DNA from: Nostoc sp. NMS7
Lineage (GTDB): Bacteria; Cyanobacteriota; Cyanobacteriia; Cyanobacteriales; Nostocaceae
Direction of reading: 5' to 3'
NCBI RefSeq assembly: GCF_017115085.1
Contig: NZ_JABXKJ010000097.1
Location: 1 to 64,000 of the forward strand
Length of the DNA: 64,000 bases
Below, piece by piece: positions 1 to 64,000 of the stretch. Both the position numbers and the translations under genes were made by a program. Numbering within the stretch: position 1 is the first letter of the stretch; every line of letters starts with the position of its first letter. The notes beneath the pieces are model-generated. The model saw only the letters and a program-made list of their open reading frames with translations. It ran no database searches and was not told the DNA's origin.

Positions 1-502
1 GTACAATCTTCCTTCTTCTTTTTTCTCCTTACCCCAATTTACTGAGTGGATACAAAATAAGGTCAAAATATACAAGTGGTTTGTTTGTAGTGGTGGATAT
101 GACAGTGTTCAATTATTTATTCAATCTCTCGAACGCTTTGAAACCAAGATTAAGCATATCTTTGTACGCAATTATGGTTTATGTGATGACTGGAAACACG
201 TAGATGGACGTAAGGATTTACAGGAATTAATCAAAGCTTATAAAGTAGCTGTCATCAATTTTCCCAAATTCAGCTATCGAGAGCGGGATATCCTTGATGC
301 AAATCAGATAAATTTTTCTGCGGCTAGAGATTATGGAGAGTTAGGTGTATTGGGTAAGCAGCGATTACACAATTTTCTCAAAAGAACTTCTGAGGAAATT
401 GATCAAGCTAAAATTTGGAACCCTCCGGCAGCTTCAATTACTTCCCCCACAGAAAAAGTTGATGATGCTAATGTCAACAGCAAGGTTGCTACCAAGAAGT
501 AA
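1..502 (+). CDS. C-terminal part of an unrecognised protein, cut by the window edge
   Basis: An uninterrupted frame runs from the left edge to a TAA at 500-502, about 166 residues, and is absent from the ORF track because its start lies outside. It reads YNLPSSFFSLPQFTEWIQNK early on and contains KWFVCSGGYDSVQLF and HIFVRNYGLCDDW. Alternating strands with conserved-looking Gly, Asp and Trp suggest a globular alpha/beta protein, possibly the C-terminal half of a ParA/MobD-like P-loop ATPase of the kind found in plasmid mobilisation loci. That assignment is a guess, because the nucleotide-binding motif would be outside the window. The next gene starts 19 bases later on the same strand, so the two are probably co-transcribed. 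Confidence 0.6.
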   Translation, partial: YNLPSSFFSLPQFTEWIQNKVKIYKWFVCSGGYDSVQLFIQSLERFETKIKHIFVRNYGLCDDWKHVDGRKDLQELIKAYKVAVINFPKFSYRERDILDANQINFSAARDYGELGVLGKQRLHNFLKRTSEEIDQAKIWNPPAASITSPTEKVDDANVNSKVATKK

Positions 503-521
503 TCTAAAAGCAAATACAAAT

Positions 522-1307
522 ATGAGTAATTCTCACACTGAAGAACTCGATTTAGACGATGAGTTTTTGGATTCAGTAGCTGCTAGAGGCAAAGGACTGA
601 GCCAAATTCCTTACCCAACTTTACTAGATTTAGCCATTCGAGGTAAAGATGATTCATTTAAAGCTAGGGTTTGGGAAATAGTAGTCCAAACTGGGCTTGA
701 CCCTGATGACCCAGCATTTCTGATGATGATTGCTACTGGTAGGCTACAAGTACTGTTGGAAGACAATCCCAAAGAAATGGAAGCAATGTTTGACCTGTGG
801 CAAACGCAGCTTTATGATCATCTCCAGACATATGAAAAGGCAGCAGTAAAAGGTCAGCAAAAAGCGATCGCTCAGTCAGTGGCGGCATTAATTAGGCGTA
901 CTGAATTTGAGCGTGCTATTCATTCAGTTCCCTCTTTAATTGCTGCGGGAATACTGCTATTAATTGCAGCTGGAGTAGGCGGACTAGTAAGTGTAGGTGG
1001 AATGTCCTGGTATCAATCTAGTCATCTAGATCCTGCCGGGCCACGCCAACTCACACAAACGGAAGCCAATGCTTTGGAATGGGCAACCAGTAATGAAGGT
1101 AAGTTTGCTCACAACCTAATGCAATGGAATCAAGATTTGCTGAGTCGTGACCAAAACGGTCAACTTACTTGTGCTAAGGATGTCAAGCGTTTGGGGGTAA
1201 CACTAGAAATTGGAGCAAGTAGCAGAAAAGCCTCGTCCGGGTTCTGCACATTATGGACATCACCTAGCAATCAGCGCCAGTTTGTATCTAAACCGCGTCT
1301 ACCTTGA
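522..1307 (+). CDS. Predicted membrane protein of a plasmid locus, function unknown
   Basis: The track starts this ORF at a GTG at 345, but that stretch is an out-of-frame overlap with the upstream gene. The ATG at 522 (MSNSHTEELDLDDEFLDSV) is the better start and gives 261 residues. The N-terminal half is acidic and helical, with TLLDLAIRGKDDSFKARVWE and LDPDDPAFLMMIATGRLQ. One hydrophobic segment near residues 140-163 (LIAAGILLLIAAGVGGLVSV) is a membrane anchor, followed by about 100 residues that may lie outside. It follows the truncated gene by 19 bases, so an operon is likely. I recognise the style from cyanobacterial plasmid transfer or partition neighbourhoods but cannot name a function. 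Confidence 0.7.
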   Translation: MSNSHTEELDLDDEFLDSVAARGKGLSQIPYPTLLDLAIRGKDDSFKARVWEIVVQTGLDPDDPAFLMMIATGRLQVLLEDNPKEMEAMFDLWQTQLYDHLQTYEKAAVKGQQKAIAQSVAALIRRTEFERAIHSVPSLIAAGILLLIAAGVGGLVSVGGMSWYQSSHLDPAGPRQLTQTEANALEWATSNEGKFAHNLMQWNQDLLSRDQNGQLTCAKDVKRLGVTLEIGASSRKASSGFCTLWTSPSNQRQFVSKPRLP

Positions 1308-1459
1308 AAACCATAGTTTTTTGGAATCAGGGTAAAGTTCAGAACTCAAGCCATGAACGAATAATACACTCTCCTTAAAAACTCCAGGTTTCAAAATGGA
1401 CGGGGTTTAAGTTAAAAAATTAGTTGTCAATTTCTCAATCGTAGAAGAGGATTCAGCAG

Positions 1460-2005
1460 ATGTTTACCCGCAAAGTTAACTGGCTTTGGCTGCTGGTAAT
1501 AGGAGGTATAGTTACAGCTTGTACCCCTACTACTGTAAATGTCAGTGGCAAGGATGAGAAGAATACGACTCAAGCTCAAGCTCAAACTGTACCTGATTAT
1601 CCGCCGATGTATGATGTGGATGTTAAAGTTTGTGGCAACATCATTGCCCCGCTAAAAGATGGAAAACGTTGTGTCAATCAACAATTACGTTTGTGGGGGC
1701 CAGTAGGAGAGGCAAAATTAGTTCGTGCTGGTATTTCTCTACCATCAGTTTCTAGCGTAGAGCATAAATTAGCGATCGCCTCGAAAGGCTGTTATCCTGT
1801 TTATTCCCAACCTGACCAGCAGCAGTTTTATTGGACTAATTCCATTATTCAAGTCAACAGGGGAGATACTGCACCCACAGTCGAAGTCAAGCTAACTCAA
1901 CTTTCAAACCAGCAGATTTATGAGTTGATGACCAGTAAACTTTCCAGTCGGACAATTACAACATTTGGTGGGGTGGGGTGCGAAGCTGCATCTTCGGTAA
2001 AATAA
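1460..2005 (+). CDS. Putative lipoprotein, function unknown
   Basis: The 181-residue product opens with a lipoprotein signal: basic MFTRKVN, a hydrophobic core WLWLLVIGGI and a lipobox VTAC, so Cys21 is the likely lipidated residue. The mature part has a short Gln/Ala-rich linker (TTQAQAQTVPDY), then a domain with paired cysteines (VKVCGNIIAPLKDGKRC, KGCYPVYSQ, GVGCEAA) that may form disulfides. A purine-rich AGAAGAGG precedes the ATG. It lies 150 bases after the membrane protein on the same strand. A surface or transfer-pore role would fit the context but is inference. Confidence 0.65.
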   Translation: MFTRKVNWLWLLVIGGIVTACTPTTVNVSGKDEKNTTQAQAQTVPDYPPMYDVDVKVCGNIIAPLKDGKRCVNQQLRLWGPVGEAKLVRAGISLPSVSSVEHKLAIASKGCYPVYSQPDQQQFYWTNSIIQVNRGDTAPTVEVKLTQLSNQQIYELMTSKLSSRTITTFGGVGCEAASSVK

Positions 2006-2030
2006 AGCTTTTACGGTTGAGGGTGGGTGG

Positions 2031-2060
2031 GCAAAAAAGTTACCCCACATTTTAGTGGGG
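2031..2060 (-). terminator. Rho-independent terminator for the gene ending at 2088
   Basis: Read on the minus strand, CCCCAC/GTGGGG forms a 6-bp stem around a 6-nt loop, followed by TAACTTTTTTG. The T-run lies on the minus strand only, so it serves the small gene 2402-2088 rather than the lipoprotein gene. Confidence 0.6.
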
Positions 2061-2087
2061 CTGCTGTGAGAGCCAGCAGGTAATTAA

Positions 2088-2402
2088 TTATGAAGCTTCA
2101 GCCCATCTAGCTGTACGTTGTTGTTTATGAGCTTTACGCCGCTCCCGTACTGCATCCAAATCTTTCAGTCCATACAGACGTTTGGCGTATGCTAGTAGTT
2201 CATTGATGGGAGTTTCGCTATAGTCCTGGCGAAACTGAATGTTATGTTCGTTCCAATCAAACTCTTGCTGATTAAAACGTGCTTGAGCAGCAAGTTCTCT
2301 GCCTGATTCCTCACGTAAAACTTCTAGTACCATTAATCGCACTTTATCCTGATAACCTATTACTTGATCCAACGCTTTTGTTTGTTGCTGATTACGAGTC
2401 AT
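2088..2402 (-). CDS. Small charged protein, paralogue 1 of the FDW-N family
   Basis: The 104-residue product has a well-placed ribosome site (AAAGGATAATCAAATG). Its core LMVLEVLREESGRELAA and the motif EFDWNEHNIQFRQDY match the neighbour at 2588-3019 almost residue for residue, so the two are recent paralogues. The C-terminus is basic and helical (RERRKAHKQQRTARW), which suggests nucleic-acid or protein-scaffold binding. Each gene has its own leader hairpin and terminator, so they appear to be separate transcription units. The function is unknown. An anti-restriction or nucleoid-like role is conceivable but not supported by any motif I recognise. Confidence 0.7.
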   Translation of the reverse strand: MTRNQQQTKALDQVIGYQDKVRLMVLEVLREESGRELAAQARFNQQEFDWNEHNIQFRQDYSETPINELLAYAKRLYGLKDLDAVRERRKAHKQQRTARWAEAS

Positions 2403-2446
2403 TTGATTATCCTTTGATTAACGAATTACTACATCTCACCTAGATA

Positions 2447-2460
2447 GCATCGACAGATGC
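2447..2460 (-). promoter_or_regulatory. Leader hairpin GCATC-gaca-GATGC
   Basis: A 5-bp stem with a 4-nt loop lies about 45 bases upstream of the 2402 start. A nearly identical hairpin (GCATC-gaaa-GATGC) precedes the paralogue at 3019. The duplication of the leader together with the gene suggests a retained regulatory element or a conserved 5' UTR. Confidence 0.4.
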
Positions 2461-2553
2461 CTTCTGAGTTAGAGTTCACTTTTTAATCTCTTGAATTCAG
2501 CAGCAATCGCTGCATTCAATTCTGTTTTTTGGATGCGGGTGGGTGGGAAATAG

Positions 2554-2583
2554 AATGCCCTGAATTAGATAATTCGGGGCATT
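2554..2583 (-). terminator. Hairpin just after paralogue 2, probable terminator
   Basis: AATGCCC-tGAATTA / TAATTC-gGGGCATT forms a long stem with a 2-nt loop, starting 5 bases past the stop at 2588. On the minus strand the tail is CTATTTCCC, a weak T-tract, so termination may be only partial. Confidence 0.5.
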
Positions 2584-2587
2584 ATAA

Positions 2588-3019
2588 TTAATCGTCAATT
2601 TCTACATCTTCGTCATCTTCATCTTGTTCAAAATCGTCATTTATCAAGTCATCAGAGTTGCTACTTAAACCATTGAGTCCGTCCATTCGTTTAGACCGAG
2701 CAGCTTTATGAGAAGCACGTCTATCTCGAATTTCATCAAGATTATTCAAGCCGTAAAGCTTGCGGGCATAATTCACCAGTTCTTTTAATAGTGTATTTAC
2801 ATAGTCCTTACGGAATTGGGAATTGTGCTTATCCCAATCAAACTCTTGTCCGTTAAATCTAGCTGCTGCTGCTAATTCTCTTCCTGATTCTTCTCGCAAT
2901 ACTTCAATTACCATCAGGTGTACTTTTTCCTGATAAGTCATTACTCGTTCTAAAGCAGGAATATGCCTTTCAATTTTACGTGATGCTTTAGCAGTTTTGC
3001 GAGCGTTAGCGTTAACCAT
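2588..3019 (-). CDS. Small charged protein, paralogue 2 of the FDW-N family, acidic tail
   Basis: The 143-residue product has a strong ribosome site (AAGGAG, then ATG after 8 bases). Residues 25-100 match the 2088-2402 product (MVIEVLREESGRELAAAARF, EFDWDKHNSQFRKDY, YARKLYGLNNLDEIRDRR). It differs by a basic N-terminus (NARKTAKASRK) and a strongly acidic C-terminal tail (NDDFEQDEDDEDVEIDD). A basic head and acidic tail recall histone-like or DNA-mimic proteins, but this is inference from composition only. Confidence 0.72.
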   Translation of the reverse strand: MVNANARKTAKASRKIERHIPALERVMTYQEKVHLMVIEVLREESGRELAAAARFNGQEFDWDKHNSQFRKDYVNTLLKELVNYARKLYGLNNLDEIRDRRASHKAARSKRMDGLNGLSSNSDDLINDDFEQDEDDEDVEIDD

Positions 3020-3061
3020 GAGAATTACTCCTTGATATTTAGTATTTTTCTCATAGAAACA

Positions 3062-3075
3062 GCATCGAAAGATGC
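3062..3075 (-). promoter_or_regulatory. Leader hairpin GCATC-gaaa-GATGC
   Basis: This is the same 5-bp stem as at 2447-2460, located about 43 bases upstream of the 3019 start. The GNRA-type loop (gaaa) would be stable in RNA. Confidence 0.4.
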
Positions 3076-3105
3076 AATTCGCTCCAATTTAAATTCTTTA
3101 TTCGG

Positions 3106-3147
3106 CAAAAAAATAACCTGTATTGTTTGAGGCAATACATGGTTATT
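3106..3147 (-). terminator. Strong Rho-independent terminator after gene 3848-3192
   Basis: The minus strand reads AATAACC-a-TGTATTG / CAATACA-GGTTATT, a 14-bp stem with one bulge, followed immediately by TTTTTTTG. This separates the third small gene from paralogue 2. Confidence 0.8.
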
Positions 3148-3191
3148 TTGGGTTATTATTCTGTCAATTACTGAGAATAAGTCAGAATTAT

Positions 3192-3848
3192 TTACTCGTC
3201 TTCATCTGACTCATCTAATTCGTCATCTTCATCTAAATCTTCGTCGAGTTCATCTTCGATATCGTCATCCTCCTCATCTTCATCCACGTCTTCGTCCAAT
3301 TCGTCATCTAAATCGTCAAGTTCTTCCTCTTCTTGTTCTTGGAAAGAATTACGACGTTCCAGAGATGCGCGGTTGAATTCCACTAAATCTACTATTGCTT
3401 GCTCTGGGTCAGTGCTGATAGTGTCGTACAGCATACTCATGAAAATTGCCACTACTTCTGGTGCATATTTGAGTGCATCTGGTTGTCCAAACAATTTAGT
3501 AAATAATTTGGTATTCCATTTCTGCCAATCAAACTTTTTGTTACCACCTTTCTTTTTGACTTGGGCTGCAATATCAAGTCCGAGTTTTTCACGCGCTGCA
3601 TGACCGATTTTTGTGGAAACACGCGAATCCCGTAGTTGTAATTTAACGCCGTATTCCTTGAAGATTAGGTTCCGCAATTCTTTCAACAATGCTAATGCCT
3701 CTTCTTGCGGTGAAGCATTCGCTACCTTTGATTTAGTTGTAGCGGATGTGCCATTGGTTTTGGCAGATGTTTTAGTATTAGCTACGTTGCGATTGTTGTT
3801 ATTGGTTCTAGCTTTAGCGATTCCTTCGGAGCGTTTTGCGTAAGCCAT
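3192..3848 (-). CDS. Basic-head, acidic-tail protein, distant third member of the FDW-N group
   Basis: The 218-residue product has a ribosome site AAAGGAAG upstream of the ATG. Residues 1-48 are basic and rich in Asn, Thr, Ser and Lys (ARTNNNNRNVANTKTSAKTN) and likely disordered. Residues 50-160 are helical and carry KKFDWQKWNTKLFTKLFG, which recalls the FDW-x-x-H/W-N motif of the two genes downstream. Residues 170-218 are almost entirely Asp/Glu, with Leu spaced every four to five residues (EELDDLDDELDEDVDEDEE). I do not recognise a named family. The extreme charge segregation suggests nucleoid association, a DNA mimic or a chaperone-like role; none of these is demonstrated. Confidence 0.72.
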   Translation of the reverse strand: MAYAKRSEGIAKARTNNNNRNVANTKTSAKTNGTSATTKSKVANASPQEEALALLKELRNLIFKEYGVKLQLRDSRVSTKIGHAAREKLGLDIAAQVKKKGGNKKFDWQKWNTKLFTKLFGQPDALKYAPEVVAIFMSMLYDTISTDPEQAIVDLVEFNRASLERRNSFQEQEEEELDDLDDELDEDVDEDEEDDDIEDELDEDLDEDDELDESDEDE

Positions 3849-3888
3849 TTTACAGCTTCCTTTAATAAAGTGAATTTTTCACCTCCTT

Positions 3889-3902
3889 GCCGCAATCGCG
3901 GC
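3889..3902 (-). promoter_or_regulatory. Leader hairpin GCCGC-aatc-GCGGC
   Basis: A 5-bp GC stem with a 4-nt loop lies 40 bases upstream of the 3848 start, the same spacing as the leader hairpins of the two neighbouring small genes although the sequence differs. Confidence 0.35.
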
Positions 3903-4030
3903 TTTCACATCCATTTCATTTCAATTTTTTTGCGATTTCAAACCTGTCTTTGCTGCGACGATAAATTTATGCTTTTAAGAGATAAAGAAGCGGACTAGGA
4001 GCAGTTTCCGAAATTAACGCTGTGATGGAG

Positions 4031-4059
4031 GCGATGCCTGCGGCGGGCGTAGCCATCGC
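4031..4059. repeat. Dispersed cyanobacterial palindromic repeat
   Basis: GCGATGCCTGCGGCGGGCGT followed by AGCCATCGC is an imperfect palindrome of the GCGATGCCTGCGGCGGGC type scattered through Nostocales genomes. It sits in the 324-base gap between two divergent genes. Nothing else is visible in the gap apart from the leader of 3848 and the presumed promoter of the ATPase gene. Confidence 0.6.
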
Positions 4060-4172
4060 TCTTTTTCACGTCAGAAATATAGCCAACCCGTGAGTGATAA
4101 CTATCCATGTGGCTAAAGCACCAGTAATAAATTTGCTCTACAAGGGGAAAGTAAGTTGTTAAAGTAAGGTTT

Positions 4173-5804
4173 ATGAAATTGATAACAGACTGGCCTCCTC
4201 TGGCTGACCAAAATACTGCAATTGTAGCTTTGGAGTATCATACGCCTGACAGAATGCAAATATTACAGCAGTTTTACCATTGGGGTGAAGAACGTTCTTT
4301 GTCAGTCTTTGTCTGGAATCCTGGTTACTGTGGACTACAGCAATTAATTCAGCATCAAGGTCAGTACATCTTACAGTCAACTGACAGGGGTAAAGACGGG
4401 GACATTATTCAGTATCTTCTGGAGGAATATCAACCGGGTATTTATTTACTGGAGGGAGTGCTAAATCAGGGTGATGGGAGCAAAATAAGTCAAAAATGTA
4501 GCTATCAATTACTCAATGCCTGTCATCAAGCTCTCTGGAGTCAGCAACGTCATTACTGGGTGTTATTGGAAACTTACGTTCAACTACCTCTAGAATTACA
4601 GCCTTTTATTCCTGTGCTATCAAATCCACTTCCAGATCAACAGCAGGTGCAGATGGTTGTGCAGCAGTTTTGTGATGCGTGGGTTGGAAGTAGCCATCCC
4701 CAGCTTCAGCAGTTTGCGGAGTGCGATCGCCGCGCCGTAACCGATCGCAATTCTTGGTTAAAGACAACAGAAAAAACATCAGCACTACAATTGCTCTTTC
4801 GTGCCTGTCAAGGTTTACCCATAGGCGAGATAAATATGCTACTACAGCAATGTCTGGGTTTTACAGAGCAGCTTGAGGAAATCGCCCAATTAGTGCTAGA
4901 GCATAAAGTTAGCAAATTGCGGGGTCGGGGTTTAGAGTACATTGCTCAACCGGATGTACCTTCAGCCGGGGGATTAGATTTACTGGAGAAAAGGTTGGAA
5001 ACTATTACCTGTCTACTTCAACCTAAAGCAAAGCAATATGGATTGAAGTTTCCCACTGGGATGCTCTTATGGGGGCCACCGGGTACTGGTAAAAGTCTTT
5101 CTGCCAAGTTGGCAGCTCAGAAAATGGGATTGCCACTGTTAGCAGCTAATTGGGGTGTACTACTGAGTGATCCTCATCCCGACAGAGCATTAAAGGAGTT
5201 TATTGCTTTGGTGACTTCCCTTGCTCCCTGTGTACTTTATTGGGATGACTTTGATAAAGGCTTTGCTGGCTGGGATTCCAATGCAGATGGAGGTGTAGCA
5301 CGGCGGCTATCTGCGGCTTTGTTGACTTGGATGCAAGAGCATCAAGAGCCTGTTTATACCATTGCTACTGTTAATCGCTTGTCAATGCTACCTGCGGAAT
5401 TAGTGCGCCGTTTTGATGATATCTTTTTTGTGGATTTACCCCATGAAGGGGCAAGATATGAAGTTTTCAATCTACATCTAGCTAAGTATTTTCCAGCTTT
5501 TCGAGACAATAACTCACCTTGGAGCGATGATCAATGGCGTAGACTGTTGGCTGAATATCGCATTTGCAGTCCGGCAGAAATTGGTAATGCAGTCCGTCGT
5601 TGTGCAGAGTCGGCTTTTTATCAAGGTAGGCCAGGGGAAATTGAGTTTGAGGATTTGCTGAAACAGCGACAAGAATTCACACCAGCTATGGAGCGAGAGT
5701 CAGAACAGATACAGGCAATTCGCAATCAGGCTATTTATGCTAAACCTGTAGCTAGTCTGGATGTTTCTCGATTTGCTTATCAGCATCGGGAGTTATTTGG
5801 GTGA
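4173..5804 (+). CDS. AAA+ ATPase, Ycf46-like
   Basis: The 543-residue product has an N-terminal domain of about 270 residues without known motifs and a C-terminal AAA+ module. Walker A is GPPGTGKSLSAK (near residue 307), the Walker B-like strand is CVLYWDDFDKGFAGW (near 355), where Asp replaces the usual catalytic Glu, sensor 1 is TIATVNRL, and an arginine-finger-like ELVRRFDDIFFVDLP follows. Order and wording (KGFAG, LPAELVRRFD) resemble Ycf46, the chloroplast/cyanobacterial AAA protein that in cyanobacteria is linked to CO2 and pH homeostasis. The N-terminus differs, so this may be a plasmid-borne paralogue with another partner. The overlapping minus-strand ORF at 4171-4380 is a shadow. Confidence 0.85.
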   Translation: MKLITDWPPLADQNTAIVALEYHTPDRMQILQQFYHWGEERSLSVFVWNPGYCGLQQLIQHQGQYILQSTDRGKDGDIIQYLLEEYQPGIYLLEGVLNQGDGSKISQKCSYQLLNACHQALWSQQRHYWVLLETYVQLPLELQPFIPVLSNPLPDQQQVQMVVQQFCDAWVGSSHPQLQQFAECDRRAVTDRNSWLKTTEKTSALQLLFRACQGLPIGEINMLLQQCLGFTEQLEEIAQLVLEHKVSKLRGRGLEYIAQPDVPSAGGLDLLEKRLETITCLLQPKAKQYGLKFPTGMLLWGPPGTGKSLSAKLAAQKMGLPLLAANWGVLLSDPHPDRALKEFIALVTSLAPCVLYWDDFDKGFAGWDSNADGGVARRLSAALLTWMQEHQEPVYTIATVNRLSMLPAELVRRFDDIFFVDLPHEGARYEVFNLHLAKYFPAFRDNNSPWSDDQWRRLLAEYRICSPAEIGNAVRRCAESAFYQGRPGEIEFEDLLKQRQEFTPAMERESEQIQAIRNQAIYAKPVASLDVSRFAYQHRELFG

Positions 5805-6135
5805 TATGAGTGGAATTTTTGAAATTCAGCTTGTGTCGGATTTTAAAATGCCGATGGTAAGCTAATCAGCATTAAAGTTGCATAATCAGGGCGGGCAAGA
5901 TGCCCATTCCACAAGACATTGAGAAAATTTTAATATGCAAATTAAATGTGTTTTAGCTTAGAAGTATGGTTGGGATTATTGCTGGGTGGGTTTACATTAG
6001 AACAACGTGGTAATTTTTATCACAACCAAAATGTCTGGGTGAACAGCTCTTTAACTTCGACTGGTGACATCCTTGGGCGCTGACTCAGAGACTACAGCAT
6101 CGGCTGACCAACCTCACGGGAGCCCTATATTTCCC
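5805..6135. other. 331-base intergenic region with one hairpin repeat and one possible small ORF
   Basis: GGGC-aagat-GCCC at 5893-5905 lies within the common cyanobacterial GGGCGGGCAAGATGCCC motif. The small ORF at 5946-6083 is listed separately. No promoter or terminator with a clear T-tract is seen. Confidence 0.5.
5946..6083 (+). CDS. Possible 45-residue protein, unknown
   Basis: ATG to TGA encodes MCFSLEVWLGLLLGGFTLEQ and continues RGNFYHNQNVWVNSS. A short hydrophobic segment is followed by a polar segment with Asn, Tyr and Trp, which looks more protein-like than random. It is too short for the ORF track and has no clear ribosome site, so it is a weak call. Confidence 0.28.
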   Translation: MCFSLEVWLGLLLGGFTLEQRGNFYHNQNVWVNSSLTSTGDILGR

Positions 6136-6426
6136 TTACAAATCAAAATCAAGGCTGAAGGTTTGGTCATCAGAATCCTCTGGTTTAGAGTCTGTAGATA
6201 GCTCTTTAGTCGGCTGAATAAGTTGGTTTGACTCAGTATTAATCGGGGTGAAAGCTACTTGTTGGGTAGGGAATGTACCCTTTCTGAAAGCAAAATAACA
6301 ATCAATGATAAAGTAAAGCGTCTCCAGGTAACTTTTACCTAATTGCTGTGATTCTGCAAATATCCGCTCCCGGTAGCTATCTTTGATCCGAACTTTTTCC
6401 GGTGTCAAGTCTTGTTTGTCTGTCAT
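6136..6426 (-). CDS. Small partner of the actin-like ParM, ParR-like DNA-binding adaptor
   Basis: The 96-residue product is encoded 2 bases downstream of the actin-like gene on the same strand, the usual position of parR. The N-terminal 50 residues (VRIKDSYRERIFAESQQLGK, SYLETLYFIIDCYFAF) look like a strand followed by two helices, the ribbon-helix-helix shape of ParR-type adaptors. The rest is a polar, acidic tail ending DDQTFSLDFDL, a plausible hook for the ParM filament. No catalytic motif is present. The assignment rests mainly on position and size. Confidence 0.6.
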   Translation of the reverse strand: MTDKQDLTPEKVRIKDSYRERIFAESQQLGKSYLETLYFIIDCYFAFRKGTFPTQQVAFTPINTESNQLIQPTKELSTDSKPEDSDDQTFSLDFDL

Positions 6427-6428
6427 TG

Positions 6429-7391
6429 TTATAGCTTCCCAGATGTGGTTGTTGGATTCTTGCTCATAATGGTTTTTGCCATTTCTAGAAGCCCAAAAAC
6501 ATTAGCTTCCACTGGATTATCCAGAATTTTGAAACCGTTCTTTTCTAAGAGCTTCTTAAATCCAGGTAAGAGGCAACCTCCACCTATAGCCCAGATTTCA
6601 TCCCCTTGGTGCTTGGCATCAAGTGTCAGATTCACCACTTTCTTCAAGTATTTTTCATACCAATCTTTCAAACAAGCACTGTATATATCTTTGATATCGA
6701 TGTCACGGCTGTACTTGGTATGTCCCATCTCCAGACAAAATCGGATTTTGGATGCATCCCCGATTTTTCCGCCATTTAGATGTTTCATTTTTTGGGAAAT
6801 ATCATCAATGAGAACTTCTACACCAATGGGATAGGCAGTGTGAACTTCTCGTTTCCCCTGGTTGTAACGAGAATACAGAGTCGTACCATTACCAAAGTCT
6901 AAAATGGTTAATTTTTTCGGTAGTTGATGCCCAAATAATGCACCCATCCCCTCTAGCACAACTTTCAGCACTTCTACTTTCACCTCTGATTGTTTGCCAG
7001 CAAGTATTGGCTGATATTCTCCACTTAGTACTTTTTGTAATTCGTCAGCCAGACCAACATCATGTAAGCTGACGACTAATTTTAAGTGCCAAGCCTTACG
7101 GTGTGGCAGATGTGCCAATGCACCGAATAATGTCAATAGCGCATTATTGACTTTATTTTCATTGTTGTCTGTATTCCGGTCAAAATGATAACCTGTGCGG
7201 AAGGCTGATTCTCCAACAGTGTAAGCAGTACCATTAAAAACTACTCGTCCGGGTACATCTTCCATCTCGGCTGTGGAAATATAGCTGGGGACACGAACAA
7301 CTTCAAAGCCATCGACTAAAAGTTTTAGGCTTCCATAACCGTTATCAAAGCCAGCAGGAAAAATTTTTTGTAAGGTATGAATGTTCGACAT
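6429..7391 (-). CDS. Actin-like plasmid segregation protein, ParM/StbA family
   Basis: The ORF extends to 7499, but the first 36 codons have no protein character; ATG at 7391 (MSNIHTLQKIFPAGFDNGYG) gives 320 residues. Actin-fold markers are the phosphate-1 loop GFDNGYGSLKLLV, the phosphate-2 loop LTILDFGNGTTLYSRY (about residue 170) and the adenosine motif IWAIGGGCLLPGFKKLLEK (about 275). ParM proteins polymerise with ATP and push plasmid copies apart through ParR bound to a centromere. The gene is followed at once by the ParR-like gene, and a repeat-rich region lies directly upstream, fitting a type II partition cassette. Confidence 0.85.
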   Translation of the reverse strand: MSNIHTLQKIFPAGFDNGYGSLKLLVDGFEVVRVPSYISTAEMEDVPGRVVFNGTAYTVGESAFRTGYHFDRNTDNNENKVNNALLTLFGALAHLPHRKAWHLKLVVSLHDVGLADELQKVLSGEYQPILAGKQSEVKVEVLKVVLEGMGALFGHQLPKKLTILDFGNGTTLYSRYNQGKREVHTAYPIGVEVLIDDISQKMKHLNGGKIGDASKIRFCLEMGHTKYSRDIDIKDIYSACLKDWYEKYLKKVVNLTLDAKHQGDEIWAIGGGCLLPGFKKLLEKNGFKILDNPVEANVFGLLEMAKTIMSKNPTTTSGKL

Positions 7392-7504
7392 TGGGGGAAA
7401 GGTAATACGGTTCAATTTGTAAAAGTTAGCAGTTGAGGAGATATGGGGGAGCAGAGGATAGAAGAATAAAATGACTACCTCTTTTTTCTCCAGCCTCAAG
7501 AGCT

Positions 7505-7660
7505 TATCATACCCCCTTGGGGGCTAAGTGGGGTATAAAGTGTCAAACAGTCAAATATACCCCATAAGACCCCTATATATACCCTATGTAGGTGTTAAGT
7601 ATTCATCAAAGTCCCAAACCATTTTGGGGTACATATAGCCCCTACATAGCCCCCAACAGC
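7505..7660. repeat. ATACCCC/GGGGTAT repeat cluster next to parM, candidate parC/operator
   Basis: Several copies of ATACCCC or its complement occur in both orientations: ATACCCCCTTGGGGGC, GTGGGGTAT, AATATACCCC, TATATACCC, TTTTGGGGTAC and GCCCCTACATAGCCCC. The first two form an inverted pair around the hairpin CCCCC-TT-GGGGG. The cluster lies at the 5' side of the ParM gene, where ParR would bind and repress. The same GGGGTATTGA string reappears near 14037 and 14876. Confidence 0.55.
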
Positions 7661-7721
7661 ATTTTTTTAAGTTTTATTTTATGAATAAAATAAAACTATT
7701 TTACTAGATTACGTCATTATA

Positions 7722-7950
7722 CAATTTAGTCTTTTTTGAATGACTAAATTATGTCTTGACTAAAATCAGCAACAACTAAACGGGACAAAAACCTATCTTT
7801 ACAGCTATCTTCTCGAAGAGTAGGACTTTTTGAGAGCTAAAGTAATGACTAAATAGCGTTAAGCACAATTTAGTCATTTATAAATGACTAAATTATATAA
7901 TGACTAAACAACTTAAAAACAACATTATGCATTATGATATTGACTAATTT
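7722..7950. repeat. TGACTAAAT repeat cluster next to parA, candidate parS/operator
   Basis: About seven copies of (A)TGACTAAA(T) occur in both orientations: 7723-7731 (reverse), 7741-7750, 7755-7765, 7844-7855, 7867-7879 (reverse), 7882-7893, 7899-7908, and a variant near 7940. A further reverse copy (ATTTAGTCATTT) lies inside the downstream gene near 8847. The array ends a few bases before the parA start, so it probably serves as both operator and centromere for the small DNA-binding partner of ParA. Confidence 0.65.
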
Positions 7951-7955
7951 ACACT

Positions 7956-8741
7956 ATGCTGCTGATAGTCAGTAAAATGTTAACTCTTACTTGTGCATCC
8001 TTGTCCGGTGGCCAGGGAAAAACAACTGTTGCAATCTTGTTGGGTAGAATGCTTGCTCAAACAGGACAGCGTGTACTGATGATTGATGCCGATCCCCAAG
8101 CGAACCTAACTTTTTACCTGGGGCACGAAGTTCAGCAGAATCAACCCACGCTTCTAGAAGTTCTCAAAAAACAGATCAATACTGAAGATGGTATTTACGA
8201 AATCGGAGAAAACCTATGGTTAATTCCTGCTGATGATGGATTAGATAATGCTCAAGAATTTTTGTCTGGGAGCGGTATGGGAGCTATTGTTCTGAGCAAA
8301 CGCTTAAAAGAGATATCAGATTTATTCCAATATTGCATTGTCGATGCGCCACCTCAGCGATCGCAAATCTGCCTTACATCGTTGGGGGCAGCTGACCATA
8401 TCATCATTCCTGTAGAAGCATCATCCAAAGGTGTAAATTCTCTCATCCGAACTCTGAGTTTAGTTGAGGAGCTTCAAGAAATTGATGCTTTTTCAGGGAT
8501 AGTACTTGGCATCTTGCCATTCAGAGATAAATGGGTAGGTAATAACCAAGTCGCACAAAGTAAGGCGAGTATCAGTGCAATGCGAACAATTGCCGAAGAA
8601 ATAGTCGTTTTACCTTCAATTTTAGAATCTGAACAATTTAAAAAGGCCATAGATAAAGGTGTAAGTTTGTCCTCTCTAGGATTTGAACAACTCGAAACTC
8701 CCTTCCAACAAATTATCGAGAGGTTACAAAAGAATGTCTGA
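7956..8741 (+). CDS. parA: ParA-type partition ATPase
   Basis: The 261-residue product (ATG at 7977, MLTLTCASLSGGQGKTT, is an equally good start) has the deviant Walker A SLSGGQGKTTVA at its N-terminus. Walker A' is VLMIDADPQANLT, Walker B is YCIVDAPPQRS, and IIIPVEASSKGVNSL is typical of ParA/Soj/MinD proteins. The lack of an N-terminal HTH domain makes it the short, type Ib-like form that relies on a separate small DNA-binding protein. It overlaps the next gene by 8 bases, and its upstream region is the TGACTAAAT array. Confidence 0.9.
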   Translation: MLLIVSKMLTLTCASLSGGQGKTTVAILLGRMLAQTGQRVLMIDADPQANLTFYLGHEVQQNQPTLLEVLKKQINTEDGIYEIGENLWLIPADDGLDNAQEFLSGSGMGAIVLSKRLKEISDLFQYCIVDAPPQRSQICLTSLGAADHIIIPVEASSKGVNSLIRTLSLVEELQEIDAFSGIVLGILPFRDKWVGNNQVAQSKASISAMRTIAEEIVVLPSILESEQFKKAIDKGVSLSSLGFEQLETPFQQIIERLQKNV

Positions 8742-9192
8742 TGTTTTTGAGCGCCTTAAGAAAAAGACACGTCCAAGTGTTCCAGCACGGGATACAACAC
8801 TTGTAAAAGTACAACATGATAAATTAATAAATGACGAAATTACTGAATTTAGTCATTTACCTGAAAAACCAAAACCAGATTTAGATAGTGAGGAAGTAAT
8901 AAACGATAAGGTAAGCACTTCTAATCAAGAACAGCAGTTAGAGTTAACCCAGATCATCAGGCGAACAATTAGGTTAGAACAGGATATTGATACCAAACTA
9001 GATACGTTTTGCAATGTAAATAAAATTACTAGAGATACTTTCCTAGAAGCTGCATTTATCGTCTGCTCAGAAAATGAGGAATTATTGCAAGAGGTACTAA
9101 ACCAAGCTAGAAAACGTTATCAACAGCGTAAACAAGCTGGTGAACAACGCAAATTTCAGACATTGTCTAAGAAAATCAACGTTAACGATTAA
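8734..9192 (+). CDS. Small DNA-binding partner of ParA (ParB/ParG-like)
   Basis: The track starts at 8683 inside parA; ATG at 8734 with AGAGG 11 bases upstream (MSDVFERLKKKTRPSVPARD) is preferred and overlaps parA by 8 bases, implying translational coupling. The 152-residue product has a basic, flexible N-terminus, as ParG/ParB-type partners use to stimulate ParA. The C-terminal part (IIRRTIRLEQDIDTKLDTFC, TRDTFLEAAFIVCSENEELL) reads as a ribbon-helix-helix. The last 30 residues are basic and Gln-rich. It presumably binds the upstream TGACTAAAT repeats, one copy of which lies within this gene. Confidence 0.72.
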   Translation: MSDVFERLKKKTRPSVPARDTTLVKVQHDKLINDEITEFSHLPEKPKPDLDSEEVINDKVSTSNQEQQLELTQIIRRTIRLEQDIDTKLDTFCNVNKITRDTFLEAAFIVCSENEELLQEVLNQARKRYQQRKQAGEQRKFQTLSKKINVND

Positions 9193-9221
9193 GTTAACCG
9201 ATACCTTTTTGCTAACATTCA

Positions 9222-10331
9222 TTAACAAATACACTCTTGGAGAGAGGGCGTATCAAGCAATGCACGAAGGAAAATCCCTCGCGCACCATTTAGATCCCGG
9301 CTCATCACTTGCCCATCAGATGGAGACTTGACGAATTTAGCGCCACCAAGATTGGGGATTATTTCACCAGTCCAACTGACTGTTTTTGATGTGTATGCCT
9401 CGTTAACATCCATAACTGACTTGCTAGTTTCAAAAGCTTTGTGTTTAAGAAACTGCTTAAATCGGTAGTGGGAGAGTGTTAACATCTGGCGTACTGACTT
9501 TGACCTAATTCGCCGCTTTGCTTTCTTAGACATCTGAGATGTTTCAAAAGTTGGTAGCAAAATAATGTCAAAGTTGTCAACCAAAAATCGAGCAGTTTTC
9601 TTGTGCAGTTCGTCTACAAGATTTTTGATTTTACCTCGTAGTGAACTTGCCGCAAGTTTCATTCTTCTTTTCTGTTTGCATTTAGCTTTGGTGAGTTTAG
9701 AAATCAACTTATCTAAGCGGAAGCATAGCTTCTGAATTTGCAAATTAGCAGCTGTTCCAATTTCACCAAAACTAGATTCAGAAAAGAATGTGATAAACGT
9801 CCTGATACCGGGGTCAAGTGCCACAACGCGTCCTTGGTTATCAGATTTTTCTTGTGGCACGTTCTCTGGAACTGTCAGATAGTAATCACGGTAGGCAAAT
9901 ATTAAACGACAGTCGCCAAAGCTTTGCGGCAAGGCTTCTTTGAAGATTGCCTCACCTAATATAGTGTGGTAAATTCCTAAGTCTTTTACCGCAGACTTGG
10001 GAATGTAGCAAGATTGTACAGTGTCTTTCCTTGACCTAAATCTAACCTTGCTAATACCACCACCATTTTTAAATTTTTTCTTGGCGTTACTAACAGCTTT
10101 ACAGGCATCTTTGATGGCGATTGATTTAATTTGATAAGGGACTGATTTACTCCATTCTGGTAGTCCATTCAATATGTCAGTCTTAATCGCTTTCCAGTTA
10201 GCCTTGATGCTAGAATCTTGCAGCGATTTAACAGTAGTGTTATAGACAAATCTAGACACACCAAACCAAGATTTAAGAATCTGCCTTTGTGCCGCCGTGA
10301 GGAAGATCCGGATCTTCCTTGATTTTTTTAC
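9222..10331 (-). CDS. tnpB: TnpB, RNA-guided nuclease of the IS607 element
   Basis: The track ORF runs to 10793, but everything above about 10331 is an open frame antisense in meaning to tnpA. The recognisable protein starts near KKSRKIRIFLTAAQRQILKS and is about 369 residues. RuvC-like nuclease residues are present: VVALDPGIRTFITFF (Asp), IILLPTFETSQMSKKAKRRI (Glu) and MSRDLNGARGIF (Asp). The zinc-ribbon cysteines usual between the last two motifs are missing; the stretch reads EAYTSKTVSWTGEIIPNLGG. No ATG/GTG/TTG opens the TnpB frame at the homology start. An A7 run there (GTAAAAAAATC) would allow slippage from the tnpA frame. A reRNA (omega RNA) is expected to overlap the 3' end. Confidence 0.8.
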   Translation of the reverse strand, partial: VKKSRKIRIFLTAAQRQILKSWFGVSRFVYNTTVKSLQDSSIKANWKAIKTDILNGLPEWSKSVPYQIKSIAIKDACKAVSNAKKKFKNGGGISKVRFRSRKDTVQSCYIPKSAVKDLGIYHTILGEAIFKEALPQSFGDCRLIFAYRDYYLTVPENVPQEKSDNQGRVVALDPGIRTFITFFSESSFGEIGTAANLQIQKLCFRLDKLISKLTKAKCKQKRRMKLAASSLRGKIKNLVDELHKKTARFLVDNFDIILLPTFETSQMSKKAKRRIRSKSVRQMLTLSHYRFKQFLKHKAFETSKSVMDVNEAYTSKTVSWTGEIIPNLGGAKFVKSPSDGQVMSRDLNGARGIFLRALLDTPSLQECIC

Positions 10332-10863
10332 TGTACTTCCTGAATCCGTGCATCCGACAAGAGAAGACGTAGAAGATGGAGAGAAGATCCGAGGTAAGTT
10401 CTGATTCGGGGCAGTGTACAGTATTGTCGAGAACCACGATTTGTCCACCGTTTTGCTCGACCATGTACTGAATAAGCTCGAATCCAAACCTTGCGAGCCG
10501 GTCACGACAGGCAATAACAAGCGTGAGCTTATCTCCTCGCATAAGTCTGTCCAATAAGGCTTGCAGTCCTTTCCGCTTGAAGTTGATTCCACTGCCAATG
10601 TCTTTGATGATTTCGGCATCTGGGTAGAGTGATTGCATGTAAGCAATTTGTCTACCAAGGTCGTCTCGTTGTTTGGTTGAACTGACTCGGCAGTAACAAA
10701 TAAAGGAGAGCTTCTGGCTTGCACCACAGAGGTAAGACTCGACGTTAAACAGTCTTTGCCCTGCCTCGTTTTTGATGCTTTCGATCTTGCCATTACCTGC
10801 GTACTTCTTTAAAGTGTTTGGATGCAGTCCAAGTCTTTTGACTGCTTCTCGTAGTGGTATGGT
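10273..10863 (-). pseudogene. tnpA: IS607 serine recombinase tnpA, start codon displaced by a small inversion
   Basis: The frame is open for about 196 codons and encodes the full recombinase. It has a MerR-like HTH (PLREAVKRLGLHPNTLKKYA), a catalytic serine motif (FICYCRVSSTKQRDDLGRQ), then KGLQALLDRLMRGDKL and VIACRDRLARFGFELI. It has no start codon: before PLREAV the frame reads TAA-ACC-ATA. The track sees only the part from the internal ATG at 10638, which lacks the HTH and the catalytic serine. The missing start (ATG GTT TAT GTA) is present on the opposite strand within the loop of the flanking inverted repeat at 10844-10884. Re-inverting that loop would restore MVYVPLREAVKRLGLH in frame. 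Confidence 0.8.
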
Positions 10864-10884
10864 TTATGTACCACTACGAGAAGC
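10844..10884. repeat. 16-bp perfect inverted repeat with 9-nt loop carrying the tnpA start
   Basis: Arms GCTTCTCGTAGTGGTA (10844-10859) and TACCACTACGAGAAGC (10869-10884) are exact complements around TGGTTTATG. The left arm is inside tnpA. The loop reads as the beginning of tnpA in the wrong direction. Confidence 0.9.
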
Positions 10885-10908
10885 ATTTGTTAGTATACGT
10901 AATCTATT

Positions 10909-10936
10909 GTTAGCAAATAGTTAGCTATTGGCTAAC
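10909..10936. repeat. Palindrome GTTAGC-a-AATAG-ttag-CTATT-g-GCTAAC
   Basis: Eleven of twelve arm positions pair around a 4-nt loop. It lies just outside tnpA and may mark the left end or a recombinase-binding site of the IS607 element. There is no T-tract on either strand, so it is not a terminator. Confidence 0.55.
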
Positions 10937-11002
10937 CCTAATCCATCCGTGAGAGGTTAAGGTAATTGCACTAATATCTGGGATGTTGTAGGAAAAAGCA
11001 GT

Positions 11003-11021
11003 AATTCTCATAATGAGAATT
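11003..11021. promoter_or_regulatory. Perfect palindrome AATTCTCATAATGAGAATT
   Basis: A 19-bp palindrome with a single central base lies about 60 bases past the stop of the XRE-like gene and 80-120 bases from the IS607 end. It has the size and symmetry of a repressor operator and vaguely resembles Fur/Zur-type boxes in its AT-rich, ATGAGAAT composition. No gene starts directly downstream, so its role is unclear. Confidence 0.4.
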
Positions 11022-11082
11022 GCTGGATATTTGCAACTTGGTGGATAATTACTCTTAGTCAAATTCTATTGCCAATGGTGAG

Positions 11083-11457
11083 TTATAAAGCTTTAAGGAA
11101 CTGCACTGGTTCTGTAGCCTCACGGCTGTTATTCACAAAAATATCAGCAATTAGTCGTAAAACTTCAGCCTGTTCTTCTGGAGGTGCTTCAGCAATTAGC
11201 GATCGCAGGCTAATTCCTGGCCTTTGACCAAATAACTCAGATAAATACCACACCCTAGCTTCTACCGGAATAGCCAAAAGTAGCGATATTAGTTTTGATG
11301 CTCCTAGATCCGCCTTCCCGCGACGAAAGCGGGATAACATTACTTCCGACACTTTAGCCTGTTCAGCAGTTTTCTTCGCTTCCAAATTGAAGCGATTCAT
11401 CATCTCATCGAATAACTGCTGATAACTTTGAGTTTTTTCTGATACAAAACTTTGCAT
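11083..11457 (-). CDS. XRE-like helix-turn-helix regulator
   Basis: The 124-residue product contains a Cro/C1-type HTH around residues 20-60 (MNRFNLEAKKTAEQAKVSEV, MLSRFRRGKADLGASKLISL). The phrase SRFRRGKADL is the usual recognition-helix end. The C-terminal half (PPEEQAEVLRLIADIFV) is a helical dimerisation or sensing segment. It is divergent from the initiator gene at 11705 with 247 bases between, so it may control plasmid replication. I see no repeated operator in that gap apart from AT-rich promoter-like sequence. Confidence 0.75.
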   Translation of the reverse strand: MQSFVSEKTQSYQQLFDEMMNRFNLEAKKTAEQAKVSEVMLSRFRRGKADLGASKLISLLLAIPVEARVWYLSELFGQRPGISLRSLIAEAPPEEQAEVLRLIADIFVNNSREATEPVQFLKAL

Positions 11458-11704
11458 TGCTTTGCTAATTATACTTAAGTTTAACGGTTATACTATTTGA
11501 TGTTTGATGAAACAACAACGATGATGTATACCCTAATCTTACCAAACTCTTGCTAGGAGTGCTTTTTTCCAGACATATCTTTAATCTTCAGATTACTAGC
11601 ATAGCCATCAAATAAATACCTTGTCACGATTGAATATAAAAGTTCGTTGACTAAGTGTTAATGATGGACACCTAAAAAATTAGTCTCTATCCCAACGGAT
11701 CGAG

Positions 11705-12634
11705 GTGAAATTTTGTCTTTTCATTTGTATTAGCAAAATTGTGACACAACCAAATTCAAAAATTCAGGGACGTTTCTATCCACTTCAGCATGAAGAATGG
11801 CTGAAAGCCTGCCGTGAACTCACACCAGCACAGAGGGATATCCTCTACTACATCCGAACCATTGATCCTTATAACCAAGGGATTGACATCAATGCCGCCG
11901 AGGTAGCTCGTAAGCTGTCAGCACCAGAGCGGATAGTCCACAGGCAAACTGTAAGCCGCGCTCTCAAGGAATTAGACGCAAAGGGATTCATTGATCTAGA
12001 GCTATTGCAAGTCAGAACCAAGGTGAAGCCAAAGGGATTATGGTGCAATAACACACCTGAATTTATTGAAGACACCGATGGTGTGATGACGTACCCAAGG
12101 TGTGATGACGCACCCAAGGTGTGTGAAGACACCGATGGTGTGATGACGCACCCAAGGTGTGATGACGCACCGAGCGCGATCGCCACGCACCACGCTGGAT
12201 CACCACACACCACGATGGATCATGACGCACCATGCGCGATCGCCACGCACCATGCGGAGGCTGAAAGCCTTGTGGAGAGAGGATTACAAAACCCTAAGAT
12301 CAATAAGAATTATTTAGACTTTATAAAGACTCTCTCAGAAGACGAGCGAGCGAATTTTTTGGAATTTTGTGAGGAAAAAACCAAAAATCTTAGCCAGCCA
12401 GTGAACGACATTGAGGCTTGGTTAGCTCATAAGAACAAAGCCGGAAGAAATCGCTGGGAGGTTTATTACGAAAAATATCTGGCTTCAAAACAGGTACAAG
12501 CCAAAAAAACTGAAACAAAAAATGCTCGAGACGAATTCCACCGAGAAATCGAGGAACGGCAGCGACAGGCTCAAAGAGCTTGGGAAGAGTCGCAAAGGCA
12601 AAATCTCGCTCTTGATACTGGAGGTGCGACATGA
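11705..12634 (+). CDS. Winged-helix plasmid replication initiator-like protein with internal repeats
   Basis: The 309-residue product starts at GTG 11705; GTG 11741 (VTQPNSKIQGRFYPLQHEEW) is a possible alternative. Residues 20-105 form a helix-rich wHTH (ELTPAQRDILYYIRTIDPYN, then VSRALKELDAKGFIDLELLQ) as in RepA/RepR-type initiators. Residues 118-186 are imperfect tandem repeats (EDTDGVMTHPRCDDAP, then ATHHAGS). The C-terminus is a basic/acidic coiled coil (REIEERQRQAQRAWEESQRQ). The stop overlaps the DnaB start by 4 bases (ATGA), so helicase and initiator are translated together. I infer a replication initiator or helicase loader; the family name is not certain. Confidence 0.65.
   Translation: MKFCLFICISKIVTQPNSKIQGRFYPLQHEEWLKACRELTPAQRDILYYIRTIDPYNQGIDINAAEVARKLSAPERIVHRQTVSRALKELDAKGFIDLELLQVRTKVKPKGLWCNNTPEFIEDTDGVMTYPRCDDAPKVCEDTDGVMTHPRCDDAPSAIATHHAGSPHTTMDHDAPCAIATHHAEAESLVERGLQNPKINKNYLDFIKTLSEDERANFLEFCEEKTKNLSQPVNDIEAWLAHKNKAGRNRWEVYYEKYLASKQVQAKKTETKNARDEFHREIEERQRQAQRAWEESQRQNLALDTGGAT
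12060..12260 (+). repeat. Iteron-like repeats TGTGATGACGCACC inside the initiator gene
   Basis: Five copies of (T)GTGATGACG(C/T)ACC occur at about 12082, 12101, 12139, 12158 and 12217, plus GCGATCGCCACGCACCA twice. Spacing alternates near 19-21 and 38 bases. RepA_N-type and other plasmids often keep their origin as repeats within the initiator gene, so this is a candidate oriV. Confidence 0.5.
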
Positions 12635-13986
12635 TTGATAAATTGCCACCCCAAAACATCGAAGCGGAAGAGGCGATTTTAGGCGGTATCATGCTTGACC
12701 CAGAAGCAATTGGTAGAGTCAGCGATCGCCTTATTCCCGAAGCCTTTTACATTAGCGCCCATAAAGATATCTATCAAGCCGTCCAGCGCCTTCATTACTC
12801 TGGTAAACCCACTGATTTACTCACAGTTACAGCTTGGCTTACTGACCACGATTTACTAGTCCGTATCGGCGGGAGAAATAAATTAGCAACTCTGGTAGAC
12901 CGCACAGTGTCAGCTGTCAACATTGACACTTTAGCCGAGTTGGTAATGGACAAATTCGCGCGTAGACAGTTAATCAAGGCTGGAAATGAAATTGTACATC
13001 TGGGTTACGAGACAGAAACTGAGTTACCACAAATCCTTGACCAATCAGAACAGAAAGTTTTCCAATTATCTAATCAAACCCTATCTTCAAACACTGAACA
13101 CAACAGCACGATTAACGTTGCTGCTTACGAGGATTTAAATTCAGGAAACCCCATTTACCCTACAGGACTTCATGAACTCGATAATTTGATGGTGGGATTT
13201 GAAAGCGGCACACTCACCATAGTTGCGGGTAGGCCATCAATGGGAAAGTCCCAAATTGCCTTGTTTTTGGCTTTCCAAATGATACTGTTCCATGAGCTAC
13301 CTGTGGTCATCTTCTCCTTGGAGATGACAAAGAAACAATTGGAGTACAGGCTGTGGAGCTTAATTAGTATTACCAACGCTTACAAGCATCTAGAGTTAAC
13401 GCCACTAAAAAGCGATCGCATCCGCAGACATCGCTCAGGTAATAAACCCCTAGCAGACTGGGAATTTACAAGCATTGCCAAAATCGTCGGTGTTGCTTCA
13501 GAATTACCGCTGTACATGAATGACTCAAGGGGCATCACCGTTTCACAAATTGCGTCAGAATGCCGTCAAATTAAGGTCAAAGAAGGAAAACTGGGGTTGG
13601 TTGTAGTTGATTACCTACAAATGATGGCAGAGGACTCTGGAGGGAACCGTAGCTATGAACTAGGAGATGTGGCCAGGGGACTTTACAAAATGGCAGGGGA
13701 ACTGGATGTACCTGTGCTAGCACTGTCGCAAATCTCTAGGGGAGTTGAGGGCAGACAGAATAAGCGCCCAATGATGAGCGACCTCAGCCAATCGGGAATT
13801 TTAGAAATGGTGGCAGACAATATTATTCTCGCTTACCGGGATGAGTACTACAACTCAGATACTACAGATCAAGGAATATTAGAACTCATCATGGCTAAGG
13901 CACGACACGGTGAAACAGGCACAGCAACGGTATTTTTTGACAAGTCCTATGGAATTATCCAGAATTTGCGCTCCGGAAATATCTGA
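12631..13986 (+). CDS. dnaB: Replicative DNA helicase DnaB
   Basis: The 451-residue product is the normal size for an intein-free DnaB. The N-terminal domain begins LPPQNIEAEEAILGGIMLDP. Walker A is TIVAGRPSMGKSQIALFLA, H2 is PVVIFSLEMTKKQLEYRL, the Walker B strand is LVVVDYLQMM, and the motif before the end is VLALSQISRGVEGRQNKRPM-MSDLSQSG. It unwinds the fork in front of the polymerase. It overlaps the initiator-like gene by ATGA and is followed by an overlapping reading frame. A plasmid-borne DnaB suggests the replicon brings its own helicase rather than using only the host copy. Confidence 0.95.
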   Translation: MIDKLPPQNIEAEEAILGGIMLDPEAIGRVSDRLIPEAFYISAHKDIYQAVQRLHYSGKPTDLLTVTAWLTDHDLLVRIGGRNKLATLVDRTVSAVNIDTLAELVMDKFARRQLIKAGNEIVHLGYETETELPQILDQSEQKVFQLSNQTLSSNTEHNSTINVAAYEDLNSGNPIYPTGLHELDNLMVGFESGTLTIVAGRPSMGKSQIALFLAFQMILFHELPVVIFSLEMTKKQLEYRLWSLISITNAYKHLELTPLKSDRIRRHRSGNKPLADWEFTSIAKIVGVASELPLYMNDSRGITVSQIASECRQIKVKEGKLGLVVVDYLQMMAEDSGGNRSYELGDVARGLYKMAGELDVPVLALSQISRGVEGRQNKRPMMSDLSQSGILEMVADNIILAYRDEYYNSDTTDQGILELIMAKARHGETGTATVFFDKSYGIIQNLRSGNI

Positions 13987-14752
13987 GTCTTCAAACTGCT
14001 GTCAAACCCATCCGCCTCCTGTATCGGAACTTTTACTGGGGGGTATTGATAATAGCCCTAGTAAAAACTCTGAACAAATAGAGATATCCCCCAGTAAAGA
14101 TAACCCTAGTAAAAAGCCTGAACAAATAGAGATATCCCCCAGTAAAGACAACCCTGGTAAAAAGCGCAGAAATTGGGGTGAGGGTAACGGCACTATTTAT
14201 TGGCGCACCATTACTAGGGGTGGAAAGGACTACCCCCAGGCTTATTATCATTGGCAAGAACAAGGGAGAAAGAAGACCAAGTACATTCCCAAGCAAATAC
14301 TTGGGGATATTCAAGAAGCAGAGTTCAACAAGCGCCCAATTAGAGAAATTTTGACATTACTGGGTGTTGTGCCTAGCCCTAGTAAAAACACATTACTGGG
14401 GGATATCGAAAATAACCCTAGTAAAACTAGACCACACAAAGAAATACCCCCCAGTAAAAATAACCCTAGTAACGATGTCGAACAGTCAGAAATAACCCCC
14501 AGTAAAAATAACCCTAGTAAAACTAGACGACACAAAGGATTAGGTAGTGGCTCCATTCAGTGGAAAACCATCACCCTTCACGGCAAAGATTATCCCCAAG
14601 CTTGGTATCACTATGAGTTTTGGAAAGATGGTAATCGCCTGGTTAAAAAGTGCAAGTATATTCCAAAACGACTATTAAGCAGAATAGAGAAGCTAGAAGC
14701 AGATAAAGCCCCAGTTAGAGAAATTTTGCTAATATTGCGGGTAAAATTATAG
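13910..14752 (+). CDS. Two-copy repeat protein with PSKxNPSK linkers, function unknown
   Basis: The frame overlaps the end of dnaB; the true start may be ATG 13949 or nearer the dnaB stop. From about residue 45 it alternates short linkers (EQIEISPSKDNPSKKPEQIE) with two copies of a 65-residue module. Copy 1 has GEGNGTIYWRTITRGGKDYP and KTKYIPKQILGDIQEAEFNK; copy 2 has GLGSGSIQWKTITLHGKDYP and KCKYIPKRLLSRIEKLEADK, both ending PxREILxLLxV. The modules look like small beta-rich, basic DNA-binding folds. The linkers coincide with DNA-level hairpin repeats (14030-14530), so the protein may bind the very repeats in its own gene. I do not recognise a named family. Confidence 0.65.
   Translation: MKQAQQRYFLTSPMELSRICAPEISESSNCCQTHPPPVSELLLGGIDNSPSKNSEQIEISPSKDNPSKKPEQIEISPSKDNPGKKRRNWGEGNGTIYWRTITRGGKDYPQAYYHWQEQGRKKTKYIPKQILGDIQEAEFNKRPIREILTLLGVVPSPSKNTLLGDIENNPSKTRPHKEIPPSKNNPSNDVEQSEITPSKNNPSKTRRHKGLGSGSIQWKTITLHGKDYPQAWYHYEFWKDGNRLVKKCKYIPKRLLSRIEKLEADKAPVREILLILRVKL
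14030..14530 (+). repeat. Repeats of TTACTGGGGG / CCCCAGTAAA and CCCTAGTAAA, iteron-like
   Basis: About ten short units occur in two groups (14030-14165 and 14355-14525), separated by the first protein module. Several pairs are inverted (TTACTGGGGG ... ATAACCCTAGTAA) and could form hairpins; others are direct (CCCCCAGTAAAAATAACCCTAGTAA repeated). They encode the PSKxNPSK linkers. Confidence 0.7.
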
Positions 14753-14808
14753 AAAAACCGTAAGGATTCAGGTCGCTAGTTTGCTCTCCTTCCCAAAACT
14801 TTAAGCTC

Positions 14809-14829
14809 GTGACCCCCTTTGGGGGTCAC
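14809..14829. other. Hairpin GTGACCCCC-TTT-GGGGGTCAC
   Basis: A perfect 9-bp GC-rich stem with a 3-nt loop is followed on the plus strand by GGCGCC and an A-rich tract, not a T-tract. It is therefore not a standard terminator. Next to replication genes it could be a cruciform or single-strand initiation site. Confidence 0.5.
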
Positions 14830-14919
14830 GGCGCCATAAAAATAAAAAAATATTGTCAAAACGCCAAAAATGTTTTGGGGTATTGACAGGTGTAACACGC
14901 AAGGCAGATTATCAAAGTT

Positions 14920-15137
14920 ATGGATAAAAACCAGCCTCTCGAACTAGCTCGTGAAAGCCTCTACCAGTTGTCACAAGGACAACTGGTAGAGATGGTAATT
15001 GAGCAGGCTTCGTCTATCCAAGAATTAAAAAAAGTAATTAAACTGCTGATTTATATCTGAGTCGAGTCAATTATCTTTTAGAATCAGGTAATAGGACAGA
15101 GAAATGGGATGGTGTTTGGCGTTTTACTGAGAAGTAA
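14920..15137 (+). pseudogene. Small gene interrupted by a frameshift
   Basis: ATG 14920 to TGA 15060 encodes MDKNQPLELARESLYQLSQG and continues QLVEMVIEQASSIQELKKVIKLL. The next frame carries straight on as ADLYLSRVNYLLESGNRTEK and WDGVWRFTEK to TAA 15137. Together they would make about 72 residues. The first half (LYQLSQGQLVEMVIEQA) resembles the coiled N-terminus of IS66/ISL3-like transposases or plasmid coiled-coil proteins. An A7 run (ATTAAAAAAAGT) just before the frame change could be the slip site, so programmed frameshifting or an ordinary indel are both possible. Confidence 0.45.
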
Positions 15138-15197
15138 GTATTTATTATCAGCAACCCTATAGGCATCCAAATCACTCCCACTTGTAAAATTCGGCTA

Positions 15198-17426
15198 TCA
15201 CGTCTCACTTTCTTGAAACGCTAACTCCAACGAAAACGGTAGGCACCCAGGATTAGCAGCTGCCCACTCATTAGCTTCTGCAATTAGAGTTTTGTTACCC
15301 GAATCGAGATAAAATTGCATTTTGGCACTCTGCTCCAGTCTTTCGCGTTCCCTGCCTCCTATCAAGCGTCGCGCAATTAGGCAGTACTCTCTAGCTACAC
15401 GCTTGGCGTGGGATGCTGCTTGGAGTCGCAACTTAGTCAGTTTCTTCAGTTCTGACAAAGCGAGAGTTGCTGCTGGGTCGCCTGAAGATGTGCTTTGCTC
15501 ACTAACTTCAGCTTTTTGTGACGTTTCAGGCGGCACAATTGCAGATGTAGGCGCAGTAGGTGGAATACTCACAGAATTGATTGATAAGTTTTTGTTATTG
15601 CAATTTTCAACCGCGCCGGGGTTAGAAAGGTATTTAAAATCCTTATGTGAATTACTTTCATTAACATTTTCAGCTAGTTGTATAATATTTGAAGAAACTA
15701 ATGAATTATCAGATTTCTTGACAGTTGAGGTTAAAGACAAATCTTCTAGCTGTAATAAATTCAATTCTTCGGAATTAATATTAATTTCTTCAGATTCATC
15801 TTGGATTTGCAGTAAAAACAATTCTCCTTCAGACACAGCAACTTCTTCAAAACTTGCTACTGCCTGCTGCCCTGTAGGGGCATCGGCAGCAGGAGGTAAC
15901 CATTTACAAAAAACCTTCATATAGAAAGAATGACCGTCATTTTCCTTTTGGTAAGGGTTTTCAGCACTTTGTTTTGCAAATGAGTTTTGAAAGCTATTAA
16001 ATTGCCCGTCATTTGTTGATTTATAAGGGTTTGAGCTATTTTCTGTCCAAGGGTCTAAGATGTAGCGCGTAGGATGCCACAAATGCAAGTGCTTTTGTAA
16101 TGTCTCTTGTGAGATAGTTTTGTGAAAACGGCGTTTGTATTCAGCACGTATTGCTTTCCCCCGTTCAGTAGCCCCTACTGGCAACCCTCTATCCCACTCT
16201 ATTGCCCTTACCACTAACTGGATACGTTGTTGAGCTTTTTGGCTGCGTTCCCAGTTCTGTTGCTTACGACGGTCAAATGGGATTACGTTGTCTTTGGGTT
16301 TATGGATGCTGCTAATGCCTGCTATGGCTTCTGCAAATGTGTTGGCGAATGTACCCAATAGCCGTTCGGGATAACTAATATAGGCGCTGTACCATTTGTT
16401 GCGAATTGTGGATTCTACCCAATGCCGCACTCTAGCTTCGATTTCGTGCTGGTGTCGGCAATATTGGCTGTAGCCAGGGGCGTTAATTGCGGTAGTAAGG
16501 CAAAATTCAACTAATTTATCACTCTCTAAGTCTAAAAAGACGATTCCGTAGCCTACGAAGATTTGTAGGAGGGTGTTTGTTTGTCCTTTTCCTGTCCAGC
16601 CTGTGGTGATGATTTCTTCCCAGTTGGCACGCCACTGTACAACGTCAGCAGATTCTTGCTTGCGATATCTCTCCCGTGAAATTTGTTTTTTGGCTTTGTT
16701 CGCTACCCGTTTTAGTTTGGTTAAATCTTGCCGACTTGCCGCGCGATCGCAATGGTCGAGGAAGATAGAAACTGAGTCACTAATAGCTTGCAGGTCGTCA
16801 TTAAGTAAAAATGACCCGCTACCCGGTTGCATGGGGCAACGGATAGCTTTGTAGTTGGTTATTTGTTTGGCACTATATGGTTTGGTGTTGGGGAAGATTT
16901 CTAGGTGTCCTTGGCGCAGGATAAAACCTGCATTCCTCAAGGTAATCTCTAAGGCGCAGGCTAGGGCAAAAGTGGGCAGGGGAGATGCAAAGGTTAGGAT
17001 TAGGTGATAGCCGCCACTAAAGCTGGACTGGAGGATAATGATATCGACTATGCCAATGTCCTCTAGCGCTGCTTTGATCCGATTTATGGATTCAATGTTA
17101 TGGTAGTCGCCTTCTAAGTCTAAATCGATTGTGGCGTAACGTGTTGTGTCGTTAAAGCGCAGACCTACTAGTTTCGACTTGTCTTGGTGTAGGTTCCACA
17201 GTTGGGAGGGTTGCAGGTAATAATCGATGGTACGCCATGCTGGTTTTTCATCACCTTCTGCTTGATTTGGGGCGATAATTGCCCCAAATGGATGCCAAAA
17301 ACGCTCTACGTAGCGTTTGCCCACATAATCTGCGAGCAGGTGGGGTTTGATTTTCTTTTTTGAAGGCTGTGAAAGGCTTAATTGGGGCTTGTTCTCGACA
17401 TCTGAAGAGAAACTTTCTTGGTACAT
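15198..17426 (-). CDS. Plasmid replication primase, archaeo-eukaryotic primase (AEP/PrimPol) type
   Basis: The 742-residue product has an N-terminal AEP-like catalytic core at about residues 40-230. TTRYATIDLDLEG supplies the metal-binding DxD and SGGYHLILTF the following His motif, and KAIRCPMQPGSGSFLL closes the core. Residues 240-350 are helical, like a PriCT-type domain. The middle contains IPFDRRKQQNWERSQKAQQR and a replication-type HTH (YKRRFHKTISQETLQKHLHLW). The last 250 residues are low-complexity and then basic (KLRLQAASHAKRVAREYCLI). AEPs of this sort prime, and sometimes extend, plasmid DNA. The gene is divergent from the iteron genes and probably the main replication enzyme alongside DnaB. 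The plus-strand ORFs inside it are shadows. Confidence 0.75.
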   Translation of the reverse strand: MYQESFSSDVENKPQLSLSQPSKKKIKPHLLADYVGKRYVERFWHPFGAIIAPNQAEGDEKPAWRTIDYYLQPSQLWNLHQDKSKLVGLRFNDTTRYATIDLDLEGDYHNIESINRIKAALEDIGIVDIIILQSSFSGGYHLILTFASPLPTFALACALEITLRNAGFILRQGHLEIFPNTKPYSAKQITNYKAIRCPMQPGSGSFLLNDDLQAISDSVSIFLDHCDRAASRQDLTKLKRVANKAKKQISRERYRKQESADVVQWRANWEEIITTGWTGKGQTNTLLQIFVGYGIVFLDLESDKLVEFCLTTAINAPGYSQYCRHQHEIEARVRHWVESTIRNKWYSAYISYPERLLGTFANTFAEAIAGISSIHKPKDNVIPFDRRKQQNWERSQKAQQRIQLVVRAIEWDRGLPVGATERGKAIRAEYKRRFHKTISQETLQKHLHLWHPTRYILDPWTENSSNPYKSTNDGQFNSFQNSFAKQSAENPYQKENDGHSFYMKVFCKWLPPAADAPTGQQAVASFEEVAVSEGELFLLQIQDESEEININSEELNLLQLEDLSLTSTVKKSDNSLVSSNIIQLAENVNESNSHKDFKYLSNPGAVENCNNKNLSINSVSIPPTAPTSAIVPPETSQKAEVSEQSTSSGDPAATLALSELKKLTKLRLQAASHAKRVAREYCLIARRLIGGRERERLEQSAKMQFYLDSGNKTLIAEANEWAAANPGCLPFSLELAFQESET

Positions 17427-17988
17427 GAGTGACTGTCCTGATGATTTTTGTGCATCAGGTAGTCTCGCTGTTGGTCAAAATGTGTTAGCCTAAATTTGAA
17501 ATTTTATTTTGAATTAAGCGGTTGGTTATCCGCTTGTTGGAGGCGACTGGTAATCGTCTCGTGGTTGAAAGCAAACAAAGGTTTATACTTGTTTAGGCTT
17601 AGACATACGTAGGCTTAGGCTAAGATTTAGTCCAACACGCTTCACCAACAACAATGCGACTACCCAACTTTTTTTTGGTTATTATTTAAATGAGGCAGTT
17701 CTAGCGAAGTTGTCACTAAATCGACATTCTTAGTTTTGGGATAACAATGCAAAGCTAGTAACACCCACAAGTGTCACCCCACATTGGCTCTTGTTAGTAC
17801 AACTGGTGAAGATGAAATTACTCATACTCCACCATCGAGTTAAAAAACAAAAAACAGTCAAATATCTTGATACGAGTTCAGCACTCAAAACAGTGAACTC
17901 GTACTGTAATCAGTATTGAGATGCTAATCTAGTAAGTAATGTTAAATTGTGGGATAAATTCTCTGCTAGATTAACTGCTTACAGCTAC
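17427..17988. other. 562-base region between primase and ParB-like genes, candidate origin or leader
   Basis: The region contains CCTGATG-n9-CATCAGG just upstream of the primase start and AAGCGG-n8-CCGCTT. It also has AGGCGACtggtaATCGTCT, three copies of TTAGGCTTA/TTAGCCTAA near 17480-17620, and a strong hairpin at 17871-17903. No ORF with protein character is seen. Such clustering of hairpins and short repeats between replication genes is what an origin or a regulated primase leader looks like. Confidence 0.4.
17871..17903. other. Hairpin TACGAGTTCA...TGAACTCGTA
   Basis: A 10-bp perfect stem has an inner partial stem CACT-caaaac-AGTG. It lies about 90 bases downstream of the ParB-like stop. 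No T-tract follows on either strand, so an operator or cruciform is more likely than a terminator. Confidence 0.5.
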
Positions 17989-19200
17989 CTATGCAGCACA
18001 AATCTTATCCTTTTTTCTATTTGTAGAAACTTCCATTGCTTTCATTTGGGTCTTATAATCCTCCCAAGTTTTTTCAAATACGTCAGACTCATACATCCGC
18101 AATAAAACCTCCTCTTTATCAGTTAAATTTGGGAGTTTTAACAACTCCGCCAAAGACACCTGAACGGGGAAAACATCACTAAACTTTTGCATTAAGTGAA
18201 ATATTCTCTTCCTCTGTGATGCAGATGGTTCATCCTGCAATTCTGCATCGATTTGTCGCGGACGTAGATTCACAATTTCTAGGCTCATATTCCCTAAATT
18301 CCTCAATCCAAATACAACAAACTCATTAGTTATACCAATAACCCGTCCCACAATTTCCAATTCGGGCCGCAGTCTCTTCTTGAATTGATATACTTGGTCA
18401 AGCTGGAAGCGTCGAAACGGATTGCGATAACCCGAAGGGTTAAAGCTTTGCTTATCGCCATTCAGCATCCAAGCAATACCATCGCCTATACTACCTATCT
18501 CATCTGCTTCCAGAAGGTCTATCACTTGGTAACAGATATCTTGATTGCAAACAAACTTGTACGCTGCATCAATACTCCGGTTAAATTCCATCTCCAGTGC
18601 AACAACTGCCTTAAATTTTCCCATTTCTCGTAATTGAGAAATCAACTCAAAAACTTTCTTACCCTTGTGATAACTGCCAACACTTATATTTAGATTCTCC
18701 GAAACCTCCTGAATCACAGGTTTACCCTTCTTTAATTGAGAGGTACTCTCATTTATCGAATGATTCAAATTTGAACACTTCGATTCATTCAAACGACGAG
18801 CGCTCTCCCTTTGTCTTTCTTTCGCTTGGGGACGAAGTACGCTCTCCCAGTACTGCCCCTGGTGAAATTTCTGGTAATGAGTTTTCCCACCTTCCCGGTG
18901 GAGATTAAAGTCAAGCACTAGCTTCAAATCTTCTTCAGGTGAACCAGACTCAACAAATTCCACTTTCACAGAGGAAATTAAGAGCTTGCGAGCTATCTGC
19001 AAGCGACACTTACCTGCCAAGACTACATTGACACCAGTACGTGCAGATACCTTCAAAGATTCAATAATCCCTCTTTCAGAGATACTTTTTTCTAAAGCGG
19101 GACGTTCCTCATTCTCACCATATATTTCTATCAGCTTCGGATGAATAACCAACTCCGCAGGAGAAATATATACAATTGCCGGATTCTTCACCTCAGACAT
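17989..19200 (-). CDS. ParB-like nuclease/partition-domain protein
   Basis: The track begins at GTG 19218; ATG 19200 with CGGAG eight bases upstream (MSEVKNPAIVYISPAELVIH) is preferred and gives 403 residues. Residues 8-110 form a ParB/Spo0J N-terminal domain (IYISPAELVIHP, then EKSISERGIIESLKVS, then VVLAGKCRLQIARKLLI). Residues 110-230 contain a KorB-like helical region (SENLNISVGSYHKGKKVFEL). The C-terminal half has an unusual domain (LEIVGRVIGITNEFVVFGLR) and a helical tail. No ParA lies next to it, so it may regulate transcription or replication of this region rather than form part of the 8-kb partition cassette. Confidence 0.75.
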   Translation of the reverse strand: MSEVKNPAIVYISPAELVIHPKLIEIYGENEERPALEKSISERGIIESLKVSARTGVNVVLAGKCRLQIARKLLISSVKVEFVESGSPEEDLKLVLDFNLHREGGKTHYQKFHQGQYWESVLRPQAKERQRESARRLNESKCSNLNHSINESTSQLKKGKPVIQEVSENLNISVGSYHKGKKVFELISQLREMGKFKAVVALEMEFNRSIDAAYKFVCNQDICYQVIDLLEADEIGSIGDGIAWMLNGDKQSFNPSGYRNPFRRFQLDQVYQFKKRLRPELEIVGRVIGITNEFVVFGLRNLGNMSLEIVNLRPRQIDAELQDEPSASQRKRIFHLMQKFSDVFPVQVSLAELLKLPNLTDKEEVLLRMYESDVFEKTWEDYKTQMKAMEVSTNRKKDKICAA

Positions 19201-19722
19201 ATTTATACTCCGGGTCACAAATTGTCACTCAAAAGATAGGTTCCATCTTGAAAAACCTAAGCAGAAAGCAGAAAAATCTTAACCAGCAAGACTTATAGCA
19301 CTTTCATCCCTTGGAAAAAGTGACAATTTGAAAAAATAATTAAATCTTGTAAATGGCAAAGGATTAACTACCAGAAAACCTCTCAAAGAGAATTTTCTCG
19401 CGCAGTAACTATTATTCCCAACCCATTGAAAAGAAATACGACTGAAGAGATATTTAACACAATGGCATTGAAAAAAAAAGCATCTATCTAAAGAAAGATT
19501 TGTAAAAGTGTGTAAACTCATGATATGATGGCTCTAGATAACTAAATTGACAAAACAAAATTCCGTCCTGTTCTAGTAACAGGTGGGCTTGTTTTTTCCT
19601 CAAAGCCCTGTTTGCACCAGGGCCTTGAGTGAATCTTTAGGAAAAATGGACTCTACAAAAAAAGTATATCAGGCTTCATTCCATTTGGCAAAATTGTACA
19701 GTAAAGAGGGGTAAATTTTTAG
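19201..19722. other. 522-base intergenic region with a GC hairpin
   Basis: The ORF at 19279-19521 (minus) has unnatural composition (many Phe, Cys, Ser; no motif) and is rejected. CTGTT-ctag-TAACAG at about 19568 and AAGCCCTG-tttgcac-CAGGGCCTT at 19602-19626 are two hairpins ahead of the next gene, perhaps insulating it from readthrough. Confidence 0.45.
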
Positions 19723-20178
19723 ATGCCTCGTCTTCAGATATTAAATTCTATTGAAAAGCAAGCACTAGAGTACATAGCAGCAACCAGCAGCGATGAAGTT
19801 AGCAAAAGAGCGAAAATTCTGCTGGGACTAAACGAAGGCAAAAAATATGTAGCCTTAGCCCAAGAGATTGGCGTAACCGAAAACTCAATAGCAAAGTGGA
19901 AGAAAAGATGGACATCAAGTACCATCTTGTCAGAAACCCAGGAGTCGGCGATCGCAAAAGCTAACGAGGTATTAGGTGTCAACGTGGGCAGACCTAAGAA
20001 GTGCAAAAGTACAGAAACGAGCAAAATCGTCGAAATCAGCAAATGGAGCAAGAACCGAAAACCCAGTCGTTCAAAGCATCATTACCATATGCAGGTAGCT
20101 GAGGAAGCCACTCAGAGGGGATTACCGACATTATCGCCAAGAAGTATAGGACGCATCTTGGAAGCCCAACTCCAATAG
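19723..20178 (+). CDS. IS630-type double helix-turn-helix protein without a DDE domain
   Basis: The 151-residue product matches the DNA-binding N-terminal part of IS630-like transposases. HTH 1 is KYVALAQEIGVTENSIAKWK, the linker is VLGVNVGRPKKC, and HTH 2 is HMQVAEEATQRGLPTLSPRS followed by IGRILEAQLQ. The catalytic DDE half is absent and a terminator follows 18 bases after the stop, so no frameshifted second half is nearby. It is either a decayed insertion sequence or a captured DNA-binding domain now acting as a regulator. Confidence 0.65.
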   Translation: MPRLQILNSIEKQALEYIAATSSDEVSKRAKILLGLNEGKKYVALAQEIGVTENSIAKWKKRWTSSTILSETQESAIAKANEVLGVNVGRPKKCKSTETSKIVEISKWSKNRKPSRSKHHYHMQVAEEATQRGLPTLSPRSIGRILEAQLQ

Positions 20179-20196
20179 AAAAAATTATCAAGCAAG

Positions 20197-20225
20197 AACC
20201 ATCCTATCCTAAAGGGGTGGTTTTT
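20197..20225 (+). terminator. Rho-independent terminator after the IS630-type HTH gene
   Basis: AACCATCC and GGGGTGGTT pair around a short loop and run into TTTTT. Confidence 0.7.
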
Positions 20226-20365
20226 AGTTGACACCAAAAATAGTTGCACAATTTCAAAACTTGATCTCAAAGCTTTGCACAGACTGGTTTGTGATTTTTT
20301 GGATAAGTCTATTGTTCACGACAACTTTTTAAATCCCAGTACCAACCGGGGCTTTTCATCAAACT

Positions 20366-20872
20366 CTAAGCAAGCATTTCCACAAACTCGACCACTTGAG
20401 CAGAAGTGACTTGTTGTGCAATCAGAAAGTCAACGAGTCCATCGAGTTTTTTACGGTTGTAGACGGTAGAATAGCCTTGAATTTGGCGTTCCTTGCAGAA
20501 CTGTCGCAGCTTCCGCGCACCTAAATCCAAAAGCTTCTTCCTCTCTTCCGTAACATCTATTAACACAAGTTGTTTGGCTTCATCCGCAAACCTAGTTTCA
20601 ACAAGTGGCGGCGCAGTTTCAATAATCGAAGATTCTGGTTCAGAAAATTCTTTCTCATTAGAAATAGCACCAACTACAGTCAAATCCCTCTGAGTTTCAA
20701 AAACTGACGACTCCTCAGAAATCACCGCAGCGTTATTACTAACTTGAAGTGATACTGATTTAGCAGGGACAAAAATCACGTATAAGATTGGGAAGATAAT
20801 TAAAAACAACTCGATTGGAAACAAAACATCGTTAACAGATTGCACAAAAGGTGATATTGCAAAAGCAGACAT
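20366..20872 (-). CDS. Membrane-anchored protein with a C-terminal SAP/Rho-N-like domain
   Basis: The 168-residue product has a single transmembrane segment at about residues 17-37 (LFPIELFLIIFPILYVIFV) and an acidic linker. The C-terminal helix-loop-helix, GARKLRQFCKERQIQGYSTV then NRKKLDGLVDFLIAQ, has the spacing of the Rho N-terminal/SAP-like nucleic-acid-binding motif. This would tether DNA or RNA to the membrane. It is the last gene of the minus-strand cluster carrying the FtsK-like translocase, so a role in presenting DNA at a membrane complex is attractive but inferred. Confidence 0.65.
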   Translation of the reverse strand: MSAFAISPFVQSVNDVLFPIELFLIIFPILYVIFVPAKSVSLQVSNNAAVISEESSVFETQRDLTVVGAISNEKEFSEPESSIIETAPPLVETRFADEAKQLVLIDVTEERKKLLDLGARKLRQFCKERQIQGYSTVYNRKKLDGLVDFLIAQQVTSAQVVEFVEMLA

Positions 20873-20925
20873 AATGTGATTCCTCCATGAATTACTGATG
20901 GGCGGCGTTATAGCGGCTTACCACC

Positions 20926-20952
20926 CAGTAGCGGGGGAAAACCCCCGTACTG
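20926..20952. promoter_or_regulatory. Leader hairpin CAGTA-CGGGGG-aaaa-CCCCCG-TACTG
   Basis: An 11-bp stem with one bulge and an AAAA loop lies 54 bases upstream of the 20872 start. There is no T-tract on either strand. It would be a stable 5' UTR structure or a processing site between 21144 and 20872. Confidence 0.45.
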
Positions 20953-21143
20953 AGTGAAAGCTTTTATACGTATCCCATCCACCAGTAGGAGGAAGGAGGG
21001 TAAATTGCCTTTAAGCAATTAGACAAACGAAGTTTTCCAAAATTTGCAGTTGTTGAATTTTAGAAATTACCAATCCAAGATACAGAAATTGCAAAAATGT
21101 GATTTTTCCAACTTGCACCCGCAGCTTTTAGAAACTTCCTTAT

Positions 21144-22409
21144 TCATCCCAGCACTCCAAATTTTTTACTCTTAAGGTAGTTGACGTAACTAACCAAGTT
21201 GTAGTTATATTTGAGTTCTTGGGGAACAAAAGTTGAGTAAGGATGCAGCGCTACACCATCACGGCGAAAGCGGTGACATGGCGCATATATATCAAAAAAG
21301 ATAGATATCTCATCACCATCAAACTCGATTTTGGCTATGCCCTTAAGTTCCTTCGCAAACTCCGAAACTCGCCTTGATGCTACGTAGTCAAAGACCACTA
21401 CATTTCGAGTGCGGAAATACTGGATGTAAGAAAGAAGTCTCGCTTCCGTACCAAGCTCAAGTAGTCTATCAGAATGTTTCAGCAAGATACCGGAATAAGA
21501 AAAAGAAAACCTACGATTAGCGTATTCATCCCACAAAATAAGGTCGCCGTAAAACTTCCAAAGATTCGCCTGATTGGACGATATTTCTCTATTTAAGCTT
21601 TCGACAACAGCATCATCTTCAAATGGAAACAACGCCTTACGTTCATCCCATTGCTTATCTGGACAGCAACCATCTTCAAACCATCCGTATGGATGAATGC
21701 CACAAACAATATTATTGGCACCATGCAGTAACTTACACCCAGCACACACTTGCAAATAGCAAGAAGTAAATTCTTCGCTATTAACTGCATTAACATAGCG
21801 TCGGTGTATATCTAAATGTTCCTCTAAAGCTTCACAAGGTAAAGACTTATATGAGGAAAAGGTTTGTCCAATTAATTTATCTGGATCAATTTCATCACAG
21901 ATTACTGCCAAGTCGTCAATGTGGTGAGAACGTAATTCCTCGTAAAGTAGCAATTTCCTATACGGTTCTTCCTCAAATCTACAAACAACCAAGCCCTTTG
22001 AATCAGGATGTCCCTCAAAATTAATCACCGTGTAAGTGTAAATAAAAGGTACACCATTAGATTTTTCAAAGCTCTCAGGTTTTGTTAATACAAGCGGTTT
22101 TGTGTCAGCTATTTGTGCAGTTTCTCTACTCGAATTAGTTTCCTCCGATTCTTCAACAATACTTAAGAAAGCACCACCCAAGGAAGCAAAAATAATTCCG
22201 GTAAAGCCTAATACAATAGCACCAGTGCCAATATAGGCAATTTGTTCAGAGCGTTCTTTCTCAACAATTGGGAATCCGCCCCTAGCTAAGTACAATAAGC
22301 CCAAACCAGAAAAAGTTGCTATAGCGCCCAAACCAATAGCAGTCAAAGACACCATTCCAAAAGCAGCATTAATGTTTCTTAAGCAATTAAACGCAAACTT
22401 CTTCAACAT
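21144..22409 (-). CDS. Two-helix membrane protein with a cysteine-rich middle, function unknown
   Basis: The 421-residue product has two N-terminal transmembrane segments, about residues 18-43 (VSLTAIGLGAIATFSGLGLL) and 56-85 (IGTGAIVLGFTGIIFASLGG), then a large soluble part. A cysteine cluster near residues 217-253 (SCYLQVCAGCKLLHGANNIV, then GWFEDGCCPDKQW) could bind zinc. The C-terminal 100 residues alternate strands and helices without a known motif. It sits within the translocase cluster, so it is probably a structural part of the same membrane machine. I do not recognise a family. Confidence 0.6.
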   Translation of the reverse strand: MLKKFAFNCLRNINAAFGMVSLTAIGLGAIATFSGLGLLYLARGGFPIVEKERSEQIAYIGTGAIVLGFTGIIFASLGGAFLSIVEESEETNSSRETAQIADTKPLVLTKPESFEKSNGVPFIYTYTVINFEGHPDSKGLVVCRFEEEPYRKLLLYEELRSHHIDDLAVICDEIDPDKLIGQTFSSYKSLPCEALEEHLDIHRRYVNAVNSEEFTSCYLQVCAGCKLLHGANNIVCGIHPYGWFEDGCCPDKQWDERKALFPFEDDAVVESLNREISSNQANLWKFYGDLILWDEYANRRFSFSYSGILLKHSDRLLELGTEARLLSYIQYFRTRNVVVFDYVASRRVSEFAKELKGIAKIEFDGDEISIFFDIYAPCHRFRRDGVALHPYSTFVPQELKYNYNLVSYVNYLKSKKFGVLG

Positions 22410-22585
22410 AATTCATCCCTCCAAAATGCAGGTTACAAGGTTTTTAATTACTCTCGCCCCGGTAAGGATTGGGATTTCTTGAGAACTACACGACTAACCT
22501 ACCCCTTACTCTATTAACAATTCCAAAACTATTTCATAGATTCGTCCTGGTTAATTTTCAGTATCGGCAGTAGTTTCATCCTCAA

Positions 22586-22653
22586 TGGTGATAGCAAGAG
22601 TCGAACTTGCTTGATTGCTTAAAACAATCATCCACCCAGAGTGGAATATCATC
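22586..22653 (-). tRNA. Degenerate tRNA-like sequence, apparent anticodon UUA
   Basis: Read on the minus strand, 68 nt fold into a cloverleaf. The acceptor is GATGATA/TATCACC (one mismatch), the D-arm CCAC-tctgg-GTGG, the anticodon arm GATTG-ttttaag-CAATC and the T-arm GCAAG-TTCGACT-CTTGC. The D-loop (5 nt) and variable loop (2 nt) are shorter than normal, so it is either a decayed tRNA or one of the odd tRNAs carried on cyanobacterial plasmids. The anticodon position reads UUA, which would pair with the UAA stop codon. It lies in a 270-base gap between two minus-strand genes. Confidence 0.42.
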
Positions 22654-22680
22654 AAAAAACGATATCTATAAGCCACATAT

Positions 22681-23169
22681 CTACTGTCCAAGAGTCCAAG
22701 TATTAGTTTCGTTTAATTCCAATTCTTCAAAATAGTTAGCGAAACCTGGAAAGTGGAAATATTCTAGCCGCATCCGAGATATTAATATTAAAGAAAAATT
22801 TTCTAGTTGAGCTAACTGTTGTAATTGGAACAAGTCGTCGATAAAAGTATTGCTAACAAAGTGCAATCTATCAAAACTATCTATCACCAGCAGCCTATTA
22901 TAACCATCAGATAATTTGCTTATGATATTTTGCCAATCCTGCTGGTAGTAAAAGCTGAAGCTAATAGGAATAACTTTGAATAGATGAGCCACACTAAAAG
23001 GATATTCAAGATTGAGGTAAACAGACTCTAAGTTAATATCCTTGAATAAACAGTTTTTAACAGTAAGAGTCTTACCAATATTTGGCTTGCCCCATAGGTT
23101 AATATTCTTGCCTGCATTTACCTGAGCGATTAACTGACGGTAGTCTTTATAACGTAACATTATCGTCAT
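22681..23169 (-). CDS. Small P-loop ATPase, ORC/AAA-like
   Basis: The 162-residue product has Walker A INLWGKPNIGKTLTVKNC (about residue 24), a strand ESVYLNLEYP, Walker B YNRLLVIDSFDRLHFV (about 95) and a sensor-like FSLILISRMRLEYFHFPGF. The lid and HTH regions of full ORC/Cdc6 or STAND ATPases are missing, so it is a minimal NTPase core that probably acts through a partner. Its start is 25 bases after the RusA-like gene on the same strand, within the translocase operon. Confidence 0.65.
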   Translation of the reverse strand: MTIMLRYKDYRQLIAQVNAGKNINLWGKPNIGKTLTVKNCLFKDINLESVYLNLEYPFSVAHLFKVIPISFSFYYQQDWQNIISKLSDGYNRLLVIDSFDRLHFVSNTFIDDLFQLQQLAQLENFSLILISRMRLEYFHFPGFANYFEELELNETNTWTLGQ

Positions 23170-23194
23170 CCTTTAAATCCAATCTATCCATAAA

Positions 23195-23653
23195 TTAAAT
23201 TGACACTAAATATGTGATTTTTTGATTGTGTCTTTCTAAACTTTTTCTAGAAAATTGGTTAGATAAAATAAAATTATCTAACAGAAAGTCAGGTGATTGT
23301 GAAAGTCTCAACAGCACACCATCATCACCACTACTGCGATGATAGTAATGTACAACAGGTGATTGGATAACTGTCAAGTTATCGTTACGGATTGCTTGTC
23401 CTGTAACCAGACCATCCATGATAAATTTGGCGGCAGCAGCTACGTTATCGCTATCTCGTCCAAAATTTTTGAGATACCAATGGAACTCAATCCAAACTTT
23501 ACTATCCAAACAAAAATCACATTCTCTAACAAATTCACCAATTAAGTTTGTCCAATATTTCTTAAGTTCAGCACTAGCTTGCCAACTCGACCGTGCCTGG
23601 TTAATAATTTCGTTCATACAAGGGGGTAAAGGCATGGTTAGTTCAAATATCAT
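23195..23653 (-). CDS. RusA-like Holliday junction resolvase
   Basis: The 152-residue product opens FELTMPLPPCMNEIINQARS, the usual strand and P-P-x-x-N turn of RusA. The catalytic region is FGRDSDNVAAAAKFIMDGL followed by TGQAIRNDNLTVI, matching the D-x-D-N ... D-G-L ... D-D/N pattern, although the second Asp pair reads ND. RusA-type enzymes cut four-way junctions and are common on phages and mobile elements. The start overlaps the end of the translocase gene by 11 bases, suggesting coupled translation and a shared job in processing transferred or replicating DNA. Confidence 0.68.
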   Translation of the reverse strand: MIFELTMPLPPCMNEIINQARSSWQASAELKKYWTNLIGEFVRECDFCLDSKVWIEFHWYLKNFGRDSDNVAAAAKFIMDGLVTGQAIRNDNLTVIQSPVVHYYHRSSGDDGVLLRLSQSPDFLLDNFILSNQFSRKSLERHNQKITYLVSI

Positions 23654-25838
23654 CTTCCTCGCCCTCTTTCAAGCTATTTAAAAACTCCTCAACAACATTT
23701 CTAAATTTCTTATAAGACCTACCATCTTGACGGGATAAATTGAATACCGCTTTGACAATTTCATCAAGTTGATAGTCCTTTTGATGCAAATTCAAAATTG
23801 AGTTTCTTGCTTCCTCGTCAAGCTGTACCTTAAAGTTAAAACTGCCCTCAAAATCGGTCTTAGGCTGCTTAGTTTTAGTATGAGTTTTAGTACCAGCAGT
23901 GGCTTTAAATTTACTACTGTCATTATTACTACTCTCTCCATACAAATTAGCAACAAATTCATCAAAGTCTAACCCAGACTGCCAAGCTGTGTAGGGGTCG
24001 TTTTGATTTTTTGCTTCCAAGAGTAACTGCTGGAAGTATTCAGGGTCTTCATCGTCAGCTACATAAAGCGCCTGGAGTCGCACCACCTCAGTCGTTTTGT
24101 ACAAGAAATCTCCGTATCCCAGTAAATAAACCGCACGCTTGTCTTTATCGTCCCCAAGGATAATACAACTGTCTTCAGGGCGAGTCGTAACAAAGGCTGT
24201 CTTGGCTGGAAAATTTGAGCGAATCAATGGGTCTATCACATTTTTGTCAGGCCGCTGGGTGTATAACAATACGTGAATACCCGCACCACCCGCTTTTGCA
24301 AGCAACTTCATCAGCGCAGTCTCAATGCGATCGCAGTAGTTATCATCGGAAAGTAGATCAAAACACTCGTCAATCAGACAAATTACTCGCGGCATGACAA
24401 AATTAGGTGCAAACCGCAGGTTGTACTGTGCGATCGTTTCAATACTACTGTGGCGCTCAAATTCCTGGTAACGCAATTCCATTTCTTCAACCAAGTAATC
24501 TAGCAAGTTAGCGGTAGACTTTGCATCACGCGCAACTGGGGCAACAAGATGGGGTAGCCCATCAAATTTACCAAAGGTCACGCGTTTTACATCCGAAAGC
24601 GCTAATCTAACAATCGAAGGGGGATATCGTCGCACTAAATATAAGATTGCTGCTTTCTCAAACTGCGACTTTCCACCCCGCGTCCGTCCACCACCCAGGA
24701 TATGGGTTACATTGTCGCTATAAAGCTGAATTTCCACATAGGTGCCATCAACATCAACACCACCGGGGATAGATACGGAATGAATATCAGGTTCGCCGTC
24801 AAAAGTAAGATATTCGCGGAAATAGGCAAATTGTCTGTCTAACCGGGGTATGTCAAATACAACTCCCCCAGGCACAACACTTACCATTGGTGCAACTTTC
24901 AAGTTTAACTCTTCACCAAGCTGCTGCACTAAGTCATTGCCAATATCTTCTACTTTTTTATAACTTACACCTCGTCCTAATTTTACCTTAATGCGGTTGA
25001 ATGTTGGACCCGTTTTAGCATCAACATATTTGGCATTAATACTAAATTCTTCGAGAGTATCTACTAATAGTTTACCTGCCTGTCCCATAGTTAAAATCTG
25101 TGAAGCAACAATCTCATTTGCACCAGTATTTATATCTAAATATTTAGGCTCTTTTAAAATAATTAAGCCATCTGCTGTCAGCGTTGAATCTAATGGCTTA
25201 CCTGTGGCACGCGCAACAAGCACTGCCGTTCGGCAGCAATAGTTTTTAATGAATTTATCTCTAGATTTATTAGCTAAATCAGTAAAATAACTAGTTTGTT
25301 TATTGCTCAAAAATAAATTATAAAGATTCTCCTGAACTACTTTATAACCAATCTGCTTGAGATAAATATTTTTGATTGCCCCAATATATTCAAATAAACA
25401 TTCAATGGGTGATAGATTAACTATCTCAATCATCTTATTATATACGTTATTTTGCTCCCACTGTGATGGCATCCGATTGAGATGAATATATTGAAGTGCA
25501 TAACGTGCAAACTCGTACTGGTTTAAAGTACAGTGTTCTGCACATATTGATAATATTTCTTCATCGTTTGTACCTGCAATTACTGATTCGTATATTACCT
25601 GAAATAAAAATTCTAAATTAAATTCTATAACCTGACGTGATAATTTTGCTCTAAAGTCAATCTGCTTTAAAACAGTTTCAGCATAAGAAACCATTACGTC
25701 AGGTAAAGCTTCCCGTATATTCTCTGTAATCTCTTCATTGCCCAAACCATCTTTTTTTGCCTGCACAATTGCAGTCAAAAGCTGTTGTTTTTGAACTTCA
25801 ATATTACCATTAGTGTTATTGTATGGTAATAACATCAC
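23643..25838 (-). CDS. FtsK/SpoIIIE-family DNA translocase
   Basis: The 731-residue product has a motor domain with Walker A HILGGGRTRGGKSQFEKAAI (about residue 380) and Walker B RVICLIDECFDLL (about 484). The FtsK-type TQRPDKNVIDPLIRSNFPAK and ILGDDKDKRAVYLLGYGDFL follow. Upstream, residues 240-350 carry the FtsK alpha-domain-like strands (FNRIKVKLGRGVSYKKVEDI). No transmembrane segment is evident, so it must be recruited to the membrane by neighbours. The C-terminal 60 residues (LHQKDYQLDEIVKAVFNLSR) look like a small winged helix, possibly the DNA-orienting gamma-like domain. Such motors pump double-stranded DNA in cell division, phage packaging or TraB-type conjugation. The surrounding genes favour transfer. 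Confidence 0.85.
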   Translation of the reverse strand: MMLLPYNNTNGNIEVQKQQLLTAIVQAKKDGLGNEEITENIREALPDVMVSYAETVLKQIDFRAKLSRQVIEFNLEFLFQVIYESVIAGTNDEEILSICAEHCTLNQYEFARYALQYIHLNRMPSQWEQNNVYNKMIEIVNLSPIECLFEYIGAIKNIYLKQIGYKVVQENLYNLFLSNKQTSYFTDLANKSRDKFIKNYCCRTAVLVARATGKPLDSTLTADGLIILKEPKYLDINTGANEIVASQILTMGQAGKLLVDTLEEFSINAKYVDAKTGPTFNRIKVKLGRGVSYKKVEDIGNDLVQQLGEELNLKVAPMVSVVPGGVVFDIPRLDRQFAYFREYLTFDGEPDIHSVSIPGGVDVDGTYVEIQLYSDNVTHILGGGRTRGGKSQFEKAAILYLVRRYPPSIVRLALSDVKRVTFGKFDGLPHLVAPVARDAKSTANLLDYLVEEMELRYQEFERHSSIETIAQYNLRFAPNFVMPRVICLIDECFDLLSDDNYCDRIETALMKLLAKAGGAGIHVLLYTQRPDKNVIDPLIRSNFPAKTAFVTTRPEDSCIILGDDKDKRAVYLLGYGDFLYKTTEVVRLQALYVADDEDPEYFQQLLLEAKNQNDPYTAWQSGLDFDEFVANLYGESSNNDSSKFKATAGTKTHTKTKQPKTDFEGSFNFKVQLDEEARNSILNLHQKDYQLDEIVKAVFNLSRQDGRSYKKFRNVVEEFLNSLKEGEEDDI

Positions 25839-25844
25839 TGATTT

Positions 25845-26684
25845 TTACCTCCTAGAAATTTCAAATTTTTGTAATTGCTGCTGATAGTAAATTCTCAACT
25901 GCGCTAAAGATTTTGGGTTTTGATTGTACGAGTTGCAAATAAGACTGGCCCATACCCTACCTACTTTACATATCGCAGTATCAAACCTTCCTGCTTCAAT
26001 GTCACTTAAGGCATTATTACGACGAATATATTCAATTGCCATCTTGTCCTGAGAAGCTGGACTAAAGTCCTTTAAGTTTAACTTTGGCTGAATATCATAC
26101 CAACTTTTATCCAACATTTGATAAGCACCAGCCGCAGTTGAACAAACATTTTTGCCATTAATAGGAGCGCACTGTTTCTTTAACGGGTGTGTAGAAAAAT
26201 TATTAAAAGTTCCGTTAAATACTAATTTGCGATAACTTTCTGGCTCACTATTTCCTGTTTCTGCCCAACGAATTGTCGCTAAAAAAGCACTTAATCGTGG
26301 TGAATAAGGATGTGGTAAGGAAGAACTTGTACTAACTCTTCCTCTTAAACTATTTAATGATGCTGAAGAAACCCCAGTACTTTGAGAAATTGAAAAATAA
26401 ATACCCAAAGTAATTAAGGAAGCAGTTGACAAATGAATGGGTTGAAAACGGAGTATAAATTGACGGCGATGACTCAAAATCGACCCAACCAAACCACCAA
26501 CAATAAACCCAAATTTCCAACTATCAAGTGCCTTATCAAAACTACGTACCTGACAAACAGTATCCGCACCCTTTGATACCAATCCACATGGCAGTGAAGC
26601 TACTCCGTAAGAAAATGCAACAGAGCCGGCTGCACCAACTACACCTGATATAAAAATCGGTACAATTTGCATCTCTCTTGCCAA
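25845..26684 (-). CDS. Membrane-anchored lysozyme-like muramidase (GH104/phage-lysozyme type)
   Basis: The 279-residue product has N-terminal hydrophobic segments (residues 8-30, 55-68 and 85-100). The C-terminal domain from about residue 130 contains FLATIRWAETGNSEPESYRK with the likely catalytic Glu, NNFSTHPLKKQ and the strand/helix pair AAGAYQMLDKSWYDIQPKLN. It ends with DKMAIEYIRRNNALSDIEAG and a VGRVWASL segment, as in lambda-R-like/GH104 enzymes. Together with the M23 peptidase next door it would open the peptidoglycan locally. It is 6 bases upstream of the translocase gene. Confidence 0.75.
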   Translation of the reverse strand: MAREMQIVPIFISGVVGAAGSVAFSYGVASLPCGLVSKGADTVCQVRSFDKALDSWKFGFIVGGLVGSILSHRRQFILRFQPIHLSTASLITLGIYFSISQSTGVSSASLNSLRGRVSTSSSLPHPYSPRLSAFLATIRWAETGNSEPESYRKLVFNGTFNNFSTHPLKKQCAPINGKNVCSTAAGAYQMLDKSWYDIQPKLNLKDFSPASQDKMAIEYIRRNNALSDIEAGRFDTAICKVGRVWASLICNSYNQNPKSLAQLRIYYQQQLQKFEISRR

Positions 26685-26698
26685 TAGCTAAATAACCT

Positions 26699-27349
26699 TC
26701 AACGGTTAGCTAAATACTTGTGTAAATAAGGGCGGGGGTTCTGCGCTACACCATAAGAGCGAACTTCAAAATGCAAATGCGGCCCCGTTGAAAAGCCCGT
26801 ACTACCTACTGCCGCAATCATCTGCCCACGCACAACTTGTTGTCCTTGCTGTACATACAGCTGACTGGCATGACCGTACAGAGTAGATAAACTTCCCTGA
26901 TGCTGAATAATAACTGCTTTGCCATAACCACCCTTGTCGCCTGCAAAAACCACTCGGCCAGCATCAATCGCATAAATTGGCGTACCCTTTGCTGCACCAA
27001 AATCAATCCCCGCATGAAACTTGCGATCGCCTGTAATGGGGTGTGTCCGCCAACCAAACTCTGAGGTAATAGGAGTACCAGCCGCAGTTGGAAAGGCAAT
27101 TCGATCGTTATTTAAAACATGATTACTACCAATAGTTTTAGGTAGTATTAGACTTTGGAGAGATTTAACTAACAACTGAGATTCAACCCACGCAGAAACT
27201 TGGGGAATGACCATAGCTGCAATCAAAACTGAGGTTGCGATCGCATATCCCCAATTTGCACTCGAACTAGTATCGACCGTCTCATTCAAACTAGTTACAG
27301 TCGAATTACTAACCTCCTTGTCACCGTCAGTTTCAAAGATTATTCGCAT
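26699..27349 (-). CDS. M23-family peptidoglycan endopeptidase, membrane-anchored
   Basis: The track starts at 27397, inside the preceding gene; ATG 27349 with GAGGGA just upstream (MRIIFETDGDKEV) is preferred and gives 216 residues. One transmembrane segment (WGYAIATSVLIAAMVIPQVS, about residues 35-55) is followed by the LytM/M23 domain. It has GWRTHPITGDRKFHAGIDFG with the first zinc ligands, VIIQHQGSLSTLYGHASQ, and GPHLHFEVRSYG with the HxH pair, so all catalytic residues are present. It cuts peptide cross-links. The pairing with a lysozyme-like enzyme and a DNA motor suggests a wall-crossing machine. Confidence 0.85.
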   Translation of the reverse strand: MRIIFETDGDKEVSNSTVTSLNETVDTSSSANWGYAIATSVLIAAMVIPQVSAWVESQLLVKSLQSLILPKTIGSNHVLNNDRIAFPTAAGTPITSEFGWRTHPITGDRKFHAGIDFGAAKGTPIYAIDAGRVVFAGDKGGYGKAVIIQHQGSLSTLYGHASQLYVQQGQQVVRGQMIAAVGSTGFSTGPHLHFEVRSYGVAQNPRPYLHKYLANR

Positions 27350-27353
27350 TCCC

Positions 27354-27695
27354 TCAACGCCTTTTTGCATTAGCAGGAGAAACCTGCCAACAACCAATCT
27401 TTGCAGTACTCAATACTTCCTCAAAGTCATTCCTAGCCACACGGCAATCAGGAGAATTTAGCCCATCCCCAGATGTTGCAGGTTCGCTAACTTTAGGGGA
27501 ATACCGTGTAGGAACAGGAGTAGAAGACATATTCAGGCCAGGTGCGGCAGTTGGGACAACAGCCGACGATGAAAACTGAAGCTTTTGTACCAATGCCACA
27601 GCATTACGCCAGTTATAAAACTGCAAATATCCCGGTTGCAAAATATCTGCAATCCATACCAGCAGTACGAACCAAAAAATTGCCTTTACCCACAT
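27354..27695 (-). CDS. Small membrane protein, unknown
   Basis: The 113-residue product has an N-terminal transmembrane segment (AIFWFVLLVWIADILQPGYL) and then a Pro/Ser/Thr-rich stalk. The end carries two cysteines (SPDCRVARNDFEEVLSTAKI, GCWQVSP). The start codon overlaps the stop of the upstream gene (TAATG), and the stop is 4 bases before the M23 gene, so it is an internal member of the operon. It is probably an accessory subunit of the same envelope complex. Confidence 0.65.
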   Translation of the reverse strand: MWVKAIFWFVLLVWIADILQPGYLQFYNWRNAVALVQKLQFSSSAVVPTAAPGLNMSSTPVPTRYSPKVSEPATSGDGLNSPDCRVARNDFEEVLSTAKIGCWQVSPANAKRR

Positions 27696-28183
27696 TATTC
27701 CAACTGCTTAACCACAGGCAGGGCAAAAGAGGGAACTTCCTTGGGTACAACTTCAATCTTCTTTCCAGACGCATACCCCGGCCCGGTATAACTGCCATTA
27801 AGGAAAAAATTCAACAGCATTATTAACAACCACACTCCCACACCAGCCACACCCACAGGAGATTTAATTACATCCGATAAAAAATATACTGGATACCAGC
27901 CAAATCTCCAGGGGTTTTGTGGGTGCAGCCGATGTGCTTTCCAAATCTCAATGTAAGGAATTTCTATTTGAGGAACCCTCGGCTTGTAAGCAGTCGGTGC
28001 ATTAATATATCTAACTTCTACTGGCTGAGTATCATAAGTAGTCATAGGAGAAACGTTAGGTTGCTGATTTACTATTCCTCCCTGCTGTACCTGCTGCAAC
28101 ATATTTTGCAAGCGGTTTGCAGGCACAATTGCTCCACCTTCAGAATAATCAACATCAAAGTTGCGGCGCTGATTTCTGCTCAT
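27695..28183 (-). CDS. Membrane protein with long cytoplasmic N-terminus, unknown
   Basis: The 162-residue product has a polar N-terminus with a Gln-rich helix (NMLQQVQQGGIVNQQ). A Pro/Tyr-rich segment (YKPRVPQIEIPYIEIWKAHR) is followed by WRFGWYPVYFLSDVIKSPVG, one transmembrane helix (VAGVGVWLLIMLLNFFLNGS) and a short external tail. The next gene follows through a TAATG overlap. I recognise no family; its size and topology suggest a structural subunit. Confidence 0.62.
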   Translation of the reverse strand: MSRNQRRNFDVDYSEGGAIVPANRLQNMLQQVQQGGIVNQQPNVSPMTTYDTQPVEVRYINAPTAYKPRVPQIEIPYIEIWKAHRLHPQNPWRFGWYPVYFLSDVIKSPVGVAGVGVWLLIMLLNFFLNGSYTGPGYASGKKIEVVPKEVPSFALPVVKQLE

Positions 28184-28205
28184 AATATGACCTCAAATTA
28201 AGTAA

Positions 28206-28775
28206 CTAGCTGGCGGGTTTATCATTTACCTGGGAGTTAGTATCTTCCCAGAAATCTTCATCCTGAAGTTGGGCGTAAAACTCCTCTGGAGATAACATTC
28301 CAGATTGATTTTGCACTCCATCTTCAACAAATTGGCTACTATGTACTCGCCCTAATCCAGAAACACTAGAACGAGGAGAAAATTGGACTACATTCTTGGC
28401 AGAAAACTCGCTATTTAATCTCATCCCAGGAGTAGGTGACACTGGGGGCATTAAAGAAGGCTGAATATCAGTATCAGAAACACCAACATGAAGTTGTCGA
28501 TTGCCAGGATTAGCCAAGTTATCAGACAGTTCATCTCTTTCTTCAATTGCATTGTTATAGTCAGAAATTCCCCAGCCCAAAAAATAAGCAAATCCAGCCA
28601 GAAATATAACTGCACTCATCCAATGCACTCCTGAATTGGGAGATGGCATCATCTCGACGGTCGTGCGAGTTGAACCTTCAAGGGTAGTACGAATAGGGGT
28701 ACGTTTGACTGCCGCTACAACATTGAGCGAACACAAAGCTATGCAAATTATCGCAGCAGCAAACTTGGCATACAT
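28206..28775 (-). CDS. Membrane protein with signal-like N-terminus, unknown
   Basis: The 189-residue product has a hydrophobic N-terminus (FAAAIICIALCSLNVVAA), a possible signal or anchor, and a second helix near residues 52-70 (SAVIFLAGFAYFLGWGISDY). The remainder is polar and acidic, ending FWEDTNSQVNDKPAS. It follows the 29622-28780 gene by 4 bases and belongs to the operon. No motif points to a function. Confidence 0.62.
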   Translation of the reverse strand: MYAKFAAAIICIALCSLNVVAAVKRTPIRTTLEGSTRTTVEMMPSPNSGVHWMSAVIFLAGFAYFLGWGISDYNNAIEERDELSDNLANPGNRQLHVGVSDTDIQPSLMPPVSPTPGMRLNSEFSAKNVVQFSPRSSVSGLGRVHSSQFVEDGVQNQSGMLSPEEFYAQLQDEDFWEDTNSQVNDKPAS

Positions 28776-28779
28776 AACA

Positions 28780-29622
28780 TCACCCCCCTGATTTATTAAC
28801 AGGCTGTTTATTAGGAACTGGCTGAGGTAATTGCTTCTTCATTTGTTGGATATACATCCGCCTTTCCTCCTCCCGTTGGTGTATTCTCTCGCGGATGTCT
28901 GCCACCTGTGCCATCTGCTCTACTGGGTCTAAATACCCCCGCGCTCGTAACAGCTGTGCCTGTGCAAGAGAATATGGTTCTTGAGCATTCTTAATCTGAA
29001 TTAGCATTTGATTCAGATCAACCGATGGTTGAGATTCCAAGTTTTGAGCGTAATCAATCGCCTCTAATTTACCCAAAATCAAAACAGCAGCCGCTCCAGT
29101 TGGTATCTTCTCCTCAACTTTCGTACCATCGGTTTTGCGGTATCCCCAGTAAAAAGTATTATTTCCAGAAGCCGCTTCTAGTAAAACATCCAGCGAGTTG
29201 AACTTAACTATCTCCAGTGCCGGCATATAGTGAAGGCGGTAAAACCCAGATTTATCATTAGCCTGCATTCTGGATATTTCACTCCGCAATTGCTGTCCCC
29301 ACAATGCCGCCGCCAACTGTCGCCAGCCTGTAAGAGTAGGCGCACCCTCGACTGAGGAGTAACTGGAAAGATGGTCTATATTGTAGTCAGTACGAGAAAG
29401 CTTTTCTAAGTACACTTCCCGAATTTGGGAAACTTGCGCCTTTACCTGTTGTACCTCCGATATTTGATTACCTGGAACCTGTTGCTTCCATCCAACCATC
29501 AATGCAACCGCCCCTATAACAGACAGCGCACTAACAGTTGAACAAACCGTCCACAGGGTAACATTTACCTTTTTCTTTCTGCGACTTGGTTGTTTATTTC
29601 GTACAGGTGTAGGAGTAAACAT
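28780..29622 (-). CDS. Single-pass membrane protein with coiled-coil, unknown
   Basis: The 280-residue product has a basic start (RNKQPSRRKKK), one transmembrane segment (about residues 24-46, LWTVCSTVSALSVIGAVALM) and a large periplasm-facing domain of about 180 residues. The C-terminus is a charged coiled coil (VADIRERIHQREEERRMYIQ) with a Pro-rich tail. The topology is like the VirB8/B10-type or FtsQ-like bitopic scaffolds of envelope machines, but I see no sequence signature for either. Confidence 0.62.
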   Translation of the reverse strand: MFTPTPVRNKQPSRRKKKVNVTLWTVCSTVSALSVIGAVALMVGWKQQVPGNQISEVQQVKAQVSQIREVYLEKLSRTDYNIDHLSSYSSVEGAPTLTGWRQLAAALWGQQLRSEISRMQANDKSGFYRLHYMPALEIVKFNSLDVLLEAASGNNTFYWGYRKTDGTKVEEKIPTGAAAVLILGKLEAIDYAQNLESQPSVDLNQMLIQIKNAQEPYSLAQAQLLRARGYLDPVEQMAQVADIRERIHQREEERRMYIQQMKKQLPQPVPNKQPVNKSGG

Positions 29623-29632
29623 AATTTACCCC

Positions 29633-29851
29633 TCATGTATTATCAACAACCAACTGCAACTGAGGGCGCTTGTTTAACTCGCGCGCGATCGCAATTCCCG
29701 CACCACCCACAACTATCCCAGTAAGTAGCAACAGAGGATGCAAGGCAAGGGTCGCCCCCACTCCCAATAATTGTCCTACCATCCCGGAAACACCCAGGTT
29801 CATCAACAAACCACCTGCCGTGTTAACCAAAAAGTCAAATGCTGCACTCAT
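29633..29851 (-). CDS. Small two-helix membrane protein, unknown
   Basis: The 72-residue product is mostly hydrophobic (GGLLMNLGVSGMVGQLLGVG, then LHPLLLLTGIVVGGAGIAIA) with a short polar tail. The size and the Gly-rich paired helices recall pilin-like VirB2 or holin-like proteins, either of which would fit a transfer locus. It lies 10 bases upstream of the coiled-coil membrane protein gene. Confidence 0.58.
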   Translation of the reverse strand: MSAAFDFLVNTAGGLLMNLGVSGMVGQLLGVGATLALHPLLLLTGIVVGGAGIAIARELNKRPQLQLVVDNT

Positions 29852-29912
29852 ACCTGCTCCCTGGCAATAATGCGACTAAAATGAGTAATTCCCTTGATGA
29901 GAGAAAAGTTGA

Positions 29913-30173
29913 TTAGGTTTTTTGTTCGTCCGTGGTAAACCAGATTATTACTAGTGCCAAAATTAAACCAACTAATTCACCTATACCCACACCAATCAAA
30001 ATTGGCTGAATACTCGGAATTTCCTGTCTCTCTTGAGTTGGGGGGACTGCTACCCACATCCCAATCACAGTCCCAGCTACTATCGAAAGCAAATTTATAC
30101 CAACTGCCTGGGTAGATGTCTTTCTCAAGTTGAGTAAACTATCATCCCGTATTCGATAGCAGATAGGTAGCAT
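29913..30173 (-). CDS. Small two-helix membrane protein, unknown
   Basis: The 86-residue product has helices near residues 25-42 (INLLSIVAGTVIGMWVA) and 55-80 (QPILIGVGIGELVGLILALV), joined by a polar loop. Eight bases separate it from the upstream gene. It is an operon member without a recognisable family. Confidence 0.55.
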   Translation of the reverse strand: MLPICYRIRDDSLLNLRKTSTQAVGINLLSIVAGTVIGMWVAVPPTQERQEIPSIQPILIGVGIGELVGLILALVIIWFTTDEQKT

Positions 30174-30181
30174 CTGGCTAA

Positions 30182-30811
30182 CTATTTCTTCGGAGATTGC
30201 CCGGTTTTCGGCTGCGAGGACTTCAACTGTCTCGGCTGCGGTGTCGATGTACCGACTAACAGTGGATGAGTCTCTTCCCCCCAGTTCACTTTGCCGAAAA
30301 AATCGTTATTAATGCGCGAGTTAATTCGCTCTTGCGCTTCATCGTAACCAGGCGGAACGGAAGTATCACCTTCAGCAGGCGAACTGCTGCCATGAAAAAC
30401 AAATTCTTCTAGAGCAAGTGTCGAAGATTCAAGCACCACTTTATGGCGTAATTCCCCTAACTGAATACCCCTATCTGCATCTCGGTAAAGTATTCCTACA
30501 AAGCTGTCGGGTGAAGCTTGTTCTGGGTCTATTCCAAACCGCTGTTTGATATACTCACGCTTGTCGAACTTATGTTCGCCTACTTCTGATTTGCGATCGC
30601 GCATTGCAATCAAATGCTGGGCAGCTTCTTCAAGGGACATACCTTCACCAGAGGCTATCTCTTTAAGTTTAACTAGCTGCTGCTCAACAGTTTCGTCAAG
30701 TGTATCATTTGGCTGCAAAGCTAAATCTAACAACCGACAGCATGTACGTACTACATCAGGCGACACCTGCAAAGTCTCTGCCACTTTGTTGATATGCTTC
30801 ATTTCGCTCAA
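30182..30811 (-). CDS. Soluble protein with helical N-terminus, unknown
   Basis: The 209-residue product starts MSEMKHINKVAETLQVSPDV, which with VVRTCCRLLDLALQ looks like an HTH. ATG 30802 (MKHINKV) is an alternative start. Residues 40-75 are helical (EEAAQHLIAMRDRKSEV) and the C-terminus is a disordered Ser/Pro/Lys tail. Its start lies 56 bases inside the upstream regulator gene, a long overlap that implies translational coupling. It may be a DNA-binding co-regulator or a processing factor for the transfer genes. Confidence 0.6.
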   Translation of the reverse strand: MSEMKHINKVAETLQVSPDVVRTCCRLLDLALQPNDTLDETVEQQLVKLKEIASGEGMSLEEAAQHLIAMRDRKSEVGEHKFDKREYIKQRFGIDPEQASPDSFVGILYRDADRGIQLGELRHKVVLESSTLALEEFVFHGSSSPAEGDTSVPPGYDEAQERINSRINNDFFGKVNWGEETHPLLVGTSTPQPRQLKSSQPKTGQSPKK

Positions 30812-31157
30812 TTCTCCTAATTACTGCCTGCACAATTGGGTTATTTTTTTCTTCATCAGATATATGCTTAGTCAAAAAGTCATAAAGGCTTACATCATTG
30901 ACTTTTTGCAAATAAGCATCTAAGCCACCAGCAGGAATCACCTGTTGTAAATATTCTTCACAAGTTAACCGCCGAATCTTGATAGCAACGTAAAAAATGT
31001 CGGCAATTTCGACTGTTGTTGCATCAAAATATCCTCCCCGCTTTCGGGGTTTGACTATACCGGCATAGGGATACCACCGTTGTAAAGCAGCAATGGAAAT
31101 CCCGTATCTTTCGGCAAGGGTTTTCTGGGTATAGATAACGTTCTCACATATCATCAA
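30756..31157 (-). CDS. MerR-like helix-turn-helix regulator
   Basis: The 133-residue product has an N-terminal HTH with a wing: YTQKTLAERYGISIAALQRW then YPYAGIVKPRKRGGYFDATT. The order (HTH, then G-G-Y-F-D-A-T-T, then I-A-D-I) is that of MerR/excisionase-like proteins. The helical C-terminal half lacks metal-binding cysteines. It is the first gene of the minus-strand cluster and is the obvious candidate to control it. Confidence 0.7.
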   Translation of the reverse strand: MMICENVIYTQKTLAERYGISIAALQRWYPYAGIVKPRKRGGYFDATTVEIADIFYVAIKIRRLTCEEYLQQVIPAGGLDAYLQKVNDVSLYDFLTKHISDEEKNNPIVQAVIRRIERNEAYQQSGRDFAGVA

Positions 31158-31312
31158 ACTCTATTCCAACTGAAAGACAACATCAATTGAAAGCAAATTA
31201 AACTAGCACCTTACCAAACTGCTTGTAAATTAAAAAGTAATTTACAATTTATGTCACTTTAGTACAGGTATAGCTCAACTCAGATACAACTAAACTTCAG
31301 TTCCTCTCCTAC

Positions 31313-31434
31313 TAAACTGCACACTTGCCAAGTTACATACTGCCTGTTGAGAATGCAAGCACGTTTGTATATATGAGTAAAAAAAATAGAACAATACCTC
31401 TTTTGGTAAGAAACTGCTCTAACAGAAATATATA
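31313..31434 (+). repeat. Long direct repeat, copy 1 (R1)
   Basis: About 122 bases are closely related to 40457-40576: the shared core TGAGAATGCAAGCACGTTTG runs on through TATATATGAGTAAAA, and CTGCTCTAACAGAAAT closes it. It lies 110 bases beyond the stop of the HNH nuclease gene. The minus-strand ORFs reported across it are shadows. Confidence 0.85.
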
Positions 31435-31545
31435 ACGCGATGTGCAACTTAAGAGTCTGTGACAAGTTAATCGGACTTTTACCCATTTATCTTGCCGTAT
31501 CATGTTATGAAAATATTTGCCTTCACAATCTGATGACTGCAAAGC

Positions 31546-32133
31546 TTATTCTTGTTGAGAAATAGCCTGCTGCTGTTTCTTTACCGCACGCGCTATCAAA
31601 GGAGCTTTTTTTTCTAATCCTTGTAGAGTCAAATCCCCATCCAAATAAAGTTGATACCATTGTTGACGCTGGCGCAGGACTCTTTCATCATCCCGTAATC
31701 GCAACCGTTCCAAAGTAAATTCTGCCTTTTGACGTTGTTGCGGAGGAACTTTATCTGTTAATACTAATTGTAGGGAAGGAAGCAAAATTTCAAACCAATC
31801 TTCTCCCAAATCAAAAGGGTCAAGTACTTGGTCATCAAGCGTACCTTTACTACTATTTATCCAAGCAGAAGCAAAGCGTAAATTTCTCCATTCGTAAGCT
31901 AAATTGCGATAATTTTCCCGGCTGAGATAATGCTCTACTGTACCAACTGGTTCATACATAACGCTATAGCCACAAAGATTATTAAATCCATCAGCTAAAT
32001 CACTTTTGAAAGGCGACCAATAATCTCTGGTTCCTTTTTTAGGGGTTGGATTTTTTGCCAACCAAGCATTTCCTGGTTGTCGCACTTTTTTATCAAAATC
32101 AGGTGGTTCTGGAGGAGGATTAAATGGCATCAT
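31546..32133 (-). CDS. HNH-type nuclease partner of the ATPase (Septu PtuB-like)
   Basis: The track start at 32196 lies inside the ATPase gene; ATG 32133 (MMPFNPPPEPPDFDKKVRQP) with AGGGGT upstream is preferred and gives 195 residues. The core CGYSVMYEPVGTVEHYLSRE followed by NYRNLAYEWRNLRFASAWIN has the C-x-Y ... V-x-H ... N-x-R-x-A-x-W-N-L layout of the TIGR02646-like/PtuB HNH nucleases. The likely catalytic His is in TVEHYLS. The C-terminal 70 residues are basic and helical (ERLRLRDDERVLRQRQQWYQ). It follows the ATPase with 5 bases between, so the two form one operon. Confidence 0.72.
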   Translation of the reverse strand: MMPFNPPPEPPDFDKKVRQPGNAWLAKNPTPKKGTRDYWSPFKSDLADGFNNLCGYSVMYEPVGTVEHYLSRENYRNLAYEWRNLRFASAWINSSKGTLDDQVLDPFDLGEDWFEILLPSLQLVLTDKVPPQQRQKAEFTLERLRLRDDERVLRQRQQWYQLYLDGDLTLQGLEKKAPLIARAVKKQQQAISQQE

Positions 32134-32138
32134 CTGTG

Positions 32139-33383
32139 TTATACCCCTGATAACCCAGAATTTCTTTTCTCCGTTGTAACTATCCAACGGGGCCAAAATG
32201 GATCATGTCCTGGTAAAACTCTTTGAAGTTCCTGATGAATTTTTGTTGGTATTTTCAGATTTTCTGGAAACGCATTCATATCATCATCACGCATCCAAGC
32301 CTCTGCTGCTTCAATTGCGATTTCTGCTTCTTTGGAACGGGCTTGTTTGAGTCCAAAAATGTCTGAGGTTAACCATCCAACTATGTCCCCTTGTTTTGAC
32401 CAAGGTACTTCGTCAAGGCTAACCTCTCTATCTTGTAATTTAAATAAAAATAGTTTATCTTCTTGCTCATGAAAATTTGGCTCTAAGGAAGCAAGAATAA
32501 GTGGAGAATGAGTAGTTACTAAAGCCTGTATCTTCATCCTGGGTTGTAATTCTGTCACCACAGATAAAATAGCTGGTAAAATCACCCTCTGCCAGCGAGG
32601 ATGCAAATGAGATTCAATTTCATCAATTAGTAAAACTATCTGATTTACTGGCTTTTGTTGTCGCAGTTCTGAAGCTTTTTTATGTTCGTACCAAGTCCAC
32701 ACTAGTAAATAAGCCAGTCCCAAAATACGCTTCATTCCGGCTGATGTTTGAGTAACAGGAACATTCCCATAAGGCAGATCAACTGTAGGAATATCGCGCA
32801 CGTCTTCAATAGAAACTCGCGTTGGTTCTCCCACTTGTATCCATTCGGAAGGGTGAGGTGCAAGTTTTTTAATGACATTAGAAAAGAGTTCAAATGGATA
32901 TTTATTGGGTTGATTCTGCCATGTAACCCAATCTTGAATTAGACCATTACAAATAACTTTATCTTTTGACTTTAATCCATTCCAAAGTGTATTTGGATTA
33001 AAGTCAAAAGGAATATCGCGTTGGCGAGCTGGGTCAAAAACAGAAAAACTACCATCAACCCGCACATAAATAACTACCTCTTTTAATAAAGGAGGCATTT
33101 GTAAATTACGCCATTGCTGTTCAGAAAAATCAAAGTAGCTCTGATACTCTCTTATATTTTTTTTATTGCTAACTACGGCTGTAATTTGTGGATTTTCACC
33201 TTTGACTCGCTGTGGGTACGCTGGTTGCTCTGCCCAATTTGTAGTCATCACCCACCATGCAATATCGAGTAAAAAACTTTTACCTAAACCATTATCACCC
33301 GTAAATATATTGAGCCTATCGGCAAATGCGACATCAAAATGGGCAGCAGGACCAACTTGTTGGAGGTGAAGTTCTTTTAACAT
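32139..33383 (-). CDS. SMC/ABC-like AAA ATPase of a two-gene defence pair (Septu PtuA-like)
   Basis: ATG 33383 (MLKELHLQQVGPAAHFDVAF) is preferred over the first codon of the track. The 414-residue product has Walker A NIFTGDNGLGKSFLLDIAWW at the N-terminus, an ABC-type signature TQTSAGMKRILGLAYLLVW, Walker B IVLLIDEIESHLHPRWQRVI and the switch QALVTTHSPLIL. This is the AAA_21/OLD-like arrangement used by many defence ATPases. With a downstream HNH gene the pair resembles Septu, which degrades phage DNA when triggered. Related retron and other ATPase-HNH pairs look alike, so the exact type is open. Confidence 0.78.
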   Translation of the reverse strand: MLKELHLQQVGPAAHFDVAFADRLNIFTGDNGLGKSFLLDIAWWVMTTNWAEQPAYPQRVKGENPQITAVVSNKKNIREYQSYFDFSEQQWRNLQMPPLLKEVVIYVRVDGSFSVFDPARQRDIPFDFNPNTLWNGLKSKDKVICNGLIQDWVTWQNQPNKYPFELFSNVIKKLAPHPSEWIQVGEPTRVSIEDVRDIPTVDLPYGNVPVTQTSAGMKRILGLAYLLVWTWYEHKKASELRQQKPVNQIVLLIDEIESHLHPRWQRVILPAILSVVTELQPRMKIQALVTTHSPLILASLEPNFHEQEDKLFLFKLQDREVSLDEVPWSKQGDIVGWLTSDIFGLKQARSKEAEIAIEAAEAWMRDDDMNAFPENLKIPTKIHQELQRVLPGHDPFWPRWIVTTEKRNSGLSGV

Positions 33384-33468
33384 TTGGCACTCATACACAA
33401 ATTTATATTGATCAACTTACTTCTTATAAATTAAAATTGGATAGCTCAATAGTAGTTAATCATTTTTA

Positions 33469-34251
33469 ATGAATCCCTACAATATCCTTAATCAGACTGA
33501 ACTTCAGTGTGTTAGTGATGGCATAACCCGACCCCTACTAGAAAATTGCGAGACTGCCTCACATATCCTGATTTTAGTCTGGCCACAACTTGGGGATTTT
33601 GATAGTCTTGAATATGCATGGTGGTTACAGCGCAAAGCTAAAAAATTGACTCCTGAAAAACTCACTATTCGTGCAGTGGGAATTGGCTCACGCACCTCTG
33701 GAACAAGATTCTGTCAATATACAGGATTTCCACCCGAAAATTTATTTGTTGAACCCAATGCAGAACTACATCACCAACTCAATCTTTATTCAGGTCTGAA
33801 TCTGACTCTCCCTGGACTTTCTCTTTCTCATCAAGCTTGGCTAAATCTAATGTTAATGTGTGCAGGGTTTGGAAGTCCAGGAACACTAAGAGAAGTTTTT
33901 CGGGGATACAGAGGAGATCGTCAAGCCCCTCAACTAATTCTTGATGATGAAATTATTCAAGGTACTCCTCTACCTGCTTTTAAAGGCTCATTTTTCCGAT
34001 TAGCTGGCCCAAATGGTTTTCAACGTCCTTTTGAATTAGCAACTCTCCGGCTACGTAACATGGTGGAAGTTCTAAGCAATTGGCACACTTATGTACCAAA
34101 TTCTGCCTACTTAACTCAGCGTGGTGGAACTTTTTTGTTTGATAGCAAAGGCCAGTTACTTTACTCTCATCGAGATCCAGGAATTCTGGGCTTTGCTGCT
34201 AATATGAGTCAGCCTCTATCATTTTTATCCTTTATCGAAGCAAATAGCTAA
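33469..34251 (+). CDS. Peroxiredoxin-like (AhpC/TSA-family) protein
   Basis: The 260-residue product has a thioredoxin-fold layout: HILILVWPQLGDFDSLEYAW, TIRAVGIGSRTSGTRFCQYT, then FVEPNAELHHQLNLYSGLNL. The end is AYLTQRGGTFLFDSKGQLLY followed by SHRDPGILGF. The Cys usual at the first strand end of active peroxiredoxins is absent (WPQLGD); the only conserved-looking Cys is in RFCQYTG, so redox activity is doubtful. Close relatives are widespread in cyanobacteria. It is followed by two small genes in tight spacing, apparently one operon. Confidence 0.75.
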   Translation: MNPYNILNQTELQCVSDGITRPLLENCETASHILILVWPQLGDFDSLEYAWWLQRKAKKLTPEKLTIRAVGIGSRTSGTRFCQYTGFPPENLFVEPNAELHHQLNLYSGLNLTLPGLSLSHQAWLNLMLMCAGFGSPGTLREVFRGYRGDRQAPQLILDDEIIQGTPLPAFKGSFFRLAGPNGFQRPFELATLRLRNMVEVLSNWHTYVPNSAYLTQRGGTFLFDSKGQLLYSHRDPGILGFAANMSQPLSFLSFIEANS

Positions 34252-34486
34252 AGTTCTTGCAGGTGGTGGCGTTCGCCATTACGAATGTGAACAAGAGTTA
34301 CTTAAAGACGGTAGCAGACAACGAGATATTTGGGGTGTGGATTGGTCTCCTTTCACTCAAGAAATCGTGTTTGAGTCAATCATCAACATTCGCCCAAGCC
34401 AGAATAACCGTAGTATGATAATACAGTCTAACCAAATTCGAGAACAAGTTAGCCAAATTACCAAGCAATTGCTAGGAGGATTGTAA
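34208..34486 (+). CDS. DUF5674-like small protein lacking a standard start
   Basis: The frame after TGA 34205-34207 has no ATG/GTG/TTG before the conserved part, so it is missing from the ORF track. It reads LSKQIAKVLAGGGVRHYECE then QELLKDGSRQRDIWGVDWSP, and FESIINIRPSQNNRSMIIQS near the end. The phrases LKDGS...IWG and INIRPSQ-NRS match DUF5674. It overlaps the end of the peroxiredoxin-like gene by 44 bases and its TAA overlaps the next ATG by one base (TAATG). It is either translated from a rare start (ATA/TTA region), by coupling, or a 5'-truncated copy. Confidence 0.55.
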   Translation, partial: VSLYHFYPLSKQIAKVLAGGGVRHYECEQELLKDGSRQRDIWGVDWSPFTQEIVFESIINIRPSQNNRSMIIQSNQIREQVSQITKQLLGGL

Positions 34487-34821
34487 TGCCTAACTGGAGT
34501 GCAATTGAAGCGAGTTTTTTACGTCAACCCTACGCGCAACAATTAGGAGAATTGGCAGCAAGTTTGGCACGCCTTAACTCTTGGTCACAAAAGAGTGCAA
34601 TTCGTGAATTAGTTCCAATATTGTTGTCAGAAAGTTTGTTGTACGTGTCTTTAATACAACAGAAAAGTGAAATAAATAATGTTGAATTAAATCAACTCCA
34701 AGACTTATTACAAAACTGGATTAATGTTTGGGGCAAATCAATGGAAATTACAGATATTGCATCTGTTGCGTCTACTTGGTCACAGCGAGTATTGGAGATG
34801 TCGGGTTTGCTAGCTTCTTAA
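34486..34821 (+). CDS. Conserved-looking small helical protein, unknown
   Basis: The 111-residue all-helical product (LGELAASLARLNSWSQKSAI, then VPILLSESLLYVSLI) follows the DUF5674-like frame with a TAATG overlap and a ribosome site (AGGAGG) inside that frame. It has no recognised family. It is probably co-expressed with the peroxiredoxin-like gene. Confidence 0.6.
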   Translation: MPNWSAIEASFLRQPYAQQLGELAASLARLNSWSQKSAIRELVPILLSESLLYVSLIQQKSEINNVELNQLQDLLQNWINVWGKSMEITDIASVASTWSQRVLEMSGLLAS

Positions 34822-35028
34822 ATCGTTGAGTGCATAGTCTTAAGTAATGCGCTTGACCACTGCGATCAGCTACGCTGGGCGGTTACGCCATCGCTCCTCG
34901 GTAAATACTGCTGTATCAAGAGTCGGCAGTTGCCTCATCATCAGTGGTAGAGTATTTAGAGATATAGCAATAAAATAATTATTTTTACCTGGTAATTAAT
35001 TAGATTTTGCTACGGGATTATGAGAATA

Positions 35029-35967
35029 CTACACAGCAATTTGCTCCCAGCTATAATTCTCCTCAAGAATATCTATTTCATCTTGAGATAGTATTTTAGG
35101 TTGCATTTGGTGGAGATAATGCAGCAGAATTTTGACATCCTCATTATTAAGCTTATAATACTCAGTTAAACTGCCGATGGGATAATTAAAGCCCTGATAG
35201 CGGTGTTTGAAATACAGTTCAATATTCCCTCTATGCTCCCAAGTTCCTAATACTCTAATAGCAACACTCGAATAATGAGCAAGTAAATCAATTTTTACTT
35301 CTGCTACTCGCTTGACAACGGGTCTTTGGGTTACTCCTATCTTGTACAAAATGCCAATATTCGTTTCAATCTCTAAAAAATATAGGCTAGAGGATAGAAT
35401 ACGTTGAAGTTGAGCGCGATACAGCTTCAAATCAGTAAATCGATATGCTAAATCTGGAGCATTTTTGTATTCGGCGTGTTTAAAAGCTAGCTCCAGTTTC
35501 AGCAGTTTTTTAAGTAATAGTGGCTCCTGTACATCATTGAACCGCGCAAACTCTAGCGATCCAACAGGAATTTTACCCAAATCACTAAATTCATATTCTG
35601 TTGGGGTTAAGTATAGGTTTTTTCTTAACACTCCTGCTTTGAGTAAACCAGAAGTAATTAAGTAGGAACTAATAGGGTAATTTTTGGCTCCGTACTCCTG
35701 CCAAAGCAGCTTTAACTGTGCCAAATCCTTGCCAGATAATTGAACGTTGAAATTGTCATAGAGTGGCAGAGTAGGGAATTCTCGGTTAGCTATGGGGCGG
35801 CAGGTTTCTTCATTATGAGCAAAATGATGCTCTTTCACCTTGCCTTTTTTAGCAGTTAGACTACTATTACAGTAAGGACACTTAAGTGAAGTCTTACCCC
35901 TGTTGATATCTTCAATACATATCAAGATACCTTCTTCATTTACACCATATTTTAGCCACATTGCCAC
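35029..35967 (-). CDS. Fusion of a CoiA-like zinc domain and a GIY-YIG-like (T5orf172/MUG113) nuclease domain
   Basis: The 312-residue product has an N-terminal zinc site as in competence protein CoiA: LKCPYCNSSLTAKKGKVKEH with HHFAHNEETCRP, a C-x-x-C ... H-x-x-H-x-x-x-x-x-C arrangement. The C-terminal part (about residues 195-290) has a GIY-YIG-like core: YFLEIETNIGILYKIGVTQR, then RVAEVKIDLLAHYSSVAIRV and GNIELYFKHRYQGFNYPIGS, with Arg, His and Glu in the expected order. It would bind and nick DNA. The family is seen with mobile elements. The distance to neighbours and the opposite strand make it a single-gene unit. Confidence 0.68.
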   Translation of the reverse strand: MAMWLKYGVNEEGILICIEDINRGKTSLKCPYCNSSLTAKKGKVKEHHFAHNEETCRPIANREFPTLPLYDNFNVQLSGKDLAQLKLLWQEYGAKNYPISSYLITSGLLKAGVLRKNLYLTPTEYEFSDLGKIPVGSLEFARFNDVQEPLLLKKLLKLELAFKHAEYKNAPDLAYRFTDLKLYRAQLQRILSSSLYFLEIETNIGILYKIGVTQRPVVKRVAEVKIDLLAHYSSVAIRVLGTWEHRGNIELYFKHRYQGFNYPIGSLTEYYKLNNEDVKILLHYLHQMQPKILSQDEIDILEENYSWEQIAV

Positions 35968-36077
35968 ACCATTACTGAATAGTTAAAGTTGCTCTTACTA
36001 GTGTGCTTTAACTTTTCCAATATGTCTCTATCTTCTGGAGTAATATAATGTTGATTTGAATAATTAATGCACTAACT

Positions 36078-36103
36078 AAAAACCCCTCCAAGGTTGGAGA
36101 GGT
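36078..36103 (-). terminator. Rho-independent terminator of the small gene at 36140
   Basis: The minus strand reads CCTCTCCAA-cc-TTGGAGGGG followed by TTTTTAG. It supports the small gene 36343-36140 as a real transcription unit. Confidence 0.7.
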
Positions 36104-36139
36104 AAAGTAGCTTTTCAAAGGCTGTACTGAAACTATGCT

Positions 36140-36343
36140 TTATTCAAAGTTGCCAATACCCATCATGTAATAAGCAATAACAGCAGTATCAAAGGGTTGC
36201 AGGTAATTGATATTTATGGGATTACTGGGTAAAGTAATTGATGTTTCACTCTTGTTAGAAGTAGCTGTTTGATTGTTAGCGATTCTAGGCAGTAAAATAG
36301 AACCAACAAGATTTGCCAAATTGAGCGGTTTAGCGAGTTTCAT
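36140..36343 (-). CDS. 67-residue protein of unknown function
   Basis: The product begins MKLAKPLNLANLVGSILLPR, has a Ser/Thr/Asn-rich middle and ends AVIAYYMMGIGNFE. A terminator follows 37 bases after the stop, which argues that it is expressed. The short size, leader-like N-terminus and distinct C-terminal core could fit a secreted or modified peptide, but no modifying enzyme or exporter is near. Confidence 0.4.
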   Translation of the reverse strand: MKLAKPLNLANLVGSILLPRIANNQTATSNKSETSITLPSNPININYLQPFDTAVIAYYMMGIGNFE

Positions 36344-36448
36344 AGGTTATTCTGTGTTGGTTATTGAATATATATATTTAACTGAAATAATCTAACAACT
36401 TATGCATCACAGTTAATCATTTGTAGGTGCGATCGCTTCCAGACGCGA

Positions 36449-37168
36449 TCATTGTCTAGCAAAAGCCAAGTCACTTTCAATAAACAAGGCACCTGTTAGA
36501 TTAGCCCCACTCAAATTGCACAAGTGAAAATTTGCCCCTCTTAGGTCTGCTAGTGATAGATTAGCGAGAGTTAAATCTGCACCAGTGAGGTTAACTTCAC
36601 TTAAATTAGCACTACTTAAGTTAGCCCCATGAAGTGAAGCTTGTTGCAGGTCTGCCCCGCTTAGGTTTGTCCTCATTAGGTATGCTTTACTCAGATCCGC
36701 TCCACTTAAATTAGCTTGGCTTAGGTCTGCTGCTGTTAAATCAGCTTTACTGAGATTGGCTTGACTGAGGTCTGCCCAACTCAACGAGGCATAACTTAGG
36801 TTAATTTCACTCAGTTTCACTGATGCAAGTATTGCACACCTCAAGTTAGCATTAACAAAATTTCTTTCTCCGATTGCATAACGGCGTAAAATTTGATCAG
36901 TTGTTACTCTGCCTAAAACAGCTTTTGATGCGCCTTGATAACACCATCCAGCTTCTAATAGTTTAGTAGCAGTGTTAACAGCTACTTCATCACATTTAGC
37001 TATGATTACACCATTGCAGCCATCCCACTCACCGTTAAGCATCAGGGCAATCTCACTAGCGGCAGCAATTGAGTCAAATAGTAAAACAGAGTCTTTGTGC
37101 CGTTTTAACCAATTATTCAAACCAATCGAGATAATATTTTTCATTTCTATAAGTTTTGGCACTTTCAA
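36449..37168 (-). CDS. Pentapeptide repeat protein
   Basis: The 239-residue product has about 17 pentapeptide units from residue 125 on (ANLSKADLTAADLSQANLSG, then ADLQQASLHGANLSSANLSE), the A(D/N)LXX pattern that folds as a right-handed quadrilateral beta-helix. The N-terminal 110 residues form a separate domain (SIAAASEIALMLNGEWDGCN). Such proteins are abundant in cyanobacteria; some mimic DNA and bind gyrase, most have no assigned role. No operon partner is visible. Confidence 0.85.
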   Translation of the reverse strand: MKVPKLIEMKNIISIGLNNWLKRHKDSVLLFDSIAAASEIALMLNGEWDGCNGVIIAKCDEVAVNTATKLLEAGWCYQGASKAVLGRVTTDQILRRYAIGERNFVNANLRCAILASVKLSEINLSYASLSWADLSQANLSKADLTAADLSQANLSGADLSKAYLMRTNLSGADLQQASLHGANLSSANLSEVNLTGADLTLANLSLADLRGANFHLCNLSGANLTGALFIESDLAFARQ

Positions 37169-37428
37169 ACGATTACGGCTCTAACTTCCAGATATTAATC
37201 AACTCTGCTTACTTTACCTCTGTCTTGAGTTAAATATTGAGGGTTAGTTTCACCAGTCACTAGCACAAAGAACTGGGCTGACTTTTTCAAGACTGCCTCT
37301 TTTGTATGCTACGAAGGTGACAGAGCGCTGCACAAAGACCTACAACACGCTTTGCAGCACCTTTACAGCCCCCAGTCACTTTCATAGTTACAATCGACTT
37401 AAGTAAAAATGTCTGCAAGAACTAAGTT

Positions 37429-37611
37429 CTAAGCAGCTGAAGAGGAGCGTTCTATTTGCTGCCGAATGGTATCAATAGAAGCATTGATGCCAGCCAATTT
37501 GGACTCTAAATCATCTCGCATCCAAATCAAGAATTTTAATTTCCGCTCTAAGCTAGCTTTGTGCGAAATGGGTTCGCTTCCATAACAGGCATTACCCCAA
37601 AAAGGAAACAT
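37429..37611 (-). CDS. Small coiled-coil protein, unknown
   Basis: The 60-residue product is largely one amphipathic helix, SHKASLERKLKFLIWMRDDL then ESKLAGINASIDTIRQQIER, a convincing heptad pattern. This supports it as a real gene despite its size. Function unknown. Confidence 0.55.
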   Translation of the reverse strand: MFPFWGNACYGSEPISHKASLERKLKFLIWMRDDLESKLAGINASIDTIRQQIERSSSAA

Positions 37612-37925
37612 ATTTTACCTCTGTATTTAGCTTTTGTAACAGTGCACTACTATATTCTGACGAATAGCAATCAGACTGGTGTGTGTAACAACCGACCATT
37701 ATTAGACGTGCTTAACGAACGCTTGCTAAAAGTTGTCTCTTGAATTGGCAGAGGTATTTGACCATTACGATAAGAAGACTTGATTTTGGATGATTTTCCA
37801 TGATAATCTACGTATACCTCTTAAAATACTGTTTCTCGATAGCCTTATCGCAAAATAGCATATTGTATTTTTTATAAAGTCATAGTTGGCAGAAGTAATT
37901 CCAAAACTGTCTTGAGAGAAAACTT
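37612..37925. other. 314-base intergenic region before the aldo/keto reductase
   Basis: The region is AT-rich with promoter-like sequence and contains no hairpin with a T-tract. The 60-residue plus-strand ORF (37561-37743) has no protein character. Nothing else is seen. Confidence 0.4.
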
Positions 37926-38891
37926 ATGGTCATTACACAAAGACGTAAACTTGGACGTTCAGAACTAGAAGTATCGCCACTATCTTTTGGTGGCAACGTG
38001 TTTGGCTGGACTATTGATGAAAATAGTTCATTTGACATTTTAGATCACTTTATTGAAGCTGGAGGTAATTTTATTGACACTGCTGATGTTTATTCCAAAT
38101 GGGTTACTGGGAATCAGGGTGGAGAGTCGGAGATCATCTTAGGAAAGTGGCTCAAGCAGCGTGGCAACCGCGATCGAGTTGTGATTGCAACGAAGGTTGG
38201 CAACGATATGGGTGTTAAAGGCAAAGGGCTTTCTCGCAAATACATCCAACAAGCTGTTGAAGACTCGTTGCAGAGGTTACAAACTGATTATATCGATCTA
38301 TATCAATCGCATATCGACGATGAAAACACTCCACTTGAAGAAACCCTTGAAACCTACGCAGAATTGATTCGTCAGGGAAAAGTACGTGCGATTGGTGCTT
38401 CCAACTATAGTGCAGAGCGTTTATTACAGGCATTAGAAATTAGCCGTCAGCATGGCTATCCTCGCTACGAAAGCCTTCAGCCCCGTTATAACTTGTATGA
38501 CCGAGATGGTTATGAGCAGGATTTACAACAAATTTCCCAAGAACAGGAAATTGGTGTGATTAGCTATTCCTCTCTGTGCAGTGGCTTTCTCTCTGGTAAA
38601 TATCGCTCAGAAGAAGATTTGTCTATTAGTCTCCGTGGTAGTTCTGTAAAAAGATATTTAAACCCTCGTGGTTTGCGAATTCTAAAGGCAATTGATCAGG
38701 TGGCAAAGACTTATAATTCTACTCCCACCCAAGTTTCTTTGGCGTGGCTGATTGCTAATCCTACCATTACCTCCCCTATTGTTAGTGCAACAAAGGTTGA
38801 ACAACTCAACGATATCATCAAAGCTGTCAATCTTCATCTCGATCAAGATGCTATTGACCTTCTTAATCAAGCTAGTTCCTCAAATAGCTAG
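37926..38891 (+). CDS. Aldo/keto reductase, NADPH-dependent
   Basis: The 321-residue product is full length for the AKR family. It opens RKLGRSELEVSPLSFGGNVF and has the catalytic set: Asp/Tyr in FIDTADVYSKW, Lys in VVIATKVGND and His in DYIDLYQSHIDDENTPLEET. The cofactor-binding end is KVRAIGASNYSAERLLQ and VSLAWLIANPTITSPIVSAT. It reduces aldehydes or ketones with NADPH; the substrate cannot be told. It stands alone on the plus strand and is probably general metabolic cargo. Confidence 0.9.
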   Translation: MVITQRRKLGRSELEVSPLSFGGNVFGWTIDENSSFDILDHFIEAGGNFIDTADVYSKWVTGNQGGESEIILGKWLKQRGNRDRVVIATKVGNDMGVKGKGLSRKYIQQAVEDSLQRLQTDYIDLYQSHIDDENTPLEETLETYAELIRQGKVRAIGASNYSAERLLQALEISRQHGYPRYESLQPRYNLYDRDGYEQDLQQISQEQEIGVISYSSLCSGFLSGKYRSEEDLSISLRGSSVKRYLNPRGLRILKAIDQVAKTYNSTPTQVSLAWLIANPTITSPIVSATKVEQLNDIIKAVNLHLDQDAIDLLNQASSSNS

Positions 38892-39057
38892 TACGGCTAC
38901 CTTGTCAGTCAATAGTCAACAGTTATTCCCCCCATATAAAGAGCTTTCCTTTTTGAAAAAGGGCGGCACATTTCGATGGTTGGCTTGGGTGAAGGGCTGG
39001 GGGGTGAGGGCGATCGCAGCAAAGACAACTAACTAATACGGCAGAATTTAATTATAG

Positions 39058-39714
39058 TCATGGTGCTGATTTATCCACTGCTGCACAGTCTTCTTCATCT
39101 ACCCAATCTTCATCCCAGAGAAGTTCATTGTAAACCTTAGTTGCTTGAGATATTTTTAGGTTGTGAGCTGCTGTCACACAATTTATTGGTTGCCAGCCAA
39201 TGAGGGCATATCTTCCATGTAAATGTCTGACAGCATTTTTGCAGTCATTAATTACTGGAATATCTTCTTTGATGTATTTCCGCAATTGGACTCCTAAACG
39301 AATTGCCTCCATTTCATAATTTTGAAAGTAGGGTTCTTCAACATCAGGTGTAGAAATCAGCAATACTCTCACCCAGGCATGATTTTTATAGATAGCCTTC
39401 GCTACAACTAAATTGACTTGTTTTGGTGTCCAGTTGCTCCTTTGTAAAAACTTATCTATTGCTGATTCATCATCTAAATCTATATCTACGCTAGATTCTG
39501 AAAGTATTTCCGAGATATCTGTATTTTCTAGGAACAGTTCGTACCATTCTTGAAATGTTTCGGGACTAAATAGTTTTCTCGCTTCTTCAAATGAAATTTT
39601 CTCCCATCCAGCATCTGTAACTATTTCGTTACCAGTCTTTGCAATGAACAGATTCTCTTCTTCTACCATCCAAGGGAAGGATGTCTTCTGATGTTTTCTC
39701 TTTCGTTTACCCAT
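39058..39714 (-). CDS. Hypothetical protein, acidic, unknown
   Basis: The 218-residue product starts with a basic patch (GKRKRKHQKTSFPW), has a helical acidic middle (SSVDIDLDDESAIDKFLQRS) and then a mixed domain with VNLVVAKAIYKNHAWVRVLL and HLHGRYALIGWQPINCVTAA. It ends in an acidic tail (WDEDWVDEEDCAAV). No family is recognised. It has no close neighbours on its strand. Confidence 0.55.
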   Translation of the reverse strand: MGKRKRKHQKTSFPWMVEEENLFIAKTGNEIVTDAGWEKISFEEARKLFSPETFQEWYELFLENTDISEILSESSVDIDLDDESAIDKFLQRSNWTPKQVNLVVAKAIYKNHAWVRVLLISTPDVEEPYFQNYEMEAIRLGVQLRKYIKEDIPVINDCKNAVRHLHGRYALIGWQPINCVTAAHNLKISQATKVYNELLWDEDWVDEEDCAAVDKSAP

Positions 39715-39883
39715 TGATCCATTGCAATGTCTATCGCCTTGCCGCCTAAACGTCTACGCACTCAACTTTAATGCTATCGTTGATTATTTGGTAGGCTTCT
39801 TTACCAAAGAGCAACTCCTGTTTGTGACGGTACGTACACCACAAGAGCAACGTATTCTTTTTTACCTATATTTGCGATGATTA

Positions 39884-40144
39884 TCACCTACAAAAATCAT
39901 CCACCCGGATATCCCGCCAAATGTCAGAAATCTGCCAGCCAGAGTTGCCAACAGACTGTACTGGAGGATTGTCAAAGAATGGAATATAGTCAGGAACTCT
40001 AGCCACTGGAATTGCTGCTGGTTGCTCATCAACCACAGAGGCTGAAGAATTGACGGTACAGAAGAGAAGATTTTGGTCTTCAGCGTGTTGGATTTCCATC
40101 ATTTTCTTCAGAGTCAGCTTGTCGGATTTTTTGATGATCTTCAT
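39884..40144 (-). CDS. 86-residue protein, possible peptide precursor, unknown
   Basis: A charged, helical N-terminal part (KIIKKSDKLTLKKMMEIQHA) is followed by a Pro-rich, aromatic C-terminal part (PDYIPFFDNPPVQSVGNSGW, then QISDIWRDIRVDDFCR). The split into a leader-like helix and a distinct C-terminus recalls modified-peptide precursors, but no maturation enzyme lies nearby and the coding status itself is uncertain. Confidence 0.38.
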   Translation of the reverse strand: MKIIKKSDKLTLKKMMEIQHAEDQNLLFCTVNSSASVVDEQPAAIPVARVPDYIPFFDNPPVQSVGNSGWQISDIWRDIRVDDFCR

Positions 40145-40456
40145 AATTTATCTTGTTAATGTTTTCATTCACTGCTCCCCAAGGCATTGGCTGAAAATCT
40201 GGATGACAGCAAAGTTGGGAGAAATTGGGTGTTAATAATTAATTGCACGGAATAAACAAGATACAGCAAATCTATGGAAAATACGAGTCCCTTGCTGAAG
40301 AATTTATCAATTGGATACAAATTTCTTTTTCGCGCAGATGTAACAATACTTTACACAGATATTTTGGGCACTCGTTAGCCTCGTAGGAGCCATTGATTCC
40401 CAAAATCAAACTGGCATATATCAGTTCAGCAGGAGCTATTCTATGTTTGTATTACC

Positions 40457-40576
40457 TAACCTGCATACTTGCCAAGTTACAAACGTACTTGTTGAGAATG
40501 CAAGCACGTTTGTATATATGAGTAAAAGAAATAGAAAAATAACTCTTTAGGTAAAAAACTGCTCTAACAGAAATGT
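40457..40576 (+). repeat. Long direct repeat, copy 2 (R2)
   Basis: This is the second copy of the 31313-31434 repeat, in the same orientation, starting 37 bases beyond the drmC stop. The remainder of the 40145-40612 gap shows no gene. Confidence 0.85.
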
Positions 40577-40612
40577 ATAGCCAAAAATGAGTTACCTACT
40601 GAATACTTATGC

Positions 40613-41428
40613 CTACAGCGAGTTTAAAGATACGAGAAACTCTTCCTGAATTAAACGGTCGATATGTTCCGCTACTTGATGAGCTAAATCTTCACCATGA
40701 ACTAGTAGTCCCATTTCCATATTTAATGTCAGAGCGTACTCAGTGAGGTTAGCACTGGAAATAAACAGGTGCTTTCTATCGGCGATCGCACATTTAACGT
40801 GTAAGGAACCATACCTTCCTTCTGAATCTGTAAGCCGCTTATTTCGTGGCCAAATAAAAATGTGTGCTTGTTGGGCAATTTCCAGTCCCAATGCTGCACT
40901 GACTCCAAAAGGTATTTTACCCTTGCTAGATTCGGGGGTTTCAGCAATAATTCGCACAGTGACTTCTCGTTTCATTGCTGTTAATAATGCTTTTGCAATC
41001 TCTGGAATCTTATAAACAGCAAAACTGACAAGAATTATTTCCCGTTGCGCTTCGTGAATTAATTGTAGTAACACTTGTTCTGTTCTGCGAAGTGGTATTC
41101 CCTCACTTGTGGGGCCAGTCCAAACCAACTCAACAGACAACTCATCCTTTGCCGCCACCTCACAGTAAATTGCTGTAGCTAATGCAGACGCGATCGCACT
41201 ACTGTCCAAATAAACAGCTTCCCGACACCAAGTTTCTAACAATTCCCCTACTAGTCGGCGAAAATTAGTATTGGGCAGTTGTTTCAAGATTGATGCTTTC
41301 AACGCAAAATCACAATATCTTGCTGGAGTAGCTATCAACAAATTAATTACAGCATCTAAAACAGGAGATGGAAGTTGTTTGGCACAGGTACGAATTTGAG
41401 CCAATAAAAGCGGTGGTAAAAAGCTCAC
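40613..41428 (-). CDS. drmC: DISARM protein DrmC, phospholipase D-family nuclease
   Basis: The 271-residue product has one HKD motif, LHVKCAIADRKHLFISSANL, with His, Lys and Asp in place, then TEYALTLNMEMGLLV. The preceding strands are REIILVSFAVYKIPEIAKAL and VTVRIIAETPES. One HKD motif per chain means a dimer would form the active site. The N-terminal 90 residues are helical. The start overlaps the drmB stop by 4 bases (ATGA). In DISARM, drmC is the usual last gene and in tested systems is dispensable for protection. Confidence 0.88.
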   Translation of the reverse strand: MSFLPPLLLAQIRTCAKQLPSPVLDAVINLLIATPARYCDFALKASILKQLPNTNFRRLVGELLETWCREAVYLDSSAIASALATAIYCEVAAKDELSVELVWTGPTSEGIPLRRTEQVLLQLIHEAQREIILVSFAVYKIPEIAKALLTAMKREVTVRIIAETPESSKGKIPFGVSAALGLEIAQQAHIFIWPRNKRLTDSEGRYGSLHVKCAIADRKHLFISSANLTEYALTLNMEMGLLVHGEDLAHQVAEHIDRLIQEEFLVSLNSL

Positions 41429-43311
41429 GTTTTCTCCTCTGGGAAGAACGCTAAGTCTGCGGATAGTACAGTGGGAATAAGTACCGCGCGATCCAGATAC
41501 TTATTGCCGCGTTCACAGGAGGTTTCTGGGCTAAACAGACAAGCATGGCAAGCTGCCCAATGTAGTGATGTAGCTCCTTTAAAGGGGGTATGTTCTGCAC
41601 ACAAGGGGTCAGAAGCACATAACCGCATTTGTTCTAAAGCTTGGTCTATATGATATCCAAGTATTTTAGGCTCTCCCAAACTGACTAAACCACCCAAGGT
41701 ACCTTCACTATCAGGTGCGGCGGTATAAATTAGTATGCCTGCCATTGGGCCGCCTTCTTCTTCTGGTCGTTTGGAGTAAATTCGCTCCTTTAAGCTGGCA
41801 GCATTATAACCACACTCAAGGGCCATTTGCCGCATCAGGGCGTGAGCAAAGGAGTGTAGTAAAATGTAGCGTACACTGGGAAATTTAACTTTGTCTGGAT
41901 CGAGAGAACGAACATTACACCACTTTTTATGAGCATCGAATGCTTGACGCTCATAATCTCGCAATAGTTGATTTTGCTCCCATTGATGAAGTGTCGTTTC
42001 TTTGAACTGGATAAAGATACCCTCGCCTTTGACTTCACTTGCTGATACCCATTTAGGTTTGCTGCGACTCAATGGAACCCGATGCTCTGTGAGAATTTCT
42101 CCAGAGTCAATAAAATCACCTGGGGATTGAATGCGTGTAAAGCCAATTAAGGCACGAACTTCTCGCAATCTTTCTACCAACACCACCTGCGAAAAGTAAT
42201 TTTCATACCCAGATGGTGGGTTTACAGTCCGCAGTTGAAAATCTGGGGTATTAAGATTTGGGTCTGCTGCTGAGAAAATTTGCCATTCAGGTGTTTTCAA
42301 GTCCCTGACGCTTTCATCATCAAAATTGCTTTGCTGCTGAAGTTGTTTTTGTTCAACTAGCGACCAGATTTTGTCTGTTGTGTATTTAGATAATTCCTGA
42401 AGTTGCCCCATAGCGAAGAAAGCTTGCAGTACAGCATCTAAGGCACTAAAGTTACTCGCTTTTCCCAAAATAGTCCAGTTTTGATTGACCAACTGCTCTA
42501 ATTGATTGGAGGTGATGGGAATTGATAAGGCTGAAAGTGTAATTGGAAACCAACTATTGGATGCTCCCAACAAGATGGTTTTCATCTGTTCGTCGCAGCT
42601 ATCATCGAAGTTACGTAGATGCGGGTGACGAGCGCGACAACGCGGCATATTTTTTTTGCCTAATTCACCAAAAGCATCGGATAATCGACGTTCGGTGTTG
42701 CAGCCATTGCATTTCACTACAATATCTGTAGGTGAACCCGATACACCGTATTCCTCCAGCCTGAGTGGTCCCTTACAGGCTGTATTGCCACGATGAACAA
42801 AATATAACCAAGGAAAGTCATCTAAATGTCCGCGATCGCAGGAAACGAGGAAGCGCGATGGTATTGCGGTTGGGTCTTTTCTTTGACTTTTGGGACAGTT
42901 TAGATGAACGTAACGGGTTTGGTCTGGACGATAAGAATTTTCTTTAAGTTGGAAATAAGGATATAAAGGGGCTAGCAATCGACATCTCGGACATACCATC
43001 CATCCAGGAAAGGGAGCGACGGGAATTCCTATTCTGGCATATTCGTCAAAGGGACTAGATGAAGAGGCATCTTCAGCAGGTATTGGAGGCGCAAGTAGTT
43101 TTTTAACTTGTTGACCCAATTCGCGGCGAATGGCTGCAAGGAGGCGCTGTTCACCCAATTCAACTACTCCCTGTTGGGTGTTCCAGTCCTCCAAACCCAT
43201 AACCATAACTGAAAGGTTTGGCAGGTCGAGTACAGCACCTACACCGAAGGAAAATAAAATTTGGCTGGGTCGTAGTTCGCCTACTCTGTATTTATAGTTA
43301 GATTGGCTCAT
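41425..43311 (-). CDS. drmB: DISARM protein DrmB (DUF1998)
   Basis: The track start (43377) lies in a heptamer-type tandem repeat that encodes [20 protein letters not shown]; the real start is ATG 43311 ([20 protein letters not shown]), giving 628 residues. Cysteine pairs for zinc occur in [12 protein letters not shown], then [12 protein letters not shown]. The DUF1998 domain fills the C-terminus: [40 protein letters not shown] and [20 protein letters not shown]. DrmB forms a complex with the DrmA helicase, and the two together recognise and restrain incoming DNA. Confidence 0.92.
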
Positions 43312-43315
43312 TTTG

Positions 43316-43445
43316 GGGAATTGGGGATTGGGAATTGGGCATTGGGCATTGGGCATTGGGAATTGGGCATTGGGCATTGGGCATTGGGAATTGAGAATTG
43401 TGGATCATTAAACTGTATTTTTTACCTATTCCCCATTCCCCATTC
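43316..43445. repeat. Short tandem repeat tract TTGGGCA/TTGGGAA (STRR-like)
   Basis: About fifteen tandem heptamer-like units (GGGAATT, GGGCATT) between drmA and drmB, merging with CCCCATTCCC on the drmA side. It corresponds to the heptanucleotide repeats known from heterocystous cyanobacteria. It supplies spurious N-terminal codons to drmB and the last codons of drmA (KEEGMGNGE). Confidence 0.85.
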
Positions 43446-46400
43446 CCTCTTCTTTCATTGCTTGAGGTAAGCGACTAAAGTCATCATCGGGTACTTGATC
43501 TTGAAAAATTAACCCTACTGTCGGTTCGACGTTTCGCAGGGAGTTCAAACAAGTAAATTCTTGCCAAATTCCTTGACCTGCTGATTCTAATAGTTCAATG
43601 GTTAAACCATCACGCTTGTCTGTCTGATATTTGAGAGTACCGCCTCCAATCAAGTTTTGTGCTTTACTCAACCAGATATCTAATTTGGCTTCCAGTGCTT
43701 GTTTAACGAGTTTTTGGGCTTCTGTACCCGCAACTAAATTAGCGCGATCGCAAATTGTATTAATGGCAGACTGGATATAAGGATGGTTGCGTTCAATTCG
43801 TCCTGCTTGGTTGTTACCGTTAAATTCTCTACCCGCCAACCGCACCAGTGATATAAATAACGCGGCTAAACCCCTGTCAATCGCACGGGGCGCAAAGGGA
43901 GTTAAAGATAGCGCTTCTACGTGTTGATAAAATGTAGCGTGGTAATGCTCAAATCTTTCGTAGTGGGATAAATCTCTAGGACGCGCCCAATTATAAACTG
44001 TAAATACAATACCAGGAAATGTCCGCCCGACACGGCTGGTAGCTTGAATATACTCGGCAGTATTTTTTGGTTGACCTGTAACAGCCATCACACCCAGGCG
44101 TTTCACGTCTACACCCACGGAAATCATATTAGTAGCAAGTAAAACATCCAGTGGTTCAAGCTGCTCGACTTTTTGCCCAGCTTTGCGTTTGGCTTTGATT
44201 TGTGCTTCTCGCACCGGATCGAAGGATGTTTCTAGCCTATCTAAAACTACGGGAATATCTGTAGAATCCTTACGGGATGTAAGTTCCTCCAAGTTAATCC
44301 GCAGACGTTTTGCTAGTCCTCGGCTATCCATTTTCGCAAGGCGGATGCGAATATCATCATCCACCAAGCGTCGCATACCCCCTAATTCCCGCATAGAGTT
44401 GAAGTAACCGACCAACGTCATCCAGGGGTCAGCACGATTTCCGTATTGTTTGTTTTCATACAGGTCTTGAGAAGCAGCAAGAATAGCAACATAAACTCGA
44501 ATTAATGCAGCTTTTAGCCGTCGCCCTGTGGCACAAATACCGACATAGCGCCGTCCTGGATTAGTCTCATTTGGTTTCCTCTGGCGTGAGAAGAAATTAT
44601 CTTCCACATCTAAGCCCTGGGGTGGAAAAACCTGTACTTTCCGCAGAAATAGGTTATGCATCTGAGTTTCTGCTTGACGTATTGTTGCAGTAGAAGCTAT
44701 GACTTTGGGGCGAACCTTTTTACCATCGACTTCCCAAGAGGAGAGTTGGTCTACTGCGGTTTCATAAAGTCCTACTAACGTACCGAGGGGGCCGCTAATC
44801 AAGTGCAACTCATCTTGGATGATTAAGTCGGGTGGACGTAAAGGGTTGCTGTGAATTGTTTTGGCTGCGGGTAAATACGTAGTTTTTTTATGTGAATCAG
44901 TATCTTCGATATCTGATGTCCGAAAACCATGCCGTTCACAGTAACCATCTACTTGCCCAAATAGCATTTGAATTTCCCCTTTCCAAGGCATTTGGGCAAA
45001 TTTATCTACAGTAGCAATTAGTAATGTGGGTAAGCGACGGTAGATTTCTTCATCAACTACAAGAATGGGTAAACCTTCGGTTGAAGATTGTTTTTTACTA
45101 AATAGGCAATGCCCCAAAGAATCGCCACAATAAATTAGGGTACGGGCGCGACCTTTACTAAAAGATTCGACTTCAATATTTTTGCCTGGGTCGATTTGAG
45201 AACCACACCAGGGGCAATTTCTGAGTTGGTGAGGGGAACCACTAGCACTTTGTTGGTACTGTCCTCGTGCTTGCTTACAAAATTCTTCACTTTGGTCAGT
45301 GTGGTTGGGAGTGGTGCGTTGACCTACCCACAACCCGATACGGAATGGTTCTTTCCCCCATTTAGCTGGGTTGTCTCGACGGATAGATTCGCAAGCACAA
45401 ATTAAGGTGGTAGCGCGTTGAAATTGTTGCAGGGTAAGCAGGCGCAGGGTATAGCGCATCAGGACTGCAACGCCATATTCTCCAGAACGTCCCGAAATTA
45501 CCCCTTGTAACCTCCGCAAGCCGATTGTGTAGGCGGTTAATCCCAGGTAAGCTTCGGTTTTACCACCACCAGTGGGGAACCAAAGTAAGTCTGCAACAGC
45601 ATCGGTTTCGTGACTACGATCGCAATGGTGTAAGTCGGTTATGCTGGGTAAATTCAGCAAGATAAAGGCTAATTGGAAGGGAAACCAAGTAGGATTGGGG
45701 ATTTTGTCTAATTCTGGTTTTGGTATTTTACCTTGGCGTACTTGTTCTGAGTAAATAGAATGAAGACGCTGTAAGTGCATGGCTTGATTCATAAATCGGA
45801 AAGCTTCGGCTGCTTCCGGGTTAGTTTGCAGCAGCGTCAAACCTGACTGAATGCGTTGAAGAGTGCGATCGCAATTTTTAATTGCATCCTCAGCTACATC
45901 TTGGTAATCTGTCAATCCTTCATTAGGATTAGAAATGCGTTGTGCTTGTTGTTGAATCCAGACTGTGTAAGCTGTTACCAGGGGATTTAGTTTACTTATA
46001 AAATCTGCGGTTGGAGTTTGCGCCAGTTCTTTCATATCTAAAACCAATCCCGCCAATTCAGGAATTTCATCTGCTTGAGGTGGAGAGGTTTTGGGAACTT
46101 CGTAGACAGGTACAACGTTGGTAGATAATTTAACAGCACATTCTGTAGTATTTTGTGCTGTTTCGGCATGGACGCTTACCCCATGACCAATGGCGAACTC
46201 TACCTGTTTACGATAAAGCATCGCCATTGCTTTTTCTTCAGCATAAATCACCGGGTCAAGCCTACCAGCCTGACGCGGTTTGTGTCGCTTGAGAAAAATA
46301 TCAAGATGTTGAAAATCTGCTGATTGTACGCTTAATTCTGGTTGAAATAACCACGCTTCATCACGTAACTTGGCGGGTTCTTTTTGTCCGTTAATTAAAA

Positions 46401-47463
46401 ACAAGCTAACAATCCAATCCCCGTTACTTTGTTGGCGAATTTTGCCTTGTACTTGCACCTGGGGATATTCTGAATGCACCGTCCATTTAGGAATTTCTCC
46501 CTCAATTAGAGGAATGGGAGGTGAATTTCCGATAATTTGTTGGCGCTTCCACACCATTTTTGGTGTATCATCTTTTTTGGTAATAGTTTCGCTTTTAGTG
46601 CGTTTATATTGTCCCCAACCTGCGTTAATTTGCAATACTTTGGCTGCACCACTAACGCAAAAAGTCATCCCAAAAGATGACGGAAACATCGTTTCAGCAG
46701 GTGGTACACTAACCTCAGTTGTGCCTTCCTCGACAGTACCTTTACCAACTACAGCCAATTCATCAAGAAGTTCTGGTTGTTGATAGTCAACTTCTCTAAA
46801 TAATTCGTCTTGCACTTCGTCAGCCACAACCGATTTATTTACAGTCTCAGCACTGATACGGCGTTGTTGCGGTGCGAGTAACCCTACAAGATAGCGATCG
46901 CTTACACTATCCTCATCTACTTCTTCTTCCTCACCACCCGCAGGTCCAAGTAAATCTGCCAATACTGCTTTTTCTAATTCATCACGGATTTTATAAGGTG
47001 TGGGTAACTGCGATTCCAGAATTTTATTAGTTTCATCTGCTTTTACTTCTAGCTTTTCCTCAATAAGCGGATCAATCGCAAGTATAAATTTTTCTTCTAA
47101 TAATTGACCTTCGTTTGTTGAAGGTATAAATTGCGTTTCTAATAGTTTCCTCTGTTCCCAAAGTTGAGGAGTTACTTTAGTTTCTAGCGGCTTTTTCTTA
47201 GAACGCGATTTTTTAACTTTCGGCTTCTGCTTGTTCAAAAAATTGATGATATCAGTGGCAATTTTCTCTGCAATATCTCCATTTATCAACCAATCGGCAT
47301 CTTCTACTTGATCAATTCCGTCCAGCAAAACCACAAGCTGAGATTCTGGTGCAGATACAACCGCACTCCAATCAAGCTGAATGTTATGTTCCCGCAGTTC
47401 TTTATTGATATTTAGTAAATCTAATTCACCTGGAAGTACAGAAAGAAGCTTAATAATTTCCAT
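43426..47463 (-). CDS. drmA: DISARM protein DrmA, superfamily 2 helicase
   Basis: The 1345-residue product is the size of DrmA. Helicase motifs are [20 protein letters not shown] (motif I, about residue 631), [20 protein letters not shown] (motif II with DELH, about 884), [20 protein letters not shown] (motif III), [20 protein letters not shown] (motif V) and [20 protein letters not shown] (motif VI, about 1144). A cysteine cluster (NCPWCGSQI ... YCGDSLGHC) sits between motifs I and II. The first 180 residues are charged and variable ([16 protein letters not shown]). DrmA with DrmB forms the core that binds unmethylated foreign DNA. It is followed by drmB after the repeat tract. Confidence 0.93.
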
Positions 47464-47504
47464 ATTGCTGATAAAAGTAATAACCTACTAAATATTAATA
47501 ATCA

Positions 47505-47545
47505 TTCTATTCCCCATCCCCCATTCCCTATTCCCTATTCCCAAG
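47505..47545. repeat. CCCCATTCCC/CCCTATTCCC short tandem repeat
   Basis: Five to six heptamer-like units lie between the RelE-UvrD gene and drmA. They encode the last residues of the helicase (NLGNRE). The same family is present at 43316-43445 and 61142-61200. Confidence 0.75.
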
Positions 47546-49696
47546 ATTCCACAATTGAGAATCAAATTTTTCCAAGAGGAGAGAAGAGTTGCTTGCAGGA
47601 ACAATAACCAACAATGCTCGCATGGCGCGAGTCATACCAACAAACAAAGTCCGGCGATCGCGTGCTAAAATTTCTGTAATTTCATCCTCTGGTGTACCTT
47701 TGGGAATTGTTGGATAGGTTGCATCCGAAAATCCGGCGATCGCTACAATGGGAAATTCTAACCCCTTTGCAGCTTTAAGCGTAATAACTTTAACACCTTG
47801 TTTATTTAAGTCCAAGTCTTTGCTAGACATGAAATGCGCTTCTAAACCTAAGTATGAAAGTTGACCAGCTATTTTTGTACCAGCACTTTCTGTCGGCACA
47901 ATTACGGCACAAGCGTTAATACCCAACCGAAATTCACGGGCAGCACCTTTACAAAATCGTACCAGTAGTTCTGCTTCATCCCCTGGATTATTTACGGCAC
48001 GGACAGCCGGTGGTGGGCCATTGTGGATATAGTCTCTAGTTGGGGAATGGGGAACTTGTACTGAGTGCAGTCGAAGTATGGGGGATGAAGAATGGGAAAT
48101 TTCTCCGATTCCCTCATCATCTAAAATCGAATTTGCCAAGTAAGATATTGCAGCTTCGTTAATTTCGCGGGTGGTGCGGTGATTAACGCGCAGTACTCCT
48201 GTGCGTCCGACAAATTTCAAGTCTTGGCTAACGTCACTCCATCGGAAGCTACTACCATATATGGATTGATTGGCATCGGCGGTAATAAACAGGCGGTTAG
48301 GGTGACGGCAGACTTGAGTCAAAATACGTAAAGTATTGGGGTCTAAATCTTGGGCTTCGTCAATTACCACTGCATCATAAATCGGCGGATTATCCATCTC
48401 CCGTAACGTTTCCAAGGCACGGGTACGGACTTGCTGCCAAGTTTCGAGTTCTTGTTTTTCTATCAGCTGGTAAAATTGTTGACGCAAGTGCCAGATTGCT
48501 TGACGTTGCGTTTTGTTAAGGGAAATTGCCCTACCGCTTCGTGGCGTTGCTTGATATGCTTCGAGAGTTTTGATTTCGCGTGCTTCGATAACTGTACAAA
48601 TTTCATCGATGAGATAATCAATACTCAGACGTTTTAACGTTTGTTCTTGCGCTTGACGTTGTAGTAAATTCCCTTCTAGAGAATCAATTGCGTAGATTAG
48701 CGCCTGCTTGATGGTTTTTCGCAGGACATTACCAGAAGCAATATTGGGTTTTCCGGTACTTTGGGAAATGACTGACGCAATTATTGCATCGGCAGTTTTG
48801 ACATTAACATACTGTATGTCTTCGCCTAGCAGACTTGCTAAAAGTTGTTGAGAAAACGCAACCAGTGCATTTGTATAGGTTGTAAATAGGATTTTAGGTT
48901 TTTCGATTCCGTTGGCTTGGAGTGTTTCTACCAACGCACGAACACGGTAAAGTGCAACGGTACTTTTTCCCGTACCGGGGCCACCTTTTAGCAGTGTAGG
49001 GCCAGAAGCGTTGATTGCCCAACTGACGAACTTTTCTTGTTCGGGATTGAGTTTGAGTAAAAATCCCAGCAACTCACCTTCAGTGAAGCGCAATAAATCA
49101 TCAGTGCTACCCGTAACAAAGCTGGGTTGGTTCAGAACTTGGTCAAAATTGGGTTCAGCGATACAATCAAAAATGCGATCGCACCACTTCCCTGGTAAAT
49201 TGACTGCCATTAAATCATCTAACGTCCGACACGCGGTTAATGTTGCCCAATATTCTTCCGGTAGTCGCAACCTATGAAGCAAATCTTCGGTAATTTCCAC
49301 GGGTAGCGGGCTTTCTGTCTTGGATGTATCAGGTAAAACCAAGTTTGGGGTATAAGTTGGTTTTACAGCCAGCAATGCTTCTACATCTGGCAGAGTGCTG
49401 ATATCAATATCGGTTGTTTCAGCAACTAGCTTATCGCCTTTGTATACATCTTTACGGGCATCTACACCTAGCAAGATTACCCATTGATCAGCAAAAGTAT
49501 AAATTATGCGGTAGTCGCCTGAACGCAGGCGATAGACATCACCCTTGTAGCCATGTAATTTCTTCTTTAAATTACCGTGGGGTTTGGGATCATCCCGCAA
49601 TACTTCGATTTTCTCCAATATTTGCACCACATACTCTTTAGGGATAGCTAAGAGTTGATTGGTGAAGGTGGGTTTGTGGATAATCTCGAAGATCAT
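47528..49696 (-). CDS. Fusion of a RelE-like toxin domain and a UvrD-family helicase
   Basis: The 722-residue product has a complete RelE/ParE-fold domain at residues 1-90: FTNQLLAIPKEYVVQILEKI, KLHGYKGDVYRLRSGDYRII and YTFADQWVILLGVDARKDVY. The basic residues and the closing Arg-Lys-x-x-Tyr typical of RelE are kept. The rest is a superfamily 1 helicase: Walker A LLKGGPGTGKSTVALYR, DEAQ motif YDAVVIDEAQDLDP, LFITADANQSIYGSSFRW, LRVNHRTTREIN, VITLKAAKGLEFPIVAIAGF and RRTLFVGMTRAMRALLVIVP. It lies inside the DISARM locus upstream of drmA but is not a core component. An in-frame dispersed repeat lies near residues 540-560. A UPF0175 antitoxin-like gene is 199 bases upstream. Confidence 0.88.
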   Translation of the reverse strand: MIFEIIHKPTFTNQLLAIPKEYVVQILEKIEVLRDDPKPHGNLKKKLHGYKGDVYRLRSGDYRIIYTFADQWVILLGVDARKDVYKGDKLVAETTDIDISTLPDVEALLAVKPTYTPNLVLPDTSKTESPLPVEITEDLLHRLRLPEEYWATLTACRTLDDLMAVNLPGKWCDRIFDCIAEPNFDQVLNQPSFVTGSTDDLLRFTEGELLGFLLKLNPEQEKFVSWAINASGPTLLKGGPGTGKSTVALYRVRALVETLQANGIEKPKILFTTYTNALVAFSQQLLASLLGEDIQYVNVKTADAIIASVISQSTGKPNIASGNVLRKTIKQALIYAIDSLEGNLLQRQAQEQTLKRLSIDYLIDEICTVIEAREIKTLEAYQATPRSGRAISLNKTQRQAIWHLRQQFYQLIEKQELETWQQVRTRALETLREMDNPPIYDAVVIDEAQDLDPNTLRILTQVCRHPNRLFITADANQSIYGSSFRWSDVSQDLKFVGRTGVLRVNHRTTREINEAAISYLANSILDDEGIGEISHSSSPILRLHSVQVPHSPTRDYIHNGPPPAVRAVNNPGDEAELLVRFCKGAAREFRLGINACAVIVPTESAGTKIAGQLSYLGLEAHFMSSKDLDLNKQGVKVITLKAAKGLEFPIVAIAGFSDATYPTIPKGTPEDEITEILARDRRTLFVGMTRAMRALLVIVPASNSSLLLEKFDSQLWNLGNRE
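48049..48110 (-). repeat. Dispersed repeat within the RelE-UvrD coding sequence
   Basis: GGGGAACTTGTACTGAGTGC continuing AGTCGAAGTATGGGGG carries the ACTGAG-GCAGTCGAAGT motif common between cyanobacterial genes. It is read in frame here as HSSSPILRLHSVQVPHSPTR without breaking the frame. Confidence 0.55.
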
Positions 49697-49768
49697 GGTA
49701 GATGGGTATCTATACGTAGATATGATTAGGTTTTTTTAAGTGTTATTCAAAATTATACTCAATGGTGA

Positions 49769-49884
49769 ATGGGGATGGGAAGACCGGATTTTGAAGATTT
49801 GGAGGTTTACAGGTTATCGAAAAAGTTAGCGAATTAATTGCGCTTGTTGACTTTTCAAAAGAACAATCAAAGGTGAAGAGTTAA
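49769..49884 (+). pseudogene. Remnant of a four-helix-bundle (23S rRNA IVS/TIGR02436-like) protein
   Basis: The start reads MGMGRPDFEDLEVYRLSKKL in one frame, then the frame shifts and ends ELIALVDFSKEQSKVKS-stop. DFEDLEVYRLS and the ending are hallmarks of the short cyanobacterial four-helix-bundle proteins that are normally about 120 residues; most of the middle is deleted. Confidence 0.6.
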
Positions 49885-49895
49885 TAATTAGACGA

Positions 49896-50150
49896 TTAAT
49901 CGACATTTGTTAGTTCCTCGGCTAACTCTTGGGCAGTATATTGCATAAAGTCTACTTGGTAGCGTGATAATGCATTAATAAATTCAGCACGAGTTAGCCC
50001 AGCAATTTCTGCTGCTTTAGCTTGTGATATTTCACCTAATTCATACCATTTAGCTGCTGCTGCAATTCGCATTTCTTGGATGAATTCTTCAGGATTTTTG
50101 CGGAGTGCTGAAAATGCTGTTTCTGGTAATTGGATTGGTACTGTTCGCAT
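49896..50150 (-). CDS. UPF0175-family antitoxin-like protein
   Basis: The 84-residue product matches UPF0175: TVPIQLPETAFSALRKNPEE, then MRIAAAAKWYELGEISQAKA and AAEIAGLTRAEFINALSRYQ, an HTH after a short strand. UPF0175 proteins are usually paired with a PIN-domain (DUF3368) toxin, which is absent. The only toxin-like domain nearby is the RelE-like head of the helicase encoded 199 bases downstream on the same strand. It may therefore act on that fusion or regulate the DISARM genes. Confidence 0.8.
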   Translation of the reverse strand: MRTVPIQLPETAFSALRKNPEEFIQEMRIAAAAKWYELGEISQAKAAEIAGLTRAEFINALSRYQVDFMQYTAQELAEELTNVD

Positions 50151-50266
50151 AATTCTTTTCGGTTTATCAGGTTGAATGAATCATAACAAAAGTAAAATTA
50201 TGTGCTTATTATATCCAATGTAATTTTATAATTACTAAATCTCATCTAAGTTGAGAACCGTAGTTT

Positions 50267-50365
50267 TCGCCCTCACCCTAAATCCCTCTCCCATATCTGG
50301 GAGAGGGACTTTGAAATTCTAGCTCCCCTTCTCCCTTGGGGAGAAGGGGTTGGGGGATGAGGGCA
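50267..50365. repeat. REPIN-like pair of palindromes
   Basis: GCCCTCACCCTAAATCCCTC with its CCCTCTCCC-atatct-GGGAGAGGG hairpin is followed after 17 bases by CCCCTTCTCCC-ttg-GGGAGAAGGGG...GATGAGGG, an inverted partner. It is intergenic, between the UPF0175 and Rpn genes, and is the same family as the copies inside drmMI. Confidence 0.8.
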
Positions 50366-50432
50366 AATCTTTTTCAAAAGAGTTGAACTACAGGTTTCAA
50401 GATAGACGTGGTTTATATCAGTATAAATTTGG

Positions 50433-51266
50433 GTGAAATTAGTGGCTTTTGACAACGTTTGTAAAATATTAGCAGAAAAATATCCAACCGATTTTGCCCG
50501 GTGGCTGCTACCTCATGAACCGCGACAAATCAAAGTATTAAAGACTGAATTAAGCATCGAACCAATTCGAGCAGATTCTGTCACTTTTTTACAAACAGAG
50601 AATCGTATTTTGCATTTGGAATTTCAAACAAGAGCAAAATCTGAAACTCCCATTCCTTTACGAATGTTGGATTACTTTGTTAGGTTAGTGCGACAGTATG
50701 ATGTTCCAATAACGCAAGTAGTAATTTTCTTACAAGAGACAAGTAACGAAATCGCTTTTACCGAAGAATATGTAAATGAAATGACACATCACCGCTATCG
50801 TGTTGTCAGAATGTGGGAGCAAGATTCGGCGTTATTTCTGGATAATCCTGCATTATTACCGTTAGCACCTTTAACACAGACAGATTCACCCCAAAGGTTA
50901 TTATCGCAGGTTGCCCAAAGTGTTGCTAGAATTTCGGATAGGGAGACAAGGCAGAATATCGCCGCTTACACAGAAATATTAGCAGGTTTGAAGTTTGAGA
51001 AGGATTTAATTCAGCAATTTTTAGGAGAGGAAATTATGCAAGAATCTGTAATTTATCAGGATATTTTGCAGAAGGGGAAACAACAAGAAGCGTTTTCATT
51101 TTGTTTGCGGTTACTCAATCAACGTTTTGGGGAGCTTAATTCATTCACAATTGAGAGAGTTCAAGTTTTATCTGTTGAGAAGCTCGAAGCTTTAGGTGCT
51201 GCATTGTTCAACATTTCAGAAGTATCTGATTTAATTACTTGGTTAGATCAGCAGGAAAGTAATTAG
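50433..51266 (+). CDS. Rpn-family (PD-(D/E)XK) putative nuclease with DUF4351 tail
   Basis: The 277-residue product has the Rpn/YhgA-like core: DFARWLLPHEPRQIKVLKTE, IEPIRADSVTFLQTENRILH and LEFQTRAKSETPIPLRMLDY. D-x-x-x-F ... H-x-E-F-Q-T-R is the PD-(D/E)XK site. The C-terminus (QEAFSFCLRLLNQRFGELNS, KLEALGAALFNISEVSDLIT) is the DUF4351 segment. These proteins are abundant in cyanobacteria as mobile or recombination-promoting nucleases, and some relatives act in defence. The gene is on the plus strand, opposite to the DISARM genes it interrupts, so it is probably a later insertion. Confidence 0.85.
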   Translation: MKLVAFDNVCKILAEKYPTDFARWLLPHEPRQIKVLKTELSIEPIRADSVTFLQTENRILHLEFQTRAKSETPIPLRMLDYFVRLVRQYDVPITQVVIFLQETSNEIAFTEEYVNEMTHHRYRVVRMWEQDSALFLDNPALLPLAPLTQTDSPQRLLSQVAQSVARISDRETRQNIAAYTEILAGLKFEKDLIQQFLGEEIMQESVIYQDILQKGKQQEAFSFCLRLLNQRFGELNSFTIERVQVLSVEKLEALGAALFNISEVSDLITWLDQQESN

Positions 51267-51287
51267 TTTTAGGTTTTGATAAACTAT

Positions 51288-51316
51288 AAAGCCGGAGGTA
51301 AAAACTCCGGTCTTTT
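51288..51316 (+). terminator. Rho-independent terminator of the Rpn gene
   Basis: GCCGGAG-gtaaaaa-CTCCGGT followed by CTTTTATAT, about 22 bases after the stop. Confidence 0.8.
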
Positions 51317-51437
51317 ATATAGTGATTGTTCATAATTATTAAAGTAAATTTAACTTAATTCATATTTTTACAACAATAGGCTATTATAGTAAAAATGTAC
51401 TATATTCATATCCGATCAATTATTGAGTGAAGATTTT

Positions 51438-51719
51438 ATGCAAGAGTCAGTCAATGATGAAGATATTTTATATCCAGGTGTATATCATTTGTTTAATTGT
51501 TTAGTTCGTAGTCGTTTTTGTGATATTAGTGAACTTGAGGAAGAAATACCTGGAATATCCGAACGCATTCGCAGATTGAATCTGCAACAGTTAGAAGGAT
51601 TTGCAATAGCTTTTATGGAATTTACGGATTCAATTGATTTAAAGGTTTGGTTAGATGAATATGAACATGAAAAGGATTGGAAAAATCGGTTTGTAAAAAA
51701 GGTATTTAATTGGCGATAA
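51438..51719 (+). pseudogene. Truncated DUF4351 tail, partial copy of the Rpn gene
   Basis: ATG 51438 (MQESVNDEDILYPGVYHLFN) aligns with MQESVIYQDILQKGKQ of the Rpn protein, and LNLQQLEGFAIAFMEFTDSI with VEKLEALGAALFNISEVSDL. The nuclease core is absent. It is therefore a 3' fragment of a duplicated gene, still with an open frame. Confidence 0.7.
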
Positions 51720-51749
51720 ATTATAACCCACCCTGCCAAATTATAGTTC

Positions 51750-51793
51750 CAGTCCCCCTTCTCCCCAAGGGAGAAGGGGCTAGGGGATGAGGG
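51750..51793. repeat. Single REP palindrome
   Basis: CCCCTTCTCCC-caa-GGGAGAAGGGG...GGGGATGAGGG, the same sequence as the second half of the 50267-50365 pair, at the 3' end of the DUF559 gene. Confidence 0.75.
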
Positions 51794-52301
51794 CTTGAGC
51801 AATTGTATATAAAACAAACTCGATATCATCAAATATTTGCTCATTACTAAAGCGGATTACAATAAACTGATTAGATTTTAACCAGTTTTCTCTGATAGAA
51901 TCTTGAGTTTGCTGATTTGCATGAATACTACCATCTAACTCAATAATTAATAATTTTTCGTGACAATAAAAATCAGCGATATATCTACCAATATTATGTT
52001 GTCGGCGAAATTTTGTATTTAATAAACGTCGATTTCTTAAACATTCCCATAATATTTGCTCTGCTGGTGTTTGTCGTTGTCTTAACTCGCGGGCGCGTTC
52101 TAATAATAGTTTGGGAATTTGTCGGTTGCTACCAGCTAATTTAGAGATTTCTGCCCTCACCCCTAGCCCCTCTTCCTCTGGGAGAGGGGGACAAGATTTA
52201 TCGTTATATTTTTCTTGTTTATTTTTATTCTGTGGTTCTTTTTCTCTTTCTTTACTCCCTCTCCCAGAGGGAGAGGGTTGGGGTGAGGGTTCATCTTCCA
52301 T
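51780..52301 (-). CDS. DUF559 (Vsr/very-short-patch-repair-like) endonuclease domain protein
   Basis: The 173-residue product has a C-terminal DUF559 domain of about 115 residues. It opens with RARELRQRQTPAEQILWECL and continues RRLLNTKFRRQHNIGRYIAD then FYCHEKLLIIELDGSIHANQ, with the D-x-n-E-x-D restriction-type fold core (Asp in YIADFY, Glu and Asp in IIELDGS). The first 50 residues (EPSPQPSPSGRGSKERE, PPLPEEEGLGVRAE) are translated REPIN sequence, not ancestral protein. It starts 9 bases after the drmMI stop, so it is co-transcribed with the methyltransferase. Confidence 0.75.
   Translation of the reverse strand: MEDEPSPQPSPSGRGSKEREKEPQNKNKQEKYNDKSCPPLPEEEGLGVRAEISKLAGSNRQIPKLLLERARELRQRQTPAEQILWECLRNRRLLNTKFRRQHNIGRYIADFYCHEKLLIIELDGSIHANQQTQDSIRENWLKSNQFIVIRFSNEQIFDDIEFVLYTIAQALIP
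52151..52291. repeat. REPIN-like inverted pair covering the DUF559 gene start
   Basis: GCCCTCACCCCTAGCCCCTC (52153 on) and the inverted partner CTCCCAGAGGGAGAGGGTTG (52260 on) flank a 65-base AT-rich spacer. Both halves are translated in the DUF559 ORF. Confidence 0.8.
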
Positions 52302-52310
52302 ATTCTCAAC

Positions 52311-55300
52311 CTAAAAAAAACTTAATTGCCCATTATCATTATCTTGCTTTTTAGATTCCGCTTGCGCCTTATTCTTACCTCCAGATTTACCTTTTTTCTT
52401 ACCTTTATCATGTAAACCCTGTGCTACCTCTTCAGCATAGCGTTGGTGATTTAATTCTAATAATCTATCTAGCACTTCTCGCCGTGCAGTTTCGCTGATG
52501 GTGAAGCGTAAGCCTTGTTTGGTTTGGTGGAAACCATGAGATAAACCCTCACCCCCAGCCCCTCTCCCACTGGGAGAGGGGAGTAAATCTTGCCAACCGT
52601 AAGCAGCAGCTACAGCATTATCCATTTCTATGTGCAATTCGCGCAATTGTTGAATATCGGCGGCGGTTTCGTCGGGATTGTGGAAGCGATTGTAGGTTTT
52701 GGTTAATCCTTCTTGGCGTGTTTGCATGATATTTTGGCGATGATTGTAGTAGCGATCGCCTATTTCTTCTAGGTTTGCGGTTGATGCGGGGAAGGGAAAG
52801 GTTTGAAAACAGTCTGAGGGGGAGTAATTTATATCTTTTCGTAACGTAGAACTATATTCCCAAGCCCATTGATAATGAAAATTACATTGTAGTATTGTAA
52901 ATGCAGTGTAGTTATCAAATGGAAAAACAGCTAATCTATGAGCAAAAACAATGTTTTCTGATGCAAATGCAAATCCCAAATGATTATTAACGATGGAAAG
53001 GACTAACACTCGTTTTAGGTTTACGATCGCATCATATAGAATTTTTGTTGGTCTTTTAAATTGCCACCAACGTCTTGCTGTGTCACGGTCAGTTGAATTA
53101 TTGTTTTTCAGTCTATCTCTCTCTGGCTTTACTTTCTCTCTTATAATCTCCAAACAATCAGGATAATCACTTGCATAAGGTCTACCTTTAGGCTTCTTTA
53201 AGTCATCATGTTCAGCATCCAAAGGATAATCCTTAAAATTAATTACCCAACGACTTGGTGATTGAGTTTGACTAGAATTTAAATCCTCACCATTCAAATA
53301 GGGAAATAATACATCTTTATTTTTAGCATCTTTTTCAATCAGTGCTTGTGCTTCCTCTGGTGTCATCACAAAACCCATTCCCAGCACATAAGAACCGATG
53401 AAAGATTTACTTTGATTCGCTATTAAGTTATGTGGATTTCCGACAGCTTTACCCGGATTTGTTAAAAATGCTGTAATGCCATCAAGAACCTTATCATCTA
53501 AAACAAACTCACCCAACCAATTATTTTGTCGCAACCACACATAAGCAACTTCTAAATTAGCAATACCCGACCATTTTCTACTCGGTACAGCACGAGTAAT
53601 TACACATTTATCAGCAACTAATTGGTCTAATCCTACTTCTCGCGTATCACCCTGCGCTATCGTATTCGTAGCAATTAACCCAAACCCACCATTTATATTT
53701 AATAACTGCTTGGCGTGTAAGAAAAAATAAGCACAAAGGTCAGCACTACCACGTTTATCATTCGCAATCCATTTAACTAAAAAATCTCGATAAGCTGTAC
53801 TCAATGCACCTGTAATTTTTGATCCACCCATAAACGGCGGATTTCCCACGATCGCATCAAATCCAACCGTCACCCCCGTCCCCTCTCCCTCTGGGCGAGG
53901 GGTGACTTTACTCCCTCTCCCAGAGGGCGAGGGCTGGGGTGAGGGCAAAAACACCTCTGGAAATTCCAACTCCCAATGAAACGATCGCAACTTTTCAAAA
54001 TCAGGTAAAGCCTTACCCATCCCTTCAGGAATATCTGCACCTTCCCGAAAAGTAGTTAACAAAGTCTTCCTTAAACCTTCCCGTTCCTTCTCCGACCAAT
54101 CATTAAAATAACTCCCAACTAATAAATCGCAACCTCTGCGTAAATCAAAACTTCTCGCATTCGCTTGCGCTAACAAATACACCTTGCGATTTTGGTCTTC
54201 CCTCGTCAACACCGGAAGCGATGCAATCTCTCGCCGTAACTCAATCACCTTATCAACTTCCCGCCGAATCTCCTCAGCAAATAACTCCGGTGTCCCAGTT
54301 GTGTCTAAATTCCAATAACGCAACTGTTCCAAACTCACCCCAATCAGCGAATCCCCACACTTCAGGGCATGATCCACAAAGGTAAACGGACGATTCTTTT
54401 GCAACGTTATCAACCACAGCGATAACTTTGCCATTTCCACCGCCAAGCGGTTTTTATCCACCCCATACAAACACCTGTCCGCAATTATCCGCCGCGCCAC
54501 CATCAACCGTTCATCCGCATCCTTGGGAATTACACACTCCTCTGGACGCGACTTAGATAAAGTTCCCTCCGGTGCAGTCACCACCTTCCCCGGATTCGCC
54601 TTTTCCGCATTTTCCCACGCTTCCACCAACCGTTCCGCCAAATAGCGACAAGTCTGCACCAAAAACGCCCCCGAACCCATCGCCATATCGCAGATTTTCA
54701 ACTTTAATAACTCTGCTGCTGACTTGAGTTTCCACTGTTCCTTCGGCTTCCCCTCAGCCACACCCTCATACACCAACGGTTCCAAAGTGTACTGCACAAT
54801 TTCTTCCGTCAAACTACGCGGCGTGTAGTGTGTCCCCGTCTCCCGGCGATCGCTTCCCTGCGTCACATACACGCTTCCCGTAGGAATCACCACCGGATAA
54901 CCTAAAGTATCTAATCTGACTAATCCAGCAAAAGGCAACACCCGGTTAAATAATTCCTGGTCATTATTACACGCAATGAGAAGTTTGCCCTCACCCCCGT
55001 CCCCTCTCCCTCTAGGCGAGGGGCGATTTTGCCCCCCATCTTGATCTTGCCCCCTCTCCCAGGGGGAGAGGGCTGGGGTGAGGGTCTTACGCAGTGCCAA
55101 AATTGACCTACCAGTTTCATCTTTAAGAAACTTAATTAACTCCTCCTCACCTTGCGCCAGCTTATCCTCCAAAGTCTCCAGCGCTATCTCAGGTTCCTGC
55201 GATCGCGTTCCCATCAACCCTAAAACAGGCGCAGTTGCCCTTACTGCTGTATGGTCGAGTAAACCTTCATAAACATGACCAATTTGTTCAATATCTAACG

Positions 55301-56564
55301 CCCGGAAAGATAGCCTACGTGGTTCTACAGTACCAGCTACCTTAACTTGTAATATTTGTAAAGCTTCCAATAAGTGCAGCACAATCCGGTTATTTACTGG
55401 AATCGGTTCTGCGGGAGTTTCTTCCCAGCTTGTCCCCGACATTCGACCTTCTAAAAATGGGAACCTGTCAGGGTCAAATAAACTACCACCATAGGCGGGA
55501 AGTTGCAAAATATCATGCTGAACACCGCCATAAACTGCCCGAAATGTCGCCAACAGCCGACACCAAGCATCATAAAGCCGTTCTAATACCTCTTCCCCTT
55601 CTTTATCAGCCCGTTGCTGTAACTGTTCCCGCAGAGTGGAAACAGCATAATACTGGTCATAAAGCGGGTCGCCCAGTAGCAACAAACCCCGTTCCTCCGC
55701 CGAAAACAAAAACACCAGCCGCATCATCACCGTCAACGCAGCTTCGTAAAGTTCGGTTTCAGAAATACCTTGAAGGAGAGTGCGGTTTTTATCTTGGTCG
55801 ATGTGGTCTAACGCCTCTACCAACACTTCCACCGCCTTGCGGACTTGATAGCCAAGTTGGTCGGTAACTTCTTGCTGGTCGTTAACACTTGCTTGCAGCA
55901 ACGCCTCCAAGCTTTGCGAGTCATCTACCCCAAAAAAGCGCTGTACACCCAGCAAACTCCGAAATGCCCGCAGTGTGATGTGTTCTTCCAGCCACAGCGC
56001 CCCATACCAGGAAATAAAACCAGTCGTTTCCCCCCGTGGGGCGTTTACCAGCAGCCAATGTTCTCCATTCGTCACCAATCCCAACCGCACATTACAGGCG
56101 TGCAGCAACTCCATCATCCGCGTCGCTGGACTTGCTTTCCAACGGCGGTCTTTGAGGGGTTTTTCTAAATTCTGCTGAGGCGATACAATCTGCACTAATA
56201 AGCGAGGTTTGTTCCCATCCGGTTCAACTACCACCCAGTCGGGACGCAAAGTTTCACCCTGTTCAGCAATTGTGGCAGCCAGCCCCGTGGGAATGCGTTG
56301 ACCTGTTAATAAAACTTCATCCGGCAATTCTAAAGTCTGCCGCAGCACAAAATCTACCCACGCCCGATGAATTGCTGTTTCAGGTTTTGCCCCTAATTGA
56401 TTATCTTGCCATTCTTCGTATGCTAATCGTAATAGCTTTAAGTGTTCTGGATCGTGGGCATCTAAACCATTAGGAAATACTTTGAGGAGTACAGGTAGAC
56501 TGAGAAAGGGGCCAGAAGCTTCAACTAGCGATAACCATTCGGCGTGGTGACGGGCTGTAGACAT
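52311..56564 (-). CDS. drmMI: DISARM adenine-specific DNA methyltransferase DrmMI
   Basis: The 1417-residue product has an N-terminal region of about 200 residues resembling the nuclease-like head of type IIG enzymes, but with a degenerate site (RPDWVVVEPDG ... LLVQIV). Helical domains follow. The N6-adenine methylase core has motif I KICDMAMGSGAFLVQTCRYL (about residue 625) and motif IV GFDAIVGNPPFMGGSKITGA (about 905), the NPPF form. A target-recognition and helical C-terminal part ends QAESKKQDNDNGQLSFF. It marks host DNA so that DISARM spares it. Three dispersed palindromic repeats are inserted in frame (about residues 493-526, 872-899 and 1325-1340), one directly before motif IV, yet the frame is intact. 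Confidence 0.9.
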   Translation of the reverse strand: MSTARHHAEWLSLVEASGPFLSLPVLLKVFPNGLDAHDPEHLKLLRLAYEEWQDNQLGAKPETAIHRAWVDFVLRQTLELPDEVLLTGQRIPTGLAATIAEQGETLRPDWVVVEPDGNKPRLLVQIVSPQQNLEKPLKDRRWKASPATRMMELLHACNVRLGLVTNGEHWLLVNAPRGETTGFISWYGALWLEEHITLRAFRSLLGVQRFFGVDDSQSLEALLQASVNDQQEVTDQLGYQVRKAVEVLVEALDHIDQDKNRTLLQGISETELYEAALTVMMRLVFLFSAEERGLLLLGDPLYDQYYAVSTLREQLQQRADKEGEEVLERLYDAWCRLLATFRAVYGGVQHDILQLPAYGGSLFDPDRFPFLEGRMSGTSWEETPAEPIPVNNRIVLHLLEALQILQVKVAGTVEPRRLSFRALDIEQIGHVYEGLLDHTAVRATAPVLGLMGTRSQEPEIALETLEDKLAQGEEELIKFLKDETGRSILALRKTLTPALSPWERGQDQDGGQNRPSPRGRGDGGEGKLLIACNNDQELFNRVLPFAGLVRLDTLGYPVVIPTGSVYVTQGSDRRETGTHYTPRSLTEEIVQYTLEPLVYEGVAEGKPKEQWKLKSAAELLKLKICDMAMGSGAFLVQTCRYLAERLVEAWENAEKANPGKVVTAPEGTLSKSRPEECVIPKDADERLMVARRIIADRCLYGVDKNRLAVEMAKLSLWLITLQKNRPFTFVDHALKCGDSLIGVSLEQLRYWNLDTTGTPELFAEEIRREVDKVIELRREIASLPVLTREDQNRKVYLLAQANARSFDLRRGCDLLVGSYFNDWSEKEREGLRKTLLTTFREGADIPEGMGKALPDFEKLRSFHWELEFPEVFLPSPQPSPSGRGSKVTPRPEGEGTGVTVGFDAIVGNPPFMGGSKITGALSTAYRDFLVKWIANDKRGSADLCAYFFLHAKQLLNINGGFGLIATNTIAQGDTREVGLDQLVADKCVITRAVPSRKWSGIANLEVAYVWLRQNNWLGEFVLDDKVLDGITAFLTNPGKAVGNPHNLIANQSKSFIGSYVLGMGFVMTPEEAQALIEKDAKNKDVLFPYLNGEDLNSSQTQSPSRWVINFKDYPLDAEHDDLKKPKGRPYASDYPDCLEIIREKVKPERDRLKNNNSTDRDTARRWWQFKRPTKILYDAIVNLKRVLVLSIVNNHLGFAFASENIVFAHRLAVFPFDNYTAFTILQCNFHYQWAWEYSSTLRKDINYSPSDCFQTFPFPASTANLEEIGDRYYNHRQNIMQTRQEGLTKTYNRFHNPDETAADIQQLRELHIEMDNAVAAAYGWQDLLPSPSGRGAGGEGLSHGFHQTKQGLRFTISETARREVLDRLLELNHQRYAEEVAQGLHDKGKKKGKSGGKNKAQAESKKQDNDNGQLSFF
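52543..52590. repeat. REP palindrome in frame in drmMI
   Basis: CCCTCACCCCCAGCCCCTCT with CCCAC-t-GGGAGAGGGG, read as LLPSPSGRGAGGEGLSHG near the C-terminus. Confidence 0.8.
53868..53948. repeat. REPIN in frame in drmMI, next to motif IV
   Basis: Two inverted halves, CCCCGTCCCCTCTCCCTCTG (53878 on) and CTCCCAGAGGGCGAGGGCTG (53920 on), with a 15-base spacer, are read as LPSPQPSPSGRGSKVTPRPE and GEGTGV just before GFDAIVGNPPF. Confidence 0.85.
54987..55085. repeat. REPIN in frame in drmMI, central
   Basis: Two inverted halves, CCCCGTCCCCTCTCCCTCTA and CTCCCAGGGGGAGAGGGCTG, are read as LTPALSPWERGQDQDGGQNR and PSPRGRGDGGEG. Confidence 0.85.
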
Positions 56565-56631
56565 AGGAAATAAATAAGGGAGAGATTATAATTTGAAGAG
56601 TTACATGATCAAGTTAGCGATAAGTTTGAAA

Positions 56632-57969
56632 TTATTTCTCATCTTTATTCACTGGTTTTAATAATCTTTGAATTAGGATAGTTTTTCTTTTCATTTCCTT
56701 TATCATTTCTTCATTTTTAGAGGAAGTAATATTGTCTTCTAACAAGTAATTTGTGATTTCACTCCTAAAACTATAAATCTTTTTTAGCGAAAACTCTTTA
56801 TATTTCACTTCGGATTTACATGAACGTTTGATAGGTTTAACTGTACCTTTAAATACTATTTTTACATCTTCCTCGTTCATTCTTTCTAAATGAGGAGAGC
56901 TTGAAATATCACTCCAAATAGATTTACCTCTTTGTGGTTTCACATAAATCTTATGCTCCGTCACTAAATTAGTGACTTCCAAATTGATAAAGTAATTGTG
57001 CTCCATTAAAATCGCTGAATCTATTTCCTTTTCTTTTTTTAAATATGGAATTCTATCTAACCCGCGTACAGCATATCGTCTCGCCGAAAATTCAATTTCT
57101 AATGACTTTGGATTTTGCGGATCTATTTCTCCTGCTTGGATGACTTTAGCTTTATAAAGATATTCTTTACCGTTATCTAAATCTAAAATCTGAATAATAA
57201 TTTCTTTCCCTAATATATCACCTATATCGTTATTACCAACACCTAATAACTGTATCGTTTTCTCGTCAACTAACTTATCTACATTTTCACCAATTAACTC
57301 TAAAACCAAATCCCCAGTATCTTGTTCCTGCTCTCCTTGCAATTTCTTATAAAACTCTACATCATTAACATCAAAAACAATACAATTATCTTTAATAAAA
57401 GTAAGATAATCTAATACATCTTTGTATATTTTGCTATCTTTATTACTTTTAACAATAAAAGAAGATTCAATATTCACCCCAAGAATAGCTCTTTGAGTGA
57501 AATTATGGCTCCCTAACCAAATTTCAACATTGTTATCAGGCATCTCAAACAGAATTATTTTGGAATGTAATAAATAAGATACTTTCTTTTTGTCTTTTAG
57601 CTCATAATTCTCTGAGTTTTTTTTAATCTCGTAATTATGTAAAAAAATATTAGAGCCAGAACGTTTAAAATTTGCTAAATAATCAATATTAGTAGGGCTG
57701 TGTAGATCAATACAATAATAGGAATTCTCTCTTTTGAGGACTAATGCTAATTCCTTAATAAAGTCAGTATCAATTGTCCAGTAAGCAACAGCCCCTTTAA
57801 CATTTTCACATTTACACAAAGACTCCTTCAACCTTTCCTTAATACTTGATTTTTTGACGGTAGGAATTAATTCAATATCAATGTTCATTTGGTTTACAAT
57901 CAAAATTTCATAGGGAGCATAAAATCGGTGAATTTTCTTTTCAGTAAATTCTCGAATCCTTTCAGTCAC
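56632..57969 (-). CDS. Phospholipase D-like nuclease family protein between drmD and drmMI
   Basis: The 445-residue product starts at GTG 57969, one base after the drmD stop; ATG 57888 (MNIDIELIPTV) is an alternative. It has one PLD motif, YLLHSKIILFEMPDNNVEIW then LGSHNFTQRAILGVN, with Glu in the place of the usual Asp (HxKxxxxE). The preceding segment VKGAVAYWTIDTDFIKELAL is the usual first strand/helix. The C-terminal 200 residues are beta-rich, lysine-rich and unrecognised (KEYLYKAKVIQAGEIDPQNP). Its base composition is AT-richer than its neighbours. It is a non-core gene tightly coupled to drmD and could be a second nuclease of the system. Confidence 0.75.
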   Translation of the reverse strand: MTERIREFTEKKIHRFYAPYEILIVNQMNIDIELIPTVKKSSIKERLKESLCKCENVKGAVAYWTIDTDFIKELALVLKRENSYYCIDLHSPTNIDYLANFKRSGSNIFLHNYEIKKNSENYELKDKKKVSYLLHSKIILFEMPDNNVEIWLGSHNFTQRAILGVNIESSFIVKSNKDSKIYKDVLDYLTFIKDNCIVFDVNDVEFYKKLQGEQEQDTGDLVLELIGENVDKLVDEKTIQLLGVGNNDIGDILGKEIIIQILDLDNGKEYLYKAKVIQAGEIDPQNPKSLEIEFSARRYAVRGLDRIPYLKKEKEIDSAILMEHNYFINLEVTNLVTEHKIYVKPQRGKSIWSDISSSPHLERMNEEDVKIVFKGTVKPIKRSCKSEVKYKEFSLKKIYSFRSEITNYLLEDNITSSKNEEMIKEMKRKTILIQRLLKPVNKDEK

Positions 57970-57970
57970 A

Positions 57971-60900
57971 TTATCGTGCTAGCTTTTGGGGAATTAAATA
58001 AGTAACCGCCAGGGGAAACAGTCGCGGTGTCGGATTTGCAAACCTAGCTTGAATTGCAGCCACTTCGCGCTCAATTTCTGCTGGAATTTGCTCTACTCTC
58101 ACCTTAAGACTGTTGACATTGCGCTCAAACTGTTCTCTTTCTGCGGTATTAAACAATTCCAACTGCTTAAACTCAGGTTCATCCAGTTCATTGAGAATGC
58201 TTTGACGCAATTCCGTTAAAATTGCTGTAATATCAGCCGCTTCTTTTTGAGCGCGATCGCCTAAATCTCGTTGTAAACTTTTACTACGGTCTTGCATTCG
58301 CGCCTCCAAAGCTTGCATCAAAGCTGATGCGTGGCTATCCCATAACTGCGCCAATTTCTCTCTGATATCTGACGGCGCTAATTCTGGTAAAGCAGCTGCT
58401 AAACACGATTGAATCTTCATCACACCCAAACGGTTAAATTTTCCTTCTTTGAGCAACCCACCCGCCGTAATTACTTCTTCATGTAATCGTTGCTGGTCAC
58501 TACCTAAAATCACCAATCGACCGTAAGCTATAACTGCTGGTGTATCCAACACCGAATTGGGAACCAAACGCGCCGTTACTCGGTGCAAAGCTTTTCTACC
58601 TTCTTTTGACCAAACTTCAGCGCGTAACAACCGCAAGCACATCTGCACTAAACGATGATTCAAGTGCGCTAACACTACATCATCTCTACCATGTGCTAAT
58701 TGCGGGTCAAAAACAATCGGACGAATTTCTTTGGTGTGGGGATGGGCTAAACCTTCGCTGCAAACTGCCCAACTGCTTTTTAATGGTGGTAAGTAAAACC
58801 CTTGTCCATCTATTCCCTCTATCTCGGTAGCAATCAAAGGTGGTTGTTGGGCTAATTTCAAACCAATTTTGACTACAGCCTCAATATTATCTGGCGTTAG
58901 TCGCAAATGCTGGCGCGTTTCATCTAACTGTTCTCTCAGTTTCTCAATTTGCTCCCGCACCTGACGCTCAAACTTTAACATCCGCCGTACAACTTCAGAT
59001 TCCCGTTCCGCCACCGTGGTATCCAAAACTGTACGATACCCCAACATCGCTTCTTCTACCTGTGCCGCAATGACAGGCCCCACCTTGCCTAAATCTTCGC
59101 GGATATTGTTAATTTTTAACACCGCCCGCATCAAAAATTCTAAATCGCCTTCTAACTCACCGGGACGTAGCCCAGTTGTATTATGTTGATAATCTTTGCC
59201 GACAAAGTGGTAAATCTTCACTTCTTGAGCTTTTTGCCCGTGACGGTCAATTCGACCGTTACGCTGTTCCATCCGGTTCGGGTTCCAGGGAATTTCATAG
59301 TGGATGAGGCGCGAACAAAAATTCTGCAAATCTAAACCCTCACTCGCCGCATCCGTCGCCAGCAAAATCCGCACTGGGGATATATCAGGAGATGCTTGAA
59401 ACGCGGCTTTTACCTGTTCTCGGTCTTCTGACTTCATCCCGCCGTAAAGTGTCATTAGGCGTTCGCATCGCGTCCCCGAAGGGGAATCGCCCTGCACCAA
59501 ACCTTCTACCGCTAACAAGTTATACAACCATTTCTGGGTAGCTCGATATTCTGTAAAAATTATCACTCTTTCATTTGACCATTTGCCATTTGGTTGAATG
59601 TGGGTATGAATCCAGTTAAGTAATTCTTTGGCTTTGGCATCAGACACTCTCGATGTCGTTTCTGCCCATTCCCGCATCTGTCGCAGCAAACCTTGTTCCT
59701 CTGCACTCAGTTCTCGAAATAACCTAGTTGTATTAGTAATTGCCTCATCTGTCGATTCTTCATAAACTTCATCATCCGCAAAATCTTCTTCAATTTGTGC
59801 CAATTGACGGCGCAAAATACCTTCTGTCGGTCGAGATAAACTGCTATAAGTGCGGCGACGGGCATTTTTTAGCGATTCTTCATGCTGTGCCAAAGTAGTT
59901 GCAAAGGCTTGTGAAGAGGAAAACAAGCGTTTTTTTAACAGCTTGAGGACAAATTCAGTGGCATATTTTTCAGTATTATCTGCTACGCCCTTACAGCGCA
60001 ATTCAGTATATCTTTTGAGGTTAGCGTGTGCCTGCCTTTCTGCTTCAGGATAGTCTACAGGTATAGCTTCTAGCTGGCGCTGCGGAAATAAATCAGAACC
60101 GTCCCAACCTTTCATTTCGGATTTGAGACGGCGAACCATGATTACTTGTAACTGCTTGCGATCGGGTGATACCCCCCGTGCAAACCGTTGGCTATCAAGT
60201 AATTCCAACAGCGCTGTAAAACTTTCGGGATAACCGTTGTGCGGTGTCGCCGTCAAAAATAGCTTGTGTTCAAAATGCGGTACTAAAAACCGAATAGCAG
60301 CAGTTCTCAAGGAATCAACAGCATAGTTCCCACCGCCAGAGGGAGCAACATTATGTGCTTCATCCACAATCAGCAAATCAAATCGCCGGGGATACATCGG
60401 TTCGCCTTCTCCTGGTAAGATTTCGCGGAATAAGCGCAGAGGGCGATCGCGTTTGAGAAAATCTATTGAGGTAATCAACCGGGGAAAATGCTGCCAAGGG
60501 TTGACGTGAATTCCCCGCTTCCTTCGCAGTTCCTTCATTAAGGTACTGTCCACGACGCGGAAATCTAAACCAAACTTATCGCGCATTTGGTCTCGCCACT
60601 GAATTTGCAGTGAAGATGGACAAACTATCAAAATCCGCCGACAGCGATGACGGATAATTAATTCTTGAGCAACTAACCCCGCCTCAATGGTTTTACCTAA
60701 TCCGACATCATCTGCAATCAATAAATTAACGCGAGGCATTTGAATTGCTCGCACTACTGGATCAAGCTGATAATCTTCAATATCAATGCCACTGCGAAAG
60801 GGGGATTGTAAAGTGCGAATATCAGCTATTGATGCTGCACCCCAGCGCACAGCATCGAGAAATGCATCTAACCTTGCGGGTGCGTCAAAACCCGTGGGTT

Positions 60901-61141
60901 TGGGCAACTCCATCTTTTCATAAACTAATGCCCCAGGCTCTAATTCCCAAATTACTTGTAGTTCTTCACCCAAACCATCATCTTCAACAGAGGACAGACT
61001 GACCAAATGCTGAGTTTTTTCCACTGCACTCAGCATTGGATTGGTGGGTAAAGTCGTATTACGCACATCCGTGACGACGAATTGCCGGGAGCGAACGTTA
61101 ACCAGTTGACCTTGTTCTGGGATAGCTCTGACTATAGCCAT
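57971..61141 (-). CDS. drmD: DISARM protein DrmD, SNF2-like superfamily 2 helicase
   Basis: The track start (61201) is in a heptamer repeat giving MEIPNFQFPTPHSQFPIPQI; ATG 61141 (MAIVRAIPEQGQLVNVRSRQ) is the real start, giving 1056 residues. Motifs are NLLIADDVGLGKTIEAGLVA (I), DLLIVDEAHNVAPSGGGNYA (II), LFLTATPHNGYPESFTALLE (III), LLATDAASEGLDLQNFCSRL (V) and NPNRMEQRNGRIDRHGQKAQ (VI). The C-terminus has long coiled coils (FERQVREQIEKLREQLDETR). DrmD defines class 1 DISARM together with drmMI. A dispersed repeat is inserted in frame near residues 545-560 (VQGDSPSGTRCERLMTLYGG). Confidence 0.92.
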   Translation of the reverse strand: MAIVRAIPEQGQLVNVRSRQFVVTDVRNTTLPTNPMLSAVEKTQHLVSLSSVEDDGLGEELQVIWELEPGALVYEKMELPKPTGFDAPARLDAFLDAVRWGAASIADIRTLQSPFRSGIDIEDYQLDPVVRAIQMPRVNLLIADDVGLGKTIEAGLVAQELIIRHRCRRILIVCPSSLQIQWRDQMRDKFGLDFRVVDSTLMKELRRKRGIHVNPWQHFPRLITSIDFLKRDRPLRLFREILPGEGEPMYPRRFDLLIVDEAHNVAPSGGGNYAVDSLRTAAIRFLVPHFEHKLFLTATPHNGYPESFTALLELLDSQRFARGVSPDRKQLQVIMVRRLKSEMKGWDGSDLFPQRQLEAIPVDYPEAERQAHANLKRYTELRCKGVADNTEKYATEFVLKLLKKRLFSSSQAFATTLAQHEESLKNARRRTYSSLSRPTEGILRRQLAQIEEDFADDEVYEESTDEAITNTTRLFRELSAEEQGLLRQMREWAETTSRVSDAKAKELLNWIHTHIQPNGKWSNERVIIFTEYRATQKWLYNLLAVEGLVQGDSPSGTRCERLMTLYGGMKSEDREQVKAAFQASPDISPVRILLATDAASEGLDLQNFCSRLIHYEIPWNPNRMEQRNGRIDRHGQKAQEVKIYHFVGKDYQHNTTGLRPGELEGDLEFLMRAVLKINNIREDLGKVGPVIAAQVEEAMLGYRTVLDTTVAERESEVVRRMLKFERQVREQIEKLREQLDETRQHLRLTPDNIEAVVKIGLKLAQQPPLIATEIEGIDGQGFYLPPLKSSWAVCSEGLAHPHTKEIRPIVFDPQLAHGRDDVVLAHLNHRLVQMCLRLLRAEVWSKEGRKALHRVTARLVPNSVLDTPAVIAYGRLVILGSDQQRLHEEVITAGGLLKEGKFNRLGVMKIQSCLAAALPELAPSDIREKLAQLWDSHASALMQALEARMQDRSKSLQRDLGDRAQKEAADITAILTELRQSILNELDEPEFKQLELFNTAEREQFERNVNSLKVRVEQIPAEIEREVAAIQARFANPTPRLFPLAVTYLIPQKLAR
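59458..59497. repeat. Dispersed palindromic repeat in frame in drmD
   Basis: GCGTTCGCATCGCGTCCCCG with AAGGGGAATCGC belongs to the common CGTCCCCttcGGGGAatcGC element. It adds about 11 residues (QGDSPSGTRCE) between helicase motifs III and V. Confidence 0.6.
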
Positions 61142-61200
61142 GATTTGGGGAATGGGGAATTGGGAGTGGGGAGTAGGGAATTGGAAATTGGGAATTTCCA
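61142..61200. repeat. Short tandem repeat GGGGAATTGGGA (STRR-like) upstream of drmD
   Basis: About eight heptamer-like units directly abut the drmD start. This is the third tract of the same family in the DISARM locus. Confidence 0.75.
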
Positions 61201-61642
61201 ATCACCAATTATCAAAGACAGGTTTGTGTTGTTATTATTGTTACTTCTCTTTTCCTATACAGTCAAAATTCTCAGTGATATGTTCTCAAGATAGTGGTGC
61301 AAAGCATCTGCCGTGAGAACACACTCAGTAACTCAAACCGTGAAATGTATGCTAAATTTTTTACTTCATTGGAATTTTTGTAGTTTGCGTAGGCGCAGCC
61401 CGCACTTCTCTACGAGACGCTGCGCGTAGCAAGATCCCGAAAGGTACGACAAAGCTCAGTGACTGTCGTAGACAGGTTTTGAGCATTTGGTCAAGTTGCT
61501 CCTTTGTCGCGCGATTCCCTTCGGGATAGCTGACGCTCGTTCCTCGCTATCGCTAATGTCGTTTGTATTGCAATCTGTCTCGTCAACTAACAACACCCAA
61601 CTCGAACGCTGATATTTCCGCACCTAGATTTTGAATGAAAAT
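61201..61642. other. Intergenic region between DarG-like and drmD genes with dispersed palindromes
   Basis: Several GC-rich palindromic motifs occur (GCGTAGGCGCAGCCCGC, ACGAGACGCTGCGCGTAGC, GCGATTCCCTTCGGGATAGC) at about 61385-61545, all familiar as dispersed elements of Nostocales. No gene is seen. A drmD promoter must lie here or in the upstream toxin-antitoxin unit. Confidence 0.5.
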
Positions 61643-62332
61643 TTATTGGTAAGTGTTAGGTAAGATAGTTGGGTAAAATTTTTGGAGTAGGAGTAAAGTT
61701 TTTTGTACTGTAGTAATCCCTATTCCTTTCGTTGATAAAAATTTAGATAAATTACATATACTTTCCTCTTGCATTGCTTGCTTGACTTTTTTAATGTATG
61801 TTTTCCCCAAGCCAGTTACCTCTAAAATTTCTCTATCTGATAGTGAAAGAAAAACAGTTTTTAATTCATTAAATATATCATCAGGTGCATGAGGATCGTA
61901 TATATATATTTCTATAGGTAATTCACATTCACCTAAATACTTATTCATAATTTCTAGAGATTGCTCTTGGGGAATTCCTCCATTTTGTGTTCCAAGCAGA
62001 GGAAAAGCGATAGAAGTTATCTCTTTTTCTATGTAGGTATCGACGAATTTTTGCAAACCCAATTCCAGATATTCTAACTTTGATGGTTTCTTCCAGTGCT
62101 TTTTAGTTGGGAAGTTAAGAACCCAATGTTTGTCACATTTATACAGCCACAGCTTACCAATATCCATCAAATTTTGATTACATATTTCTACATAATATGT
62201 ATACATTTCTTGATATCTTAAGCGAAATTCCAATGCAATACCAGCACCCATCACCCCCACACAGTTAACAGTGTTGACTAGTGTTTGACAATTTGAAGTA
62301 AATAAATTGCCTTTAATAATTTTGAGACTCAT
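61643..62332 (-). CDS. darG: DarG-like macrodomain antitoxin
   Basis: The 229-residue product has a macrodomain at residues 1-150: LKIIKGNLFTSNCQTLVNTV, NCVGVMGAGIALEFRLRYQE, WVLNFPTKKHWKKPSKLEY and TSIAFPLLGTQNGGIPQEQS. NTVNCVGVMGAGIA is the ADP-ribose-binding loop of DarG/ALC1-like macrodomains, which remove ADP-ribose from thymidine. The C-terminal 75 residues (REILEVTGLGKTYIKKVKQA, LSTKGIGITTVQKTLLLLQK) look like paired helix-hairpin-helix units that could bind DNA or the toxin. The gene overlaps the toxin gene by 20 bases, the toxin coming first. Confidence 0.85.
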   Translation of the reverse strand: MSLKIIKGNLFTSNCQTLVNTVNCVGVMGAGIALEFRLRYQEMYTYYVEICNQNLMDIGKLWLYKCDKHWVLNFPTKKHWKKPSKLEYLELGLQKFVDTYIEKEITSIAFPLLGTQNGGIPQEQSLEIMNKYLGECELPIEIYIYDPHAPDDIFNELKTVFLSLSDREILEVTGLGKTYIKKVKQAMQEESICNLSKFLSTKGIGITTVQKTLLLLQKFYPTILPNTYQ

Positions 62333-64000
62333 TTGTATAAATTAACCATTCTTGACCATTTTCTTGAAACCTAACACTCATAGGAGTATTAGGCTTATAT
62401 TGTAGCTGGATAGAACGAGATGAACTAACATTAATAGATTGTCCAAAGTTAATTTTTGAAATGTCTTTAAACGGCGAAATAATTTCTCTATTAAATGGAA
62501 GCTGTTCTGTAAAGCTAAGAATTAATTCTCCATGAATGTTTCCATATTTATCGTAGTTATCAATTTGGATATCAATAAAATTTCCCCGATCGTTAATTGT
62601 TACATAAGGATTATTATGATAGAACAAACTCCCTTCACGAACAATTTCCAATTCTTGAAATACGCGATTAGCATATTTTGATTCTGTACCAATGAGCTTT
62701 AGCAAAGTATCTTTATCCTGGGTTGTACGACAAATAATACTTATATCCTCTAAATTAAACTCAGTAAAATCGAGGTAATTATGAACGATAAATTCTTGTT
62801 GGGATGCTCTCAGAAAAGTCTCTTTGCCAGCTGCCAGTGTAGAATAGACATGATCAAAATCAAAACACTGCTCCAAGAAAGTTGTACTGTTACCATAATG
62901 AGAGCCTGAAGCTGCAAGATTCCCACTACTTATACCACATTTGCTGCCATGAGTTTCCAGCACTCGCTTTAGATCGAAGCGGAAGAAAATTGGTACAGGA
63001 CAAAGAGCATAAATATTTCCTCTACGTTTGCCTAACCCTTCATTATGCCATTGAGTTGGAGTTTGTGGTCGGCAATAGAAACGTGCAAAATCTTTTACAT
63101 CGCTTCTGGTCCGGCCGATAAGGTTTGCGCCAGCTGAATTGCTGAAGTTACCACAAAGATTTCTGGCTAGTAGTTTTTCATCTGTGAGAATTGAAACAGC
63201 ATTTTCAATATGGGTAAAGTGGTAGATGTATCCTTTCCAAGTGGAATTCTGACGATTTAGCCCAGCTTGAAATTTACGTGCAAATTCTTCTATTTCTTCT
63301 GGTGTTCTCTCTAAATAAAAATCATTACTTATGCAATTGCTGTGTATTTCAAAGAAAGGGTTATAATTATCTACTTCTTCTGTCCCTGTAGTCTCTATCT
63401 CTATGGTTGCAGTTTGCAGAGGGTTAGGTTCACCATCTAAATTCGCTATTTCTATAGCAATTAATACCATGTATTCAAGTATGTCTATAATCTGTTTATC
63501 ATTGGCAAACCAAGAATGTTCACGATTAGAATATAATAAAGGAGCTATTTCTTGTTTTTTCTCTCCCTTCAAAAGATAAACACATACTGCTTGACGCTGT
63601 TCTTCAGTTTTTGCCTGTAGCGCCCACCTAATAATTTCGTCTTTAGAAATACTATCTCTCCTGGAACGACAAGCATAGAATAAATTTAAAGCAGTATCCT
63701 TATACTCATTGTGGAGGATGCGGCTATCTGGTGCAAAATCAACTAACAATTTTTCCTCAATAGCATTAGAATTACTGATTAATAGTTGCTGACAAGGCAA
63801 ATAACTACCAGCTTGAGACATAAAGTAAACTGTCTCTAAAAAATTCTGAAGTTCATTAAGTTCATAAGCTGCACTAAAGTTATTAAGAAAATCTTTGGAA
63901 ATCAGACTACCAAGATATATAGCTTGGGATACTCCCACTCTTGGCTGACTATTTCCTATTTCATTTTTTAATATATCAACTAACCGTAAATCATTGACAA
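62313..64000 (-). CDS. darT: DarT-like DNA ADP-ribosyltransferase toxin with long extensions, cut by the window edge
   Basis: The track starts at GTG 63938, but the frame stays open and protein-like to the window edge (NDLRLVDILKNEIGNSQPRV), so the real start is outside. The DarT/DUF4433 domain spans about residues 230-400 of the tracked ORF: KGYIYHFTHIENAVSILTDE with the NAD-binding His, DFARFYCRPQTPTQWHNEGL with the Arg, and FLRASQQEFIVHNYLDF with the likely catalytic Glu. DarT attaches ADP-ribose to thymidine in single-stranded DNA and blocks phage replication; DarG reverses it. Canonical DarT is about 200 residues. Here more than 240 N-terminal and about 130 C-terminal residues of unknown role are added. 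Confidence 0.82.
   Translation of the reverse strand, partial: VNDLRLVDILKNEIGNSQPRVGVSQAIYLGSLISKDFLNNFSAAYELNELQNFLETVYFMSQAGSYLPCQQLLISNSNAIEEKLLVDFAPDSRILHNEYKDTALNLFYACRSRRDSISKDEIIRWALQAKTEEQRQAVCVYLLKGEKKQEIAPLLYSNREHSWFANDKQIIDILEYMVLIAIEIANLDGEPNPLQTATIEIETTGTEEVDNYNPFFEIHSNCISNDFYLERTPEEIEEFARKFQAGLNRQNSTWKGYIYHFTHIENAVSILTDEKLLARNLCGNFSNSAGANLIGRTRSDVKDFARFYCRPQTPTQWHNEGLGKRRGNIYALCPVPIFFRFDLKRVLETHGSKCGISSGNLAASGSHYGNSTTFLEQCFDFDHVYSTLAAGKETFLRASQQEFIVHNYLDFTEFNLEDISIICRTTQDKDTLLKLIGTESKYANRVFQELEIVREGSLFYHNNPYVTINDRGNFIDIQIDNYDKYGNIHGELILSFTEQLPFNREIISPFKDISKINFGQSINVSSSRSIQLQYKPNTPMSVRFQENGQEWLIYTNESQNY

Follow-up and report, generated by a model that had tools for sequence, protein, structure and literature searches.

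How did the transposase gene of an insertion sequence in Nostoc sp. NMS7 come to carry most of its start codon turned round in the loop of a perfect hairpin, and is the arrangement a switch on translation or the trace of a mutation? To answer this we analysed a 64,000-nucleotide stretch of the genome, here called the window, together with relatives of the element that it contains:

9200..10937, minus strand: IS607-type tnpA-tnpB insertion sequence of ∼1738 bp, left end at 10937, delimited by empty sites and limits of homology.
10273..10860, minus strand: tnpA frame (MerR-like HTH plus serine recombinase), first three codons missing; relatives start M-A-Y-V-P-L-R.
9222..10340, minus strand: tnpB frame, open to its stop and overlapping tnpA, start not fixed, recognized by its Pfam domains.

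The empty site is present in six related genomes (G038, G050, G025, G018, G033 and G003), where the uninterrupted sequence is GTTAACCCTAATC (in one, GTTAAGCCTAATC); the window has GTTAACC, 1738 bp and then CTAATCC. These empty sites indicate a single insertion at TAACC. The boundaries are ambiguous by up to 5 bp, as TAACC is present at both junctions, either as a shared end sequence or as a 5-bp duplication, and homology to relatives stops at 9194-9198 and 10937-10942. The tnpA product matches Resolvase (PF00239, E 3e-16) and MerR (PF00376, E 8.5e-4, under its curated cut-off), and that of tnpB matches OrfB_IS605 HTH, OrfB_IS605 and Cas12f1-like TNB. A predicted serine recombinase with an N-terminal MerR-like domain, an adjoining tnpB and phased left-end motifs place the element in the IS607 family. 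At the positions where zinc-ribbon cysteines would be expected in TnpB, this protein and its relatives have SWTG and SPSDG or similar, and the cysteine pairs thus seem to be missing from the subfamily. The genome holds no second copy of the element, its other TnpA homologues being at most 39% identical, and a search of a plasmid collection returned just 45-54-nt matches, in the flank.

Beside the insertion, positions 10978-11022 comprise 45 bp where the related strains L109 and L110 have ∼240 bp. This difference, which adjoins a 13-bp inverted repeat at 10999-11025, would be a separate small insertion or deletion. By eye, the frames flanking the element resemble a ParA-type ATPase (7956-8741) and a DnaB-type helicase (12631-13986), which hints at a plasmid or some other mobile replicon.

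The hairpin lies across the expected start of tnpA:

10843..10859, minus strand: downstream (right) arm, TACCACTACGAGAAGCA; tnpA codons unchanged and the same in close relatives; proposed template of the switch discussed below.
10860..10868, minus strand: loop, CATAAACCA; reverse complement of the expected TGGTTTATG, which carries most of the start codon.
10869..10885, minus strand: upstream (left) arm, TGCTTCTCGTAGTGGTA; close relatives have TGCTAATATAGTGGTA; probably rewritten by template switching.

A preliminary description of this DNA reported a perfect inverted repeat with 16-bp arms and a 9-nt loop. The repeat (10843-10885) is indeed perfect and the loop 9 nt long, but the arms measure 17 nt and are 100% complementary. 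From base composition, only ∼2e-4 repeats with arms of at least 17 bp and a loop of 0-30 would be expected per 64 kb. The sole further perfect inverted repeat of 17 bp in the window lies at 32963-33010 and has a 14-nt loop (CTTTTGACTTTAATCCA).

The tnpA frame, read on the minus strand, runs TAA ACC ATA CCA CTA CGA GAA GCA, with an in-frame stop and no ATG. Ahead of the catalytic serine motif this frame contains no in-frame ATG, GTG or TTG; such a codon is first met at the ORF opening at 10638, downstream of the motif (YCRVSS). Non-standard initiation at ATA or at a downstream CTG is conceivable. When the loop is flipped in silico the sequence becomes ATG GTT TAT GTA CCA CTA CGA, that is M-V-Y-V-P-L-R, in frame with the whole TnpA. 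Three statements of the preliminary description are thereby borne out: that the start codon is inverted in the loop, that the frame lacks a start and meets a stop, and that flipping the loop restores this peptide in frame with the recombinase. With respect to translation, its proposal that one loop orientation would be functional and the other dead is reasonable.

The relatives show which orientation came first. We collected 55 loci through protein similarity and added others through DNA matches. Of those that include the start region, nearly all encode M-x-Y-[VI] and then P-L-R or similar, and the closest ones read TGCTAATATAGTGGT ATG GCT TAT GTA CCA CTA CGA GAA GCA. In close relatives the right arm is identical to that of the window and the loop is in coding orientation in all. 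The window loop is the reverse complement of TGGTTTATG, which occurs in L050; most relatives have TGGCTTATG, with one base different. Pairing in the closest relatives is that of a quasi-palindrome, with an inner 8-bp match (TAGTGGTA/TACCACTA), an unpaired stretch and an outer 4-bp match (TGCT/AGCA). Conservation of the long arms, a point raised in the preliminary description, was not found: when left and right arms are paired without gaps, 7-12 of 17 positions match in relatives, but all 17 match in the window and in Nostoc sp. KVJ20. In the more distant L068 and L085, another short inverted repeat immediately precedes the ATG of tnpA (around locus position 1991), with arms TCTAACACT/AGTGTTAGA and TCTACCAC/GTGGTAGA. 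Changes on both sides keep its pairing, and it could serve as an operator or as an end site.

We also scanned 218 genomes of the family by pattern. Of the 25 matches, 23 carry the loop in coding orientation (M-A-Y-V-P-L-R) and two carry it inverted. The inverted loci are the window and KVJ20 (G016), at the same insertion site. Two of the 23 coding-orientation matches, GTATCGCTTATG and GTATAGCTTATG, carry a point change within the ATG, both in G093. No further inverted copy emerged from a scan of 391 genomes of the order. In a tnpA tree built without the hairpin region, the window and KVJ20 were joined (100/100) inside a clade of coding-orientation elements (97/96). Since they nest within this supported clade, the inverted state is derived, and the comparison with relatives called for at the outset thus identifies the coding orientation as ancestral. 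The alignment between the two strains runs through the element and both flanks (7.4 kb, 96.7%), and they therefore share one insertion; the inverted state is inherited by two strains at one insertion site.

Hairpins can mislead sequencing, and a misread or misassembled hairpin is one alternative. However, the same state is present in the separate assembly of KVJ20, which differs at other sites. We consequently rejected an artefact, to which we assign almost no probability.

What kind of mutation could produce this derived state? Close relatives retain the imperfect repeat, with 8-bp inner and 4-bp outer pairing, from which the change would have started. Relative to them, the right arm is unchanged, the left arm has been rewritten to its complement and the spacer has been reverse-complemented. 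The difference between the window and its nearest relative, L037, amounts to 14 separate edits, or to one template switch plus one edit. In the latter model CGCTAATATAGTGGTATGGCTTATG is replaced by the reverse complement of TGGCTTATGTACCACTACGAGAAGCA; the one leftover edit falls in the loop triplet (GCT to GTT, third base), and the resulting state is also seen in L050. From this pattern we infer a change of strand by the polymerase during DNA synthesis. The most probable explanation by far, in our judgment, is that a single inter-strand template switch in DNA replication left the structure behind as a scar, probably inactivating and passed on to both strains. The template-switching reading offered in the preliminary description is thus strongly supported, insofar that the relatives combine an imperfect palindrome with a coding loop, and that one switch explains both arm and loop.

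According to this hypothesis, the ancestor would have had an imperfect palindrome across the tnpA start, TGCT-AATA-TAGTGGTA, loop TGGYTTATG, TACCACTA-CGAGA-AGCA. The nascent strand would have moved to the complementary strand, taken from it a reversed copy of loop and right arm, and come back where the palindrome ends on the other side. Such a switch would make the left arm perfect and turn the loop round, and in doing so would take away the start codon of tnpA and place a stop in its frame.

With an intra-strand fold-back, an arm would become perfect and the loop would keep its orientation. Such an event could nevertheless have been the first of two mutations, with the loop inverted separately later, between arms that were already perfect. 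Two successive events would yield the same sequence as one switch, and nine of ten yeast spacer inversions arose between perfect arms (PMC8604942). We consider this order of events unlikely, as a single switch is enough to reduce the 14 edits to one, and as no intermediate was found among the relatives, although the inverted loci number just two.

The single inter-strand switch would have had consequences beyond the start codon, and these involve two features upstream of it:

10876..10881, minus strand: site of a -10-like box; TCTCGT in the window, where relatives, 6 nt ahead of the ATG, have TAATAT, TATACT or similar.
10879..10917, minus strand: four left-end repeats of 9 bp, phased at 10 bp (LE 21-59), TTTGCTAAC, ATAGATTAC, TATACTAAC and AATGCTTCT.

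When 37 distinct upstream sequences were aligned on the start codon, the -10-like box had T in 30/37, A in 26/37 and the final T in 30/37. Its position six bases ahead of the ATG would be fitting for a leaderless transcript, and we take it to be a putative promoter element. In the window its site overlaps the fourth, innermost left-end repeat, which reads AATGCTTCT as opposed to AATGCTAAT in relatives, its inner half having been rewritten. The switch would therefore have erased the probable -10 box as well as half of the innermost putative TnpA-binding repeat, and the element would probably have lost its own transposase, tnpB being still open.

In IS1535 the motifs a-d lie ∼20 to 60 bp from the left end (PMC6188088), a layout matched by the four phased putative TnpA-binding repeats of the window. 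Because half of motif d in IS1535 still supports complex assembly (PMC6188088), the left end of the window element may, by analogy, still be usable by TnpA supplied in trans. The strain's own genome encodes no close TnpA.

These observations bear on the suggestion in the preliminary description that the loop is an on/off switch. It would require the 9-nt loop to undergo repeated inversion, through template switching or the processing of a cruciform, and so to toggle tnpA translation. Perfect arms favor spacer inversion, reversible spacer inversions are known in yeast (PMC8604942), and the flipped loop does open the reading frame with M-V-Y-V-P-L-R. However, perfect arms were found with one loop orientation only: a pattern search of the 218 family and 391 order genomes detected no copy combining perfect arms with a coding loop, and a search of viral contigs for the perfect arms gave no match. 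Moreover, both carriers are in one state at one site, by descent. Finally, since the event erased the conserved -10-like box, a loop turned back would reopen the reading frame, but the likely promoter would be gone in either orientation. We therefore consider a repeatedly inverting loop very improbable, and give equally little credence to the perfected hairpin flipping spontaneously at a useful rate, as a tiny reversible switch of transposase translation without a dedicated recombinase. Occasional flipping is possible.

Between the window and KVJ20, tnpB is 99.7% identical. In tnpA, three of the four codon differences between the two are nonsynonymous, which suggests relaxed constraint from small numbers. 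Among these differences are G34V in TnpA of KVJ20, at a position that does not vary across 27 relatives, and F163 in that of the window, where 26/27 relatives have L. Departures from conserved TnpA columns number five in the window and five in KVJ20, compared to 0-3 in most close relatives and up to 17 in distant ones; these counts should be interpreted with some caution since the comparison is unbalanced, the window and KVJ20 rows being excluded from each other's control. Signs of decay are few, and only suggestive.

The mutational process proposed here is already known, and the window is a new and unusually clean instance of it in a bacterial insertion sequence. Our literature searches found no paper combining IS607 with template switching, and nothing on point for loop inversion in transposase genes. 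The locus provides a clean natural bacterial case in which one replication template switch would both perfect a palindrome and invert its loop, and in which a transposase was probably silenced in one step, losing start codon and likely promoter together. An arm change combined with loop inversion is described as rare (PMC8604942, PMC8794818). A similar quasi-palindrome lies over the tnpA start in most close relatives, and this element family could serve to measure how often template switches disable transposases.

Compared with other IS607-family insertion sequences (PMC6188088), the element has the same serine tnpA with an N-terminal DNA-binding domain, the same tnpB and phased left-end motifs, but this copy has lost its tnpA start. 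E. coli quasipalindrome mutation hot spots (PMC7202029) likewise involve bacterial replication template switching at imperfect inverted repeats; they were described there in laboratory assays, whereas the window records a natural event persisting in two strains. Template-switch loop inversions occur in rRNA hairpins, with loop-only ones shown in bacteria; according to the authors, their model would be supported most strongly by a compensatory arm change together with loop inversion, which was extremely rare in rRNA (PMC8794818). The window shares this combination of arm change and loop inversion, but outside the rRNA genes where those cases are located. The closest parallel comes from yeast, where intermolecular (inter-strand) template switching homogenises arms and inverts the spacer, and where REG2 passed from a 5-bp to a 16-bp repeat with inverted spacer in one event; such inversions were attributed to a polymerase that hops twice, initially onto the other strand (PMC8604942). 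As in REG2 and others, short imperfect arms in the window became one long perfect repeat with the spacer inverted in place, and the sequence closely fits the published signature of arm homogenisation plus spacer inversion. It differs from REG2 insofar that it concerns a cyanobacterial insertion sequence and a gene start region, that the loop measures 9 nt and the arm changed in length by 1 nt, and that its effect is probable gene loss rather than the amino-acid replacement of the yeast cases (PMC8604942).
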